Below, piece after piece: positions 1-31,227 of a stretch of 31,227 bases of DNA; positions within the stretch are counted from its first letter, which is position 1; each line of letters opens with the position of its first letter. Source of the DNA: a virus. The notes under the pieces are model-generated. The model was not told the DNA's origin and ran no database searches. It was given only the letters and a program-made list of their open reading frames with translations. The DNA is taken from positions 1-31,227 of the IMG/VR virus record IMGVR_UViG_3300046787_000305. The stretch is one strand, 5' to 3'. Made by a program: the position numbers and the translations under genes.

Positions 1-162
1 CGAACGCCCTCCATGTCCCAGGTGCCTTTAACAACAAAACCGCCATATCTTTCATGATCCTCACAAATTGATTCCGCGATTTCATTTATTGTGAAATCAG
101 TGTATTGATTATTCAAGAAAATTTCCAGATTTCCGGATTTTATTTCAACCCCTCCGCCGGCA
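1..162. repeat. Terminal overlap repeat, left copy
   Basis: These 162 bases recur at the right end of the window (31066-31227). The copies differ only at position 24 (G here, T at 31089) and position 36 (A here, G at 31101). Both differences fall in third codon positions of the portal gene and are synonymous (Gly and Phe). Joining position 31065 to position 1 gives one open portal gene in frame, so the repeat most likely marks a circular or circularly permuted genome of about 31,065 bp. The mismatches argue against a physical terminal repeat copied from a single molecule. Confidence 0.95.
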
Positions 163-356
163 ATATATCGAACTTTATTTTTAACGATTCCGCCATGAAT
201 AGGAGAGCCCTCAAAAAGATCATTTAAGTAAAATGGAAAATCATTCTTTTTTCCCCATTTAATGAAGCCCTTTGTATCTTTTTCCTCAATTGGTTTCGGC
301 GCAACTTTGGCGAAGCTGGTTCGCTCAATTCGGCGTTTAGTTGTTTGTTTCTCCAT
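1..356 (-). CDS. Portal protein, N-terminal part (runs off the window edge)
   Basis: This is the first 118 codons of the portal gene; the rest is at 29403-31227 and the two join in frame through the terminal repeat into a 672-aa protein. The start is the ATG at 356-354 (MEKQTTKRR), which overlaps the upstream 118-aa structural gene by 20 bases. The segment carries an N-terminal arm rich in basic residues, a WGKKNDFP stretch near residue 34, and an IAGGGVEI stretch near residue 65 that resembles the start of portal proteins of Bacteroidota phages. Portals form the dodecameric ring at the capsid vertex through which DNA is packaged and to which the tail attaches. The identification rests mainly on the larger second part. 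Confidence 0.85.
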   Translation of the reverse strand, partial: MEKQTTKRRIERTSFAKVAPKPIEEKDTKGFIKWGKKNDFPFYLNDLFEGSPIHGGIVKNKVRYIAGGGVEIKSGNLEIFLNNQYTDFTINEIAESICEDHERYGGFVVKGTWDMEGV

Positions 357-693
357 TGTATATTTTATCAGTTATATCATTTGAGTAATCATGATCAACC
401 GGCTCCGCTTTGAACACGTTTGCCCGTCCAATTTCTAAAATGATGCCTGTTTGTTCCTCAGTTATTTTGTACGTGTATTGCCCCTCAAACGGGAAAGTTG
501 CATCAACCCCCTCATCCAAAAAGAATTCATCAAAACGGGCTGTGCTGTTTGATTCATTGTTAAGCGTACACGTTACAACCTCGCGTGATTGCGAATGCGT
601 GAATTCAAAAACGAATATCGGATTTGAAACCGTTGTTAACTCAGTTGCTGTTACTGTCAATGAGTTGAGTTGCCCCTTGTTTATTGTTAACAT
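337..693 (-). CDS. Small beta-rich structural protein (118 aa), unknown role
   Basis: A 118-aa protein starting MLTINKGQ at the ATG at 693; the longer reading from 723 needs a TTG start and is less likely. The pattern is short beta strands with a GQYTYKI segment near residue 75 and an ILEIGRA segment near residue 87. This recalls a small immunoglobulin-like or carbohydrate-module-like protein often seen in the structural region of Bacteroidota phages. It lies between the tail tube and portal genes and overlaps the portal start by 20 bases and the preceding 63-aa gene by 53 bases, so it is probably translationally coupled. A minor virion protein is the likeliest role, but no catalytic motif is visible. 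Family resemblance is from memory. Confidence 0.75.
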   Translation of the reverse strand: MLTINKGQLNSLTVTATELTTVSNPIFVFEFTHSQSREVVTCTLNNESNSTARFDEFFLDEGVDATFPFEGQYTYKITEEQTGIILEIGRANVFKAEPVDHDYSNDITDKIYNGETNN

Positions 694-832
694 TTTTCTT
701 TGGTTTTTTTTCGAACACGTCAAATTTTAAAGCCTTATAAAGGCCCTCATTTCCCTCGGTTATTGTGAACCATTTGTTAAAATTCTCATGCTTCATTTGA
801 ATGCCTAAACATTCTTTTCTAATTTTTGCCAT
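641..832 (-). CDS. Small conserved phage protein (63 aa)
   Basis: The start is the ATG at 832 (MAKIRKECLGIQMK); the open frame extends to 856 only through a TTG codon that lies inside the terminator stem. The protein is basic, with an ECLGIQ stretch followed by FTITEGNEGLYKALKFDVFE. Proteins with this layout are common between the capsid and tail genes of Bacteroidota phages, where they are left as hypothetical. It follows the tail tube gene and its terminator, and overlaps the next gene by 53 bases. Its position fits a small head or tail accessory or assembly protein, but the sequence shows no motif that decides this. Confidence 0.7.
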   Translation of the reverse strand: MAKIRKECLGIQMKHENFNKWFTITEGNEGLYKALKFDVFEKKPKKNVNNKQGATQLIDSNSN

Positions 833-844
833 AATCAAAAGTAT

Positions 845-876
845 AAAAAAAGGCAAAGCGTAACACCTTGCCTTTT
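845..876 (-). terminator. Intrinsic terminator after the tail tube gene
   Basis: A 9-bp perfect stem (848-856 with 868-876, AAAAGGCAA/TTGCCTTTT) with an 11-base loop is followed on the minus strand by seven T residues (851-845). It begins 20 bases past the end of the tail tube gene and ends just before the next start at 832. It lies inside the morphogenesis gene series, so it probably reduces read-through and lowers expression of the following small genes and portal relative to tail tube. Confidence 0.8.
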
Positions 877-895
877 AGAAATTTAATTTTAAGCG

Positions 896-1417
896 TTAAA
901 CCGCTTGACCTAACAAAGTGTTATAAACTGATGCCGAAACATCTGGGACCTCATTGTCTTCCATGGATATCATAACGATTGTATGCCCGTTGCGATCAGC
1001 AACGGCCGTGCCTGTTCCGGCTTCGGATGCTTCGCGGATCTGTAAACCTTGATCCAATCCAAGCGCGATAATATCGCCGTTTCTTTTTTCAACCAATGCA
1101 ACCAATTCATTTTGTGCAAGCAAATGAATTTCAGAACGAAGCTCTTTGGTATCATTGTTTAAAATCATTGACAATGTTTGTTCGTAAAACAAAGCGCCGT
1201 TATCATTTGCGCGAACTGGATAAGTTGCGTTTGATAAATCACGTTTCAATTTGTAGTGATACGTGTCGCCTGTTACGGTCATTGCTGTGATTTCGTTTGC
1301 AACCTTTGTTGGGTTGCCTGTTAGTTGGTCTTTTGTAAAGAACAAAACAGATTTGATTCCGCCTTTTCCAACGGTACAAATTCTATCATTCCAACCTGCT
1401 GTAAGTCCACAAGACAT
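896..1417 (-). CDS. Tail tube protein (probable major tail protein)
   Basis: A 173-aa protein beginning MSCGLTAGWNDRIC, with a GGIKSVLFF strand near residue 20, a YHYKLKRDLSNATYPVRAND stretch near residue 53, an ALFYEQTLSMIL segment near 75 and an EIHLLAQNELVALVEKRNG segment near 96. This pattern matches the small virion protein next to the major capsid gene in many Bacteroidota phages, where it is regarded as the tail tube subunit; the assignment is by recalled resemblance and position. Tube subunits stack as rings around the tape measure to form the tail. The gene is flanked by a hairpin on its upstream side and a terminator on its downstream side, which fits a separately tuned, strongly expressed structural gene. 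Confidence 0.7.
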   Translation of the reverse strand: MSCGLTAGWNDRICTVGKGGIKSVLFFTKDQLTGNPTKVANEITAMTVTGDTYHYKLKRDLSNATYPVRANDNGALFYEQTLSMILNNDTKELRSEIHLLAQNELVALVEKRNGDIIALGLDQGLQIREASEAGTGTAVADRNGHTIVMISMEDNEVPDVSASVYNTLLGQAV

Positions 1418-1439
1418 AATTTTTTATTTTAAAAGGTTA

Positions 1440-1459
1440 AAAGGGGGCGAACCCCCTTT
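1440..1459 (-). terminator. Stable UUCG hairpin after the major capsid gene
   Basis: A perfect 8-bp stem (1440-1447 with 1452-1459, five G-C pairs) closed by a UUCG tetraloop on the minus strand, 11 bases after the capsid gene and 22 bases before the tail tube start. The sequence after the stem is T-rich but broken (TTTTAACCTTTT), so it may be a weak terminator or a 3' end that protects capsid mRNA from exonucleases. Confidence 0.7.
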
Positions 1460-1470
1460 GATAAATTTGA

Positions 1471-2433
1471 TTAGTCTAAAACGAAAACTCCGATTTCATT
1501 CAAGAAAGGAACTTGAACACCTGCTTTGAATTTAGAACGGATGTAAAGTTTGTCATCGTCCTGAGAATACCATAATTCGAAATTACTTGAATCAGATGCC
1601 AAATCAGTTCCGAATGTAAACGCGCTACGTTTTCCAACAAAAACGCGAGAATCACCGTTTAATCCTGGTACTTTCTCAACTGTTAAGTCTGTTCCTGGGA
1701 TAATTACGCTGGTCATTGACGCGATGTCCGCCGGCGAATAATGAAAGAAATTCAAATCAACTAAGTTTTTCACTAAGTAATTGAAGTTTTCACGTCCACA
1801 AAAAGCAACTTTTTCAGGGCTTTCAGCAACAGCCGAATCCATTGAATTGAACATGTCATAAAATAAATCATAAGCATTGCCCGCGTTGATCGCTGTTGCG
1901 TTTGAAGGATTTAAATTAGTACAACCGTTAGCAACAGTCAAGAATGAAGCGAATCCGTTCATGAATGCAAGGTTTCCAGAACCTGTTGTTTTGTTACCTT
2001 TCCAAATTAATTTATCTAATTCCAAAGCGTTCAAAGATAAAATGTAATTTGTGATCAAAGCCTCAAAAGGTAACTCTTTATTTTGAGCCATTGCCCCAGC
2101 TGGTAAAGCTAATTGAGTCCAGAATCCTACTAAGTCATCATTACAGAATCCTTTTTTGTAACCGATTGGTTCAACTGTGATTTGGCGATCTGAGAATTTA
2201 GTTTCTCCTAAATCAGTCATTTCACAATCAGCCGTTTGATAAGTCAAAGTGTCTGAAAGCAATTTCAATTTTTCAGATCCTTTAATCCCCTCTTGCGTTT
2301 TGATCAATTGAAGCGTGCGCGCTTCAGTTACCTGGCGAACTAAAAGTTCGTTTCTTTGCTCATCTACATAAGCCCCTAAATCCGCTACATCGTAATCGAA
2401 TTTTTGTTTGATAATTTGTTTTAAACTTGCCAT
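1471..2433 (-). CDS. Major capsid protein
   Basis: A 320-aa protein of the size and layout of HK97-fold capsid proteins from Bacteroidota phages. It has a helical N-terminal arm (MASLKQIIKQKFDYD), a long mixed middle region with FDRQ-like strand residues (KFSDRQITVEPIGYKKGFC), a helix-rich segment around residues 110-145 and an AFCGRENFNYLV segment near residue 210. The C-terminal part (KFKAGVQVPFLNEIGVFVLD) is a typical closing strand. It follows the protease and scaffold-like genes, which is the usual maturation cassette order, and is followed by a strong hairpin. There is no N-terminal delta domain of the HK97 type, consistent with the separate scaffold-like protein upstream. The identification is by recalled family resemblance and neighbours. 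Confidence 0.88.
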   Translation of the reverse strand: MASLKQIIKQKFDYDVADLGAYVDEQRNELLVRQVTEARTLQLIKTQEGIKGSEKLKLLSDTLTYQTADCEMTDLGETKFSDRQITVEPIGYKKGFCNDDLVGFWTQLALPAGAMAQNKELPFEALITNYILSLNALELDKLIWKGNKTTGSGNLAFMNGFASFLTVANGCTNLNPSNATAINAGNAYDLFYDMFNSMDSAVAESPEKVAFCGRENFNYLVKNLVDLNFFHYSPADIASMTSVIIPGTDLTVEKVPGLNGDSRVFVGKRSAFTFGTDLASDSSNFELWYSQDDDKLYIRSKFKAGVQVPFLNEIGVFVLD

Positions 2434-2461
2434 TTTTCTTTTTTTTTAATGGGTTATTAAT

Positions 2462-3295
2462 TTACTTATTGATTGAATCAAGCAACCTTTGTTGAGTTGC
2501 GTTAAACGTGTTTGATTCCACACGTGCAAAACGATTGTTTTCTTTTGTATTGTCTGAAGGCTGTGAAGCGAATTTTTCAAAGCGTCCTTTGATTTCTGTA
2601 AATGCAACTTCTTGCGCTTCAATTTTAGCATTAAGATCTTTGATCACTTCGCTCATTTGCTCGGCAACCTGGAGAATGCTGTTTGCTGTGGCTTTAACCC
2701 CTGCAACCTCCGCGCTCATTTCCTCATCAGAGTTTTGAGCTTGTGGGCTTGCCGGTGGCTCGGCATCAAGAAACATTCGAACTACTCCATCGCTATCAAC
2801 TAAAAAGGCTTTTCCATCAGCTGTTTCATATTGCCCAGCCATTACGGTATAAGTTTCAACGTTATCACCTTCAGAATAAGAATAGGTTAATTTTGTTCCA
2901 ACTTCAATTGTATCCTGGTCGATTGTCATGGACCATTTAGCAACCTCAACTATTTCAGCGAAATGTTGCATTTCTTTTTTGGAAAAAACCTCAGCTTTCC
3001 CCTCATCGCCGGACATTTCCGCCGTTGCTGTTTCATCAATGATTTCAACAACCATTCCCTCAGCATCCAAAACGATGCTTTTTCCTTCGAACTCTCCAGT
3101 TAATTTGTGAGTTCCCTCCGGAGCAGGTACGTTGTTTTCTCCATCGTTTACGAAAATTGCTGTTCCCACAGCTAATTCACCATCCCAAGTTATGATCGTT
3201 CCATCCTCCAAAGCAACTTCGGCAAATTTTGAAGCCGTTACCTTTGATCGGATTTCATTCATCAGGGAAAAGATTGTTTCCAATTTCTTTTTCAT
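2462..3295 (-). CDS. Scaffold-like protein with two internal beta repeats
   Basis: A 277-aa acidic protein between the capsid protease and the major capsid gene, the normal place for a scaffolding protein. Residues 1-30 are helical. Residues 42-85 and 132-176 look like two copies of one beta module: each starts VGT, passes an acidic turn (DGENN / SEGDN) and ends with a pattern of D-x-x-G-V/M-V-x-x-I/F. Residues 197-243 form a predicted coiled coil, and the tail is polar (NTKENN). A coiled-coil C-terminal half next to the capsid gene suggests a chaperone that directs shell assembly and is removed by the protease. A capsid decoration role for the beta modules is an alternative. Confidence 0.65.
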   Translation of the reverse strand: MKKKLETIFSLMNEIRSKVTASKFAEVALEDGTIITWDGELAVGTAIFVNDGENNVPAPEGTHKLTGEFEGKSIVLDAEGMVVEIIDETATAEMSGDEGKAEVFSKKEMQHFAEIVEVAKWSMTIDQDTIEVGTKLTYSYSEGDNVETYTVMAGQYETADGKAFLVDSDGVVRMFLDAEPPASPQAQNSDEEMSAEVAGVKATANSILQVAEQMSEVIKDLNAKIEAQEVAFTEIKGRFEKFASQPSDNTKENNRFARVESNTFNATQQRLLDSINK

Positions 3296-3322
3296 ATCTA
3301 ATTTTTGATTTCTCCTAATGTG

Positions 3323-3937
3323 TTAAAGTGTTTCTTTTAATGCTCTCAGCTCCATGATCAGCAAATCAAAAGGATCTGAATTCACACTGAATCCAGTTGA
3401 GGTTGTGCCGGTGTCATATAGCGCAAAAACGCCCTCAATTGAAAAGCCTTTGAATTCTCCATTCTTTGCTTTTTCATAAATCTCGGAATCCATCACTTTG
3501 TAACTAACTAAGGCGGTCCCGTCAACCTCTCCACTGAATCGCTCCGGTGCTGTGAATCCATTTGCTTCGTCAATCACATAAATCATTGTCATGAAAATAT
3601 CATTCACAACGTTTTTGCTTTGATGCTCGATGTTTACAGAATTAAATGTTTGGCGTTTGGCCATATCAATAACAATGTCTTTGATTGCTTGTTTTCCGAA
3701 TTGAACATAATATTCCTCTTTGGTGTCTTTGTTAAATCGGTAAATCGGCAAATCGCATGCGATCATTACGCCGGTGATTGTTTGCTCGTCGTCATTAAAA
3801 AAATGGCGTTCGATTTTTGAAAACGTTTCGAACGTCTTTTCATGCGCTGGCTTTTTTACCAGTGAATTATAAGTGATCTTTGTTTCCGGATCGTTTAAAT
3901 CAACGCCGATGTCAAATAAAGGCAAATCTTTTATCAT
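3323..3937 (-). CDS. Capsid maturation protease, XkdF-like serine peptidase
   Basis: A 204-aa protein that resembles the XkdF-type prohead protease family. Visible marks are a NIEHQ stretch near residue 98 holding a candidate catalytic histidine, and a GEFKGFSIEGVF stretch near residue 160 with a candidate catalytic serine, in the usual order for this family. The N-terminal part (YNSLVKKPAHEKTF) matches the typical start, in which substrate is recognised. Such enzymes cleave scaffold and capsid proteins during head maturation. The gene lies directly after the tape measure gene with a 18-base gap and directly before the scaffold-like gene, so its neighbours agree with the role. I have not verified the catalytic residues against a profile. 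Confidence 0.8.
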   Translation of the reverse strand: MIKDLPLFDIGVDLNDPETKITYNSLVKKPAHEKTFETFSKIERHFFNDDEQTITGVMIACDLPIYRFNKDTKEEYYVQFGKQAIKDIVIDMAKRQTFNSVNIEHQSKNVVNDIFMTMIYVIDEANGFTAPERFSGEVDGTALVSYKVMDSEIYEKAKNGEFKGFSIEGVFALYDTGTTSTGFSVNSDPFDLLIMELRALKETL

Positions 3938-3955
3938 GTTTAAAGTGTTTAAATG

Positions 3956-6598
3956 TTAACCGAAATTGCTTTTCAATTCCTGGGCTTTTACTTTGTTTTG
4001 CACATTGGTGATGTCGCTTTCAACAACAACAACAGAAATCGGCGCGGTGCTTGTGTTCGTTGTTTGCTGAGGTTGCGGGTTCGTTGTTTGTTGTGTATTG
4101 GTCCCAACTTGGAAAGAGCTCGCGCCCATTCCTCCGCCAGCTGAAACATTCGGAGCGCTTGGCGCTGATCCGCCTTGATATTGTTGTTTTGCAACAGCTG
4201 AGGCCTGGGCAATTCCAAGCGCTGAAGCAAAGGCAATTGAAGCGATCCCCATCGGCGAAGGCGGAGGCCCAAAGGTTGCAATACCTTTAACAATTGCCGA
4301 GGCTGTATCAATTGCAATCTGAGCAATCCGCAAAGCCTTATCACGTTTGAACTGGGATTGTTTGATTTTTTCCTCTTCATTGAATTGCTTCAGTTGAATT
4401 TGATATTTCTTTTTCGCGTAACTTTCCTGGATCGCGGTTTTCTGTTGCTCGGTTAAATTTTGGTTGCTCAATTCTTTTTTCTGTTGCTCATCCAAAATCA
4501 ACGTTTGCTGTTCCGCTTTTTGTTTGCTTTCATCAATTCGAATTTGTTCAAACATTTTGATCGTATCATTTACCTTTTTTAATTCATTCAGGGCATTTTG
4601 TGCCTGTTGAATCATTTTGTTAGCGTTTTCAATTCGCTCATCAAATGCTTTTTTCTCAGCATCCGCGATGTCCTTGTTTTTCTTTTTGTTTACGTCAACA
4701 ATTTTTTTATCGTAATCCTCCTCCAATTGAAGCATTGTTTTAAAGTATTCCTCTTGTGAAATATTTCCCTCCGCCAGGTTTGAATTTAGGGCCTTAACTT
4801 TTTCCTCTTGTGCCTTTTCAAACGCTGTTATTTCTTGTTGATATTCATCCTCAACAATCGCCCTGTATTGTTGATATAAGTCCAATTTTTTCTTTTCGGC
4901 CTCGGCAATATCTTTTAATTTTTTTTCCTCATCGGCTTTTGTTTTTGCGTATTGTTCCGCTTGATATTTTAAATTGATGTCATTTTCTTGATTCATCTGA
5001 GCGATTTCAATATTTGTGATGTTGATCGCTTTTTCTTTTTCCGCTTCGGTTAAAAGTGAATTGTATTCCTTTGCCTCGTCAATCAATGTTTTGTATTTGC
5101 GTTGAACCTCGGCAATTTCTTTTTCCTGTTGTGTTAATTGTGAATCATTGAATTCCTGTTGCGCTTTTGAAATGTCATCCAGGATTTCCGCTTTTCTTTC
5201 ATTGATCTTATTTTGTTTTTCCACAGCATCGGAACTGTCATTTGTTGAGCTTGTGAATGATTTAGTTTGTTTTGAATAGTCAACAATTTTATCAGTTCCA
5301 TCCGATACGCTTGCGCCTTGTTGTTTCAATAATGCGATTTGCTTATCGATTGCATCGCCGGCCTTATCCAGGGCCCCGATTTGATTTTTTAAATTTTTAG
5401 TTTCAGTTGTTTGAATTTTAGTAAAATCCATCGTTGCGAGCTTCGCGTTTTCCGCTCCGGTACTGTATCCAATCCATCCGTTTTTGGCGTTGCTACCCAA
5501 GTCAATTGTAAAATTGCCCGCCTCCTCTTGTGCCTCGGATTGAATGTCAAGTTGTGTTGTTAAAATTTCCTGTAACTTTTCAGCGCGCACCGCTTCAATT
5601 GCTTTTGCTTGCGCCTGTAATTTAAGGAGCTCGATGTTTTTAATTAATTGCCCGTTAATCTGAGCGATCGACATCGTTTCCAAATTCACATTTTTCAAAA
5701 GGCCAGGATAAGCAACCTGGAATTCCTTTACCTTTTGAATTTTCTGTTGCCTTGTTAAAGTTTCATCCCTTAATTGACGGCTCAATTTATCGGACGCGCT
5801 CAACTCATTTGCAATTTGAGCCGTTGCCGTTTTCATTACTTGATTCGATACTTTTTGAGTTGATGTTTGATTACTGATCGAATTCTTTAATTTATCCCAG
5901 TTCGCAATGAGCGCACTGATTCCAATGATCAGCGCCCCGATTCCAGTTGACAACATCGCAACGCGAAGGCCTTTCATTGCTCCGGTTGAATTCCCCACAG
6001 CAACGGCGTAAATCTTTTCCCAGGCTGTTTTTAATTGTAAACCTAAAATGCTTTCACTATTTAAGTTTTTCGCAATGGTGTTAACGGAATTTGCAACGCC
6101 TTGAACGGCCTGGAGTTTTACCATTGTTTGCATCAACTTTTCATTCTCAACCCCCGTTAACGCGATTGCACTTTGAACGCCTTGAAAAACCGCGGCTCCC
6201 GTTTCAATTCCCTGGATTGCTGTATCTAACTTGACAAAATCGGAACTCATTGCGGTTGTTTGCTTGCGGATGTCGCCCATTTTATCGGTGAGCTTTGAAG
6301 CCTTCAAAAGGGCCTCAGATCCAACCGGCGAAGTTTCACCCGTTGCCATGGCAATTGATTGATATTCGCGCACAACTTTTCCAAGCTCTCGCATTGTTAA
6401 ACCGCCAGTGTCAACCTTTGAATTTAATTCCTGCAATTTTTGGGCAAACATATCAGTTGCCGTTGAATCGGTTAAATTTTGTTGTGTTTGATCAATGTCT
6501 TTATTTAAACCCTGTAAAGATTTATCAAAATTGTTGATGTCATTAACACTGTTTCCCGTGTCAACCTTCAATGTAAAAACCGCCTGTTTTCCTGCCAT
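3956..6598 (-). CDS. Tail tape measure protein
   Basis: An 880-aa protein that sets tail length and helps DNA entry. It shows the expected layout: an N-terminal coiled-coil region (about 20-160), a hydrophobic segment at about 205-235 (MLSTGIGALIIGISALIANW) that could cross a membrane, long charged coiled coils rich in Lys, Glu and Gln (about 440-770), a small Gly/Ala/Pro-rich segment near 790-850, and a C-terminal strand (SVVVVESDITNVQ) typical of tape measures from Bacteroidota phages. By the rough rule of 1.5 angstrom per residue the tail would be about 130 nm. It shares one base with the upstream tail tip gene, so the two are translationally coupled. It is placed before the capsid genes, which is unusual. 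Confidence 0.92.
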   Translation of the reverse strand: MAGKQAVFTLKVDTGNSVNDINNFDKSLQGLNKDIDQTQQNLTDSTATDMFAQKLQELNSKVDTGGLTMRELGKVVREYQSIAMATGETSPVGSEALLKASKLTDKMGDIRKQTTAMSSDFVKLDTAIQGIETGAAVFQGVQSAIALTGVENEKLMQTMVKLQAVQGVANSVNTIAKNLNSESILGLQLKTAWEKIYAVAVGNSTGAMKGLRVAMLSTGIGALIIGISALIANWDKLKNSISNQTSTQKVSNQVMKTATAQIANELSASDKLSRQLRDETLTRQQKIQKVKEFQVAYPGLLKNVNLETMSIAQINGQLIKNIELLKLQAQAKAIEAVRAEKLQEILTTQLDIQSEAQEEAGNFTIDLGSNAKNGWIGYSTGAENAKLATMDFTKIQTTETKNLKNQIGALDKAGDAIDKQIALLKQQGASVSDGTDKIVDYSKQTKSFTSSTNDSSDAVEKQNKINERKAEILDDISKAQQEFNDSQLTQQEKEIAEVQRKYKTLIDEAKEYNSLLTEAEKEKAINITNIEIAQMNQENDINLKYQAEQYAKTKADEEKKLKDIAEAEKKKLDLYQQYRAIVEDEYQQEITAFEKAQEEKVKALNSNLAEGNISQEEYFKTMLQLEEDYDKKIVDVNKKKNKDIADAEKKAFDERIENANKMIQQAQNALNELKKVNDTIKMFEQIRIDESKQKAEQQTLILDEQQKKELSNQNLTEQQKTAIQESYAKKKYQIQLKQFNEEEKIKQSQFKRDKALRIAQIAIDTASAIVKGIATFGPPPSPMGIASIAFASALGIAQASAVAKQQYQGGSAPSAPNVSAGGGMGASSFQVGTNTQQTTNPQPQQTTNTSTAPISVVVVESDITNVQNKVKAQELKSNFG

Positions 6599-8862
6599 TA
6601 TGAAATGTATTTTAAAAGTTCTACTTTGGTGCTGTTGTCATCAGCGCTGTTGTAATCAAGTATTTTTTGAAGGCGATAAATTACGCCGTTGATCTGAATC
6701 AAGTATTGAAAATCCAGTTGAAAAATATCACTTGAATTTAAGTGAATTGAAGCCTTCAATAATTTACCGAATCGAGAAATCATTTCCTTAATAAATTGCT
6801 CATGATATTGATAAAGATTATTTGAAGTGAATTGAGCGCCGGACCAATAGAAAACTTTTGGAACTCCGAAATTCAAATCAAACGTTGGGTTATCAATGTC
6901 ATCGACATGCCCAACATAAGGATATTCACTAAATGTATTTGTTGCCGATGCTTCATCGATTACGCGAAATGGAACGCTTCGCAAGTTTCCAACTTGAACA
7001 ATAAACGGCTTTCCTTGTTTTGGTTCAACATTTGAATCACTGTTCACAATGAAAGTTCTTGGCACAATTATGCCTGTGAAAGTAGTGTCATTTATTGGAA
7101 TGTTTACCAGAACCTTTTGAGCAAAAGGCAATTGATAAACGGTGTCATTTGTGCCCCATTGATTTTGAGCGTTTAACTCAAATGAACCATATTGCCCGCC
7201 TTGTGTATCAAAGTAAAGTTTATTATAATAATCATCATCATCCGCAAATCGGAAACGATAATTTTTCGAGGCAAAGTTTATTGAAGGGATCACCTCGATC
7301 AATTGCGAAGTGTCGAGTTTATCGGTCCAATTTAACGCCTGATCACTTGGCAAATAATAACTAATCAAAGGCTCAATTTCCAGGCGCGTTGAATCAGTTG
7401 ACGAAGGCGAAACCAACAAATTAAACATTTTACAAATGCCATTGAAAAATACATCACCCGGTAAATCTGGCAAAATCGTTGATAAAAACACTGTTGATCC
7501 TGGTGTCAATTCCTGAATCTGTTTTGCGAAATCAACACGGGTGTCATAAGTTGAAACATTGAAGCCATAAGAAATTGAAGTGTTTGGCGAATAACCCGCA
7601 ATGCTAATACTTGACATGTTTACAATCAAACGAATTCCAATTGTGAACTGGTCGTTAATATCAGCGTTGAATGATCGAGAATAATTGAAATCGAATGTTA
7701 ACGATTGGCTCAAAGCTGTTGAGGTTATTTGAGCCGAATAAACGGTTTCCTGTGAATATACAGCGCCGTTTTTAAAGATAGTTAAATTCAGGCTGTAATT
7801 TCCGTTTACAAATGAAATGCTTGCGCCATTTAAAAAGAAATCCAAATCAACAACGTGGCGCCCATAATAATTGAAATTAAAAAGGCCCTGGCTCAAACAT
7901 TTGAATTTTGTTGGCGCTAATGAATCAATTTGATTTAAATTGTCCTGAACAATTGAACCATCAACCCAGTCGCTGAAAGTTGATGCAACATCATAAAAGA
8001 AAAGATTCGATCCAGAAACTGAATAAGGATTTACATCAAAAGCCTGTAACCCTGTGATAATATAACCATTTCCGTTTGGCGTTTCTGTTGTATAGGCTGA
8101 ATCGTTATCAGCTTGCCCCGGTGAAATGGCTGGCAATTGCCCGCCTTGATATGCGAGAGCTTGGCGTTTAAATAGATCCGATTCTAAAAAATTGCTGTTC
8201 CAGGTTAAACCAACTTTTTCAAATAGCTTTTGAAGGATGCCATAAATAAAAACTTGCAACGGCATTTGATCAATCCCAAAGGTATCGGCTGAAACGCGAT
8301 CAAAACCGTAATCAATCAAGCCATAATAGTAACCGATCCCAAACCAGGATGAACCCGCTTTGATCGGCGTATTTGATCCATCGATTTGATTGAATCCGGC
8401 CCAGGTTTGTTCAACATTGAACATGTTCAAAGTGTGATTGTATTCCGAAAAATCCAACTCATTAATTTTCAACTTTGCCATTTCCGCAATGAAATCGCGA
8501 ATGTCCGAAATCAAAGATATTTCGAAACGCCAGGTTCCATTTTCAAAGGCGCATGAAAGTAATTGCGCTATGCCTTTAAATTGAAGTAATCCATTTTGAT
8601 AATAACGCGCATCGGCTTTCACTGTTGGATCAAAATTAATGAAATCACTTTGGTTCCCACTTGGATTTGTTGCAACATCAAGCGTGTAAATTGATGAAAG
8701 ATACTGGCAATTTTGTTGCGTTCCTGGGATCGTTATCGTTTTCGATTTCGCACCGCTTCGCTTTGAAATATCAGTTAACTCAATCACTGAAAATGTAAGC
8801 GGAAAAATCGGGGCCTCGCCCAGATCAATCAACCGGTCATTAATATACAGCTCCGCTCCCAT
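6598..8862 (-). CDS. Tail tip / baseplate-type protein (754 aa)
   Basis: A 754-aa beta-rich protein starting MGAELYINDRLIDLGE and continuing with a PLTFSVIELTDISKRSGAKS stretch and a KTITIPGT turn. This opening is characteristic of a large tail protein found immediately before the tape measure in many Bacteroidota phages and prophages. The middle (residues about 130-480) has many aromatic residues and likely forms the tail tip hub; the C-terminal part ends in RLQKILDYNS. It directly follows the 403-aa tail protein (sharing one base) and directly precedes the tape measure (sharing one base), so the three form one coupled set. Likely role: distal tail hub that closes the tube and carries the fibre. 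No enzymatic motif is evident. Confidence 0.7.
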   Translation of the reverse strand: MGAELYINDRLIDLGEAPIFPLTFSVIELTDISKRSGAKSKTITIPGTQQNCQYLSSIYTLDVATNPSGNQSDFINFDPTVKADARYYQNGLLQFKGIAQLLSCAFENGTWRFEISLISDIRDFIAEMAKLKINELDFSEYNHTLNMFNVEQTWAGFNQIDGSNTPIKAGSSWFGIGYYYGLIDYGFDRVSADTFGIDQMPLQVFIYGILQKLFEKVGLTWNSNFLESDLFKRQALAYQGGQLPAISPGQADNDSAYTTETPNGNGYIITGLQAFDVNPYSVSGSNLFFYDVASTFSDWVDGSIVQDNLNQIDSLAPTKFKCLSQGLFNFNYYGRHVVDLDFFLNGASISFVNGNYSLNLTIFKNGAVYSQETVYSAQITSTALSQSLTFDFNYSRSFNADINDQFTIGIRLIVNMSSISIAGYSPNTSISYGFNVSTYDTRVDFAKQIQELTPGSTVFLSTILPDLPGDVFFNGICKMFNLLVSPSSTDSTRLEIEPLISYYLPSDQALNWTDKLDTSQLIEVIPSINFASKNYRFRFADDDDYYNKLYFDTQGGQYGSFELNAQNQWGTNDTVYQLPFAQKVLVNIPINDTTFTGIIVPRTFIVNSDSNVEPKQGKPFIVQVGNLRSVPFRVIDEASATNTFSEYPYVGHVDDIDNPTFDLNFGVPKVFYWSGAQFTSNNLYQYHEQFIKEMISRFGKLLKASIHLNSSDIFQLDFQYLIQINGVIYRLQKILDYNSADDNSTKVELLKYIS

Positions 8863-10073
8863 TAGTTCAATTGGCTTAGGTAAATGTAAGTTCTTTCAAG
8901 GGTGAATTGTTCCTGGATCAATCCGTTTCGCTTGCGCGTTTTCAAAAGATAACTGGTATTTGTTATTTTAACCGGTTCAAATCCGCCCTCAACTTCTAAA
9001 TAAACGCGGGGGCTTTCGCCGAGTTCCCTAACAAGCCACTGTTGTAAATCTGGTTTCATCCAATCGCTGTTGATCACCGTCATATCCTTTGAAGTTTTTG
9101 AGGCGTTGATCATTTGCCCCTGATAAAGGGGATAACTGTGAGCGCCATTATCCCAAACGCCGGTGTTCCTTGCGTAATCATTTGAATTCACTTCGGTTGT
9201 ATCAATCGAATCCAGATCAAAACTCATTGCATCCCAAACGCCAAATTTATTCAACCAATGCAGGCGCCTTGTTGGATAGCGTTTACATTCTGTATCCATG
9301 TAAAATTCAAATGATTCCGAGGCACCTGAATAGGTCCCAGCTGGCGCCATTCCTTGAACCAAAACGCGATAATAAACACATGCATCAAAGTTCAACGCGG
9401 TGATTGAAGTATTCGCGATAATCGTTTGAGGCGAACAGTCAATAATTGCCAGCGCTGGGAAAACAAGGTTGATCGATTCATTCGCGATCGTTGATCCTGT
9501 GGCGCTAAATAAACGGATGTTAAGCCTTACATTTTCATCAAGTGAAAAAATCCCCAGGAAACAACTTTGATCAATCCCAACATATCTTTTAATATTACGC
9601 GGAATTGTAGTTAAAAATTTAACCTGTGAGGGCGAAGCTGTGAGCGGGTTATAATTGGATGCGTTATGCAATTGATAATTCCACAAAATAAAATCCTGGT
9701 GCCTTAGTGATCCATTGAATGCCGTTGCTTTTACGCTTGATTCCGGTTCGGGTTGAACGCTCGGCGGTGTTCCGTATTTTTCAAAGATGTTGATTCCAAC
9801 AGAACAAAAGGCACCAATATAAACCTGGCTTAATGTTCCATCAGTTACCAGGTTTGAAACGAGAAAAGCCCGCAAAATTTTCGAGGCATCAAATCGCCCG
9901 CTCAAATTACTTTCAGGATAAACCTCATGAGTTGAATGATAAACCCCGTTTATTTCTAATTCAACGATAAAAGAGAAATTCACAAGGCCCGCGTTTGTGC
10001 TTTCAAAAACCCATTCAAAAGGGTTGCACCCTGGAGAAATTGTTTGCGGATTTTGCGTTATTGTTATTGCCAT
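8862..10073 (-). CDS. Distal-tail-type structural protein (403 aa)
   Basis: A 403-aa beta-rich protein with NPFEWVFES near residue 16, a long string of short strands, and an RRLHWLNKFGVWDAMSFDLD stretch near residue 260. That WLN-x-FGxWD-x-xxF signature is shared by tail proteins of many Bacteroidota phages located just before the tail tip gene. It overlaps the preceding gp10-like gene by 10 bases and shares one base with the tail tip gene. The best guess is a ring-forming distal tail protein connecting tube and tip. The family name is recalled, not searched. The alternative is an extra minor tail protein. Confidence 0.65.
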   Translation of the reverse strand: MAITITQNPQTISPGCNPFEWVFESTNAGLVNFSFIVELEINGVYHSTHEVYPESNLSGRFDASKILRAFLVSNLVTDGTLSQVYIGAFCSVGINIFEKYGTPPSVQPEPESSVKATAFNGSLRHQDFILWNYQLHNASNYNPLTASPSQVKFLTTIPRNIKRYVGIDQSCFLGIFSLDENVRLNIRLFSATGSTIANESINLVFPALAIIDCSPQTIIANTSITALNFDACVYYRVLVQGMAPAGTYSGASESFEFYMDTECKRYPTRRLHWLNKFGVWDAMSFDLDSIDTTEVNSNDYARNTGVWDNGAHSYPLYQGQMINASKTSKDMTVINSDWMKPDLQQWLVRELGESPRVYLEVEGGFEPVKITNTSYLLKTRKRNGLIQEQFTLERTYIYLSQLN

Positions 10074-10597
10074 TTTTCTGTATTTTTTTCAAATGTAACT
10101 GAAAATTTCAAGCCGGTTAATTCCAGCAAATCGCTCATGATGTCGTTGAGAAATTCCTCATTCATTACATTATCAGTGATTTTTCTGGGCTTGATCCCGT
10201 GGCGCTTGATGCTGTAAGCTGTTGCGAATGTTCGGGCCGTATCAAATCCTTTCCATTTTTTAATGGCATCAAACATTTTTCCCCCAACCCCATCGATTTT
10301 AAATGAATAGGGAGAACTTGAAACCATTGGACGCCGATAACGGTAACCGGCTTTACCTGGCAAAGCATTCACCCCCTGATCAATAAAATTATAATAGTCA
10401 TCCGCTTGAATTTCAAAAGACATTACGCCAGTTGGAAAATAAGCAATTGATGAGGCGAGCGCTCCGGAGTTCTGGGCATGCTGTAAAGTGTACTCGCGAA
10501 GCTGTTTCGTTACATCGTTCGCGATCCCCAGGATTAGTTTTTCATAATCGCTTTGCGGTTCCGATGTTGCTGATATGCCTAATTCGCTAAAGTCCAT
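10064..10597 (-). CDS. HK97 gp10-like tail completion / neck protein
   Basis: A 177-aa protein with the layout of the HK97 gp10 family: an N-terminal helix with DVTKQLREYTLQHA, a GALASSIAYFP stretch near residue 45, a strand with FEIQADDYYNFIDQGVNA near residue 61, and a C-terminal AYSIKRHGIKPRKI segment near residue 128. Members join head and tail or cap the tail tube. Its start codon shares one base with the stop of the frameshifted upstream gene, and its end overlaps the next gene by 10 bases. Finding a neck-type gene directly after the terminase block and before the tail tip, not next to the portal, is part of the rearranged order of this genome. Confidence 0.7.
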   Translation of the reverse strand: MDFSELGISATSEPQSDYEKLILGIANDVTKQLREYTLQHAQNSGALASSIAYFPTGVMSFEIQADDYYNFIDQGVNALPGKAGYRYRRPMVSSSPYSFKIDGVGGKMFDAIKKWKGFDTARTFATAYSIKRHGIKPRKITDNVMNEEFLNDIMSDLLELTGLKFSVTFEKNTEKWQ

Positions 10598-11390
10598 TAG
10601 TTATTGTGTGATGTTGTTTCCTCCTTTACTTTGAAATAATTAATCCAAAAAAGGAATTTTATGTAAGGCATTGCCGTTATTTCCTCAACTTGCTTGCCCA
10701 GATTTTTAGCCATGTTAACAAGCGAAGTCGTAAATAAAAACCATTCCTCGGCCTCATTGCCAGTCGAATCTTCGTTGTTTCCCTCTCCAGTTTCTGAGTC
10801 TGAATCCGAATCCTCGCCGTCTGAATCCCCATTATAGCGAGCCTCCAACTTGAATAATTGCGCAAAAAAAAAGCATACCACCGCCAAAGCTCATCCCCTG
10901 GGAAATGATCTTTGAAAATCTTTTCTCTCTCAGCATTTGGATTAATAACAATTTGATGTTTATCCTCATGGCAATAACTTAAACCCTCTTCAATGTACAT
11001 GATCGCCAGGAATCTTTCAGGATGCAAATAAAAGTCATCAGCTTTTAAAATTTTAACGTCAATCATTTGGCCCGTGGTCCATGATCCGTAATTGATTTGC
11101 GAAACATAATTTTTGCCATTTATGGAAACTTTACATTTTGGATCCTCATGTTTAAATGTGCCCATTAATCCGATGTAATGATCCGAAATTTCAATGATGT
11201 TATTTACATCGATTCGCCTTGCCTGTGATAAACTCATATCCAAAAAGATCGAAACAAGTTGAACCCTGAAATTTAGGTTTTCAAGTAATTGATTGTATTT
11301 GTCCTCACTGAAACTTTCTAAGAGCTTCAACCATTTTGAAACGTGAACAGGTTTCAAATCGCTCAATGATGTTATTGCATTATGTTTCAT
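10597..11390 (-). CDS. Frameshifted gene after terminase; tail-assembly-chaperone candidate
   Basis: Reading from the ATG at 11390 gives 175 sensible codons ending at WRWYAFF, after which that frame runs on to 10677 with an Arg/Leu-rich sequence that looks non-coding. The -1 frame, open to the stop at 10597, continues the same helix (FAQLFKLEARYNG) and then a very acidic linker (DSDGEDSDSDSETGEG) and a plausible C-terminal domain (EEITAMPYIKFLFWINYFK). Its only ATG is deep inside, so it cannot be a normal separate gene. A -1 slip at 10866-10872 joins them into 264 aa. The join could be programmed frameshifting, as in lambda gpG/gpGT tail chaperones, or a miscounted T run in the assembly. Its stop touches the gp10-like start; its start overlaps the terL stop (ATGA). 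Confidence 0.7.
10864..10872 (-). other. T9 run: slippery site or homopolymer error
   Basis: Nine A residues on the plus strand give TTTTTTTTT on the mRNA strand. In the reading frame from 11390 the codons are GCT TTT TTT TTG, so the run contains the canonical -1 slippery heptamer T TTT TTT (10872-10866). Slipping there enters exactly the frame that is open to 10597. No clear stem-loop directly downstream was identified by eye. Confidence 0.65.
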
Positions 11391-12550
11391 ATTACTTTGT
11401 ATTTGCCTTGTGATTTACGATAACTTAAAAAGAAATAACGCACCGCGTCAATGATGTGATTAAATGAATCAATCGGTTTGTTTGTGCTGTTACCTTCGCG
11501 ATCAATTGCCCAAACATAACTCCGGAGCTCTTTGATCAAGTTGATTGATTTACGTGTTATTAAAAACTTTTCGCTTTGCATTTTCTGAATCCCGAACATG
11601 ATTGAATCATTTCCCTTACTTGCGCCCTCAATGGACCAGCCCAGACGGCGAAGCTCTTCAATTGATTTTGGATCCGCTGAATCAGCGTAAACGCGCACCC
11701 CCTTTTTAACTGAATCTTTCGCCTCGCGGTTAATGTCTGAATTTGTTAAGCCTGTTTTGTAAATAACCTCATCCAGGATAAAACAATCATTGTAAGCGTA
11801 AACGGCGCAAATTGCCGTTGGATCATTACTAAAACCAAAGTCCATACCATAACCCAACAAACGCGCCTCTTTTGGGATGTCGTCAATTTGTTCCCAGTTA
11901 TTAAAGATCGCTCCGAGCAAATTACCGATTAAGCCCATGCCGTAAACTTTCCACCAGTTTTCCCAGTATGGGGATGTTTTCGCTTTTTCCTTTTTGATCA
12001 ACAAATCCTCCAGGGTTTCAGCCGGGAGCCCCTCGTTATCTTCATAAGTTAATAAAAGGAATTCGCTGTTTGGATCCTTTAAAACTTCGGTATGCGCCCA
12101 GAACTCATTGTTTGGGTTGAAATCAATGTACGTTTCTTTTGACCTGATCATGAGCGCATCGGCAATAATAAAGGGAACATGATTCGCCTCATTGATAAAA
12201 AGAATGTCCCTTTTTCCGGATGCCTTCGCTTTCCCCTCGGTATCAAATGCCTTGAATTGAATTCGGGAACCGTTGCCGAATTTGTATTCCATAGGGTTGC
12301 CGATCCATTGCGAATCGATCCAACGGCCCGTGTCAAACATAACCTGTTTGAAAATATCAACGGCCCCATCTTTCACAGCCGGAATTGTTTCGGCAACAAC
12401 CGTAATTTTTAAACGTGGATAACGCATCGCCTTATCAATCAAAATCGGAATGATTGCATAGGTTTTGCCCGCACTGGTCCCGCCTTGAATAACCTTTTTA
12501 CGGGCTTTCATCGCGAGAATTTTATTTATTGCTGTGGTCCTCTTGAACAT
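11387..12550 (-). CDS. terL: Terminase large subunit
   Basis: A 387-aa packaging motor with both expected domains. The ATPase part has a Walker A motif GGTSAGKT at residues 23-30 and a Walker B stretch ILFINEAN at about 116-123. The nuclease part has candidate metal-binding aspartates at GMDFGFSND (Asp 237), YADSAD (290/293) and HIIDAVRY (368). It pumps genomic DNA through the portal and cuts it at the end of packaging. The start is taken at the ATG at 12550 (MFKRTTAINK); the frame reaches 12571 only via a TTG. It overlaps terS by 29 bases, and its TGA stop overlaps the next ATG. Confidence 0.95.
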   Translation of the reverse strand: MFKRTTAINKILAMKARKKVIQGGTSAGKTYAIIPILIDKAMRYPRLKITVVAETIPAVKDGAVDIFKQVMFDTGRWIDSQWIGNPMEYKFGNGSRIQFKAFDTEGKAKASGKRDILFINEANHVPFIIADALMIRSKETYIDFNPNNEFWAHTEVLKDPNSEFLLLTYEDNEGLPAETLEDLLIKKEKAKTSPYWENWWKVYGMGLIGNLLGAIFNNWEQIDDIPKEARLLGYGMDFGFSNDPTAICAVYAYNDCFILDEVIYKTGLTNSDINREAKDSVKKGVRVYADSADPKSIEELRRLGWSIEGASKGNDSIMFGIQKMQSEKFLITRKSINLIKELRSYVWAIDREGNSTNKPIDSFNHIIDAVRYFFLSYRKSQGKYKVI

Positions 12551-13055
12551 CTGGGAACAAAGGTATTTCAATATTGCGATTAATGTTTTCGGTTTTCTCA
12601 GTTAATCCGTTGATTCTCGCCACAATTGAGCTATTGAATTGCCCAACAACAGCGCCCTCAATTTGATCACCGCGGATTTCTCTTTTTATTCGCGTAACAA
12701 CATCGTAAAAATCCGAATAAGCATCGTTTCGATTTTCCAAATAATTACAAACCGAAATCCCTTTGGTATGGGCAAAAGTTTCAAAGCCTTCAATTGTAAG
12801 CGGTTTGGGGTGAGGCACTTTTACAACTTTACCTAAACTGGCTGTATAAGTGAAACGCGGATTTTCCAAACAATAAATTTTGTATTCATCAAATAGCTTC
12901 AAAAAATCCTCTGGATATTTGATTTGCCTGGGACGCCCTTTTGGATTCTTGGCATTAACCCCAACCATAAAATCAATATCTTTTTCCTCAGCTTTTTCGG
13001 CTGTTTTTTTGGGCGTTGCTTTACGCTTTTGTACTGGTTGTTTTTTTGCTGGCAT
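12522..13055 (-). CDS. terS: Terminase small subunit
   Basis: A 177-aa protein directly before the large terminase. It has a basic N-terminal tail (MPAKKQPVQKRKATPKK), then a GRPRQIKYPEDFLKLFDEYK stretch, a KPLTIEGFETFAHTKGIS helix-turn-helix-like segment near residue 85 and a DQIEGAVVGQFNSSIVARI stretch near 130. This order is typical of small terminases in Bacteroidota phages. It binds phage DNA and presents it to the motor. The start ATG at 13055 overlaps the previous gene by 35 bases. The basic N-terminal tail is longer than the core family needs and may aid DNA binding. Confidence 0.88.
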   Translation of the reverse strand: MPAKKQPVQKRKATPKKTAEKAEEKDIDFMVGVNAKNPKGRPRQIKYPEDFLKLFDEYKIYCLENPRFTYTASLGKVVKVPHPKPLTIEGFETFAHTKGISVCNYLENRNDAYSDFYDVVTRIKREIRGDQIEGAVVGQFNSSIVARINGLTEKTENINRNIEIPLFPDVQEDHSNK

Positions 13056-13344
13056 TTGCTCGCGGTTTTCTTGTTGTTTTCGGTTTGGTTTGTTTCACCC
13101 CTGTGAACGAAACTTTTTTAACCGGGGTTGCTTTTTCCTCTTTCATTGGTTGCGGTGAATTCAAATGATTTACAAAAATTCGCATTGCATCCCTGCAACA
13201 TGTCGCGCATGATTCATTTAATTTGTTTCCTGTTAATTCCAGGTGAATTTTAGCGAGCTCTTTTTTTTGAGGCCCTGAAAGTGAGCAACTCCCAGCGCGT
13301 TGAAAAAATTCCGCTTTGGCGAGCATTTCCGTTGTGTATTCCAT
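13021..13344 (-). CDS. Unknown protein with Cys cluster and basic tail (107 aa)
   Basis: A 107-aa protein from the ATG at 13344. Residues 1-60 form a compact helical domain with a cysteine cluster (ESCATCC near residue 45), which could bind a metal ion. Residues 65-107 are a disordered basic tail rich in Lys, Thr and Pro (KPKTTRKPRANASKK), which suggests contact with nucleic acid. Similar small proteins sit just before terminase genes in related phages. It overlaps terS by 35 bases, so it is probably co-translated with it and may act in packaging or late gene control. There is no decisive motif. Confidence 0.7.
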   Translation of the reverse strand: MEYTTEMLAKAEFFQRAGSCSLSGPQKKELAKIHLELTGNKLNESCATCCRDAMRIFVNHLNSPQPMKEEKATPVKKVSFTGVKQTKPKTTRKPRANASKKTTSTKA

Positions 13345-13346
13345 TT

Positions 13347-13535
13347 TTAATTAATTAGGTTATTGATTCTTTTTTCTAATGATGTGCCTTTTATTTTACG
13401 GCGTAAATTTCGATCCTTTGAGTATTCATGTAAAAAAACAGCTCCGATTGTTTTCATGAACAATTCCTGATCTGGAGAAACGTTTGATTTTTTGCGTTTG
13501 AAAAATCGAATAATTCGGTTAAAGATTTTTTTCAT
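13347..13535 (-). CDS. Small basic protein (62 aa)
   Basis: A 62-aa protein with a strongly basic amphipathic N-terminus (MKKIFNRIIRFFKRKK) and a helical remainder ending in EKRINNLIN. The start overlaps the preceding membrane-protein gene by 17 bases and the stop lies two bases before the next ATG. The basic amphipathic helix might sit on the membrane surface or bind nucleic acid. I do not recognise the family. Confidence 0.6.
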   Translation of the reverse strand: MKKIFNRIIRFFKRKKSNVSPDQELFMKTIGAVFLHEYSKDRNLRRKIKGTSLEKRINNLIN

Positions 13536-13746
13536 AAGTCATAATTAAATCAGCGATCAAATAACTGGCATAGGGATAAATAACGCATTGAATCGGTGCG
13601 TTTAAAAAATTGATTTCAATTGCAAAGATAATAACGCCGATCCAAAATGAAAGGCAAGCAAAGCAATTAAATGGTTTAATGTCTGGCATTGGTAGCGTCA
13701 ATAAGAACCGGGCGATCCCTATTGTCGCAAAAATTTCTAAAATCAT
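13519..13746 (-). CDS. Small membrane protein with CxxC-FW motif (75 aa)
   Basis: A 75-aa protein with an N-terminal hydrophobic segment (residues about 1-19), a KPFNCFACLSFWIG motif at about 23-37 and a second hydrophobic segment (about 36-48), ending with a possible third near 58-68. The CxxC followed by FW and Gly recalls small integral membrane proteins of the DUF1360 type found in phages, where the function is unknown. The start at 13746 overlaps the sigma-like gene by 71 bases; a shorter start at 13689 is possible but would delete most of the first membrane segment. A role in the host envelope is the natural guess. Confidence 0.6.
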   Translation of the reverse strand: MILEIFATIGIARFLLTLPMPDIKPFNCFACLSFWIGVIIFAIEINFLNAPIQCVIYPYASYLIADLIMTYEKNL

Positions 13747-14182
13747 ATTTAAATTTTTGCATTGTTTTTGTAATTGTGCTGATTTTTATTCCAGTCAAAG
13801 CCTGGATTTCTCGATAACTCATTGACTGGAACACCAATTTAGCAATTTCTTTACAGAAAAACTCGGCATCATTTGAGCTTTTTTGTTCAAAATACTCATC
13901 TAACATGTTGCCGTAATGGCTCTCTTCATAATCCTCACAAATTTTCTCAATGTTTATTTCTGAAATATCGCGATCAAATGAAACATAAAGTTTATTGAAT
14001 TCCGAATTTTTCCAATTGTATTGTTGATAAGCATAACGGGCAAAGGTTGCCGGCAATGAAATTGAAACAATGTTACGATCATGAAGCAAAATGTAAATGA
14101 AACTCACAAGGTCGCGGTGAATGTCGCGATCACTGGTGATCCGCTTTGCAATGTCGTAGGCTTGTTTGTTCCAGAAATTCAT
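13676..14182 (-). CDS. Sigma-factor-like HTH protein (168 aa)
   Basis: A 168-aa protein with a helical N-terminal half that resembles sigma region 2 in layout (DLVSFIYILLHD near residue 24, then aromatic-rich ARYAYQQYNW near 48) and a C-terminal helix-turn-helix at about 119-147 (MSYREIQALTGIKISTITKTMQKFK) of the sigma region 4 kind. The gene is translationally coupled to the metallophosphoesterase (ATGA overlap) and lies upstream of terminase and all morphogenesis genes. It therefore could be the switch that turns on late transcription by redirecting host RNA polymerase. The HTH is well supported; the region 2 comparison is weaker, and a simple DNA-binding activator is the alternative. Confidence 0.65.
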   Translation of the reverse strand: MNFWNKQAYDIAKRITSDRDIHRDLVSFIYILLHDRNIVSISLPATFARYAYQQYNWKNSEFNKLYVSFDRDISEINIEKICEDYEESHYGNMLDEYFEQKSSNDAEFFCKEIAKLVFQSMSYREIQALTGIKISTITKTMQKFKYDFRNFCDNRDRPVLIDATNARH

Positions 14183-15060
14183 ATATTGAATTTATGCGAA
14201 TCAATGAATTTCAAATAATGAGATTTGCCGTCTTTATGTTTTCTGATTCCGTTCATTGTTAGGATTCGCCCTCCTAATGGTTTGGGAGGCGCTCCGCGTT
14301 CAACGTGCCAGCCTCCGGATCCTGTTCCAAATTCCTCTTTGTAAGTTCCGGTGATCATTAAATGTAATTCCTTTTGTTGCGAGCTGTAACCTGTGCACCC
14401 GTTGTGATGAATATATTCACGCACATCATTGCGCGATGAGTTTTCATGTATGTGGCCCATGGTAAAAACATCAAAATCCTCAACCATTTCCAGGGCTCTC
14501 GTTAAATTGATTGCTCCCTTTGTAACAACGCCACCGCCTCCAGATCCGTGAAAGTATTTTATTTTACAGGTCATGTTCATTCCGCTTTTTCTGTGCCCTA
14601 AATTTATAATAAGCCACCCGCCATAACCCCCGGTTTGAACGTTTGTTTGATTGCGCATGTTTAACAGATCAACGAATCGGCGCAAAATATCGGTTTCCTG
14701 CCATTTGATTATGGCCGTTTCATGATTGCCATATCCAACAACCGTTATCAAATGCGCATAAGGGGAAAACCAATCAACCGCCGTTTCAACAATTGAATCC
14801 AGATAACGGGAATTATTATGCTCAGGCCTAATATCGTCTTTGCTTGATCGGCGATCACCTCGGCCTTGCATTAAACAAAATGTGTCGCCGTTTAACATTA
14901 TCGGAATTGAGTTTTCTAAGCAATAATCCAAATGCCTTTTTAAAAGATCATGATCGCATTTAGGATTGTCCCAATGCAAATCGCTGAGCATTGCAATGCG
15001 AAAATTGTTTCCTTTTACTTTCAATTGATGAACATTTTTGCCGTGCCGAATTAGCTCCAT
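14179..15060 (-). CDS. Calcineurin-like metallophosphoesterase
   Basis: A 293-aa protein with the full set of metallophosphoesterase motifs in order: SDLH (Asp27, His29), NGD (Asp59), GNHE (Asn112, His113), a lone histidine in YFHGSG (His171) and GHIH (His203, His205). These bind two metal ions and hydrolyse phosphate esters. Related phage proteins include Mre11/SbcD-like nucleases and simple phosphodiesterases; the sequence alone does not separate these. The start is the ATG at 15060, just past a terminator, and the stop overlaps the sigma-like gene (ATGA). With an SbcC-like ATPase in the same genome, a nuclease partner role is worth testing. A Gly-rich stretch (HGSGGGGVV) follows His171. 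Confidence 0.85.
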   Translation of the reverse strand: MELIRHGKNVHQLKVKGNNFRIAMLSDLHWDNPKCDHDLLKRHLDYCLENSIPIMLNGDTFCLMQGRGDRRSSKDDIRPEHNNSRYLDSIVETAVDWFSPYAHLITVVGYGNHETAIIKWQETDILRRFVDLLNMRNQTNVQTGGYGGWLIINLGHRKSGMNMTCKIKYFHGSGGGGVVTKGAINLTRALEMVEDFDVFTMGHIHENSSRNDVREYIHHNGCTGYSSQQKELHLMITGTYKEEFGTGSGGWHVERGAPPKPLGGRILTMNGIRKHKDGKSHYLKFIDSHKFNI

Positions 15061-15085
15061 TTTCTTTTATTTTGATGTAAATGTA

Positions 15086-15125
15086 AAATAAAAAATCCAA
15101 CCCCTTGCAAGATTGGATTTTTTTT
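15086..15125 (-). terminator. Strong intrinsic terminator before the late block
   Basis: An 11-bp perfect stem (15090-15100 with 15113-15123, AAAAAATCCAA/TTGGATTTTTT) with a 12-base loop. On the minus strand it ends in a T-rich stretch (TTTTTTATTTT). It lies between the 34-aa gene and the metallophosphoesterase, so it should separate the early/middle operon from the downstream late block. A promoter-like TACATTTA (15078-15085) directly after it could restart transcription but lacks a good TTTG partner. Confidence 0.85.
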
Positions 15126-15129
15126 CTTA

Positions 15130-15234
15130 TCAAAACGCCCCTTTCCAAATGTAACCGCATGCCTGGGCGATTAGATAAATTGAGCATGTTAACGCGATTA
15201 AATAAAAAATAATCACAATCGTTTTTTCTTTCAT
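15130..15234 (-). CDS. 34-aa single-span membrane peptide
   Basis: A 34-codon frame starting MKEKTIVIIFYLIALTC at the ATG at 15234 and ending KGAF at the TGA at 15130-15132. It has two Lys residues, then an almost continuous hydrophobic segment (residues 5-25) with cysteines at 17 and 26, consistent with one membrane span. The start is preceded by an 18-base sequence (15232-15249) identical to that over the 60-aa gene start at 15593, which supports translation. The last gene before the terminator. Function unknown. Confidence 0.6.
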   Translation of the reverse strand: MKEKTIVIIFYLIALTCSIYLIAQACGYIWKGAF

Positions 15235-15246
15235 TGTTCTTGTTGT

Positions 15247-15405
15247 TTAGTCTACAATAAATTCATCCGTCTTTACAAGCTCTACTCCTTCAACTAACTC
15301 TGCAACATTTCCCGTTACAATTGCTGTTGTGTGTGGATGCTTGTTCTCACATAGCCATTTCATTAATGGCTTTACTGCATCTTCAAATGTTAATTGATTT
15401 TCCAT
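15247..15405 (-). CDS. 52-aa conserved phage protein
   Basis: A 52-aa protein from the ATG at 15405 with the sequence type LTFEDAVKPLMKWLCENKHP followed by HTTAIVTGNVAELVEG. This is a recurrent small phage protein (pattern: F-x-x-A-V-x-P-L-x-K-W-L-x-E-N-x-H-P-H) of unknown role, found in early regions of phages of several host groups. The match is from memory. Its stop TAA is the first codon of the repeated 18-base junction that leads into the 34-aa gene start. It sits five bases after the 60-aa gene. Confidence 0.8.
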   Translation of the reverse strand: MENQLTFEDAVKPLMKWLCENKHPHTTAIVTGNVAELVEGVELVKTDEFIVD

Positions 15406-15410
15406 ATTTA

Positions 15411-15593
15411 TTATTGTTTATTAAAAGTTTCTATTACTTCTCTAACATCATTCCAATATCCTAAATATTTTAAATTTCCTGCTACTTCTGTAAACTTTAA
15501 AGACTGAACTATCTCATCAATAACTTTTAAAGAAGTATCTATACCAAATTTATAAATCAATTCTATTGCTTTTTCTCCTACTGCTGTTTTCAT
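15411..15593 (-). CDS. Small acidic helical protein (60 aa)
   Basis: A 60-aa protein of mostly helical character (KAIELIYKFG, LKVIDEIVQSLKF). Its start ATG overlaps the stop of the 92-aa gene (ATGA). The first 12 bases of the coding sequence are identical to those of that 92-aa gene, which suggests copying or shuffling of gene starts. I do not recognise a family; a small host-interaction or regulatory protein is possible. Confidence 0.65.
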   Translation of the reverse strand: MKTAVGEKAIELIYKFGIDTSLKVIDEIVQSLKFTEVAGNLKYLGYWNDVREVIETFNKQ

Positions 15594-15868
15594 TGTTCTT
15601 GTTGTTTAAAGGTTTCGTTGTAGTAATCAAATGGGCTTAGTCCTTTATCAATATCAATGCCAAAAGCATTGCCATTTAAATAAGCTGTTTTTATTTGCTC
15701 TTTCTCCATTTCTAAAAGATTTTCAGCGAATAATTTAGAATCCATAAATCCCGCAATTAAAAACGTTGTAAGTCCAACGCCAAGCTCATCTTGATTTTTA
15801 ATGAATTCCTTTGATTTTTCAATTCGTTCATCGATTTGCTTAATTAATTCCTGCATTGCTGTTTTCAT
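15590..15868 (-). CDS. Small helical protein (92 aa)
   Basis: A 92-aa protein, largely helical and charged at the N-terminus (LIKQIDERIEKSKEFIKNQDE) with a DYYNETFKQQEQ tail. The C-terminal residues FKQQEQ are encoded by an 18-base junction sequence that is repeated as a non-coding leader at 15232-15249. Start and stop both overlap their neighbours by ATGA. Short proteins of this type (ELIKQIDE with a later FDYYNETF) occur in Bacteroidota phages and are uncharacterised. Confidence 0.7.
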   Translation of the reverse strand: MKTAMQELIKQIDERIEKSKEFIKNQDELGVGLTTFLIAGFMDSKLFAENLLEMEKEQIKTAYLNGNAFGIDIDKGLSPFDYYNETFKQQEQ

Positions 15869-16104
15869 TTTTTTTTGTTTAAAGGTTTGGTTTTTTTACG
15901 GTTATGCTTTTCCATTGATTCAATCATTTTGCCCATTGTCCTTGATGAAATGGAACCGTTTCCGTTTATAAAATCATTTATTTTGACGCTGTTATTGTAC
16001 CCAAAAGAGGCACATATTTGATGAGGCGTTACGCCTGGATTTTTTATGCAAAATGCAATTACTTTTTTTGTGAATTTTTTCTCAAATGTTGTTTGATCAT
16101 TCAT
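15865..16104 (-). CDS. HTH DNA-binding protein, candidate early repressor (79 aa)
   Basis: A 79-aa basic protein. Residues 24-62 (GVTPHQICASFGY, then a region with NDFINGNGSISSRTMGKMIESM) look like a helix-turn-helix in the Cro/CI style, with the paired pattern FINGNGSIS seen before recognition helices in such regulators; the C-terminal tail is Lys-rich. It sits between the MBL-fold gene and the small early genes, in the operon downstream of three promoters that carry a shared palindromic operator. It is therefore the natural candidate to bind these operators. This is inference: no other Cro-like gene is seen, but a host repressor or another phage protein could also bind. Confidence 0.6.
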   Translation of the reverse strand: MNDQTTFEKKFTKKVIAFCIKNPGVTPHQICASFGYNNSVKINDFINGNGSISSRTMGKMIESMEKHNRKKTKPLNKKK

Positions 16105-16106
16105 TA

Positions 16107-16826
16107 TTAAAATGGATTTAAATTTAAAATTTGGTTTTTTGTGGCGATTGTTACCGGAATGCCGAAACGCATTTCAATTTTTTCCTTGAATTCCTTTTCA
16201 TTTGAAAGCCCATCAGATAAATGAAGCAAAACAATGTTATTGCATTTCGAAAGATCCATGTTTCCAAGCGTTAAAATTGCTGTTTGTATACTCATGTGAG
16301 AGCGCAAACGCCGGCGATTGATAAACGTTTCTGATTTTGATTTGATCAATTCCTCACAATAATTCGCCTCAATCATTATGCATGTAAATTGCCAGGTTCG
16401 AAAGTTCCATATTTGTTTGAAAGAATCAGTTAGGAAAAAAACTTTTTCGGATCCTGATTCAATAATAAATCCCAGCGTTGGGATGTCATGCGAAGCATCA
16501 AAGGAATGAATAAAAAAATCACTGATCTGTTTTGTTAATCCATTTATCAACGTTCCATGTCTGAGCTCACAAGGAATGTTCATTTGAAAAAATGTTGAAC
16601 CCAAAGCCATTAAGGGGATCCCTAATTGAGCAACCTGGTTCATTGCTCTTGAATGATCAAGGTGAGCATGAGAAACAATCGCGCCTTTGATCTTAAAAAC
16701 ATCGTAATCAATCGCCTTTTGAATTTCCTGTAATTTAACTCCGCATTCAATTAAGAGCGCGGAGTTTTCGTTTTCAAGAATGTAAGCATTTCCAACGGAA
16801 CCGGATGAAATGATTTTGAGCTTCAT
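16107..16826 (-). CDS. MBL-fold metallohydrolase next to recT
   Basis: A 239-aa protein from the ATG at 16826 (MKLKIISSGSVGNAYIL). The metal-binding motif of the metallo-beta-lactamase fold is clear in SHAHLDH at residues 52-58, with later candidate ligands in SFDASHDIP near residue 113 and the aspartate of FLTDS near 134. The start GSVGNAYIL and the HSFDASHD segment match the YycJ-like branch. In several Bacteroidota and Firmicute phages such a gene directly follows recT, so it may act as a nuclease in recombination or DNA end processing. RecT's TGA stop precedes this ATG by two bases. Confidence 0.85.
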   Translation of the reverse strand: MKLKIISSGSVGNAYILENENSALLIECGVKLQEIQKAIDYDVFKIKGAIVSHAHLDHSRAMNQVAQLGIPLMALGSTFFQMNIPCELRHGTLINGLTKQISDFFIHSFDASHDIPTLGFIIESGSEKVFFLTDSFKQIWNFRTWQFTCIMIEANYCEELIKSKSETFINRRRLRSHMSIQTAILTLGNMDLSKCNNIVLLHLSDGLSNEKEFKEKIEMRFGIPVTIATKNQILNLNPF

Positions 16827-16828
16827 TA

Positions 16829-17800
16829 TCAAAAGTCTGGCGAAGGTGTGATTGCTGGATTTTCTTGTGATTGTTGCAACTCAAATGTAATCTCCTGCGT
16901 TGCGGTTTCAGTTACAATCTCGTGTTTCACATCTTCCGTTGTGTTTGCTGGCTCGTGATTGAACTCGTCTTGAACATTGCTCAAACTAGCAAATTGAGCG
17001 TCAATTTTTTGACTATCAATGATAACATCATTGTAAGCTGCACGATAAATTGTTTTGTATGCCATTTCATCGTACCAGCCTTCAACTTGTTCTTTTCCGA
17101 CTTTTTTACCACCTGACCACACATCTTTTTCACCACCCCAAAACTCGGCACTTGCGTATTTCGGTTTGCGTTTTTCAATGTCCGCTTTCGTAAAAACTCG
17201 AATGTTGTTTGATTTTGAATTAGCATACTTCTGGCAATAAAAGCCACCAATCAGTTCACCACGATCAAAAGGATTCACAACCTCAAATAAATACGAATCG
17301 TTTTTGTTGTTGGCGTCCTTCTTGATTAACTTAAAGATGTCGTTTGCGTAAACTAGTTCAACAATAACATCTTCCAACGTGTCAAGACCGTATTTAATCG
17401 CCTTCAAAGCAAGTCCACGATACCCAATAATTGGCGTAATGTCAAACTTGTTTGTGTGATTGTTTTTATACGGAATCAAGTTAATGTGATTTGGTTGCAA
17501 TGGGTCAAGTCCAACGCTTGCCAACGGCACAACTTGCATTGCTAGCGCATTGATGTTGATATTCTCCCAAGTGTACGCCAAAGACTCGCGTTTGTCCTCT
17601 GGTGTTTTCATTCGCTTCGTTTCGGCAAGTGTCAAACTTTGGTCTAGCTTAATAAAATAGTTATTGATTAACTTTTGTTGGTATTGTGTTAAATCCATTT
17701 TACCAACTGACCCTTCGAACTCTTTTACGACTGCTTGCGTAAATCGTTCACTTGCTGATTTTTTTGCAACTGCCGGTTGCACGTTTTCTGTTTTTGACAT
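16829..17800 (-). CDS. recT: RecT-family single-strand annealing recombinase
   Basis: A 323-aa protein with the RecT core: a region near 85-110 (ALAMQVVPLASVGLDPLQPN), then HINLIPYKN and a PIIGYRGLALKAIKYG stretch near residue 122, and a GGFYCQKYANS region near 185. RecT proteins coat single-stranded DNA and anneal complementary strands, which supports phage replication, repair and circle or concatemer formation. No RecE-type exonuclease is evident next to it; the SbcC-like ATPase precedes it and an MBL-fold protein follows it. The C-terminal tail is disordered and acidic. It has its own promoter-like element at 17824-17855. Confidence 0.93.
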   Translation of the reverse strand: MSKTENVQPAVAKKSASERFTQAVVKEFEGSVGKMDLTQYQQKLINNYFIKLDQSLTLAETKRMKTPEDKRESLAYTWENININALAMQVVPLASVGLDPLQPNHINLIPYKNNHTNKFDITPIIGYRGLALKAIKYGLDTLEDVIVELVYANDIFKLIKKDANNKNDSYLFEVVNPFDRGELIGGFYCQKYANSKSNNIRVFTKADIEKRKPKYASAEFWGGEKDVWSGGKKVGKEQVEGWYDEMAYKTIYRAAYNDVIIDSQKIDAQFASLSNVQDEFNHEPANTTEDVKHEIVTETATQEITFELQQSQENPAITPSPDF

Positions 17801-17823
17801 ATTTATTTATTTATTGGTTTATG

Positions 17824-17855
17824 TAAAGATAATAATTTATACTTAATTATTCAAA
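17824..17855 (-). promoter_or_regulatory. recT promoter with degenerate operator
   Basis: On the minus strand there is TTTG (17855-17852), a 20-base spacer, then TATCTTTA (17831-17824), one base from the Bacteroidota -7 form TAnnTTTG. The 18-base window 17826-17843 matches the early operator of the other two promoters at 15 of 18 positions, with one intact half (TTTATACT). The upstream half of the promoter lies over the last codons of the SbcC-like gene. It would start transcription about 15 bases before recT. Confidence 0.6.
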
Positions 17856-19738
17856 ACTGTTAACTCTTTTTTGCTTTCATCAACTTTCAAATTGATTACT
17901 TGGCACTCGGTTTTAATTAATGAAACGATGCTTTCGCGTTGATCGATAAACACCGGCGCAAAGATTCCAAAGTGATAGTTAAGCGCGTTGATTACGTCAA
18001 GCCCTGCGTTGTACTTCATTGCGGTATTCAAGTCATTGAAAGGTGTTCCATTTACAATTGCCTCGCATGTTGGTTCAATGCCTCCATTTAATTGATCGTT
18101 AAACATTTTCCATTTCACAAGGGCAAATTTATAATTGATTCGCTTTTCAATTAGTTCGATTTTTGCTCGCGTAAAATTATCAATTTGAAATTCAACTTTT
18201 TCCAGGCTTGCGATTTCCTGGGCAAGGTTTCTGTTTTGTGATTCAAGTTCCTGGATCCGAGCATCAATTGTTTTTGCTAATTCATTAACAGCGAGCTTTG
18301 ATTTAAGCGTGTCAATTTCCGCGTTGATCACATCCTTTTGCGCTTTCAATTCGGCAACATCTGGCATTTGAATTGTGGGAATTACGATTGATTCAATTTG
18401 TAATTTAAGCGCGTCAATTTCCGGAGTTGATTCCGAGCGATCTAAAAGAATTGATTTTTCCCATTCTTTCAAATATGTTTCCTTTTGTTCAATCACAAAC
18501 TTTGTACTTTCAAAAACTTCAAGGTTGCCTTGATGTCTTGCCTTTAATTCTTTTATGCGCTCATTGTTAGCTTGGCCCTCTTCTCGGATTGATTCAAGGT
18601 TTTTTATTTTATACAAATTGAAATCTGATTCTTTTTCCTCATTATCCTGAAAGGCTTGTTTACATGTTGGGCAATTACCAACAAACAACATTGATTGCAT
18701 TGATTCAAAATCAGATCTCAACTTTTCATTTTTAGCCTCAAGCTCTTTGATTTCTCTTTCCGGTTGTGAATCAATTTTTATGCTTTGATATTCTTTTATT
18801 TCATTGATCAATTCATTTCGCTTTTGATCAATCGAAAAACGATATTGTTGTTCACTTAAATTAAATTCATTTTGAAGCTCGCGCAATTTATTTTCAAGCT
18901 CAAATTTTTTCACCTGAATTTTTTTTGTTTGTTCCTGGGCTTTTTCAACTGATTTAAAACGGTTTTGTATTTGTTCATCAATTGAATTCAATTCGCCATC
19001 CAGGGAAATGATTTCGTTTTGAATCGCGCATGAATCAACTGTATCCGGCTTATTATGATTCGCCTCATTTATCCGAGGTTGTATTGTTGCTTTTTCCTCT
19101 TTGAGTTTTTTCTTTTGTGCCTGTATTATTTTCTTTTGTTCATCCAAAGATTTTCCAGCGTTTAGGATTTCTTTGAGTTCATTGGAATCCGAATCCATTT
19201 CGGAAATAATTTCATTGTTTGAAATATCGCCGGCCATCGCCTGTAAAATTTCACGGCGCTCATTCCATTTCATTTTATCATTGAAATAAAGCGGGTTTGA
19301 AATAATCTTTGAAATATTTTCATCAATCATTTCGGAAACAGCTGTTTGATATTCCGCTTTGGATTTTGGAACGCCATTAACAAAGAATGATGTTTCATGT
19401 CCTGTAAGCTCTTCAATTTCGTTGCCTCGCTTAGTTACCCATTTTTCGCGATAAACCCGCTTAAATGTAATGTTTGCCCCATCAACGGAAAAAACTCCAG
19501 TTACTTCATGATCAAGTTTGTGAATAGGATTGTTATCCTGGTCCAATGTTTTAATTGCGAAGTCGTTTTGATCGTGCGAGTTTTTACCATAAAGTAGCCA
19601 GGTATAAGCGTCAAAGATTGTTGATTTACCAACTCCATTCGTGCCGACAATATCGGTTTCATGTGTGAAATCAATCGAAAGGTTGGTGATTTTCTTGAAA
19701 TTACGGAGTTCAAGTCTCGTTAAAGTTACTTTTTTCAT
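17843..19738 (-). CDS. SbcC-like ATPase with zinc hook
   Basis: A 631-aa protein of the SMC/Rad50/SbcC type. Walker A is GTNGVGKST at residues 32-40. Two long coiled coils (about 185-350 and 375-535) flank a zinc-hook motif CPTC at 356-359. The C-terminal lobe carries a degenerate Walker B region VFIDQRE at about 596-602 and an FNDLNTAMKYNAGLD stretch near 567-581 in the position of the ABC signature. It is shorter than bacterial SbcC. Such ATPases work with a nuclease to process DNA ends; the metallophosphoesterase further along could be the partner. The gene starts 24 bases downstream of a promoter with a clear operator. Confidence 0.85.
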   Translation of the reverse strand: MKKVTLTRLELRNFKKITNLSIDFTHETDIVGTNGVGKSTIFDAYTWLLYGKNSHDQNDFAIKTLDQDNNPIHKLDHEVTGVFSVDGANITFKRVYREKWVTKRGNEIEELTGHETSFFVNGVPKSKAEYQTAVSEMIDENISKIISNPLYFNDKMKWNERREILQAMAGDISNNEIISEMDSDSNELKEILNAGKSLDEQKKIIQAQKKKLKEEKATIQPRINEANHNKPDTVDSCAIQNEIISLDGELNSIDEQIQNRFKSVEKAQEQTKKIQVKKFELENKLRELQNEFNLSEQQYRFSIDQKRNELINEIKEYQSIKIDSQPEREIKELEAKNEKLRSDFESMQSMLFVGNCPTCKQAFQDNEEKESDFNLYKIKNLESIREEGQANNERIKELKARHQGNLEVFESTKFVIEQKETYLKEWEKSILLDRSESTPEIDALKLQIESIVIPTIQMPDVAELKAQKDVINAEIDTLKSKLAVNELAKTIDARIQELESQNRNLAQEIASLEKVEFQIDNFTRAKIELIEKRINYKFALVKWKMFNDQLNGGIEPTCEAIVNGTPFNDLNTAMKYNAGLDVINALNYHFGIFAPVFIDQRESIVSLIKTECQVINLKVDESKKELTVLNN

Positions 19739-19761
19739 AGCGTTGTATTAAAGAATTTAAG

Positions 19762-19792
19762 CAAATATAGTATAATTATTTATACTAAAAAC
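19762..19792 (-). promoter_or_regulatory. Promoter with 18-bp palindromic operator, before SbcC-like gene
   Basis: On the minus strand the -7 element is TATATTTG (19769-19762). The plus-strand 18-mer AGTATAATTATTTATACT (19769-19786) is a palindrome with 7-bp perfect arms, and it begins exactly at the first base of the -7 element. Upstream, the -33 box is poor (GTTT at spacing 19). The same 18-base arrangement at the same position occurs at 24634-24651. The start of the SbcC-like gene is 24 bases downstream. Confidence 0.75.
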
Positions 19793-19801
19793 ATTTTAAC
19801 G

Positions 19802-20047
19802 TTAATTATTTTCAAGTTTTTTCAACCAATTACGGAACTCATTTCCAATTTCAACTTGTTGAGCGTGAATACGAATGTCATCCGTTGCCATGATTTTAGC
19901 GTCAATCTTGCGAATCTCTGCGTGTAAATGGTTTGCTTTCATTTTCACTTGTTTGGTGAAGATTTTATTGTCATTCAAGTCCTCGATAAAATCGGCAAGC
20001 ACGGGAAGTATTCCGCACAATGCTAGTAGTTTAGTTGTATCTTTCAT
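19802..20047 (-). CDS. Unknown helical protein (81 aa)
   Basis: An 81-aa protein, mostly helical, beginning with a moderately hydrophobic segment (LLALCGILPVLADFIEDL) followed by an acidic/basic amphipathic stretch (MKANHLHAEIRKIDAKI). It overlaps the methyltransferase stop (ATGA) and lies before the operator promoter. No family is recognised. Confidence 0.65.
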   Translation of the reverse strand: MKDTTKLLALCGILPVLADFIEDLNDNKIFTKQVKMKANHLHAEIRKIDAKIMATDDIRIHAQQVEIGNEFRNWLKKLENN

Positions 20048-21120
20048 ATTTTACTTAACCATTGATCATAAATATTACTAGCTATTTGAGCTGTCATTAT
20101 CGGTGGAACACTCATTCCAATTAAATATTTGTGATTTATATTTAAAAAATTGTAATCACTTGGGAAACTCCCACCTTTTATTAAATCTTCTTCATGAAAA
20201 TAAGTCGGAATATCATGCCTAAATTCACCATTGTTTCCGGTTAAAATTGTGCAAAATGGTTCATTTATGTTTACTTTCCTGTAAGAGAAAAATTTTTCTT
20301 TTTCGCCTAAAGATCTTATATAATTACAAATACTTGAGCCTTGCGGAGTTTCTTTCCAATACTTTAAAATTGAAGGTGCTAATTTTTTACCTGGTTTAAA
20401 GCTATCAAATTCATTTACTGAAATTTGTTTTTCATTAAACTCCATTACTATTTTAGGAATTTGAGTAAACATATCTTTTGAGTGTAAAAACTGACTACTT
20501 AAATCTTTTCGCAACGCAATAAAAAAAACTCTTTTTCTTTTTTGAGGAACTCCCATTTTTGAAGCATTTAGTAAAAAATGCTGAACAATATAACCGGCTT
20601 CATCAAATGCCTTGTAAATGTTAATCACATAAGATTTTGCATTTCCTAATAAAAGACCTTCTACGTTTTCGGCAACAACTACTTTTGGTTGTAATTCTTT
20701 TGCTAAATCAATAAAATCAAAAAATAAAGTATCTAAAACTTGTAAGGCTTGACCTTCTGTAAATTTCTTTTCTTTACCCCAATCTTTTTCACGATTTCCA
20801 GCCATTGAAAAACTTGAACAAGGCGGAGATCCGTCCAAAATATCTAATTCATACAATTCTTTTGGTAAATCTTTACGCTTTGCAAAAGTTGTAATACTTT
20901 CAAGAAATGAAAATTTTGGATTGTGATTTGCTTTGTATACATCTATCATTCTTTTATCAATATCATTGTGCCCAATTACATCAAATCCAGCTAATTTATA
21001 GCCCATTGTTGATCCACCACCACAGGCAAAACAAGAAAATACTTTTCCTTTGTCCTTGGTGAAATTTGCATTTTTTAAAGTCCAATCATATTTGAACTTA
21101 TGTTCTTTACTTAGTTTCAT
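20044..21120 (-). CDS. C5-cytosine DNA methyltransferase (orphan)
   Basis: A 358-aa C5-type methyltransferase with the ordered motifs: motif I SCFACGGGS at residues 29-37, a catalytic PC in DGSPPCSSFS (Cys101), motif VI ENV at 151-153, motif VIII QKRKR at 193-197 and a motif X GMSVPP near 335-340 (usually GNSVPP). It transfers methyl from AdoMet to C5 of cytosine; the variable part before the C-terminus sets the DNA target, which I cannot infer. No restriction gene lies beside it, so it probably protects phage DNA from host enzymes or serves as an epigenetic mark. The start is the ATG at 21120, as the frame upstream needs a TTG. The gene reads as more AT-rich than neighbours, consistent with separate acquisition. 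Confidence 0.92.
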   Translation of the reverse strand: MKLSKEHKFKYDWTLKNANFTKDKGKVFSCFACGGGSTMGYKLAGFDVIGHNDIDKRMIDVYKANHNPKFSFLESITTFAKRKDLPKELYELDILDGSPPCSSFSMAGNREKDWGKEKKFTEGQALQVLDTLFFDFIDLAKELQPKVVVAENVEGLLLGNAKSYVINIYKAFDEAGYIVQHFLLNASKMGVPQKRKRVFFIALRKDLSSQFLHSKDMFTQIPKIVMEFNEKQISVNEFDSFKPGKKLAPSILKYWKETPQGSSICNYIRSLGEKEKFFSYRKVNINEPFCTILTGNNGEFRHDIPTYFHEEDLIKGGSFPSDYNFLNINHKYLIGMSVPPIMTAQIASNIYDQWLSKI

Positions 21121-21295
21121 TTGTTTTCCCAATTAATTTTGATTCAATCACTTTCACAATGAAAGCTGTTTCTTTGAACGGTGATTTGTAAGGCCGATAA
21201 ATTTCAGCACCTTCAATCCAAACAGCCCGTTTAACCGTGTGAATTTTATTCGAGCTCCTCACCTCAATTGTTCCGAAAAGAATGTTTTTGCTCAA
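21107..21295 (-). CDS. 62-aa protein starting with TTG
   Basis: A 62-aa protein whose only plausible start is the TTG at 21295, which overlaps the previous stop as TTGA; an in-frame stop lies six codons upstream, and there is no ATG inside. The sequence (LFGTIEVRSSNKIHTVKRAVW, then AEIYRPYKSPFKETAFIVKVIES) suggests a small beta barrel. It overlaps the methyltransferase start by 14 bases. No family is recognised. Confidence 0.6.
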   Translation of the reverse strand: MSKNILFGTIEVRSSNKIHTVKRAVWIEGAEIYRPYKSPFKETAFIVKVIESKLIGKTNETK

Positions 21296-21960
21296 AGCTG
21301 AATAAATGTTTTACCTTTTTTAATACATAATTTGATAACCTCATGAGCTAAATAAAACTTTGCATCATAAACCAGGATCAAAGGATTTAAAGCGCTTTGA
21401 ATTTTTAATTCTTTAACCTCATCGCTTGCGATTAATTTTAAATGAGCTCTTTCATTTTGATAAAGTGAATCATAAAAGGGGCGAGCAATTACGCGCGCCT
21501 GGAACATATCGCCGAGCCATTCGCCAGCCTTTAAACTTTCTTTGTAAATGTCGCGAGCTTCATTGTAAAAATCAATTTCCTTTTGTTTTTCCTGTTGTTG
21601 TTTTTCGTTTTCCATTTCAATCAATTTTATTTGTTGCAAAAGATTTTGTTTCCTGGTCCAATAAGTTGAAACGGGAAAAAGTAATTCATCACGGGTTAAA
21701 GAAACAAATTCCTTTTTGGTGATCACGTTTTCAAAATAAGCGTTTCGAATGTCCTGGATTGTGATCCCAGGGAATCGCTTAGGCAAAACCATAAGAACCA
21801 ATTGAAACAGCTCAGTATTTACGTTTTCCGGTCTGATCCCAAAAATTGAAGTTGATACCAGGTAAAAAATTTCTATTGCCGTGCCTGGTTGATCAACAGC
21901 CTTTTCACTTTCTTGAAACATCGATAAAGCCGATGTCCTGGATATTGCCAAATTTTTCAT
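21292..21960 (-). CDS. Unknown protein after the replication-type gene (222 aa)
   Basis: The start is taken at the ATG at 21960 (MKNLAISRTSALSMF), giving 222 aa and a 56-base overlap with the upstream gene. An open frame reaching 22062 would overlap by 158 bases and is less likely. The N-terminal part (about 1-110) includes TAIEIFYLVSTSIFGIR; the middle is a long charged helix with Gln/Glu/Lys repeats (about 110-140); the C-terminal part is helical. The position, directly coupled after a lambda O-like arrangement, would suit a helicase loader such as lambda P, but I see no sequence motif for this. Confidence 0.6.
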   Translation of the reverse strand: MKNLAISRTSALSMFQESEKAVDQPGTAIEIFYLVSTSIFGIRPENVNTELFQLVLMVLPKRFPGITIQDIRNAYFENVITKKEFVSLTRDELLFPVSTYWTRKQNLLQQIKLIEMENEKQQQEKQKEIDFYNEARDIYKESLKAGEWLGDMFQARVIARPFYDSLYQNERAHLKLIASDEVKELKIQSALNPLILVYDAKFYLAHEVIKLCIKKGKTFIQL

Positions 21961-22681
21961 TTGCATTTTCTTGTTGATCTGTTCCCAACACTTTTCTAAC
22001 AAATGCCTTTCGTTTTGCCTCATGGTCAATTGATCCATCGGCGTTCCTGAAATTGTCATCATAATTTGTTTTTTGAGTTTTGCTTTTATTGTTTTCTTTT
22101 TCCCTTGTGTTCCAATTTCTCAAAGTTGCTTTCCAATCTTTCATGGAATTTTTACCAACTTTCCAACCATTACTTTCATAATGATTGATAAAATAATCAG
22201 CGTTAACAACAAAGGAATTTAAATTTATAAAATCCTGAATTTCTGAGCGCGTAGGTTTCACAAATTTTTGTGAAGCCTTTTTTTCCTTAACACATTCTTT
22301 ATCTATGTTAATAGATAAAGAATTGTTTTCTTTAACACTTACACTATCACTAACACTAACACTAACACTAACAGGTTTTTTTTGTGCTAAAAATAACCCA
22401 CTGGGTTTTTCTGGGTTATTTTCGGTTTTTGGTCGCCCGCCCTTCAAACCATTTGCCTTCGCATTTCCCGAACGGATTTCCCATTTTTCCAGATCGCGTT
22501 TTAAAGTTGCTTTGATTGGTTCGAATAAAATTTCAATCAACCGTTCTGGAGGTGCCGGATCCTGATCATTCACGTAACGAAAAAAATGTTTGATCAATTT
22601 TCCTGCCTCTTCATCTGATAACAGTTCGAACGTGCTGATCCAATCGGCGTAAACAATTACTTTTTTTTTGCCTGTTGCCAT
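21905..22681 (-). CDS. Replication-type protein with DUF6291-like N-terminus (258 aa)
   Basis: A 258-aa protein from the ATG at 22681. Residues about 5-75 (KKVIVYADWISTFELLSDEE, then AGKLIKHFFRYVN) match the DUF6291-type domain common in Bacteroidota phage replication regions. A GLKGGRPKTE hinge near residue 81 leads to a low-complexity linker (SVSVSVSVSDSVSV, then basic/acidic stretches), and a C-terminal domain near 145-205 (PTRSEIQDFINLN, then YFINHYESNGWKVGKN, then WKATLRNW) of the kind that ends primosome or initiator proteins. By analogy it may bind the phage origin and recruit helicase. The linker DNA carries inverted and direct repeats. A 118-base leader with a pseudoknot-like fold precedes the gene. 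Confidence 0.7.
   Translation of the reverse strand: MATGKKKVIVYADWISTFELLSDEEAGKLIKHFFRYVNDQDPAPPERLIEILFEPIKATLKRDLEKWEIRSGNAKANGLKGGRPKTENNPEKPSGLFLAQKKPVSVSVSVSDSVSVKENNSLSINIDKECVKEKKASQKFVKPTRSEIQDFINLNSFVVNADYFINHYESNGWKVGKNSMKDWKATLRNWNTREKENNKSKTQKTNYDDNFRNADGSIDHEAKRKAFVRKVLGTDQQENANEKFGNIQDIGFIDVSRK
22294..22422. repeat. Repeat cluster in the linker of the replication gene, origin candidate
   Basis: Three elements lie side by side: a perfect 13-bp inverted repeat with 4-base loop (22294-22306 with 22311-22323), seven hexamer repeats on the plus strand (22331-22372, four ACTAAC plus ACTATC, ACTTAC and TTTAAC), and a perfect 11-bp inverted repeat with 11-base loop (22390-22400 with 22412-22422). 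The region codes for the variable linker, where protein constraint is weak. Inverted repeats plus iterated units inside an initiator gene recall the origin in the lambda O gene. This is an interpretation, not a proven origin. Confidence 0.6.
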
Positions 22682-22697
22682 TGAATAAATATTAAAT

Positions 22698-22780
22698 AAA
22701 AAAACCCCTGCAAATCCGTAGCCTCTCACCTCTACTTCATTACGGGGGTTAATAATACCTTTCGCCTTTATTGTGAGAGG
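22698..22780 (-). ncRNA. Leader RNA with H-type pseudoknot and U-tract
   Basis: On the minus strand CCUCUCAC (22780-22773) can pair with GUGAGAGG (22729-22722). The latter lies in the loop of a second hairpin, CCCCCGUA (22748-22741) with UACGG (22720-22716) and GGG (22708-22706), so the two pairings form an H-type pseudoknot. Seven U residues follow (22704-22698), so the second hairpin also reads as a terminator. The 5' strand starts at about the expected transcription start. It precedes the replication-type gene by 17 bases. Pairing is seen directly; function is inferred. Confidence 0.55.
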
Positions 22781-22788
22781 GGCGTTTA

Positions 22789-22796
22789 CAAATATA
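22789..22796 (-). promoter_or_regulatory. Promoter -7 element before the replication leader
   Basis: TATATTTG on the minus strand fits the Bacteroidota -7 form TAnnTTTG exactly. The nearest upstream TTTG (22816-22813) is 16 bases away, shorter than the usual 19-21, so the -33 box is doubtful. Transcription would begin about 7 bases downstream, at the first stem of the leader. No palindromic operator is seen here, unlike the other early promoters. Confidence 0.5.
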
Positions 22797-22800
22797 ACAA

Positions 22801-22956
22801 TTAATCAAATTCCAAATTCATTTTTTTAGGAATAAAAACTGAATTCAATTCACGAACAATTTTTCGCATTTGATGTTTTTCTTTTGGAGTTTTAAATCGA
22901 AAATATTTTTTTCCTTCAAACAAATTAAACGATCTAACGTGATTTAAAGCTCTCAT
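22801..22956 (-). CDS. Small basic protein (51 aa)
   Basis: A 51-aa protein from the ATG at 22956 (MRALNHVRSFNLFEG) whose start overlaps the previous stop as ATGA. The frame stays open upstream to 23094, but that region encodes the two-span membrane peptide in another frame, so the short form is preferred. It is basic and helical at the C-terminus (MRKIVRELNSVFIPKK). Unknown family; last gene of the small early cluster. Confidence 0.6.
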   Translation of the reverse strand: MRALNHVRSFNLFEGKKYFRFKTPKEKHQMRKIVRELNSVFIPKKMNLEFD

Positions 22957-23108
22957 TCGAAATCCTTTTTCGTGAAATAGTAAATAAATACCGCAAACAA
23001 AATAAAACCAATCAGCGCGTAATTTCCGCCCATTGCGTAAATTATTCCCAGAACGCAAACAATTGCGATCACCAGGAATAAAACTGAAATCCATTCAATT
23101 GCATTCAT
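22953..23108 (-). CDS. Two-span membrane peptide (51 aa)
   Basis: A 51-codon frame beginning MNAIEWISVLFLVIAIVC at 23108 and ending YYFTKKDFE. Two hydrophobic segments at about 7-24 and 29-44 suggest a hairpin in the membrane, with a charged end. Both ends overlap neighbours by ATGA, which supports real translation. It may act on the host envelope or in superinfection exclusion, but nothing in the sequence proves it. Confidence 0.65.
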   Translation of the reverse strand: MNAIEWISVLFLVIAIVCVLGIIYAMGGNYALIGFILFAVFIYYFTKKDFE

Positions 23109-23314
23109 AATTTTTCAATTTTATTTTTTGTACTTTTCCAGAATCTTAATTGAAATGCTTTGTATTCTGGATCCTCAAATCTTAATATTTCAACCTCGCT
23201 GATCATTTCATCTGTATATTTTAGCGCAATTTTTTGCGCCCGTTTAAATGTTTCCTGATCCAATTCAATTAATACCTTAACAATTAAATCATTTGCTTTG
23301 TCGATTGGTGTCAT
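23105..23314 (-). CDS. Conserved small phage protein (69 aa)
   Basis: A 69-aa helical protein beginning MTPIDKANDLIVKVL, with the pattern RAQKIALKYTDEMISEVEILR in the middle. This is like a small phage protein often seen in Bacteroidota phages and prophages (starting M-T-P-x-x-K-A), of unknown role; the match is from memory. Its start overlaps the 80-aa gene stop and its stop overlaps the next ATG. Confidence 0.7.
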   Translation of the reverse strand: MTPIDKANDLIVKVLIELDQETFKRAQKIALKYTDEMISEVEILRFEDPEYKAFQLRFWKSTKNKIEKL

Positions 23315-23553
23315 ATTTCTGATTTTACGATTTGAATAATTTTCCCGTTTGGTTTTTTAATTTCCTCAAATGGGCGTTTTTTTGTAAACTTTTGCTCGCA
23401 TAATAAAACAAAGCTGTTTGTATCGGTTGAAAAAGTGTGATCAATTTTTTCGCGTCCGGCCATCAACTCGCGTTTTAAAATTGTTAATTGCCGGTCAAGA
23501 ATCCGCTCGCATGTATATTCAAGCGTAATTTGTACACGTTTCATTTTTGCCAT
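23311..23553 (-). CDS. Small basic protein (80 aa)
   Basis: An 80-aa protein, basic throughout, with a first half that is helical (VQITLEYTCERILDRQLTILKRELMAG) and a second half with short strands (NSFVLLCEQKF, KKPNGKIIQIVKSEI). Two starts (MAKMKR or MKR, 9 bases apart) are possible; the first is used. It lies in the ATGA-linked early gene cluster. No family recognised. Confidence 0.6.
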   Translation of the reverse strand: MAKMKRVQITLEYTCERILDRQLTILKRELMAGREKIDHTFSTDTNSFVLLCEQKFTKKRPFEEIKKPNGKIIQIVKSEI

Positions 23554-23555
23554 GA

Positions 23556-23885
23556 TTAAATGTTTTTATAAATAAATTTTGTTGGTTCATCGCTGTGATC
23601 GATTTCTTTTTTCCTCAAAACGATCACGGTGTTTTTTTGTGTATCGGCTCGGAATCCGATCACGTGATAAAATAAATTTTGATTTTTAACGTTGAAGCTC
23701 TTTCCAATGTAAGTTAATTCATCGAAATGATCAAGGGTTAAACTCTCAACCATATCAACGCGCTCGCCCTGTAAATAACCGTGAATTTCGAACAGTTCAA
23801 TTTTAAACCATTTCGGGCCGTGAATAAATTGAGCGTCAACAATTCTAAATCGTTCCGCTCTCGGTTCTGTTTTTATCAACGACAT
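23556..23885 (-). CDS. Unknown early protein (109 aa)
   Basis: A 109-aa protein of mixed strands and helices (IVDAQFIHGPKWFKIELFE, then YIGKSFNVKNQN and NTVIVLRKKEID). It overlaps the previous membrane-anchored gene by 10 bases. The pattern with alternating hydrophobics suggests a small beta-rich fold. No catalytic motif; unrecognised. Confidence 0.65.
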   Translation of the reverse strand: MSLIKTEPRAERFRIVDAQFIHGPKWFKIELFEIHGYLQGERVDMVESLTLDHFDELTYIGKSFNVKNQNLFYHVIGFRADTQKNTVIVLRKKEIDHSDEPTKFIYKNI

Positions 23886-24082
23886 TGCGAATGTTTTAAA
23901 AACAATTCCCCGTATTTGTCAAGCGTTGGCGATTGAGCCCTTTTATTTTCGATTTGCGGGGCTTTCTCGTCTTTTAGGTAATTTGGTGCCGTTGAAATAA
24001 AAAAGGTCATTACAACCCAAAATAAGGCAACCGGAATAATTACATTAATCATGTCCCTTTGTGATTCGTTTAGCGTTTTCAT
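23876..24082 (-). CDS. Small membrane-anchored protein (68 aa)
   Basis: A 68-aa protein with one hydrophobic segment (residues about 13-31, VIIPVALFWVVMTFFIS) followed by a polar C-terminal region with DEKAPQIENKRAQSP. It is likely a single-pass membrane protein with the C-terminal part on one side. It sits one base after the 105-aa gene. Role unknown. Confidence 0.6.
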   Translation of the reverse strand: MKTLNESQRDMINVIIPVALFWVVMTFFISTAPNYLKDEKAPQIENKRAQSPTLDKYGELFLKHSQCR

Positions 24083-24083
24083 A

Positions 24084-24401
24084 TTAAAGTTTATTTAAAA
24101 CGTTTGTAAGTGATTCGGTGAATTGTCTTTTTTGGCGCATTAAATCACGCATATCAGTAAAATGTTTGTCCGTTGTTGGGATCGGTTCCAGCATCATTTT
24201 AATATCAATATCCTCAATCTGTTCTATTAAATACAAAGCGGATTCAAGTAAAGGCTTTACATGTTTTACATCCGCTTGCGCGTTGTAAACATCTTTTGCG
24301 CCGTAAGAAATGGCGGTTAAAAAAATCGGTTTGAATGTTTCGGGTGATGCTTGCTCGCTTTCAACGATCAGTTTGATTACATCGAATTTTGTTGTTTTCA
24401 T
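24084..24401 (-). CDS. Early protein (105 aa), helical
   Basis: A 105-aa protein, helical and acidic, with KFDVIKLIVESEQASPETFKP at the start and KHFTDMRDLMRQKRQFTESL near the end. It is the first full-length gene after the 43-aa gene and promoter, so it should be made very early. Its leader resembles that of the 43-aa gene (shared TTAGCG...TTTTTAAATT on the plus strand). Unknown function. Confidence 0.65.
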   Translation of the reverse strand: MKTTKFDVIKLIVESEQASPETFKPIFLTAISYGAKDVYNAQADVKHVKPLLESALYLIEQIEDIDIKMMLEPIPTTDKHFTDMRDLMRQKRQFTESLTNVLNKL

Positions 24402-24427
24402 GTTAGCGTTTTTAAATTATGCGTTAC

Positions 24428-24439
24428 GGATGCGCATCC
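24428..24439. promoter_or_regulatory. Perfect 12-bp palindrome between early genes
   Basis: GGATGCGCATCC is a perfect 12-bp dyad lying 16 bases after the 43-aa gene and 27 bases before the next start. It is too short to end transcription and has no U-tract, so it may be a protein-binding site. It does not resemble the AT-rich early operator. Confidence 0.4.
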
Positions 24440-24454
24440 CCCGGATTTATTTGT

Positions 24455-24586
24455 TTAATTAAATTTAACTAATTCTACTTTTTCAAGATCATAACCTAAA
24501 AGAATTAATGTATCTAAATAATTGTTTAATTCGATTGCAGGAATTGTTACGATTTCTGTTTCTGTTAATTTTAAAGTTGCTGTCAT
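24455..24586 (-). CDS. 43-aa early peptide, first gene after the early promoter
   Basis: A 43-codon frame from the ATG at 24586 (MTATLKLTETEIVTIPAIELN) to the TAA at 24455-24457. It is acidic, with an amphipathic pattern (NNYLDTLILLGYDLEKVEL). It directly follows the best promoter in the window, with a leader of about 34 bases, so it should be the first early product. Its short size keeps it outside ordinary gene calls. Function unknown. Confidence 0.6.
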   Translation of the reverse strand: MTATLKLTETEIVTIPAIELNNYLDTLILLGYDLEKVELVKFN

Positions 24587-24626
24587 TTGTTGAGTTATTA
24601 GCGTTGTTTTTAAATTGATTACCTGA

Positions 24627-24657
24627 CAAATGTAGTATAAAGTTTTATACTTGCAAA
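24627..24657 (-). promoter_or_regulatory. Early promoter with 18-bp palindromic operator
   Basis: The minus strand shows TTTG (24657-24654), a 19-base spacer, and TACATTTG (24634-24627), an exact fit to the Bacteroidota consensus TTTG-N19-TAnnTTTG. The plus-strand sequence AGTATAAAGTTTTATACT (24634-24651) is a palindrome with 8-bp arms that fills most of the spacer. Binding there would block RNA polymerase. The same arms occur at the promoter before the SbcC-like gene. The strongest promoter in the window. Confidence 0.85.
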
Positions 24658-24697
24658 CATTTTTTAAAAAAATTTTAAATTATTTTTTTTGGCCCAT

Positions 24698-24734
24698 AAA
24701 AAAAAGGGTCCCGAACGTTATCGAAAACCCTTTT
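24698..24734 (-). terminator. Intrinsic terminator in the lysis/early gap
   Basis: A stem of 8 bp (24702-24709 with 24727-24734, AAAAGGGT/ACCCTTTT) with an inner CGA/TCG pairing, followed on the minus strand by eight T residues (24705-24698). It should end transcripts arriving from the lysis genes before the early promoter at 24627-24657. Upstream, a promoter-like TATATTTG (24770-24763) would give a very short transcript ending here. Confidence 0.8.
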
Positions 24735-24773
24735 CCAACTCTAAACCATTATTATGCGTAAACAAATATAAAC

Positions 24774-24802
24774 AAAAAAGCCATCCAATTAAATGAATGG
24801 CT
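24774..24802 (-). terminator. Second intrinsic terminator in the lysis/early gap
   Basis: A 6-bp stem AGCCAT/ATGGCT (24779-24784 with 24797-24802) with a 12-base loop, ending in six T residues on the minus strand (24779-24774). A further imperfect hairpin (about 24805-24826, AAAACG arms) lies just upstream. With the terminator at 24698-24734 it gives a double stop after the lysis operon. The 293-base stretch 24587-24879 holds only these hairpins and promoter-like elements and no gene. Confidence 0.75.
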
Positions 24803-24856
24803 CTAAAACGAGGCGTTCAACTCCGTTTTAATTGCAACGCTAATCACAAAGTAAAG

Positions 24857-24864
24857 CAAATGTA
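24857..24864 (-). promoter_or_regulatory. Promoter-like -7 element after the endolysin gene
   Basis: TACATTTG on the minus strand matches TAnnTTTG, but the expected -33 position carries no TTTG. If used, a transcript would begin near 24850 and end at the terminator at 24774-24802, about 75 bases later, with no frame of useful size. This could be a small RNA; without transcript data it remains a weak call. Confidence 0.35.
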
Positions 24865-24879
24865 GGGCTTTTATTTTAT

Positions 24880-25398
24880 TTATGCCTCATTTGTGGAAAT
24901 GGATCCTTTCGCATCCAGGTAAATTTTTCGAACTGATCCAGGTTGCGCAACTTTCCAGGCTGTTCGGCGCGCTTCGTAAAGCCTTGATTTTTGAATCATT
25001 GAAACGCTCATTGCATTCCCTTGATTTCCCCCTAAAACGTGATAACATTCCGAATCCTCACCAACATAAATTCCAACGTGCCCGCCTCCGTTACGTTTAA
25101 ATGTGAGAATGTCGCCGAGCATTGGATCAATTGCATGGTTGCCCCACTTGGCCCATGACAAAGCCCAAAGAGGTTTATCAATTACAGTTAATCCGGCCTT
25201 ATGGCATGCGTATGCAATCGCCAAACCGCACCAGGGAATCTCATCGTTTGTGTAAATCTTTGATAAATTCAATTCTTTGGCCCAACCTAAAATAACAGGA
25301 TTATGTTTTGATCCAACGATTTCTTTTGTGCCTAACATCTTAACAGCTTCAACCAAAATTTTCGGAGCTGTTTCTTTTTTCAACCAGTCGTAATTCAT
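24880..25398 (-). CDS. Endolysin, TIGR02594/CHAP-type Cys-His amidase
   Basis: A 172-aa protein from the ATG at 25398 (MNYDWLKKETAPKIL); the upstream extension from 25440 overlaps the spanin gene and is rejected. Residues show IPWCGLAIAYA (Cys57), GGGHVGIYVG (His107) and HVLGGNQGNAMSV (Asn125), the cysteine, histidine and asparagine pattern of the papain-like NlpC/P60-CHAP group, in the TIGR02594 arrangement. The enzyme would cut peptides in peptidoglycan. There is no signal peptide, so it needs a holin to cross the inner membrane. It is the last gene of the lysis cassette and follows the spanin-type gene by one base. Confidence 0.88.
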   Translation of the reverse strand: MNYDWLKKETAPKILVEAVKMLGTKEIVGSKHNPVILGWAKELNLSKIYTNDEIPWCGLAIAYACHKAGLTVIDKPLWALSWAKWGNHAIDPMLGDILTFKRNGGGHVGIYVGEDSECYHVLGGNQGNAMSVSMIQKSRLYEARRTAWKVAQPGSVRKIYLDAKGSISTNEA

Positions 25399-25399
25399 A

Positions 25400-25939
25400 T
25401 TAATTGTTTTTAGGTGCGTATTTAAAAAGCAAATATGCAATGATCAACAGGATCAAAATAACCGCGATCCATTTAACGGAATCAGCAAAGCCGTTTTTAT
25501 TTTCGCTTCGAATTACTTTCGTTTCTTGGCGTTTCGTTTTAATATCATGAGAATGATTGTTTTTTTGCGATCTGAGCCCATAACGTAAAGAATCCGAGTA
25601 CATACTTCTAATGAACTTTAAAGAATCGTTAAAACGCTTGTGATCGAATCTATATTTCCAGCGTGGATAATATTTGATTTGTGTTAAATAAATTATTGAA
25701 TCTTTTACTTTTTCGTATTTGATCCAATAAACCGTGTCTTTTGCGATCACCTTGAATGAATCAACGCGGGTGATCTGTATTGTATCGCTTTCAATTGTAA
25801 GTGAATAACCTTTTTTGATTGCTTTTCTCATGTGATAATCAGCCGAGCACCCGTAAATAAACCAGGCAAACAACATAACAAACAAACAGTAAAGCGCAAA
25901 GTAACCCAAAAAGGGTTTAATGTTATTCGTTTGATTCAT
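25400..25939 (-). CDS. Spanin-like protein (u-spanin candidate, 179 aa)
   Basis: A 179-aa protein with a hydrophobic N-terminus and a lipobox-like IYGC ending at Cys31, and a strongly hydrophobic C-terminal segment at about 154-173 (WIAVILILLIIAYLLF). Between them is a soluble domain with many Tyr and Lys residues and a coiled-coil-like stretch. A lipoprotein end plus a C-terminal membrane span is the layout of unimolecular spanins (T1 gp11), which fuse inner and outer membranes in the last step of lysis. The gene sits between holin and endolysin. The Tyr at lipobox position -2 is unusual, so lipidation is not certain. Confidence 0.6.
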   Translation of the reverse strand: MNQTNNIKPFLGYFALYCLFVMLFAWFIYGCSADYHMRKAIKKGYSLTIESDTIQITRVDSFKVIAKDTVYWIKYEKVKDSIIYLTQIKYYPRWKYRFDHKRFNDSLKFIRSMYSDSLRYGLRSQKNNHSHDIKTKRQETKVIRSENKNGFADSVKWIAVILILLIIAYLLFKYAPKNN

Positions 25940-26147
25940 CTTTTATTTTTTTATTCCAGACCGTTAACCCCATTGCGGTCGCTGAATAAGTAAGCAACCC
26001 AACAAAAACAAATTCTTTAACTTCAATAACAGCAAACACCGGAATGAATGCGTAAATAATAGCCATCCAAAAAGAGGTGAAAGCTCCTATCCTTTTCATG
26101 GACCATTTGCCCCCTGGTTTAAGAGTTTCGTTTATTAATTTCCTCAT
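25923..26147 (-). CDS. Holin candidate with two membrane spans (74 aa)
   Basis: A 74-aa protein from the ATG at 26147 (MRKLINETLKPGGKWSMKR); a longer frame from 26246 lacks support. Two hydrophobic segments (about 20-41 and 45-64) separated by a short acidic turn (EVKE) and a charged C-terminal tail (NKKIKDESNE) fit a class II-like holin. It lies in the lysis cassette between a small membrane protein and the spanin-like gene, with overlaps of 29 and 17 bases. Holins open the inner membrane so that the endolysin escapes. Confidence 0.65.
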   Translation of the reverse strand: MRKLINETLKPGGKWSMKRIGAFTSFWMAIIYAFIPVFAVIEVKEFVFVGLLTYSATAMGLTVWNKKIKDESNE

Positions 26148-26349
26148 CGATGTGATTCTTTGGAATGATCGCGAAAGTTTGATTTTTTTCAATGTGCCTG
26201 TTTGATTCATTTGATGAATGCATTTGGACCTGATAACAATCAACAAGCATTGTTCGCATTTCTTTAACCTCGGCTTGTAATGTCCAAACCCAAACAGCGA
26301 GTAAACCCGTTACTCCATATTTTTTTATCACTGTTACAAATTCAGTCAT
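26119..26349 (-). CDS. Small membrane protein, possible holin partner (76 aa)
   Basis: A 76-aa protein with one predicted span at the N-terminus (GVTGLLAVWVWTLQ, about residues 12-25) followed by a polar helix (EVKEMRTMLVDCYQVQ) and a basic tail. Single-span proteins with a coiled tail in this place resemble BhlA-type holin-like proteins or antiholins. It overlaps the previous 51-aa gene stop (ATGA) and the following holin candidate by 29 bases. The role is inferred from context. Confidence 0.55.
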   Translation of the reverse strand: MTEFVTVIKKYGVTGLLAVWVWTLQAEVKEMRTMLVDCYQVQMHSSNESNRHIEKNQTFAIIPKNHIDEEINKRNS

Positions 26350-26501
26350 TCCCCTTTTAACGTTTTTAATTCGTTGTACATTGCGAGAAGTTCCGCCTCT
26401 TTTTGCGCGATCAATTCCTCCGTTGTTGGTTCATCAACTTGAATGAATTCAACTCGAACGAAACCATTATCATCATATATTTCATTTCTTATTTCAGGCA
26501 T
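26346..26501 (-). CDS. 51-aa protein after the tail fibre gene
   Basis: A 51-codon frame from the ATG at 26501 (MPEIRNEIYDDNGFVRVEF) to the TGA overlapping the next ATG (ATGA). The C-terminal half is a charged helix (TTEELIAQKEAELLAMYNEL). Small acidic proteins of this kind directly follow tail fibre genes in several phages and may assist fibre folding, but this is only an analogy. It is too short for usual gene calls yet has clean junctions on both sides. Confidence 0.65.
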   Translation of the reverse strand: MPEIRNEIYDDNGFVRVEFIQVDEPTTEELIAQKEAELLAMYNELKTLKGE

Positions 26502-26513
26502 GATTTATTTTTT

Positions 26514-28196
26514 TTATTGTTTCCACATTGTTACTTGAATTGCTCCAGATGAACCGAAAAAAAGCGCGGTTGCTGGCACTATTGTAGCCGGTGATCCGGA
26601 TGCATAGGCATAAGCACCAGATAAAATTCCATTGTAAATTGTTCCGCCATTTACATAAAGAGGATAAAGGCTTAATTGAGAACAGCCGGCAAATCCGATA
26701 CTATTCGCGGATGAATGTATTGCAAGCCAATAAACAGTTCCTGCGGAAAATGTAAAGTTTGTTATAATATTTTTAGTCGCAACCGTTGAGGCATCTATAT
26801 TTGCGCTTTCATATAATTTATTTAAAGGAACCCCAGAATTATCGGAATAAATTACAAATCTAAATGTTGCACCCGCCACGCCAGTAGTTACACCAATATC
26901 AAATTTATTACAAATAAATTCATTGGTTGGATAAAAAGGTACGAATCTAATTTGTCCGGCTGTGCTGTTTTGAGCTTGTGTACTTGAACCATTCCAAAAT
27001 AAATTGATTTGGTGATTTGTATATTTATATCCCTGAGGCATTCTCAAATGAATACCGGATCCACCACCTCCACCGCTTATTGTTAAATCGCCAGAACCCA
27101 AAACTGAGTTTCCATTAATTGTTTTGATATTGGTGCCTGAAATTAAAACAGCTTGATATATCGTATCAAAATACGTTTTCGCTGTGGCCTTTAAATTTGC
27201 CCAGGTTAAACGTTTCCAGAGGCTTGTTGCATTATCCCTGATCAAAAGCGAATCAACGTCCTGAGGGTTACTGTAATCTGTTGCCGTTACATCATGGAGC
27301 TCATCAAGTTCATAACCGTTTTGAATCTTAATGCAAATGCGCCCGTTTGTTGTTTGTGATCTGGAAACTATTCCAAGAAAAACCGCATGATTTGGAGGGG
27401 TTGGCGCTGTTGTTGTAATTTGCCCGGCGGTTGTTGAAAGCCATAAACGGGCCCCAACTGAATAAGCTGATGTATTAAATAAATTGTATTCACCTTCTAA
27501 AATTACTTTTCCGGTTGCACCGTTTGCAATTACATCCTTTGTGAGCCCCATTGTTTTAGAACTGGTTGCCTCGCTGTTTGCATTTGCCAAAATAATTTCA
27601 GGCGTATCGGCTGAACTTGATGAGGTATTAAAATAAACAACGGCCATTTTTGGAATGCTGGAACCCGTGTTGTTGATCACGTCAATTTCAACCCATCGCG
27701 CTGTATTTACGCGCCCGCTTTCCGTTGGATCGTAAACCGATTGATCCATTTTTAAAGCATCCTGAGCATCAACATAAACAACCGTAGCTAATCCCGAAAC
27801 ATTTGGGATTGTAGGTTTGTTTAAAATCTGAGCATCGCCAGAAGTTGCATTCCAATCCGCATTTACATTAACCTCAGCTCCGGCCTGAATTCCAGCGAGC
27901 TTGTTTTTTTCGGTTGTTGTGTAATCGTTTGTGGAAAGTCCTTTTCCAGTAACTTTATCAACCTTTCCAGATAACGCATTTTGCAAATCTGTTTGATCTA
28001 AAATGTCCCCACCAATTGAACCCCAGTCAACAGAACTTGCGCCCCCTAATGAAGCATAAGTTGTTGTTGTATCATTCCAATAATACGCCGTGTTTTTTGC
28101 CTTATCGATATAAATAACTCGGATCTTTCCAACTGTTGGAAATTGTGCGAAGTTACTGAAAGGGCTTACCTGTGTAGGTATGTTTATATTGCTCAT
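26514..28196 (-). CDS. Tail fibre / receptor-binding protein (560 aa)
   Basis: A 560-aa protein from the ATG at 28196, whose start overlaps the previous stop (ATGA). The N-terminal part attaches to the tail (about 1-70). A fibre segment at about 85-135 has the turn pattern GLSTNDYTTTEKNKLAGI and NADWNATSGDAQILNKP, which recurs in phage fibres. The middle is beta-rich and Gly/Thr/Ser-rich, a GGGGG hinge lies near residue 378, and the C-terminal third (about 380-560) is a separate beta domain likely to bind the host. It precedes the lysis genes, a usual place for fibres. Confidence 0.85.
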   Translation of the reverse strand: MSNINIPTQVSPFSNFAQFPTVGKIRVIYIDKAKNTAYYWNDTTTTYASLGGASSVDWGSIGGDILDQTDLQNALSGKVDKVTGKGLSTNDYTTTEKNKLAGIQAGAEVNVNADWNATSGDAQILNKPTIPNVSGLATVVYVDAQDALKMDQSVYDPTESGRVNTARWVEIDVINNTGSSIPKMAVVYFNTSSSSADTPEIILANANSEATSSKTMGLTKDVIANGATGKVILEGEYNLFNTSAYSVGARLWLSTTAGQITTTAPTPPNHAVFLGIVSRSQTTNGRICIKIQNGYELDELHDVTATDYSNPQDVDSLLIRDNATSLWKRLTWANLKATAKTYFDTIYQAVLISGTNIKTINGNSVLGSGDLTISGGGGGSGIHLRMPQGYKYTNHQINLFWNGSSTQAQNSTAGQIRFVPFYPTNEFICNKFDIGVTTGVAGATFRFVIYSDNSGVPLNKLYESANIDASTVATKNIITNFTFSAGTVYWLAIHSSANSIGFAGCSQLSLYPLYVNGGTIYNGILSGAYAYASGSPATIVPATALFFGSSGAIQVTMWKQ

Positions 28197-28849
28197 TGCC
28201 AATTTATGTTAATATCAAAATCCTCCATTGCTGGGACCTCAATTGTTTCCTGTAATTCATCTTCAACAAAAACGCTGATTGTTTGATTGTCTAAAACGAA
28301 AGCGCCACCGCTTTGAATAAGCTCCGAAAATGATTCATTTGAATTCGTTACCAAAGCCGGCGCGCATGGCTCAACAAATGAACTCGCGCCGTTTTCAAAG
28401 TCATAAAATCCATAGGGAATTTCACACCAGTTTTGATTGTCAAAAACGCTCATTGTCATTTGCATGGACCAACCCGCAACAATATCCTGTGAGCGTTCAA
28501 CAAATGGTTCTGTTGAATGCTGAGTATCCAAAGTTAAATCCTCAAATCTTTCCTGGCGTAATGTCAAATCAATATCGCGCAAAATTTGCAAAGTGTCCGA
28601 ATGAACTTCAATAATGCTTCGATTTTGATCAACTATATATTTATCGCAAACGGTTATAATCGCCGTTAAATTAACAGTCTTTTCAGACATGCTCCCAGGC
28701 ATCAACATAACGCACAAAAGCGGATAATTAACCGCCTCACTTTGATTCAAGGCATTAAGGAAATCGCCGAAAAAAAAGCTATTTATTTGCTTGTGCTGTT
28801 CGGCAATTATTCCGAACTCTTTTACCAGCTGATTGATTGTTATTTCCAC
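28193..28849 (-). CDS. Tail-terminator-like protein (218 aa), GTG start
   Basis: A 218-aa protein. The only credible start is a GTG at 28849 (MEITINQLVKEFGI), as no ATG lies early in the frame. The first 130 residues (NSFFFGDFLNALNQSEAVNYPLL, then VNLTAIITVCDKYI, then RSIIEVHSDTLQILRDIDLTL) match the tail completion protein of Bacteroidota phages that follows the head-tail adaptor; the pattern is recalled. The C-terminal 80 residues are beta-rich and may be an added module. Tail terminators cap the tube and bind the head. The stop overlaps the fibre ATG by one TGA. Confidence 0.6.
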   Translation of the reverse strand: MEITINQLVKEFGIIAEQHKQINSFFFGDFLNALNQSEAVNYPLLCVMLMPGSMSEKTVNLTAIITVCDKYIVDQNRSIIEVHSDTLQILRDIDLTLRQERFEDLTLDTQHSTEPFVERSQDIVAGWSMQMTMSVFDNQNWCEIPYGFYDFENGASSFVEPCAPALVTNSNESFSELIQSGGAFVLDNQTISVFVEDELQETIEVPAMEDFDININWQ

Positions 28850-28897
28850 TTAAATAAACCTTTAATTTGTTAATGCTGTATGCGCTCGGTGTGTAAA

Positions 28898-29401
28898 TCA
28901 CACAATCCATTTTGTCAAATAGCCTGTTTTCTCTTTTTTTACATTCTCTTTTTTGCATTCGCAATCCTTATATAGTGGATAATTGTTCCCATCGTCATCT
29001 TTAAGGAATCCGATTAAACGCTCTTTGTAAAAATACGCATCTTTTCTCAAACGATCGCGCATCGGGTTGCGCTGTTCCGCGTTCATTGGCTGTAAATTTG
29101 CATCCTGCAAATATCCGGTTGCTTTATTGGTGATCTTTTCCGTTGAATAATCAATCATGCGATAATCAACAAAAGCAACTAAACAAGGCAAAACATATTG
29201 ATTCATCAAAAGTGAATAATTAGCATCCCAGTTGTCATTTAAAACGCGCGTTAAAAGCTCGTTATAAAGACATGTTCCAAGGGCTGTTTGAATGTGAATA
29301 TCCTGAGTCCTCGCAATTGCAACAACAATTGTTTTCGCGTCAACGTTCGCATGCGTTAAACCGCGTCTGATAACCTCATCGGCTGAAATTAAATAATTCA
29401 T
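28898..29401 (-). CDS. Head-tail adaptor-like protein (167 aa)
   Basis: A 167-aa helical protein directly after the portal (gap of one base). The start MNYLISADEVIRRGLTHANVD and the following IHIQTALGTCLYNELL are characteristic of the small head-completion protein that follows the portal in many Bacteroidota phages (DUF6712-type; from memory). The middle is Tyr/Asp-rich and helical (DYSTEKITNKATGYLQDANL), and the C-terminus is Lys-rich with several cysteines (DCECKKENVKKEK). Adaptors connect portal and tail. Confidence 0.7.
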   Translation of the reverse strand: MNYLISADEVIRRGLTHANVDAKTIVVAIARTQDIHIQTALGTCLYNELLTRVLNDNWDANYSLLMNQYVLPCLVAFVDYRMIDYSTEKITNKATGYLQDANLQPMNAEQRNPMRDRLRKDAYFYKERLIGFLKDDDGNNYPLYKDCECKKENVKKEKTGYLTKWIV

Positions 29402-29402
29402 T

Positions 29403-31227
29403 TTACTTTTTTGTTACAATCGTTTGAAACCATAAATGACGACACCAGGGGGTTGTTGCGCCAGTGTCCGGATTCGTATAAAATCCGCCTTTGTAAACCC
29501 AAACATCTCGATCAACTTTGGAACTCATGAAATTGATTTCCTCCCTTGTGTACATTTTATTTAAGCTCATTAAGTTTTGGCAAAATTCCCGGCTCCCTGA
29601 AATGGCATCAGGAACATCCGTTCGAACCTGGTAACTATATCGAACCTCAAAGGTTGGAATATCAGCAACATCATTCAAAATTAATTTTTCGCCCAGGGAT
29701 GAAAGCTCACCACCTGAAACTAAACCCCATTCAGTAAGGCGAGCAATTGAAACGGCAACCTCTTTAATTGTTAATCCTGTTGCCTGTGAAATTCCGTTTC
29801 CATCCTCTCCCTTGTTTAGTAATGAAAGAACATCCTTATCGATCCCCTCAATTCCAACTGATATTTCTCCAATAGTTGCGAAAACCTCATCATGTTTTTT
29901 GAAAACGTTTTCCGTTATTGAATTCCATTGAATCGGCAATTGTGCGAAAACTTCAAAGTTTCCCGCATCCTCTCCATGCTCGGAAAAAATTGAAAGCTCA
30001 TCCGATGAAAACGAATGATTTCCTTTGCATGTACTAAATCCAGTTGTTGGAACACCGACCATTTTTTCAGCTTGTGCCTGATCAATTGAAGGGAATGAAG
30101 CCAGGATAATTTCAACCCCGCTTTTTGTATCGATTTCCCCTAATTTAACCTTTGCCACAACGTCCACAAGTGAGGCGATCTGAGCCCCATTTAAAGCCGT
30201 TTTTGATACATCGGTGATTTGTGCCTCAACTGGAGCTGTTGGCGCTGTTGCTGGCGTTGTTTCAGCTGGCGCGTTGTTAATTGTTACGCTGTTTGCTGGC
30301 GTTGTTACATCAACCGCCTGATCTATTGGTTTAACTTCAATCAAAGAAACTTCGCCCTCAAAACCTGAAAGCGAAACCATTTTATTCAACATCCAATTAA
30401 TTCTTTGCTGGCGTTGTGTTACATAAGTTTTCTTAAACACTTCAAACAGTTGCGCACTTTCCGCGGCGTTAAATGAACCCTGTTGCATAACGCCGAATAA
30501 TGTAGGCGAAACAACCCCATGAGCAACGAGAATGTTTTGAAGCGTTGTTGAATTTGTAACCGTGTAACGTTTATCCAAATCATTTCCATTTAATGGCGTA
30601 ACGATTGGAGCGTGATCCTTATCAACCGCAAAATTGATAATAATTTCACCGGCGTTTTCAGCGCCTGATGTCGGTTTTTTAACCGATGTTTTCACCTCTT
30701 CAATTTCCTCCTTAGTTTCCGGGATTCCATCGGTAAATGTGATCATTGTTCCAGAACTGAATGAGTTCTGAATTAAAGCGTTATTGTATTTGTTTAGATT
30801 CCAATCCGTTTCGATTGCTGAAACTCCGGAATAATAAGGGGGCTTAGGATAAACGCCCAGTTCTTTTCGGTTCTTTTTTGTTGGATCTTTATAATAAATG
30901 AAAAATGAACCCTCTTTAATGTTATCATTTAAAACAGGATAATCACGGTAACCTGTTTTTTCGGCATCCTGGTTTTGAGCGTTCCAATCATTGGAAAGCC
31001 AAACGCGCGTTTCATCTAAATTAAAACGACATTCATCCATGGGCAAATGTTCCCACTTAACAACGCGAACGCCCTCCATGTCCCAGGTTCCTTTAACAAC
31101 GAAACCGCCATATCTTTCATGATCCTCACAAATTGATTCCGCGATTTCATTTATTGTGAAATCAGTGTATTGATTATTCAAGAAAATTTCCAGATTTCCG
31201 GATTTTATTTCAACCCCTCCGCCGGCA
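29403..31227 (-). CDS. Portal protein, main part, with winged-helix and MuF-like C-terminus
   Basis: The frame enters the window at 31227 without a start; the N-terminal part is at 1-356, giving a 672-aa protein. The first 280 residues of this part form the portal core, with many Tyr and Trp residues and a long helix (about 235-270). A Thr/Pro/Ala-rich linker (about 293-320) follows, then an acidic region, then a winged-helix-like module at about 447-505 (GNGISQATGLTIKEVAVSIARL; full-length 527-585), and a C-terminal MuF-like end with PWCRHLW (about 578-584). Such composite portals combine DNA channel and head morphogenesis functions. The stop lies one base before the adaptor gene. Confidence 0.85.
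   Translation of the reverse strand, partial: AGGGVEIKSGNLEIFLNNQYTDFTINEIAESICEDHERYGGFVVKGTWDMEGVRVVKWEHLPMDECRFNLDETRVWLSNDWNAQNQDAEKTGYRDYPVLNDNIKEGSFFIYYKDPTKKNRKELGVYPKPPYYSGVSAIETDWNLNKYNNALIQNSFSSGTMITFTDGIPETKEEIEEVKTSVKKPTSGAENAGEIIINFAVDKDHAPIVTPLNGNDLDKRYTVTNSTTLQNILVAHGVVSPTLFGVMQQGSFNAAESAQLFEVFKKTYVTQRQQRINWMLNKMVSLSGFEGEVSLIEVKPIDQAVDVTTPANSVTINNAPAETTPATAPTAPVEAQITDVSKTALNGAQIASLVDVVAKVKLGEIDTKSGVEIILASFPSIDQAQAEKMVGVPTTGFSTCKGNHSFSSDELSIFSEHGEDAGNFEVFAQLPIQWNSITENVFKKHDEVFATIGEISVGIEGIDKDVLSLLNKGEDGNGISQATGLTIKEVAVSIARLTEWGLVSGGELSSLGEKLILNDVADIPTFEVRYSYQVRTDVPDAISGSREFCQNLMSLNKMYTREEINFMSSKVDRDVWVYKGGFYTNPDTGATTPWCRHLWFQTIVTKK
31066..31227. repeat. Terminal overlap repeat, right copy
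   Basis: This copy of the 162-base overlap matches positions 1-162 with two substitutions (31089 and 31101), both synonymous in the portal gene. It shows the contig closes on itself and that the reads or strains at the two ends were not identical. Only one copy should be kept in a closed genome. Confidence 0.95.

Follow-up and report, generated by a model that had tools for sequence, protein, structure and literature searches.

A hexamer array in the linker of a DUF6291 phage gene marks a probable intragenic replication origin

The comparisons described below indicate that the linker of a DUF6291 replication initiator probably doubles as a phage replication origin, of the intragenic type described for lambda and SPP1. 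The DNA analysed (hereafter 'the window') is the full 31,227 nt of a virus record, IMG/VR IMGVR_UViG_3300046787_000305 (positions 1 to 31,227). An earlier note on this DNA had proposed that one of its genes encodes an initiator whose linker region contains the origin, as in lambda; that proposal is supported by synteny with helicase genes, by an array kept at the DNA level in 53 of 55 family members and by neighboring words present in two orientations. Inside the gene we observed a three-part layout, comprising direct and inverted short words, a hexamer array that is C-free on the coding strand and rich in TpA, and then a lineage-specific, hairpin-forming repeat. The gene, its parts and its downstream neighbor are as follows.

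21905..22681, minus strand: candidate initiator gene, 258 aa (DUF6291 N-domain, disordered linker, C-terminal 'YESNGWKVGKNSMKDWKA' domain).
22442..22681, minus strand: DUF6291 N-terminal domain, residues 1–80, all-helical, candidate iteron-binding domain (Pfam, AlphaFold2).
22390..22422, minus strand: iteron-like block forming an 11-bp inverted repeat (AACCCA at 22412–22417 and 22402–22407, inverted TGGGTT at 22395–22400).
22331..22372, minus strand: hexamer array (GWWANW)x7, candidate unwinding element or single-strand recognition element (motif, codon tests in the family).
22294..22323, minus strand: 13-bp perfect inverted repeat, 3' of the array (arms 22294–22306 and 22311–22323, loop 4).
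22085..22273, minus strand: C-terminal domain, residues about 137–199, candidate helicase- or loader-contact domain (motif sharing among phage proteins).
21292..22062, minus strand: next gene downstream, matching no family in profile searches, in the place that relatives give to DnaB or primase-helicase genes.

The protein matches the Pfam DUF6291 profile over residues 8–85 (E 3.6e-22; 78.8 bits against a cut-off of 27.2). An AlphaFold2 model, built on a 33-sequence alignment, contains a confident helical N-domain (residues 12–80) and a helical C-domain (residues 145–199), separated by a linker (residues 86–136) with pLDDT under 50 that is predicted to be disordered; the repeats thus lie in DNA encoding the linker between the two folded domains of the initiator. 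The C-domain motif YESNGWKVGKNSMKDWKA is common to phage proteins with unrelated N-domains, and residues 128–212 weakly match the PHROG family 'DnaD-like helicase loader' (E 0.015). Foldseek searches with the whole model and with the C-domain returned no match at E<1e-3, and a PDB sequence search with the protein gave no usable match, absences that say little; comparison of the N-domain model with solved DNA-binding folds likewise gave no match. A search of the literature, whose coverage is incomplete, found nothing on DUF6291 or on the hexamer array.

On the minus (coding) strand the array consists of seven units (GTTAGT x4, GATAGT, GTAAGT and GTTAAA) that encode VSVSVSVSDSVSVK and occupy codons 104–117 of 258, within the predicted disordered region. 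The seven hexamers listed in the earlier note are therefore present where it placed them, and in a linker. A degenerate search for (GWWANW)x4 found one place in the 31 kb, against an expectation of 0.

To place this array in its family, we collected 95 distinct DUF6291 proteins from viral and bacterial contigs, which reduced to 55 non-redundant sequences at 90% N-domain identity. An in-frame (GWWANW)n array is found in the linker of 53 of the corresponding 55 genes; the earlier note had named relatives with intact domains and no linker repeats as evidence against an origin, and this check does not refute the proposal. The array follows the N-domain and alternates codons that begin with G and codons that begin with A, nearly always in the form GNW ANW. 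Because arrays were detected by the bases at positions 1 and 4 of the unit, only positions 2, 3, 5 and 6 provide free tests; of 406 units, about 96–98% have A or T at each of positions 2, 3 and 6, and position 5 can be any base.

Codon usage within the arrays differs sharply from that in the rest of the same genes. Third-position C is nearly absent (tests for N, D, V, T, I and S, p 3e-5 to 2e-25): in the 53 arrays AAT outnumbers AAC by 118:2 (482:359 outside), GAT outnumbers GAC by 149:5 (456:229 outside) and AGT outnumbers AGC by 142:0 (133:98 outside), with the same avoidance for V, T and I codons. Valine is encoded by GTA over GTT at 129:81 (134:192 outside, p=6e-6). Glycine and alanine first codons end in T and never in A (GGT+GCT 17:0 GGA+GCA; 375:436 outside, p=2.5e-6), and therefore nearly every unit holds a TpA step, which would fit an element that must open.

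The same constraint is visible in how the arrays diverge. Among 18 disjoint pairs of related genes, differences at codon positions 1, 2 and 3 number 0, 100 and 68 in the array and 147, 69 and 373 in the N-domain (p=1e-25, a nominal value since the pairs share deeper ancestry), such that the array differs most at position 2 and the N-domain most at position 3. Of the 68 third-position changes in the array, 54 are exchanges between A and T. Close relatives encode unlike linkers (for example DSDIDIVIDSDKDI and DIDIVIDSGIDKDI) yet retain the same DNA class. On these codon comparisons the array is constrained at the DNA level and not at the protein level, and the gene contains, adjacent to its other repeats, an AT-rich element selected as DNA, with a putative role in unwinding.

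Relatives were represented by 68 loci, each 5 kb or longer and together 465 kb, and in them every one of the 60 strict (GNWANW)x5 runs falls within the DUF6291 gene; the loci were picked for holding such a gene, so this count measures confinement and not frequency. When viral contigs were scanned with (GWWART)x5 without regard to gene content, 53 of the 80 loci among the matches listed were DUF6291-like by HMM; about 17 more of those 80 were other initiator-type proteins by reading, and about ten were unrelated or intergenic. A scan for the GATAWA form found mostly initiator-type genes as judged by eye, without an exact count, including Phage_rep_org_N proteins (L292 is one with a GATAWA array) and DUF1376 proteins. 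Two of the roughly 17 other initiator-type genes from the (GWWART)x5 scan (in L179 and L246) have frames broken by several in-frame TGA codons, which suggests that these phages read TGA as an amino acid. In a group of phage contigs (L203, L213, L214 and L224) GTTAGT x5 occurs in non-coding DNA that immediately precedes a small gene and runs antisense to it; that gene appears to sit in a structural module, a non-initiator setting.

Upstream of the array, between it and the N-domain, many relatives carry short words in direct and inverted copies. These words are clade-specific (AACCCA/TGGGTT, GAAGCA/TGCTTC, TTCAACA/TGTTGAA, GGATGCG/CGCATCC and others). Their repeat coverage amounts to 1741 nt, compared with 593 expected from synonymous recoding (118 versus 124 in an N-domain control), and they are individually significant (p<0.05) in 30 of 53 genes and in 0 of 53 controls; the window gene, taken by itself, shows no significant excess of such words (p=0.16). 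The words are candidates for iterons bound by the initiator. In the window the 11-bp inverted repeat is perfect (arms 22390–22400 and 22412–22422, loop 11) and exists because AACCCA occurs twice and TGGGTT once. The genome contains three perfect inverted repeats with arms of at least 11 bp and loops of 3–30, two of which flank the array. Twelve dinucleotide shuffles averaged 0.67 repeats with arms of at least 11 bp and 0.08 with arms of at least 13 bp; by these figures an 11-bp repeat is nothing unusual in the genome as a whole, and what matters is where it lies.

The 13-bp repeat of the window reads ATTCTTTATCTAT-TAAC-ATAGATAAAGAAT. At the same place in L002, the nearest relative, stands another perfect 13-bp repeat of different sequence, ATTCTTTAATTAC-TAGC-GTAATTAAAGAAT, and between these two sequences, on which the comparison rests, 3 of 13 pairs have changed on both sides (compensated) and none on one side only. 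Each folds as a single-stranded hairpin of about -9 kcal/mol. No 13-bp repeat is found at this place in L003 or L091, and we rejected a 3' hairpin as a family-wide feature, the clear cases being only L001/L002 and L024. The repeat could serve as a landing or priming site peculiar to the lineage, or it could have arisen by template-switch mutation in a palindrome. Both perfect inverted repeats reported in the earlier note are thus present, and its pairing of them as equivalents does not hold: the 11-bp repeat is an iteron-like word pair, and the 13-bp repeat is specific to a lineage.

In relatives the gene that follows immediately downstream of the DUF6291 gene encodes a DnaB helicase or a primase-helicase: DnaB_C in L028, L029, L093, L151 and L160 (E 1e-77 to 1e-87) and a TOPRIM primase in L023 and L158. 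Two cultured Flavobacterium phages display the same arrangement. In tooticki6-1 a primase/helicase is annotated adjacent to the array-bearing gene, and in elemoA the array-bearing gene, annotated 'replication protein', adjoins a primase/helicase. Coupling of the initiator to helicase or loader genes is therefore found in relatives, with no recognisable helicase in the window. The window gene at 21292–22062 is a candidate helicase loader.

Profile searches of the genes in the window revealed no recognisable helicase, polymerase or loader, in agreement with the earlier note as regards polymerase and helicase, and recruitment of host replication enzymes is plausible for that reason. A cytosine methylase is also encoded. 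Near the initiator is a recombination cassette (16107–19738) with a RecT annealing protein, a metallo-beta-lactamase-fold protein and an SbcC-like ATPase in a row. All genes are on one strand and GC skew is negative throughout; the skew check that the earlier note had proposed gave no independent origin signal, the skew being uniform along the genome. The terminal 126 bases of the window are an exact copy of positions 37–162, and its initial 36 bases differ at two places from their counterpart near the end. This amounts to a terminal redundancy of ~162 bases with two differences (1–162 and 31066–31227). Because the end repeats the start of the record, the genome is probably closed or circularly permuted, and complete at about 31.07 kb.

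Several other explanations of the array can be weighed against this evidence. If the array were a microsatellite prone to slippage, in a flexible linker under no constraint, the pattern would be mutational and without function; this would account for the predicted disorder, for the variation in unit number and make-up among close relatives and for pure hexamer runs such as GTTAGT x4. Slippage and drift would not, however, preserve a unit in which position 1 stays G, position 4 stays A and positions 3 and 6 stay A or T, with positions 2 and 5 free to vary, across arrays in proteins that are ~30–60% identical, nor would they confine strict runs to one gene with none elsewhere in the sequence of the relatives; this explanation is already disfavoured and we regard it as very improbable. 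Selection on the linker as protein, as a flexible or aggregating VSVSDS-type spacer, is consistent with an array that is always in frame and with the small or polar residues of the window clade. The encoded residues nevertheless span VSVS, VNVN, DNDN, DKDI, TGTV and ENEN (with DKDK or DIDI in initiator-type genes of other kinds), second codon positions vary more than third, and serine in VDEGA contexts is encoded by AGY in 155 cases and by TCN in 11, compared with 223 and 384 elsewhere. Such selection is therefore extremely improbable as the source of the pattern.

The array could instead be a real DNA element with a function other than that of an origin, for example in regulation, in recombination or in the exchange of modules where the N- and C-domains meet. 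The N-domain and array are joined to many different C-terminal parts, which places the array at a module boundary, and the window encodes a RecT annealing protein. This explanation leaves unaccounted for both the two-orientation words beside the array and its location in genes that adjoin DnaB or primase, and we consider it improbable.

An intragenic origin has precedents. The lambda origin maps within O, with iterons followed by an AT-rich element in mid coding sequence (PMC5043065), and so resembles the window in placing repeats and an AT-rich element inside the initiator gene. It differs in having four iterons of 18–19 bp, as opposed to the short 6–8 bp words of the window family; in lambda O the alternating G/A-codon array is missing (the longest run spans 4 codons), and we found no sequence relation between lambda O and the DUF6291 protein. 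In SPP1, oriL lies in gene 38 (encoding the G38P replisome organizer) and combines direct repeats with an AT-rich unwinding element, and initiation also requires the loader gp39 and the DnaB-family helicase gp40 (PMC6316719); the likeness to the window is one of layout, compared by published description and not by sequence. Phage_rep_org_N replisome organisers and 'DnaD-like helicase loaders' are similar in that an initiator or loader has a repeat-coding linker. The linker of Listeria phage A118 gp49 (L413:5908-6250) contains copies of the word ACAACG and, after them, repeats of GAATTAAA, a two-part layout like that of the window gene in which the sequences differ; the G/A-codon array is absent from A118 gp49 and from Lactococcus phage TP901-1 Rep.

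A further comparison is with bacterial oriC, where DnaD recognises single-stranded 5'-TnnT-3' in the DnaA-trio/BUS region (PMC10201434, PMC8287927). Like the array, the DnaA-trio/DnaD element is strand-specific, of short period and AT-rich, and it lies beside initiator-binding boxes as the array lies beside candidate ones; unlike the DnaA-trio/DRE, which consists of NAN trios or TnnT repeats of period 3 next to DnaA boxes, the array has a 6 nt unit in which G and A alternate. We rejected membership of the array in the DnaA-trio/DRE (BUS) class, given its six-base unit, its GTA preference (TnnT is broken because valine codons favour GTA over GTT) and the lack of DnaA boxes beyond chance (107 DnaA-box-like sites, against 131 expected).

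If the linker does serve as an origin, the N-domain of the initiator would bind the words as double-stranded iterons, and its binding would strain and open the AT-rich array. The initiator or a partner would then keep one array strand unpaired, and a replicative helicase would be brought in by the C-terminal domain; this helicase could be the host's, or one that depends for loading on a phage protein not recognised in the searches, and host enzymes would then copy the genome. We suggest tentatively, as something short of an even chance, that the array is a fixed-unit (6 nt, GNWANW) single-strand recognition element for the phage initiator or helicase loader, common to initiators with unrelated N-domains (GWWART and GATAWA forms). 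It might then represent a separately evolved phage counterpart of the DnaA-trio/DnaD element, placed within coding sequence.

These observations give a domain of unknown function, DUF6291, a likely role in a replication initiator, and they provide a DNA pattern by which the probable origin can be located in many phages that have not been cultured. They also raise the question of what reads a six-base unit whose DNA stays while the protein it encodes changes.

Follow-up and report, generated by a model that had tools for sequence, protein, structure and literature searches.

HipB and the controller (C) proteins of restriction-modification systems, such as C.Esp1396I, are small proteins that bind short palindromes and regulate their own promoters. 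In mycobacteriophages of the L5 type, one repressor site, the stoperator, is repeated through the phage genome. The phage analyzed here is represented by a 31,227-base virus record from IMG/VR (the whole stretch is referred to as the window); it shares features with both and with the Cro and CI circuits of phage lambda. Like the latter, it combines a small predicted lambda-repressor-like helix-turn-helix (HTH) protein with palindromic operators of 17 to 18 bp within promoters, and several promoters would be placed under one protein that would also regulate its own synthesis. Unlike the lambda circuits, it has single-copy sites within sigma-ABfr promoters, and no divergent switch, second repressor, or integrase was found; no sequence similarity of the 79-residue HTH protein to Cro or CI was detected. 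C.Esp1396I and HipB are among the nearest solved folds of this protein, but the identity is below 20%, the operator sequence is different, and the gene stands without any restriction or toxin partner that we could see. As in the L5-type phages, a single repressor site recurs along the genome, although here the sites are symmetrical and located in promoters, and the phages look lytic. A literature search returned no description of this operator, nor of gene-timing operators in lytic Bacteroidota phages. The operator system is an ordinary mechanism with new detail.

The window is probably a complete, circular or circularly permuted genome, since its ends (positions 1-162 and 31066-31227) repeat 162 bp at 98.8% identity, with small assembly differences. 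The replication genes lie on the minus strand, as do the genes for an SbcC-like ATPase (17843-19738; phrog_77, E = 1.2e-69), a RecT-family annealing protein (16829-17800; Pfam PF03837, E = 1.2e-10), a metallo-beta-lactamase-fold (MBL) protein identified with Pfam (16107-16832), and, after it in the same recT-MBL unit, the 79-residue candidate repressor (15865-16104). The DNA of a C5 cytosine methyltransferase gene (20044-21132) is about 75% identical over 585 bases to its counterpart in Cellulophaga phage phi18:3, which suggests a Flavobacteria host.

Two perfect 18-bp palindromes of the form AGTATAA-N4-TTATACT, AGTATAAAGTTTTATACT at 24634-24651 and AGTATAATTATTTATACT at 19769-19786, have identical 7-bp arms and, on the minus strand, the strand of the genes, terminate on the first base (T) of a TAnnTTTG -7 element. 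Both this arrangement and the promoter form TTTG-N19/20-TAnnTTTG had been put forward in an earlier, sequence-only reading of the window; the former can be read directly, and the latter is the published Bacteroidota consensus, with the start site 4 to 5 nt downstream (PMC6847099). The early promoter (24627-24657, minus strand), likewise read directly, comprises a -33 TTTG (24657-24654), a spacer of 19 bp, and the -7 element TACATTTG (24634-24627); operator 1 (AGTATAA-AGTT-TTATACT, 24634-24651) occupies the spacer. Downstream, the first gene is a 43-residue open reading frame (ORF) (24466-24597, minus strand), which is the second gene in the related contig L011, and a terminator-like hairpin on the same strand (24777-24804, a consensus match only) would insulate the promoter from the preceding unit. 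Operator 2 (AGTATAA-TTAT-TTATACT, 19769-19786) lies in the promoter of the SbcC-like gene, whose -7 element TATATTTG (19762-19769, minus strand) is conserved in L178, L179, L021, and L023; a clear TTTG at -33 was not found in this promoter. The recT promoter (17824-17855, minus strand) consists of TTTG (17855-17852), a spacer of 20 bp, and the -7 element TATCTTTA (17831-17824). Here operator 3 (AGTATAAATTATTATCTT on the minus strand; 17826-17843) has one core mismatch and also overlaps the codon that terminates the SbcC-like gene. The sequence-only reading had described it as a degenerate third copy overlapping the recT promoter: the 15 of 18 bases shared with the 19769 site and the overlap are borne out, but the offset from the -7 element differs by 5 bp, the site reaching deeper into that element (register -5).

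Close relatives keep the palindrome, whose absence there would have spoken against the proposal. SbcC-like relatives were gathered independently of the motif and then scanned for any in-register palindrome; only this class appeared, besides a single weak hit within an ORF of L184. In phages of clade A (the window, L178, L179, L023, and L180) and of clade CG (L182, L188, L199, L189, and L193), between which the SbcC identity is about 45%, the early, SbcC, and recT promoters retain their sites where the contigs cover them while the flanks diverge, and the early promoter is the same in L178/L011 and in the CG phages L182, L188, and L199. Operator 3 taken alone (12 of 14 arm bases) would be unconvincing, but the relatives show it to be real, because their recT promoters retain the core TATAA-N4-TTATA, with the -7 element within the right arm in register -5. 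This core is perfect in L179, L180, L023, L188, L189, L193, and L199, and relatives have TATATTTG where the -7 element of the recT promoter stands in the window. In L182 and L192 the recT promoter is replaced by a hairpin-like sequence, GCTCGGAAAGACGAGC, that lacks the operator (at about 11550-11612 and 13080-13144, respectively). A diverged HTH protein is present in L181, L186, and L190, in which no clear sites were seen, and neither an HTH homologue nor sites were found at nine SbcC loci (L194-L202).

The assignment of the 79-residue protein to the HTH class, already made in the sequence-only reading, agrees with structure prediction and PDB matches. AlphaFold, given 14 homologues, predicts a four-helix domain (pLDDT 81.7; helices at residues 6-21, 27-32, 39-46, and 54-72) that corresponds to the four-to-five-helix lambda-repressor-like (XRE/Cro) domain, with helices 2 and 3 as the HTH. 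Structural matches of the family include HipB, C.Esp1396I, ComR, and the CI protein of TP901-1. Foldseek gives a probability of 1.00 to HipB, with a weak best E-value of 0.08, and VIA Z scores reach 7.4 to POU-specific/XRE folds; since they stay under 8, they support a fold-level assignment and no closer kinship. PHROG HTH matches are weak, and Pfam returned no match of any kind, a curated HTH_3/XRE profile included, for six family members (E <= 1) or for the window protein (0.05), nor any HTH_3 in 22 contigs. A tblastn search of isolated phages found no match for the 79-residue protein; SbcC matches in such phages, those of Cellulophaga and Bacteroides included, reach 33 to 36% only.

The choice of this protein as the regulator is supported by its distribution in three of the operator-bearing groups. 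Homologues occur in groups A and CG and, remotely (E about 1e-7), in group D, in which an ERF-type annealing protein replaces RecT. Group D phages carry two to four operators each, and their HTH gene comes after the annealing-protein gene, as in the window. The HTH family thus co-occurs with the sites, in the same genomes, in phages with SbcC and RecT as well as in this unrelated group of ERF phages. Among the non-structural family profiles built here, with a median length of up to 300 residues, only those of the HTH protein and a phosphoesterase span A, CG, and D, so that the former is the sole putative DNA-binding family below 300 residues found common to the three groups. A co-variation between arm positions 2/17 and the recognition helix across clades A and CG was considered and dropped, the recT sites of clade A already having other bases.

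The choice is less well served by groups B, C, AC, GT, E, and F, which bear the operator and in which no 79-residue homologue is detectable, several of their contigs being fragments. The sites could therefore be operators of another phage protein, or of a widely shared Bacteroidota host factor, with the 79-residue HTH doing something else; we regard this as unlikely, yet as the alternative to be taken most seriously. Groups B and AC/GT encode proteins with a DnaA C-terminal domain, and the AC/GT proteins are related to the 168-residue protein of group B, whose gene lies directly behind an operator (L051, 4737-5240; L043, 5146-5649). Against another phage protein stands the distribution of the HTH family across A, CG, and D. 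In the AC/GT groups, another small predicted HTH protein is encoded next to the operator; the 64-residue HTH of group AC was rejected as a member of the 79-residue family (hhalign probability, 0.7%). In operator promoters of group AC (L153, 1829-1855, contig G024; also G033, G036, and G042), 4 nt separate TATATTTG from the ATG, which predicts leaderless mRNAs. That unrelated lytic Bacteroidota phages converged on, or exchanged, one spacer operator despite different replication modules and HTH proteins strikes us as doubtful.

As for a host factor, the broad operator pattern had no match in 395 sampled Bacteroidota genomes (the control had one), which makes a conserved host regulator unlikely; for this arm sequence we reject the idea. 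A composite pattern found 15 scattered matches in 257 Gb of genomes, many of them inside ORFs. By contrast, the operator class is present in several unrelated Bacteroidota phage groups, and we read it as a phage operator and not a host one, judging from where it occurs. A second sample, 396 genomes of one order, yielded eight matches that represent another palindrome, ATTATAA-N4-TTATAAT, before chromosomal genes, and one inside an ORF. This other palindrome adjoins TATATTTG before chromosomal genes in six genomes of one Bacteroidota order (L144-L151), three of the sites being at orthologous loci, and possibly marks a regulon of the host whose promoters are laid out in the same way. Its presence favors the host-factor explanation to the extent that hosts can evidently use such a layout, but they do so with other arms.

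We therefore return to the 79-residue protein as the reading that we favor and consider fairly probable: the palindromes would be operators of a phage-encoded dimeric HTH protein that acts as an autoregulatory repressor of the early, SbcC-like, and recT promoters, in the manner of a Cro-like timer. We infer that its dimer binds operators 1 and 2 across positions -29 to -12, and at operator 3 it would cover the -7 element itself, so that the bound protein would physically keep the host sigma-ABfr RNA polymerase off these promoters. Because the HTH gene sits in the recT unit, the protein would also limit its own synthesis. Early genes may thus be switched on at once after infection and then be damped as the protein accumulates. 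Palindromes overlapping the promoters of several units, as found here, are what a phage repressor-operator system should display. Lysogeny functions, which a temperate CI-like system should have, were sought as Phage_integrase in 23 contigs and Resolvase in 12 contigs, and none was found; this favors a Cro-like timing role, makes a lysogeny switch unlikely, and suggests that these phages are lytic.

The position of the palindrome inside a 19- to 20-bp spacer, in a register (0, +1, or -5) that is fixed in most promoters, together with the lack of a good -33 TTTG in the SbcC promoter, would also suit a spacer-acting activator in the style of the MerR family. We consider this very unlikely. The early promoter, with full consensus -33 and -7 elements at 19 bp, should need no activator, and the recT sites lie 5 bp further, over the -7 element; registers 0 and -5 are half a helical turn apart and hence on opposite helix faces, which fits occlusion and not a face-specific activator. 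Moreover, no MerR match, and thus no MerR-type HTH to go with the fixed spacer register, was obtained among the proteins scanned against Pfam, which represent part of the ORFs. On these grounds, occlusion by the 79-residue repressor is preferred over activation.

The register also separates the sites from the background of this AT-rich DNA. A perfect 7/4/7 palindrome is by itself not rare in the window, where six occur against five expected when no register is required. However, 2 of the 34 TAnnTTTG elements carry an in-register perfect palindrome with 7-bp arms, whereas 300 dinucleotide shuffles averaged 0.003 and no shuffle reached two. Scanning viral contigs with AGTATAAN4TTATACTAnnTTTG recovered 18 stretches, nearly all located 22 to 75 bp 5' of an ATG, whereas a control palindrome with the same bases in scrambled order gave 6 matches, and the three that were traced fell within ORFs and lacked a correspondingly placed ATG. 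A looser viral scan revealed further arm variants (C/G, A/C, A/G, and G/T) at positions 2/17. Of 39 phage contigs, 38 contained sites, 57 in total, and there was no reversed-control match; one site per contig is mostly present by selection in this set, but the additional sites are not. In all but two of these contigs, the sites are confined to one strand. Part of the arm composition is accounted for by the AT-rich motifs that Flavobacterium johnsoniae promoters have anyway at -18 and -28 (PMC6847099), but the explanation that there is no operator, and that an AT-rich spacer favoring strong promoters is palindromic in appearance only, is scarcely credible given that the arms are exactly complementary, G/C pairs included, that no control palindrome turned up in register 0 at a -7 element, that the scrambled control fell short of the true pattern as described, and that the operator is absent from host promoters.

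With a recognizable operator and a candidate repressor, the early transcription units of many phages that have not been cultured become readable, and the operator promoters represent a naturally occurring repressible design for sigma-ABfr hosts. If unrelated phage groups do use one operator sequence in common, a repressor made by one phage could, during mixed infection, also act on early promoters that belong to another.
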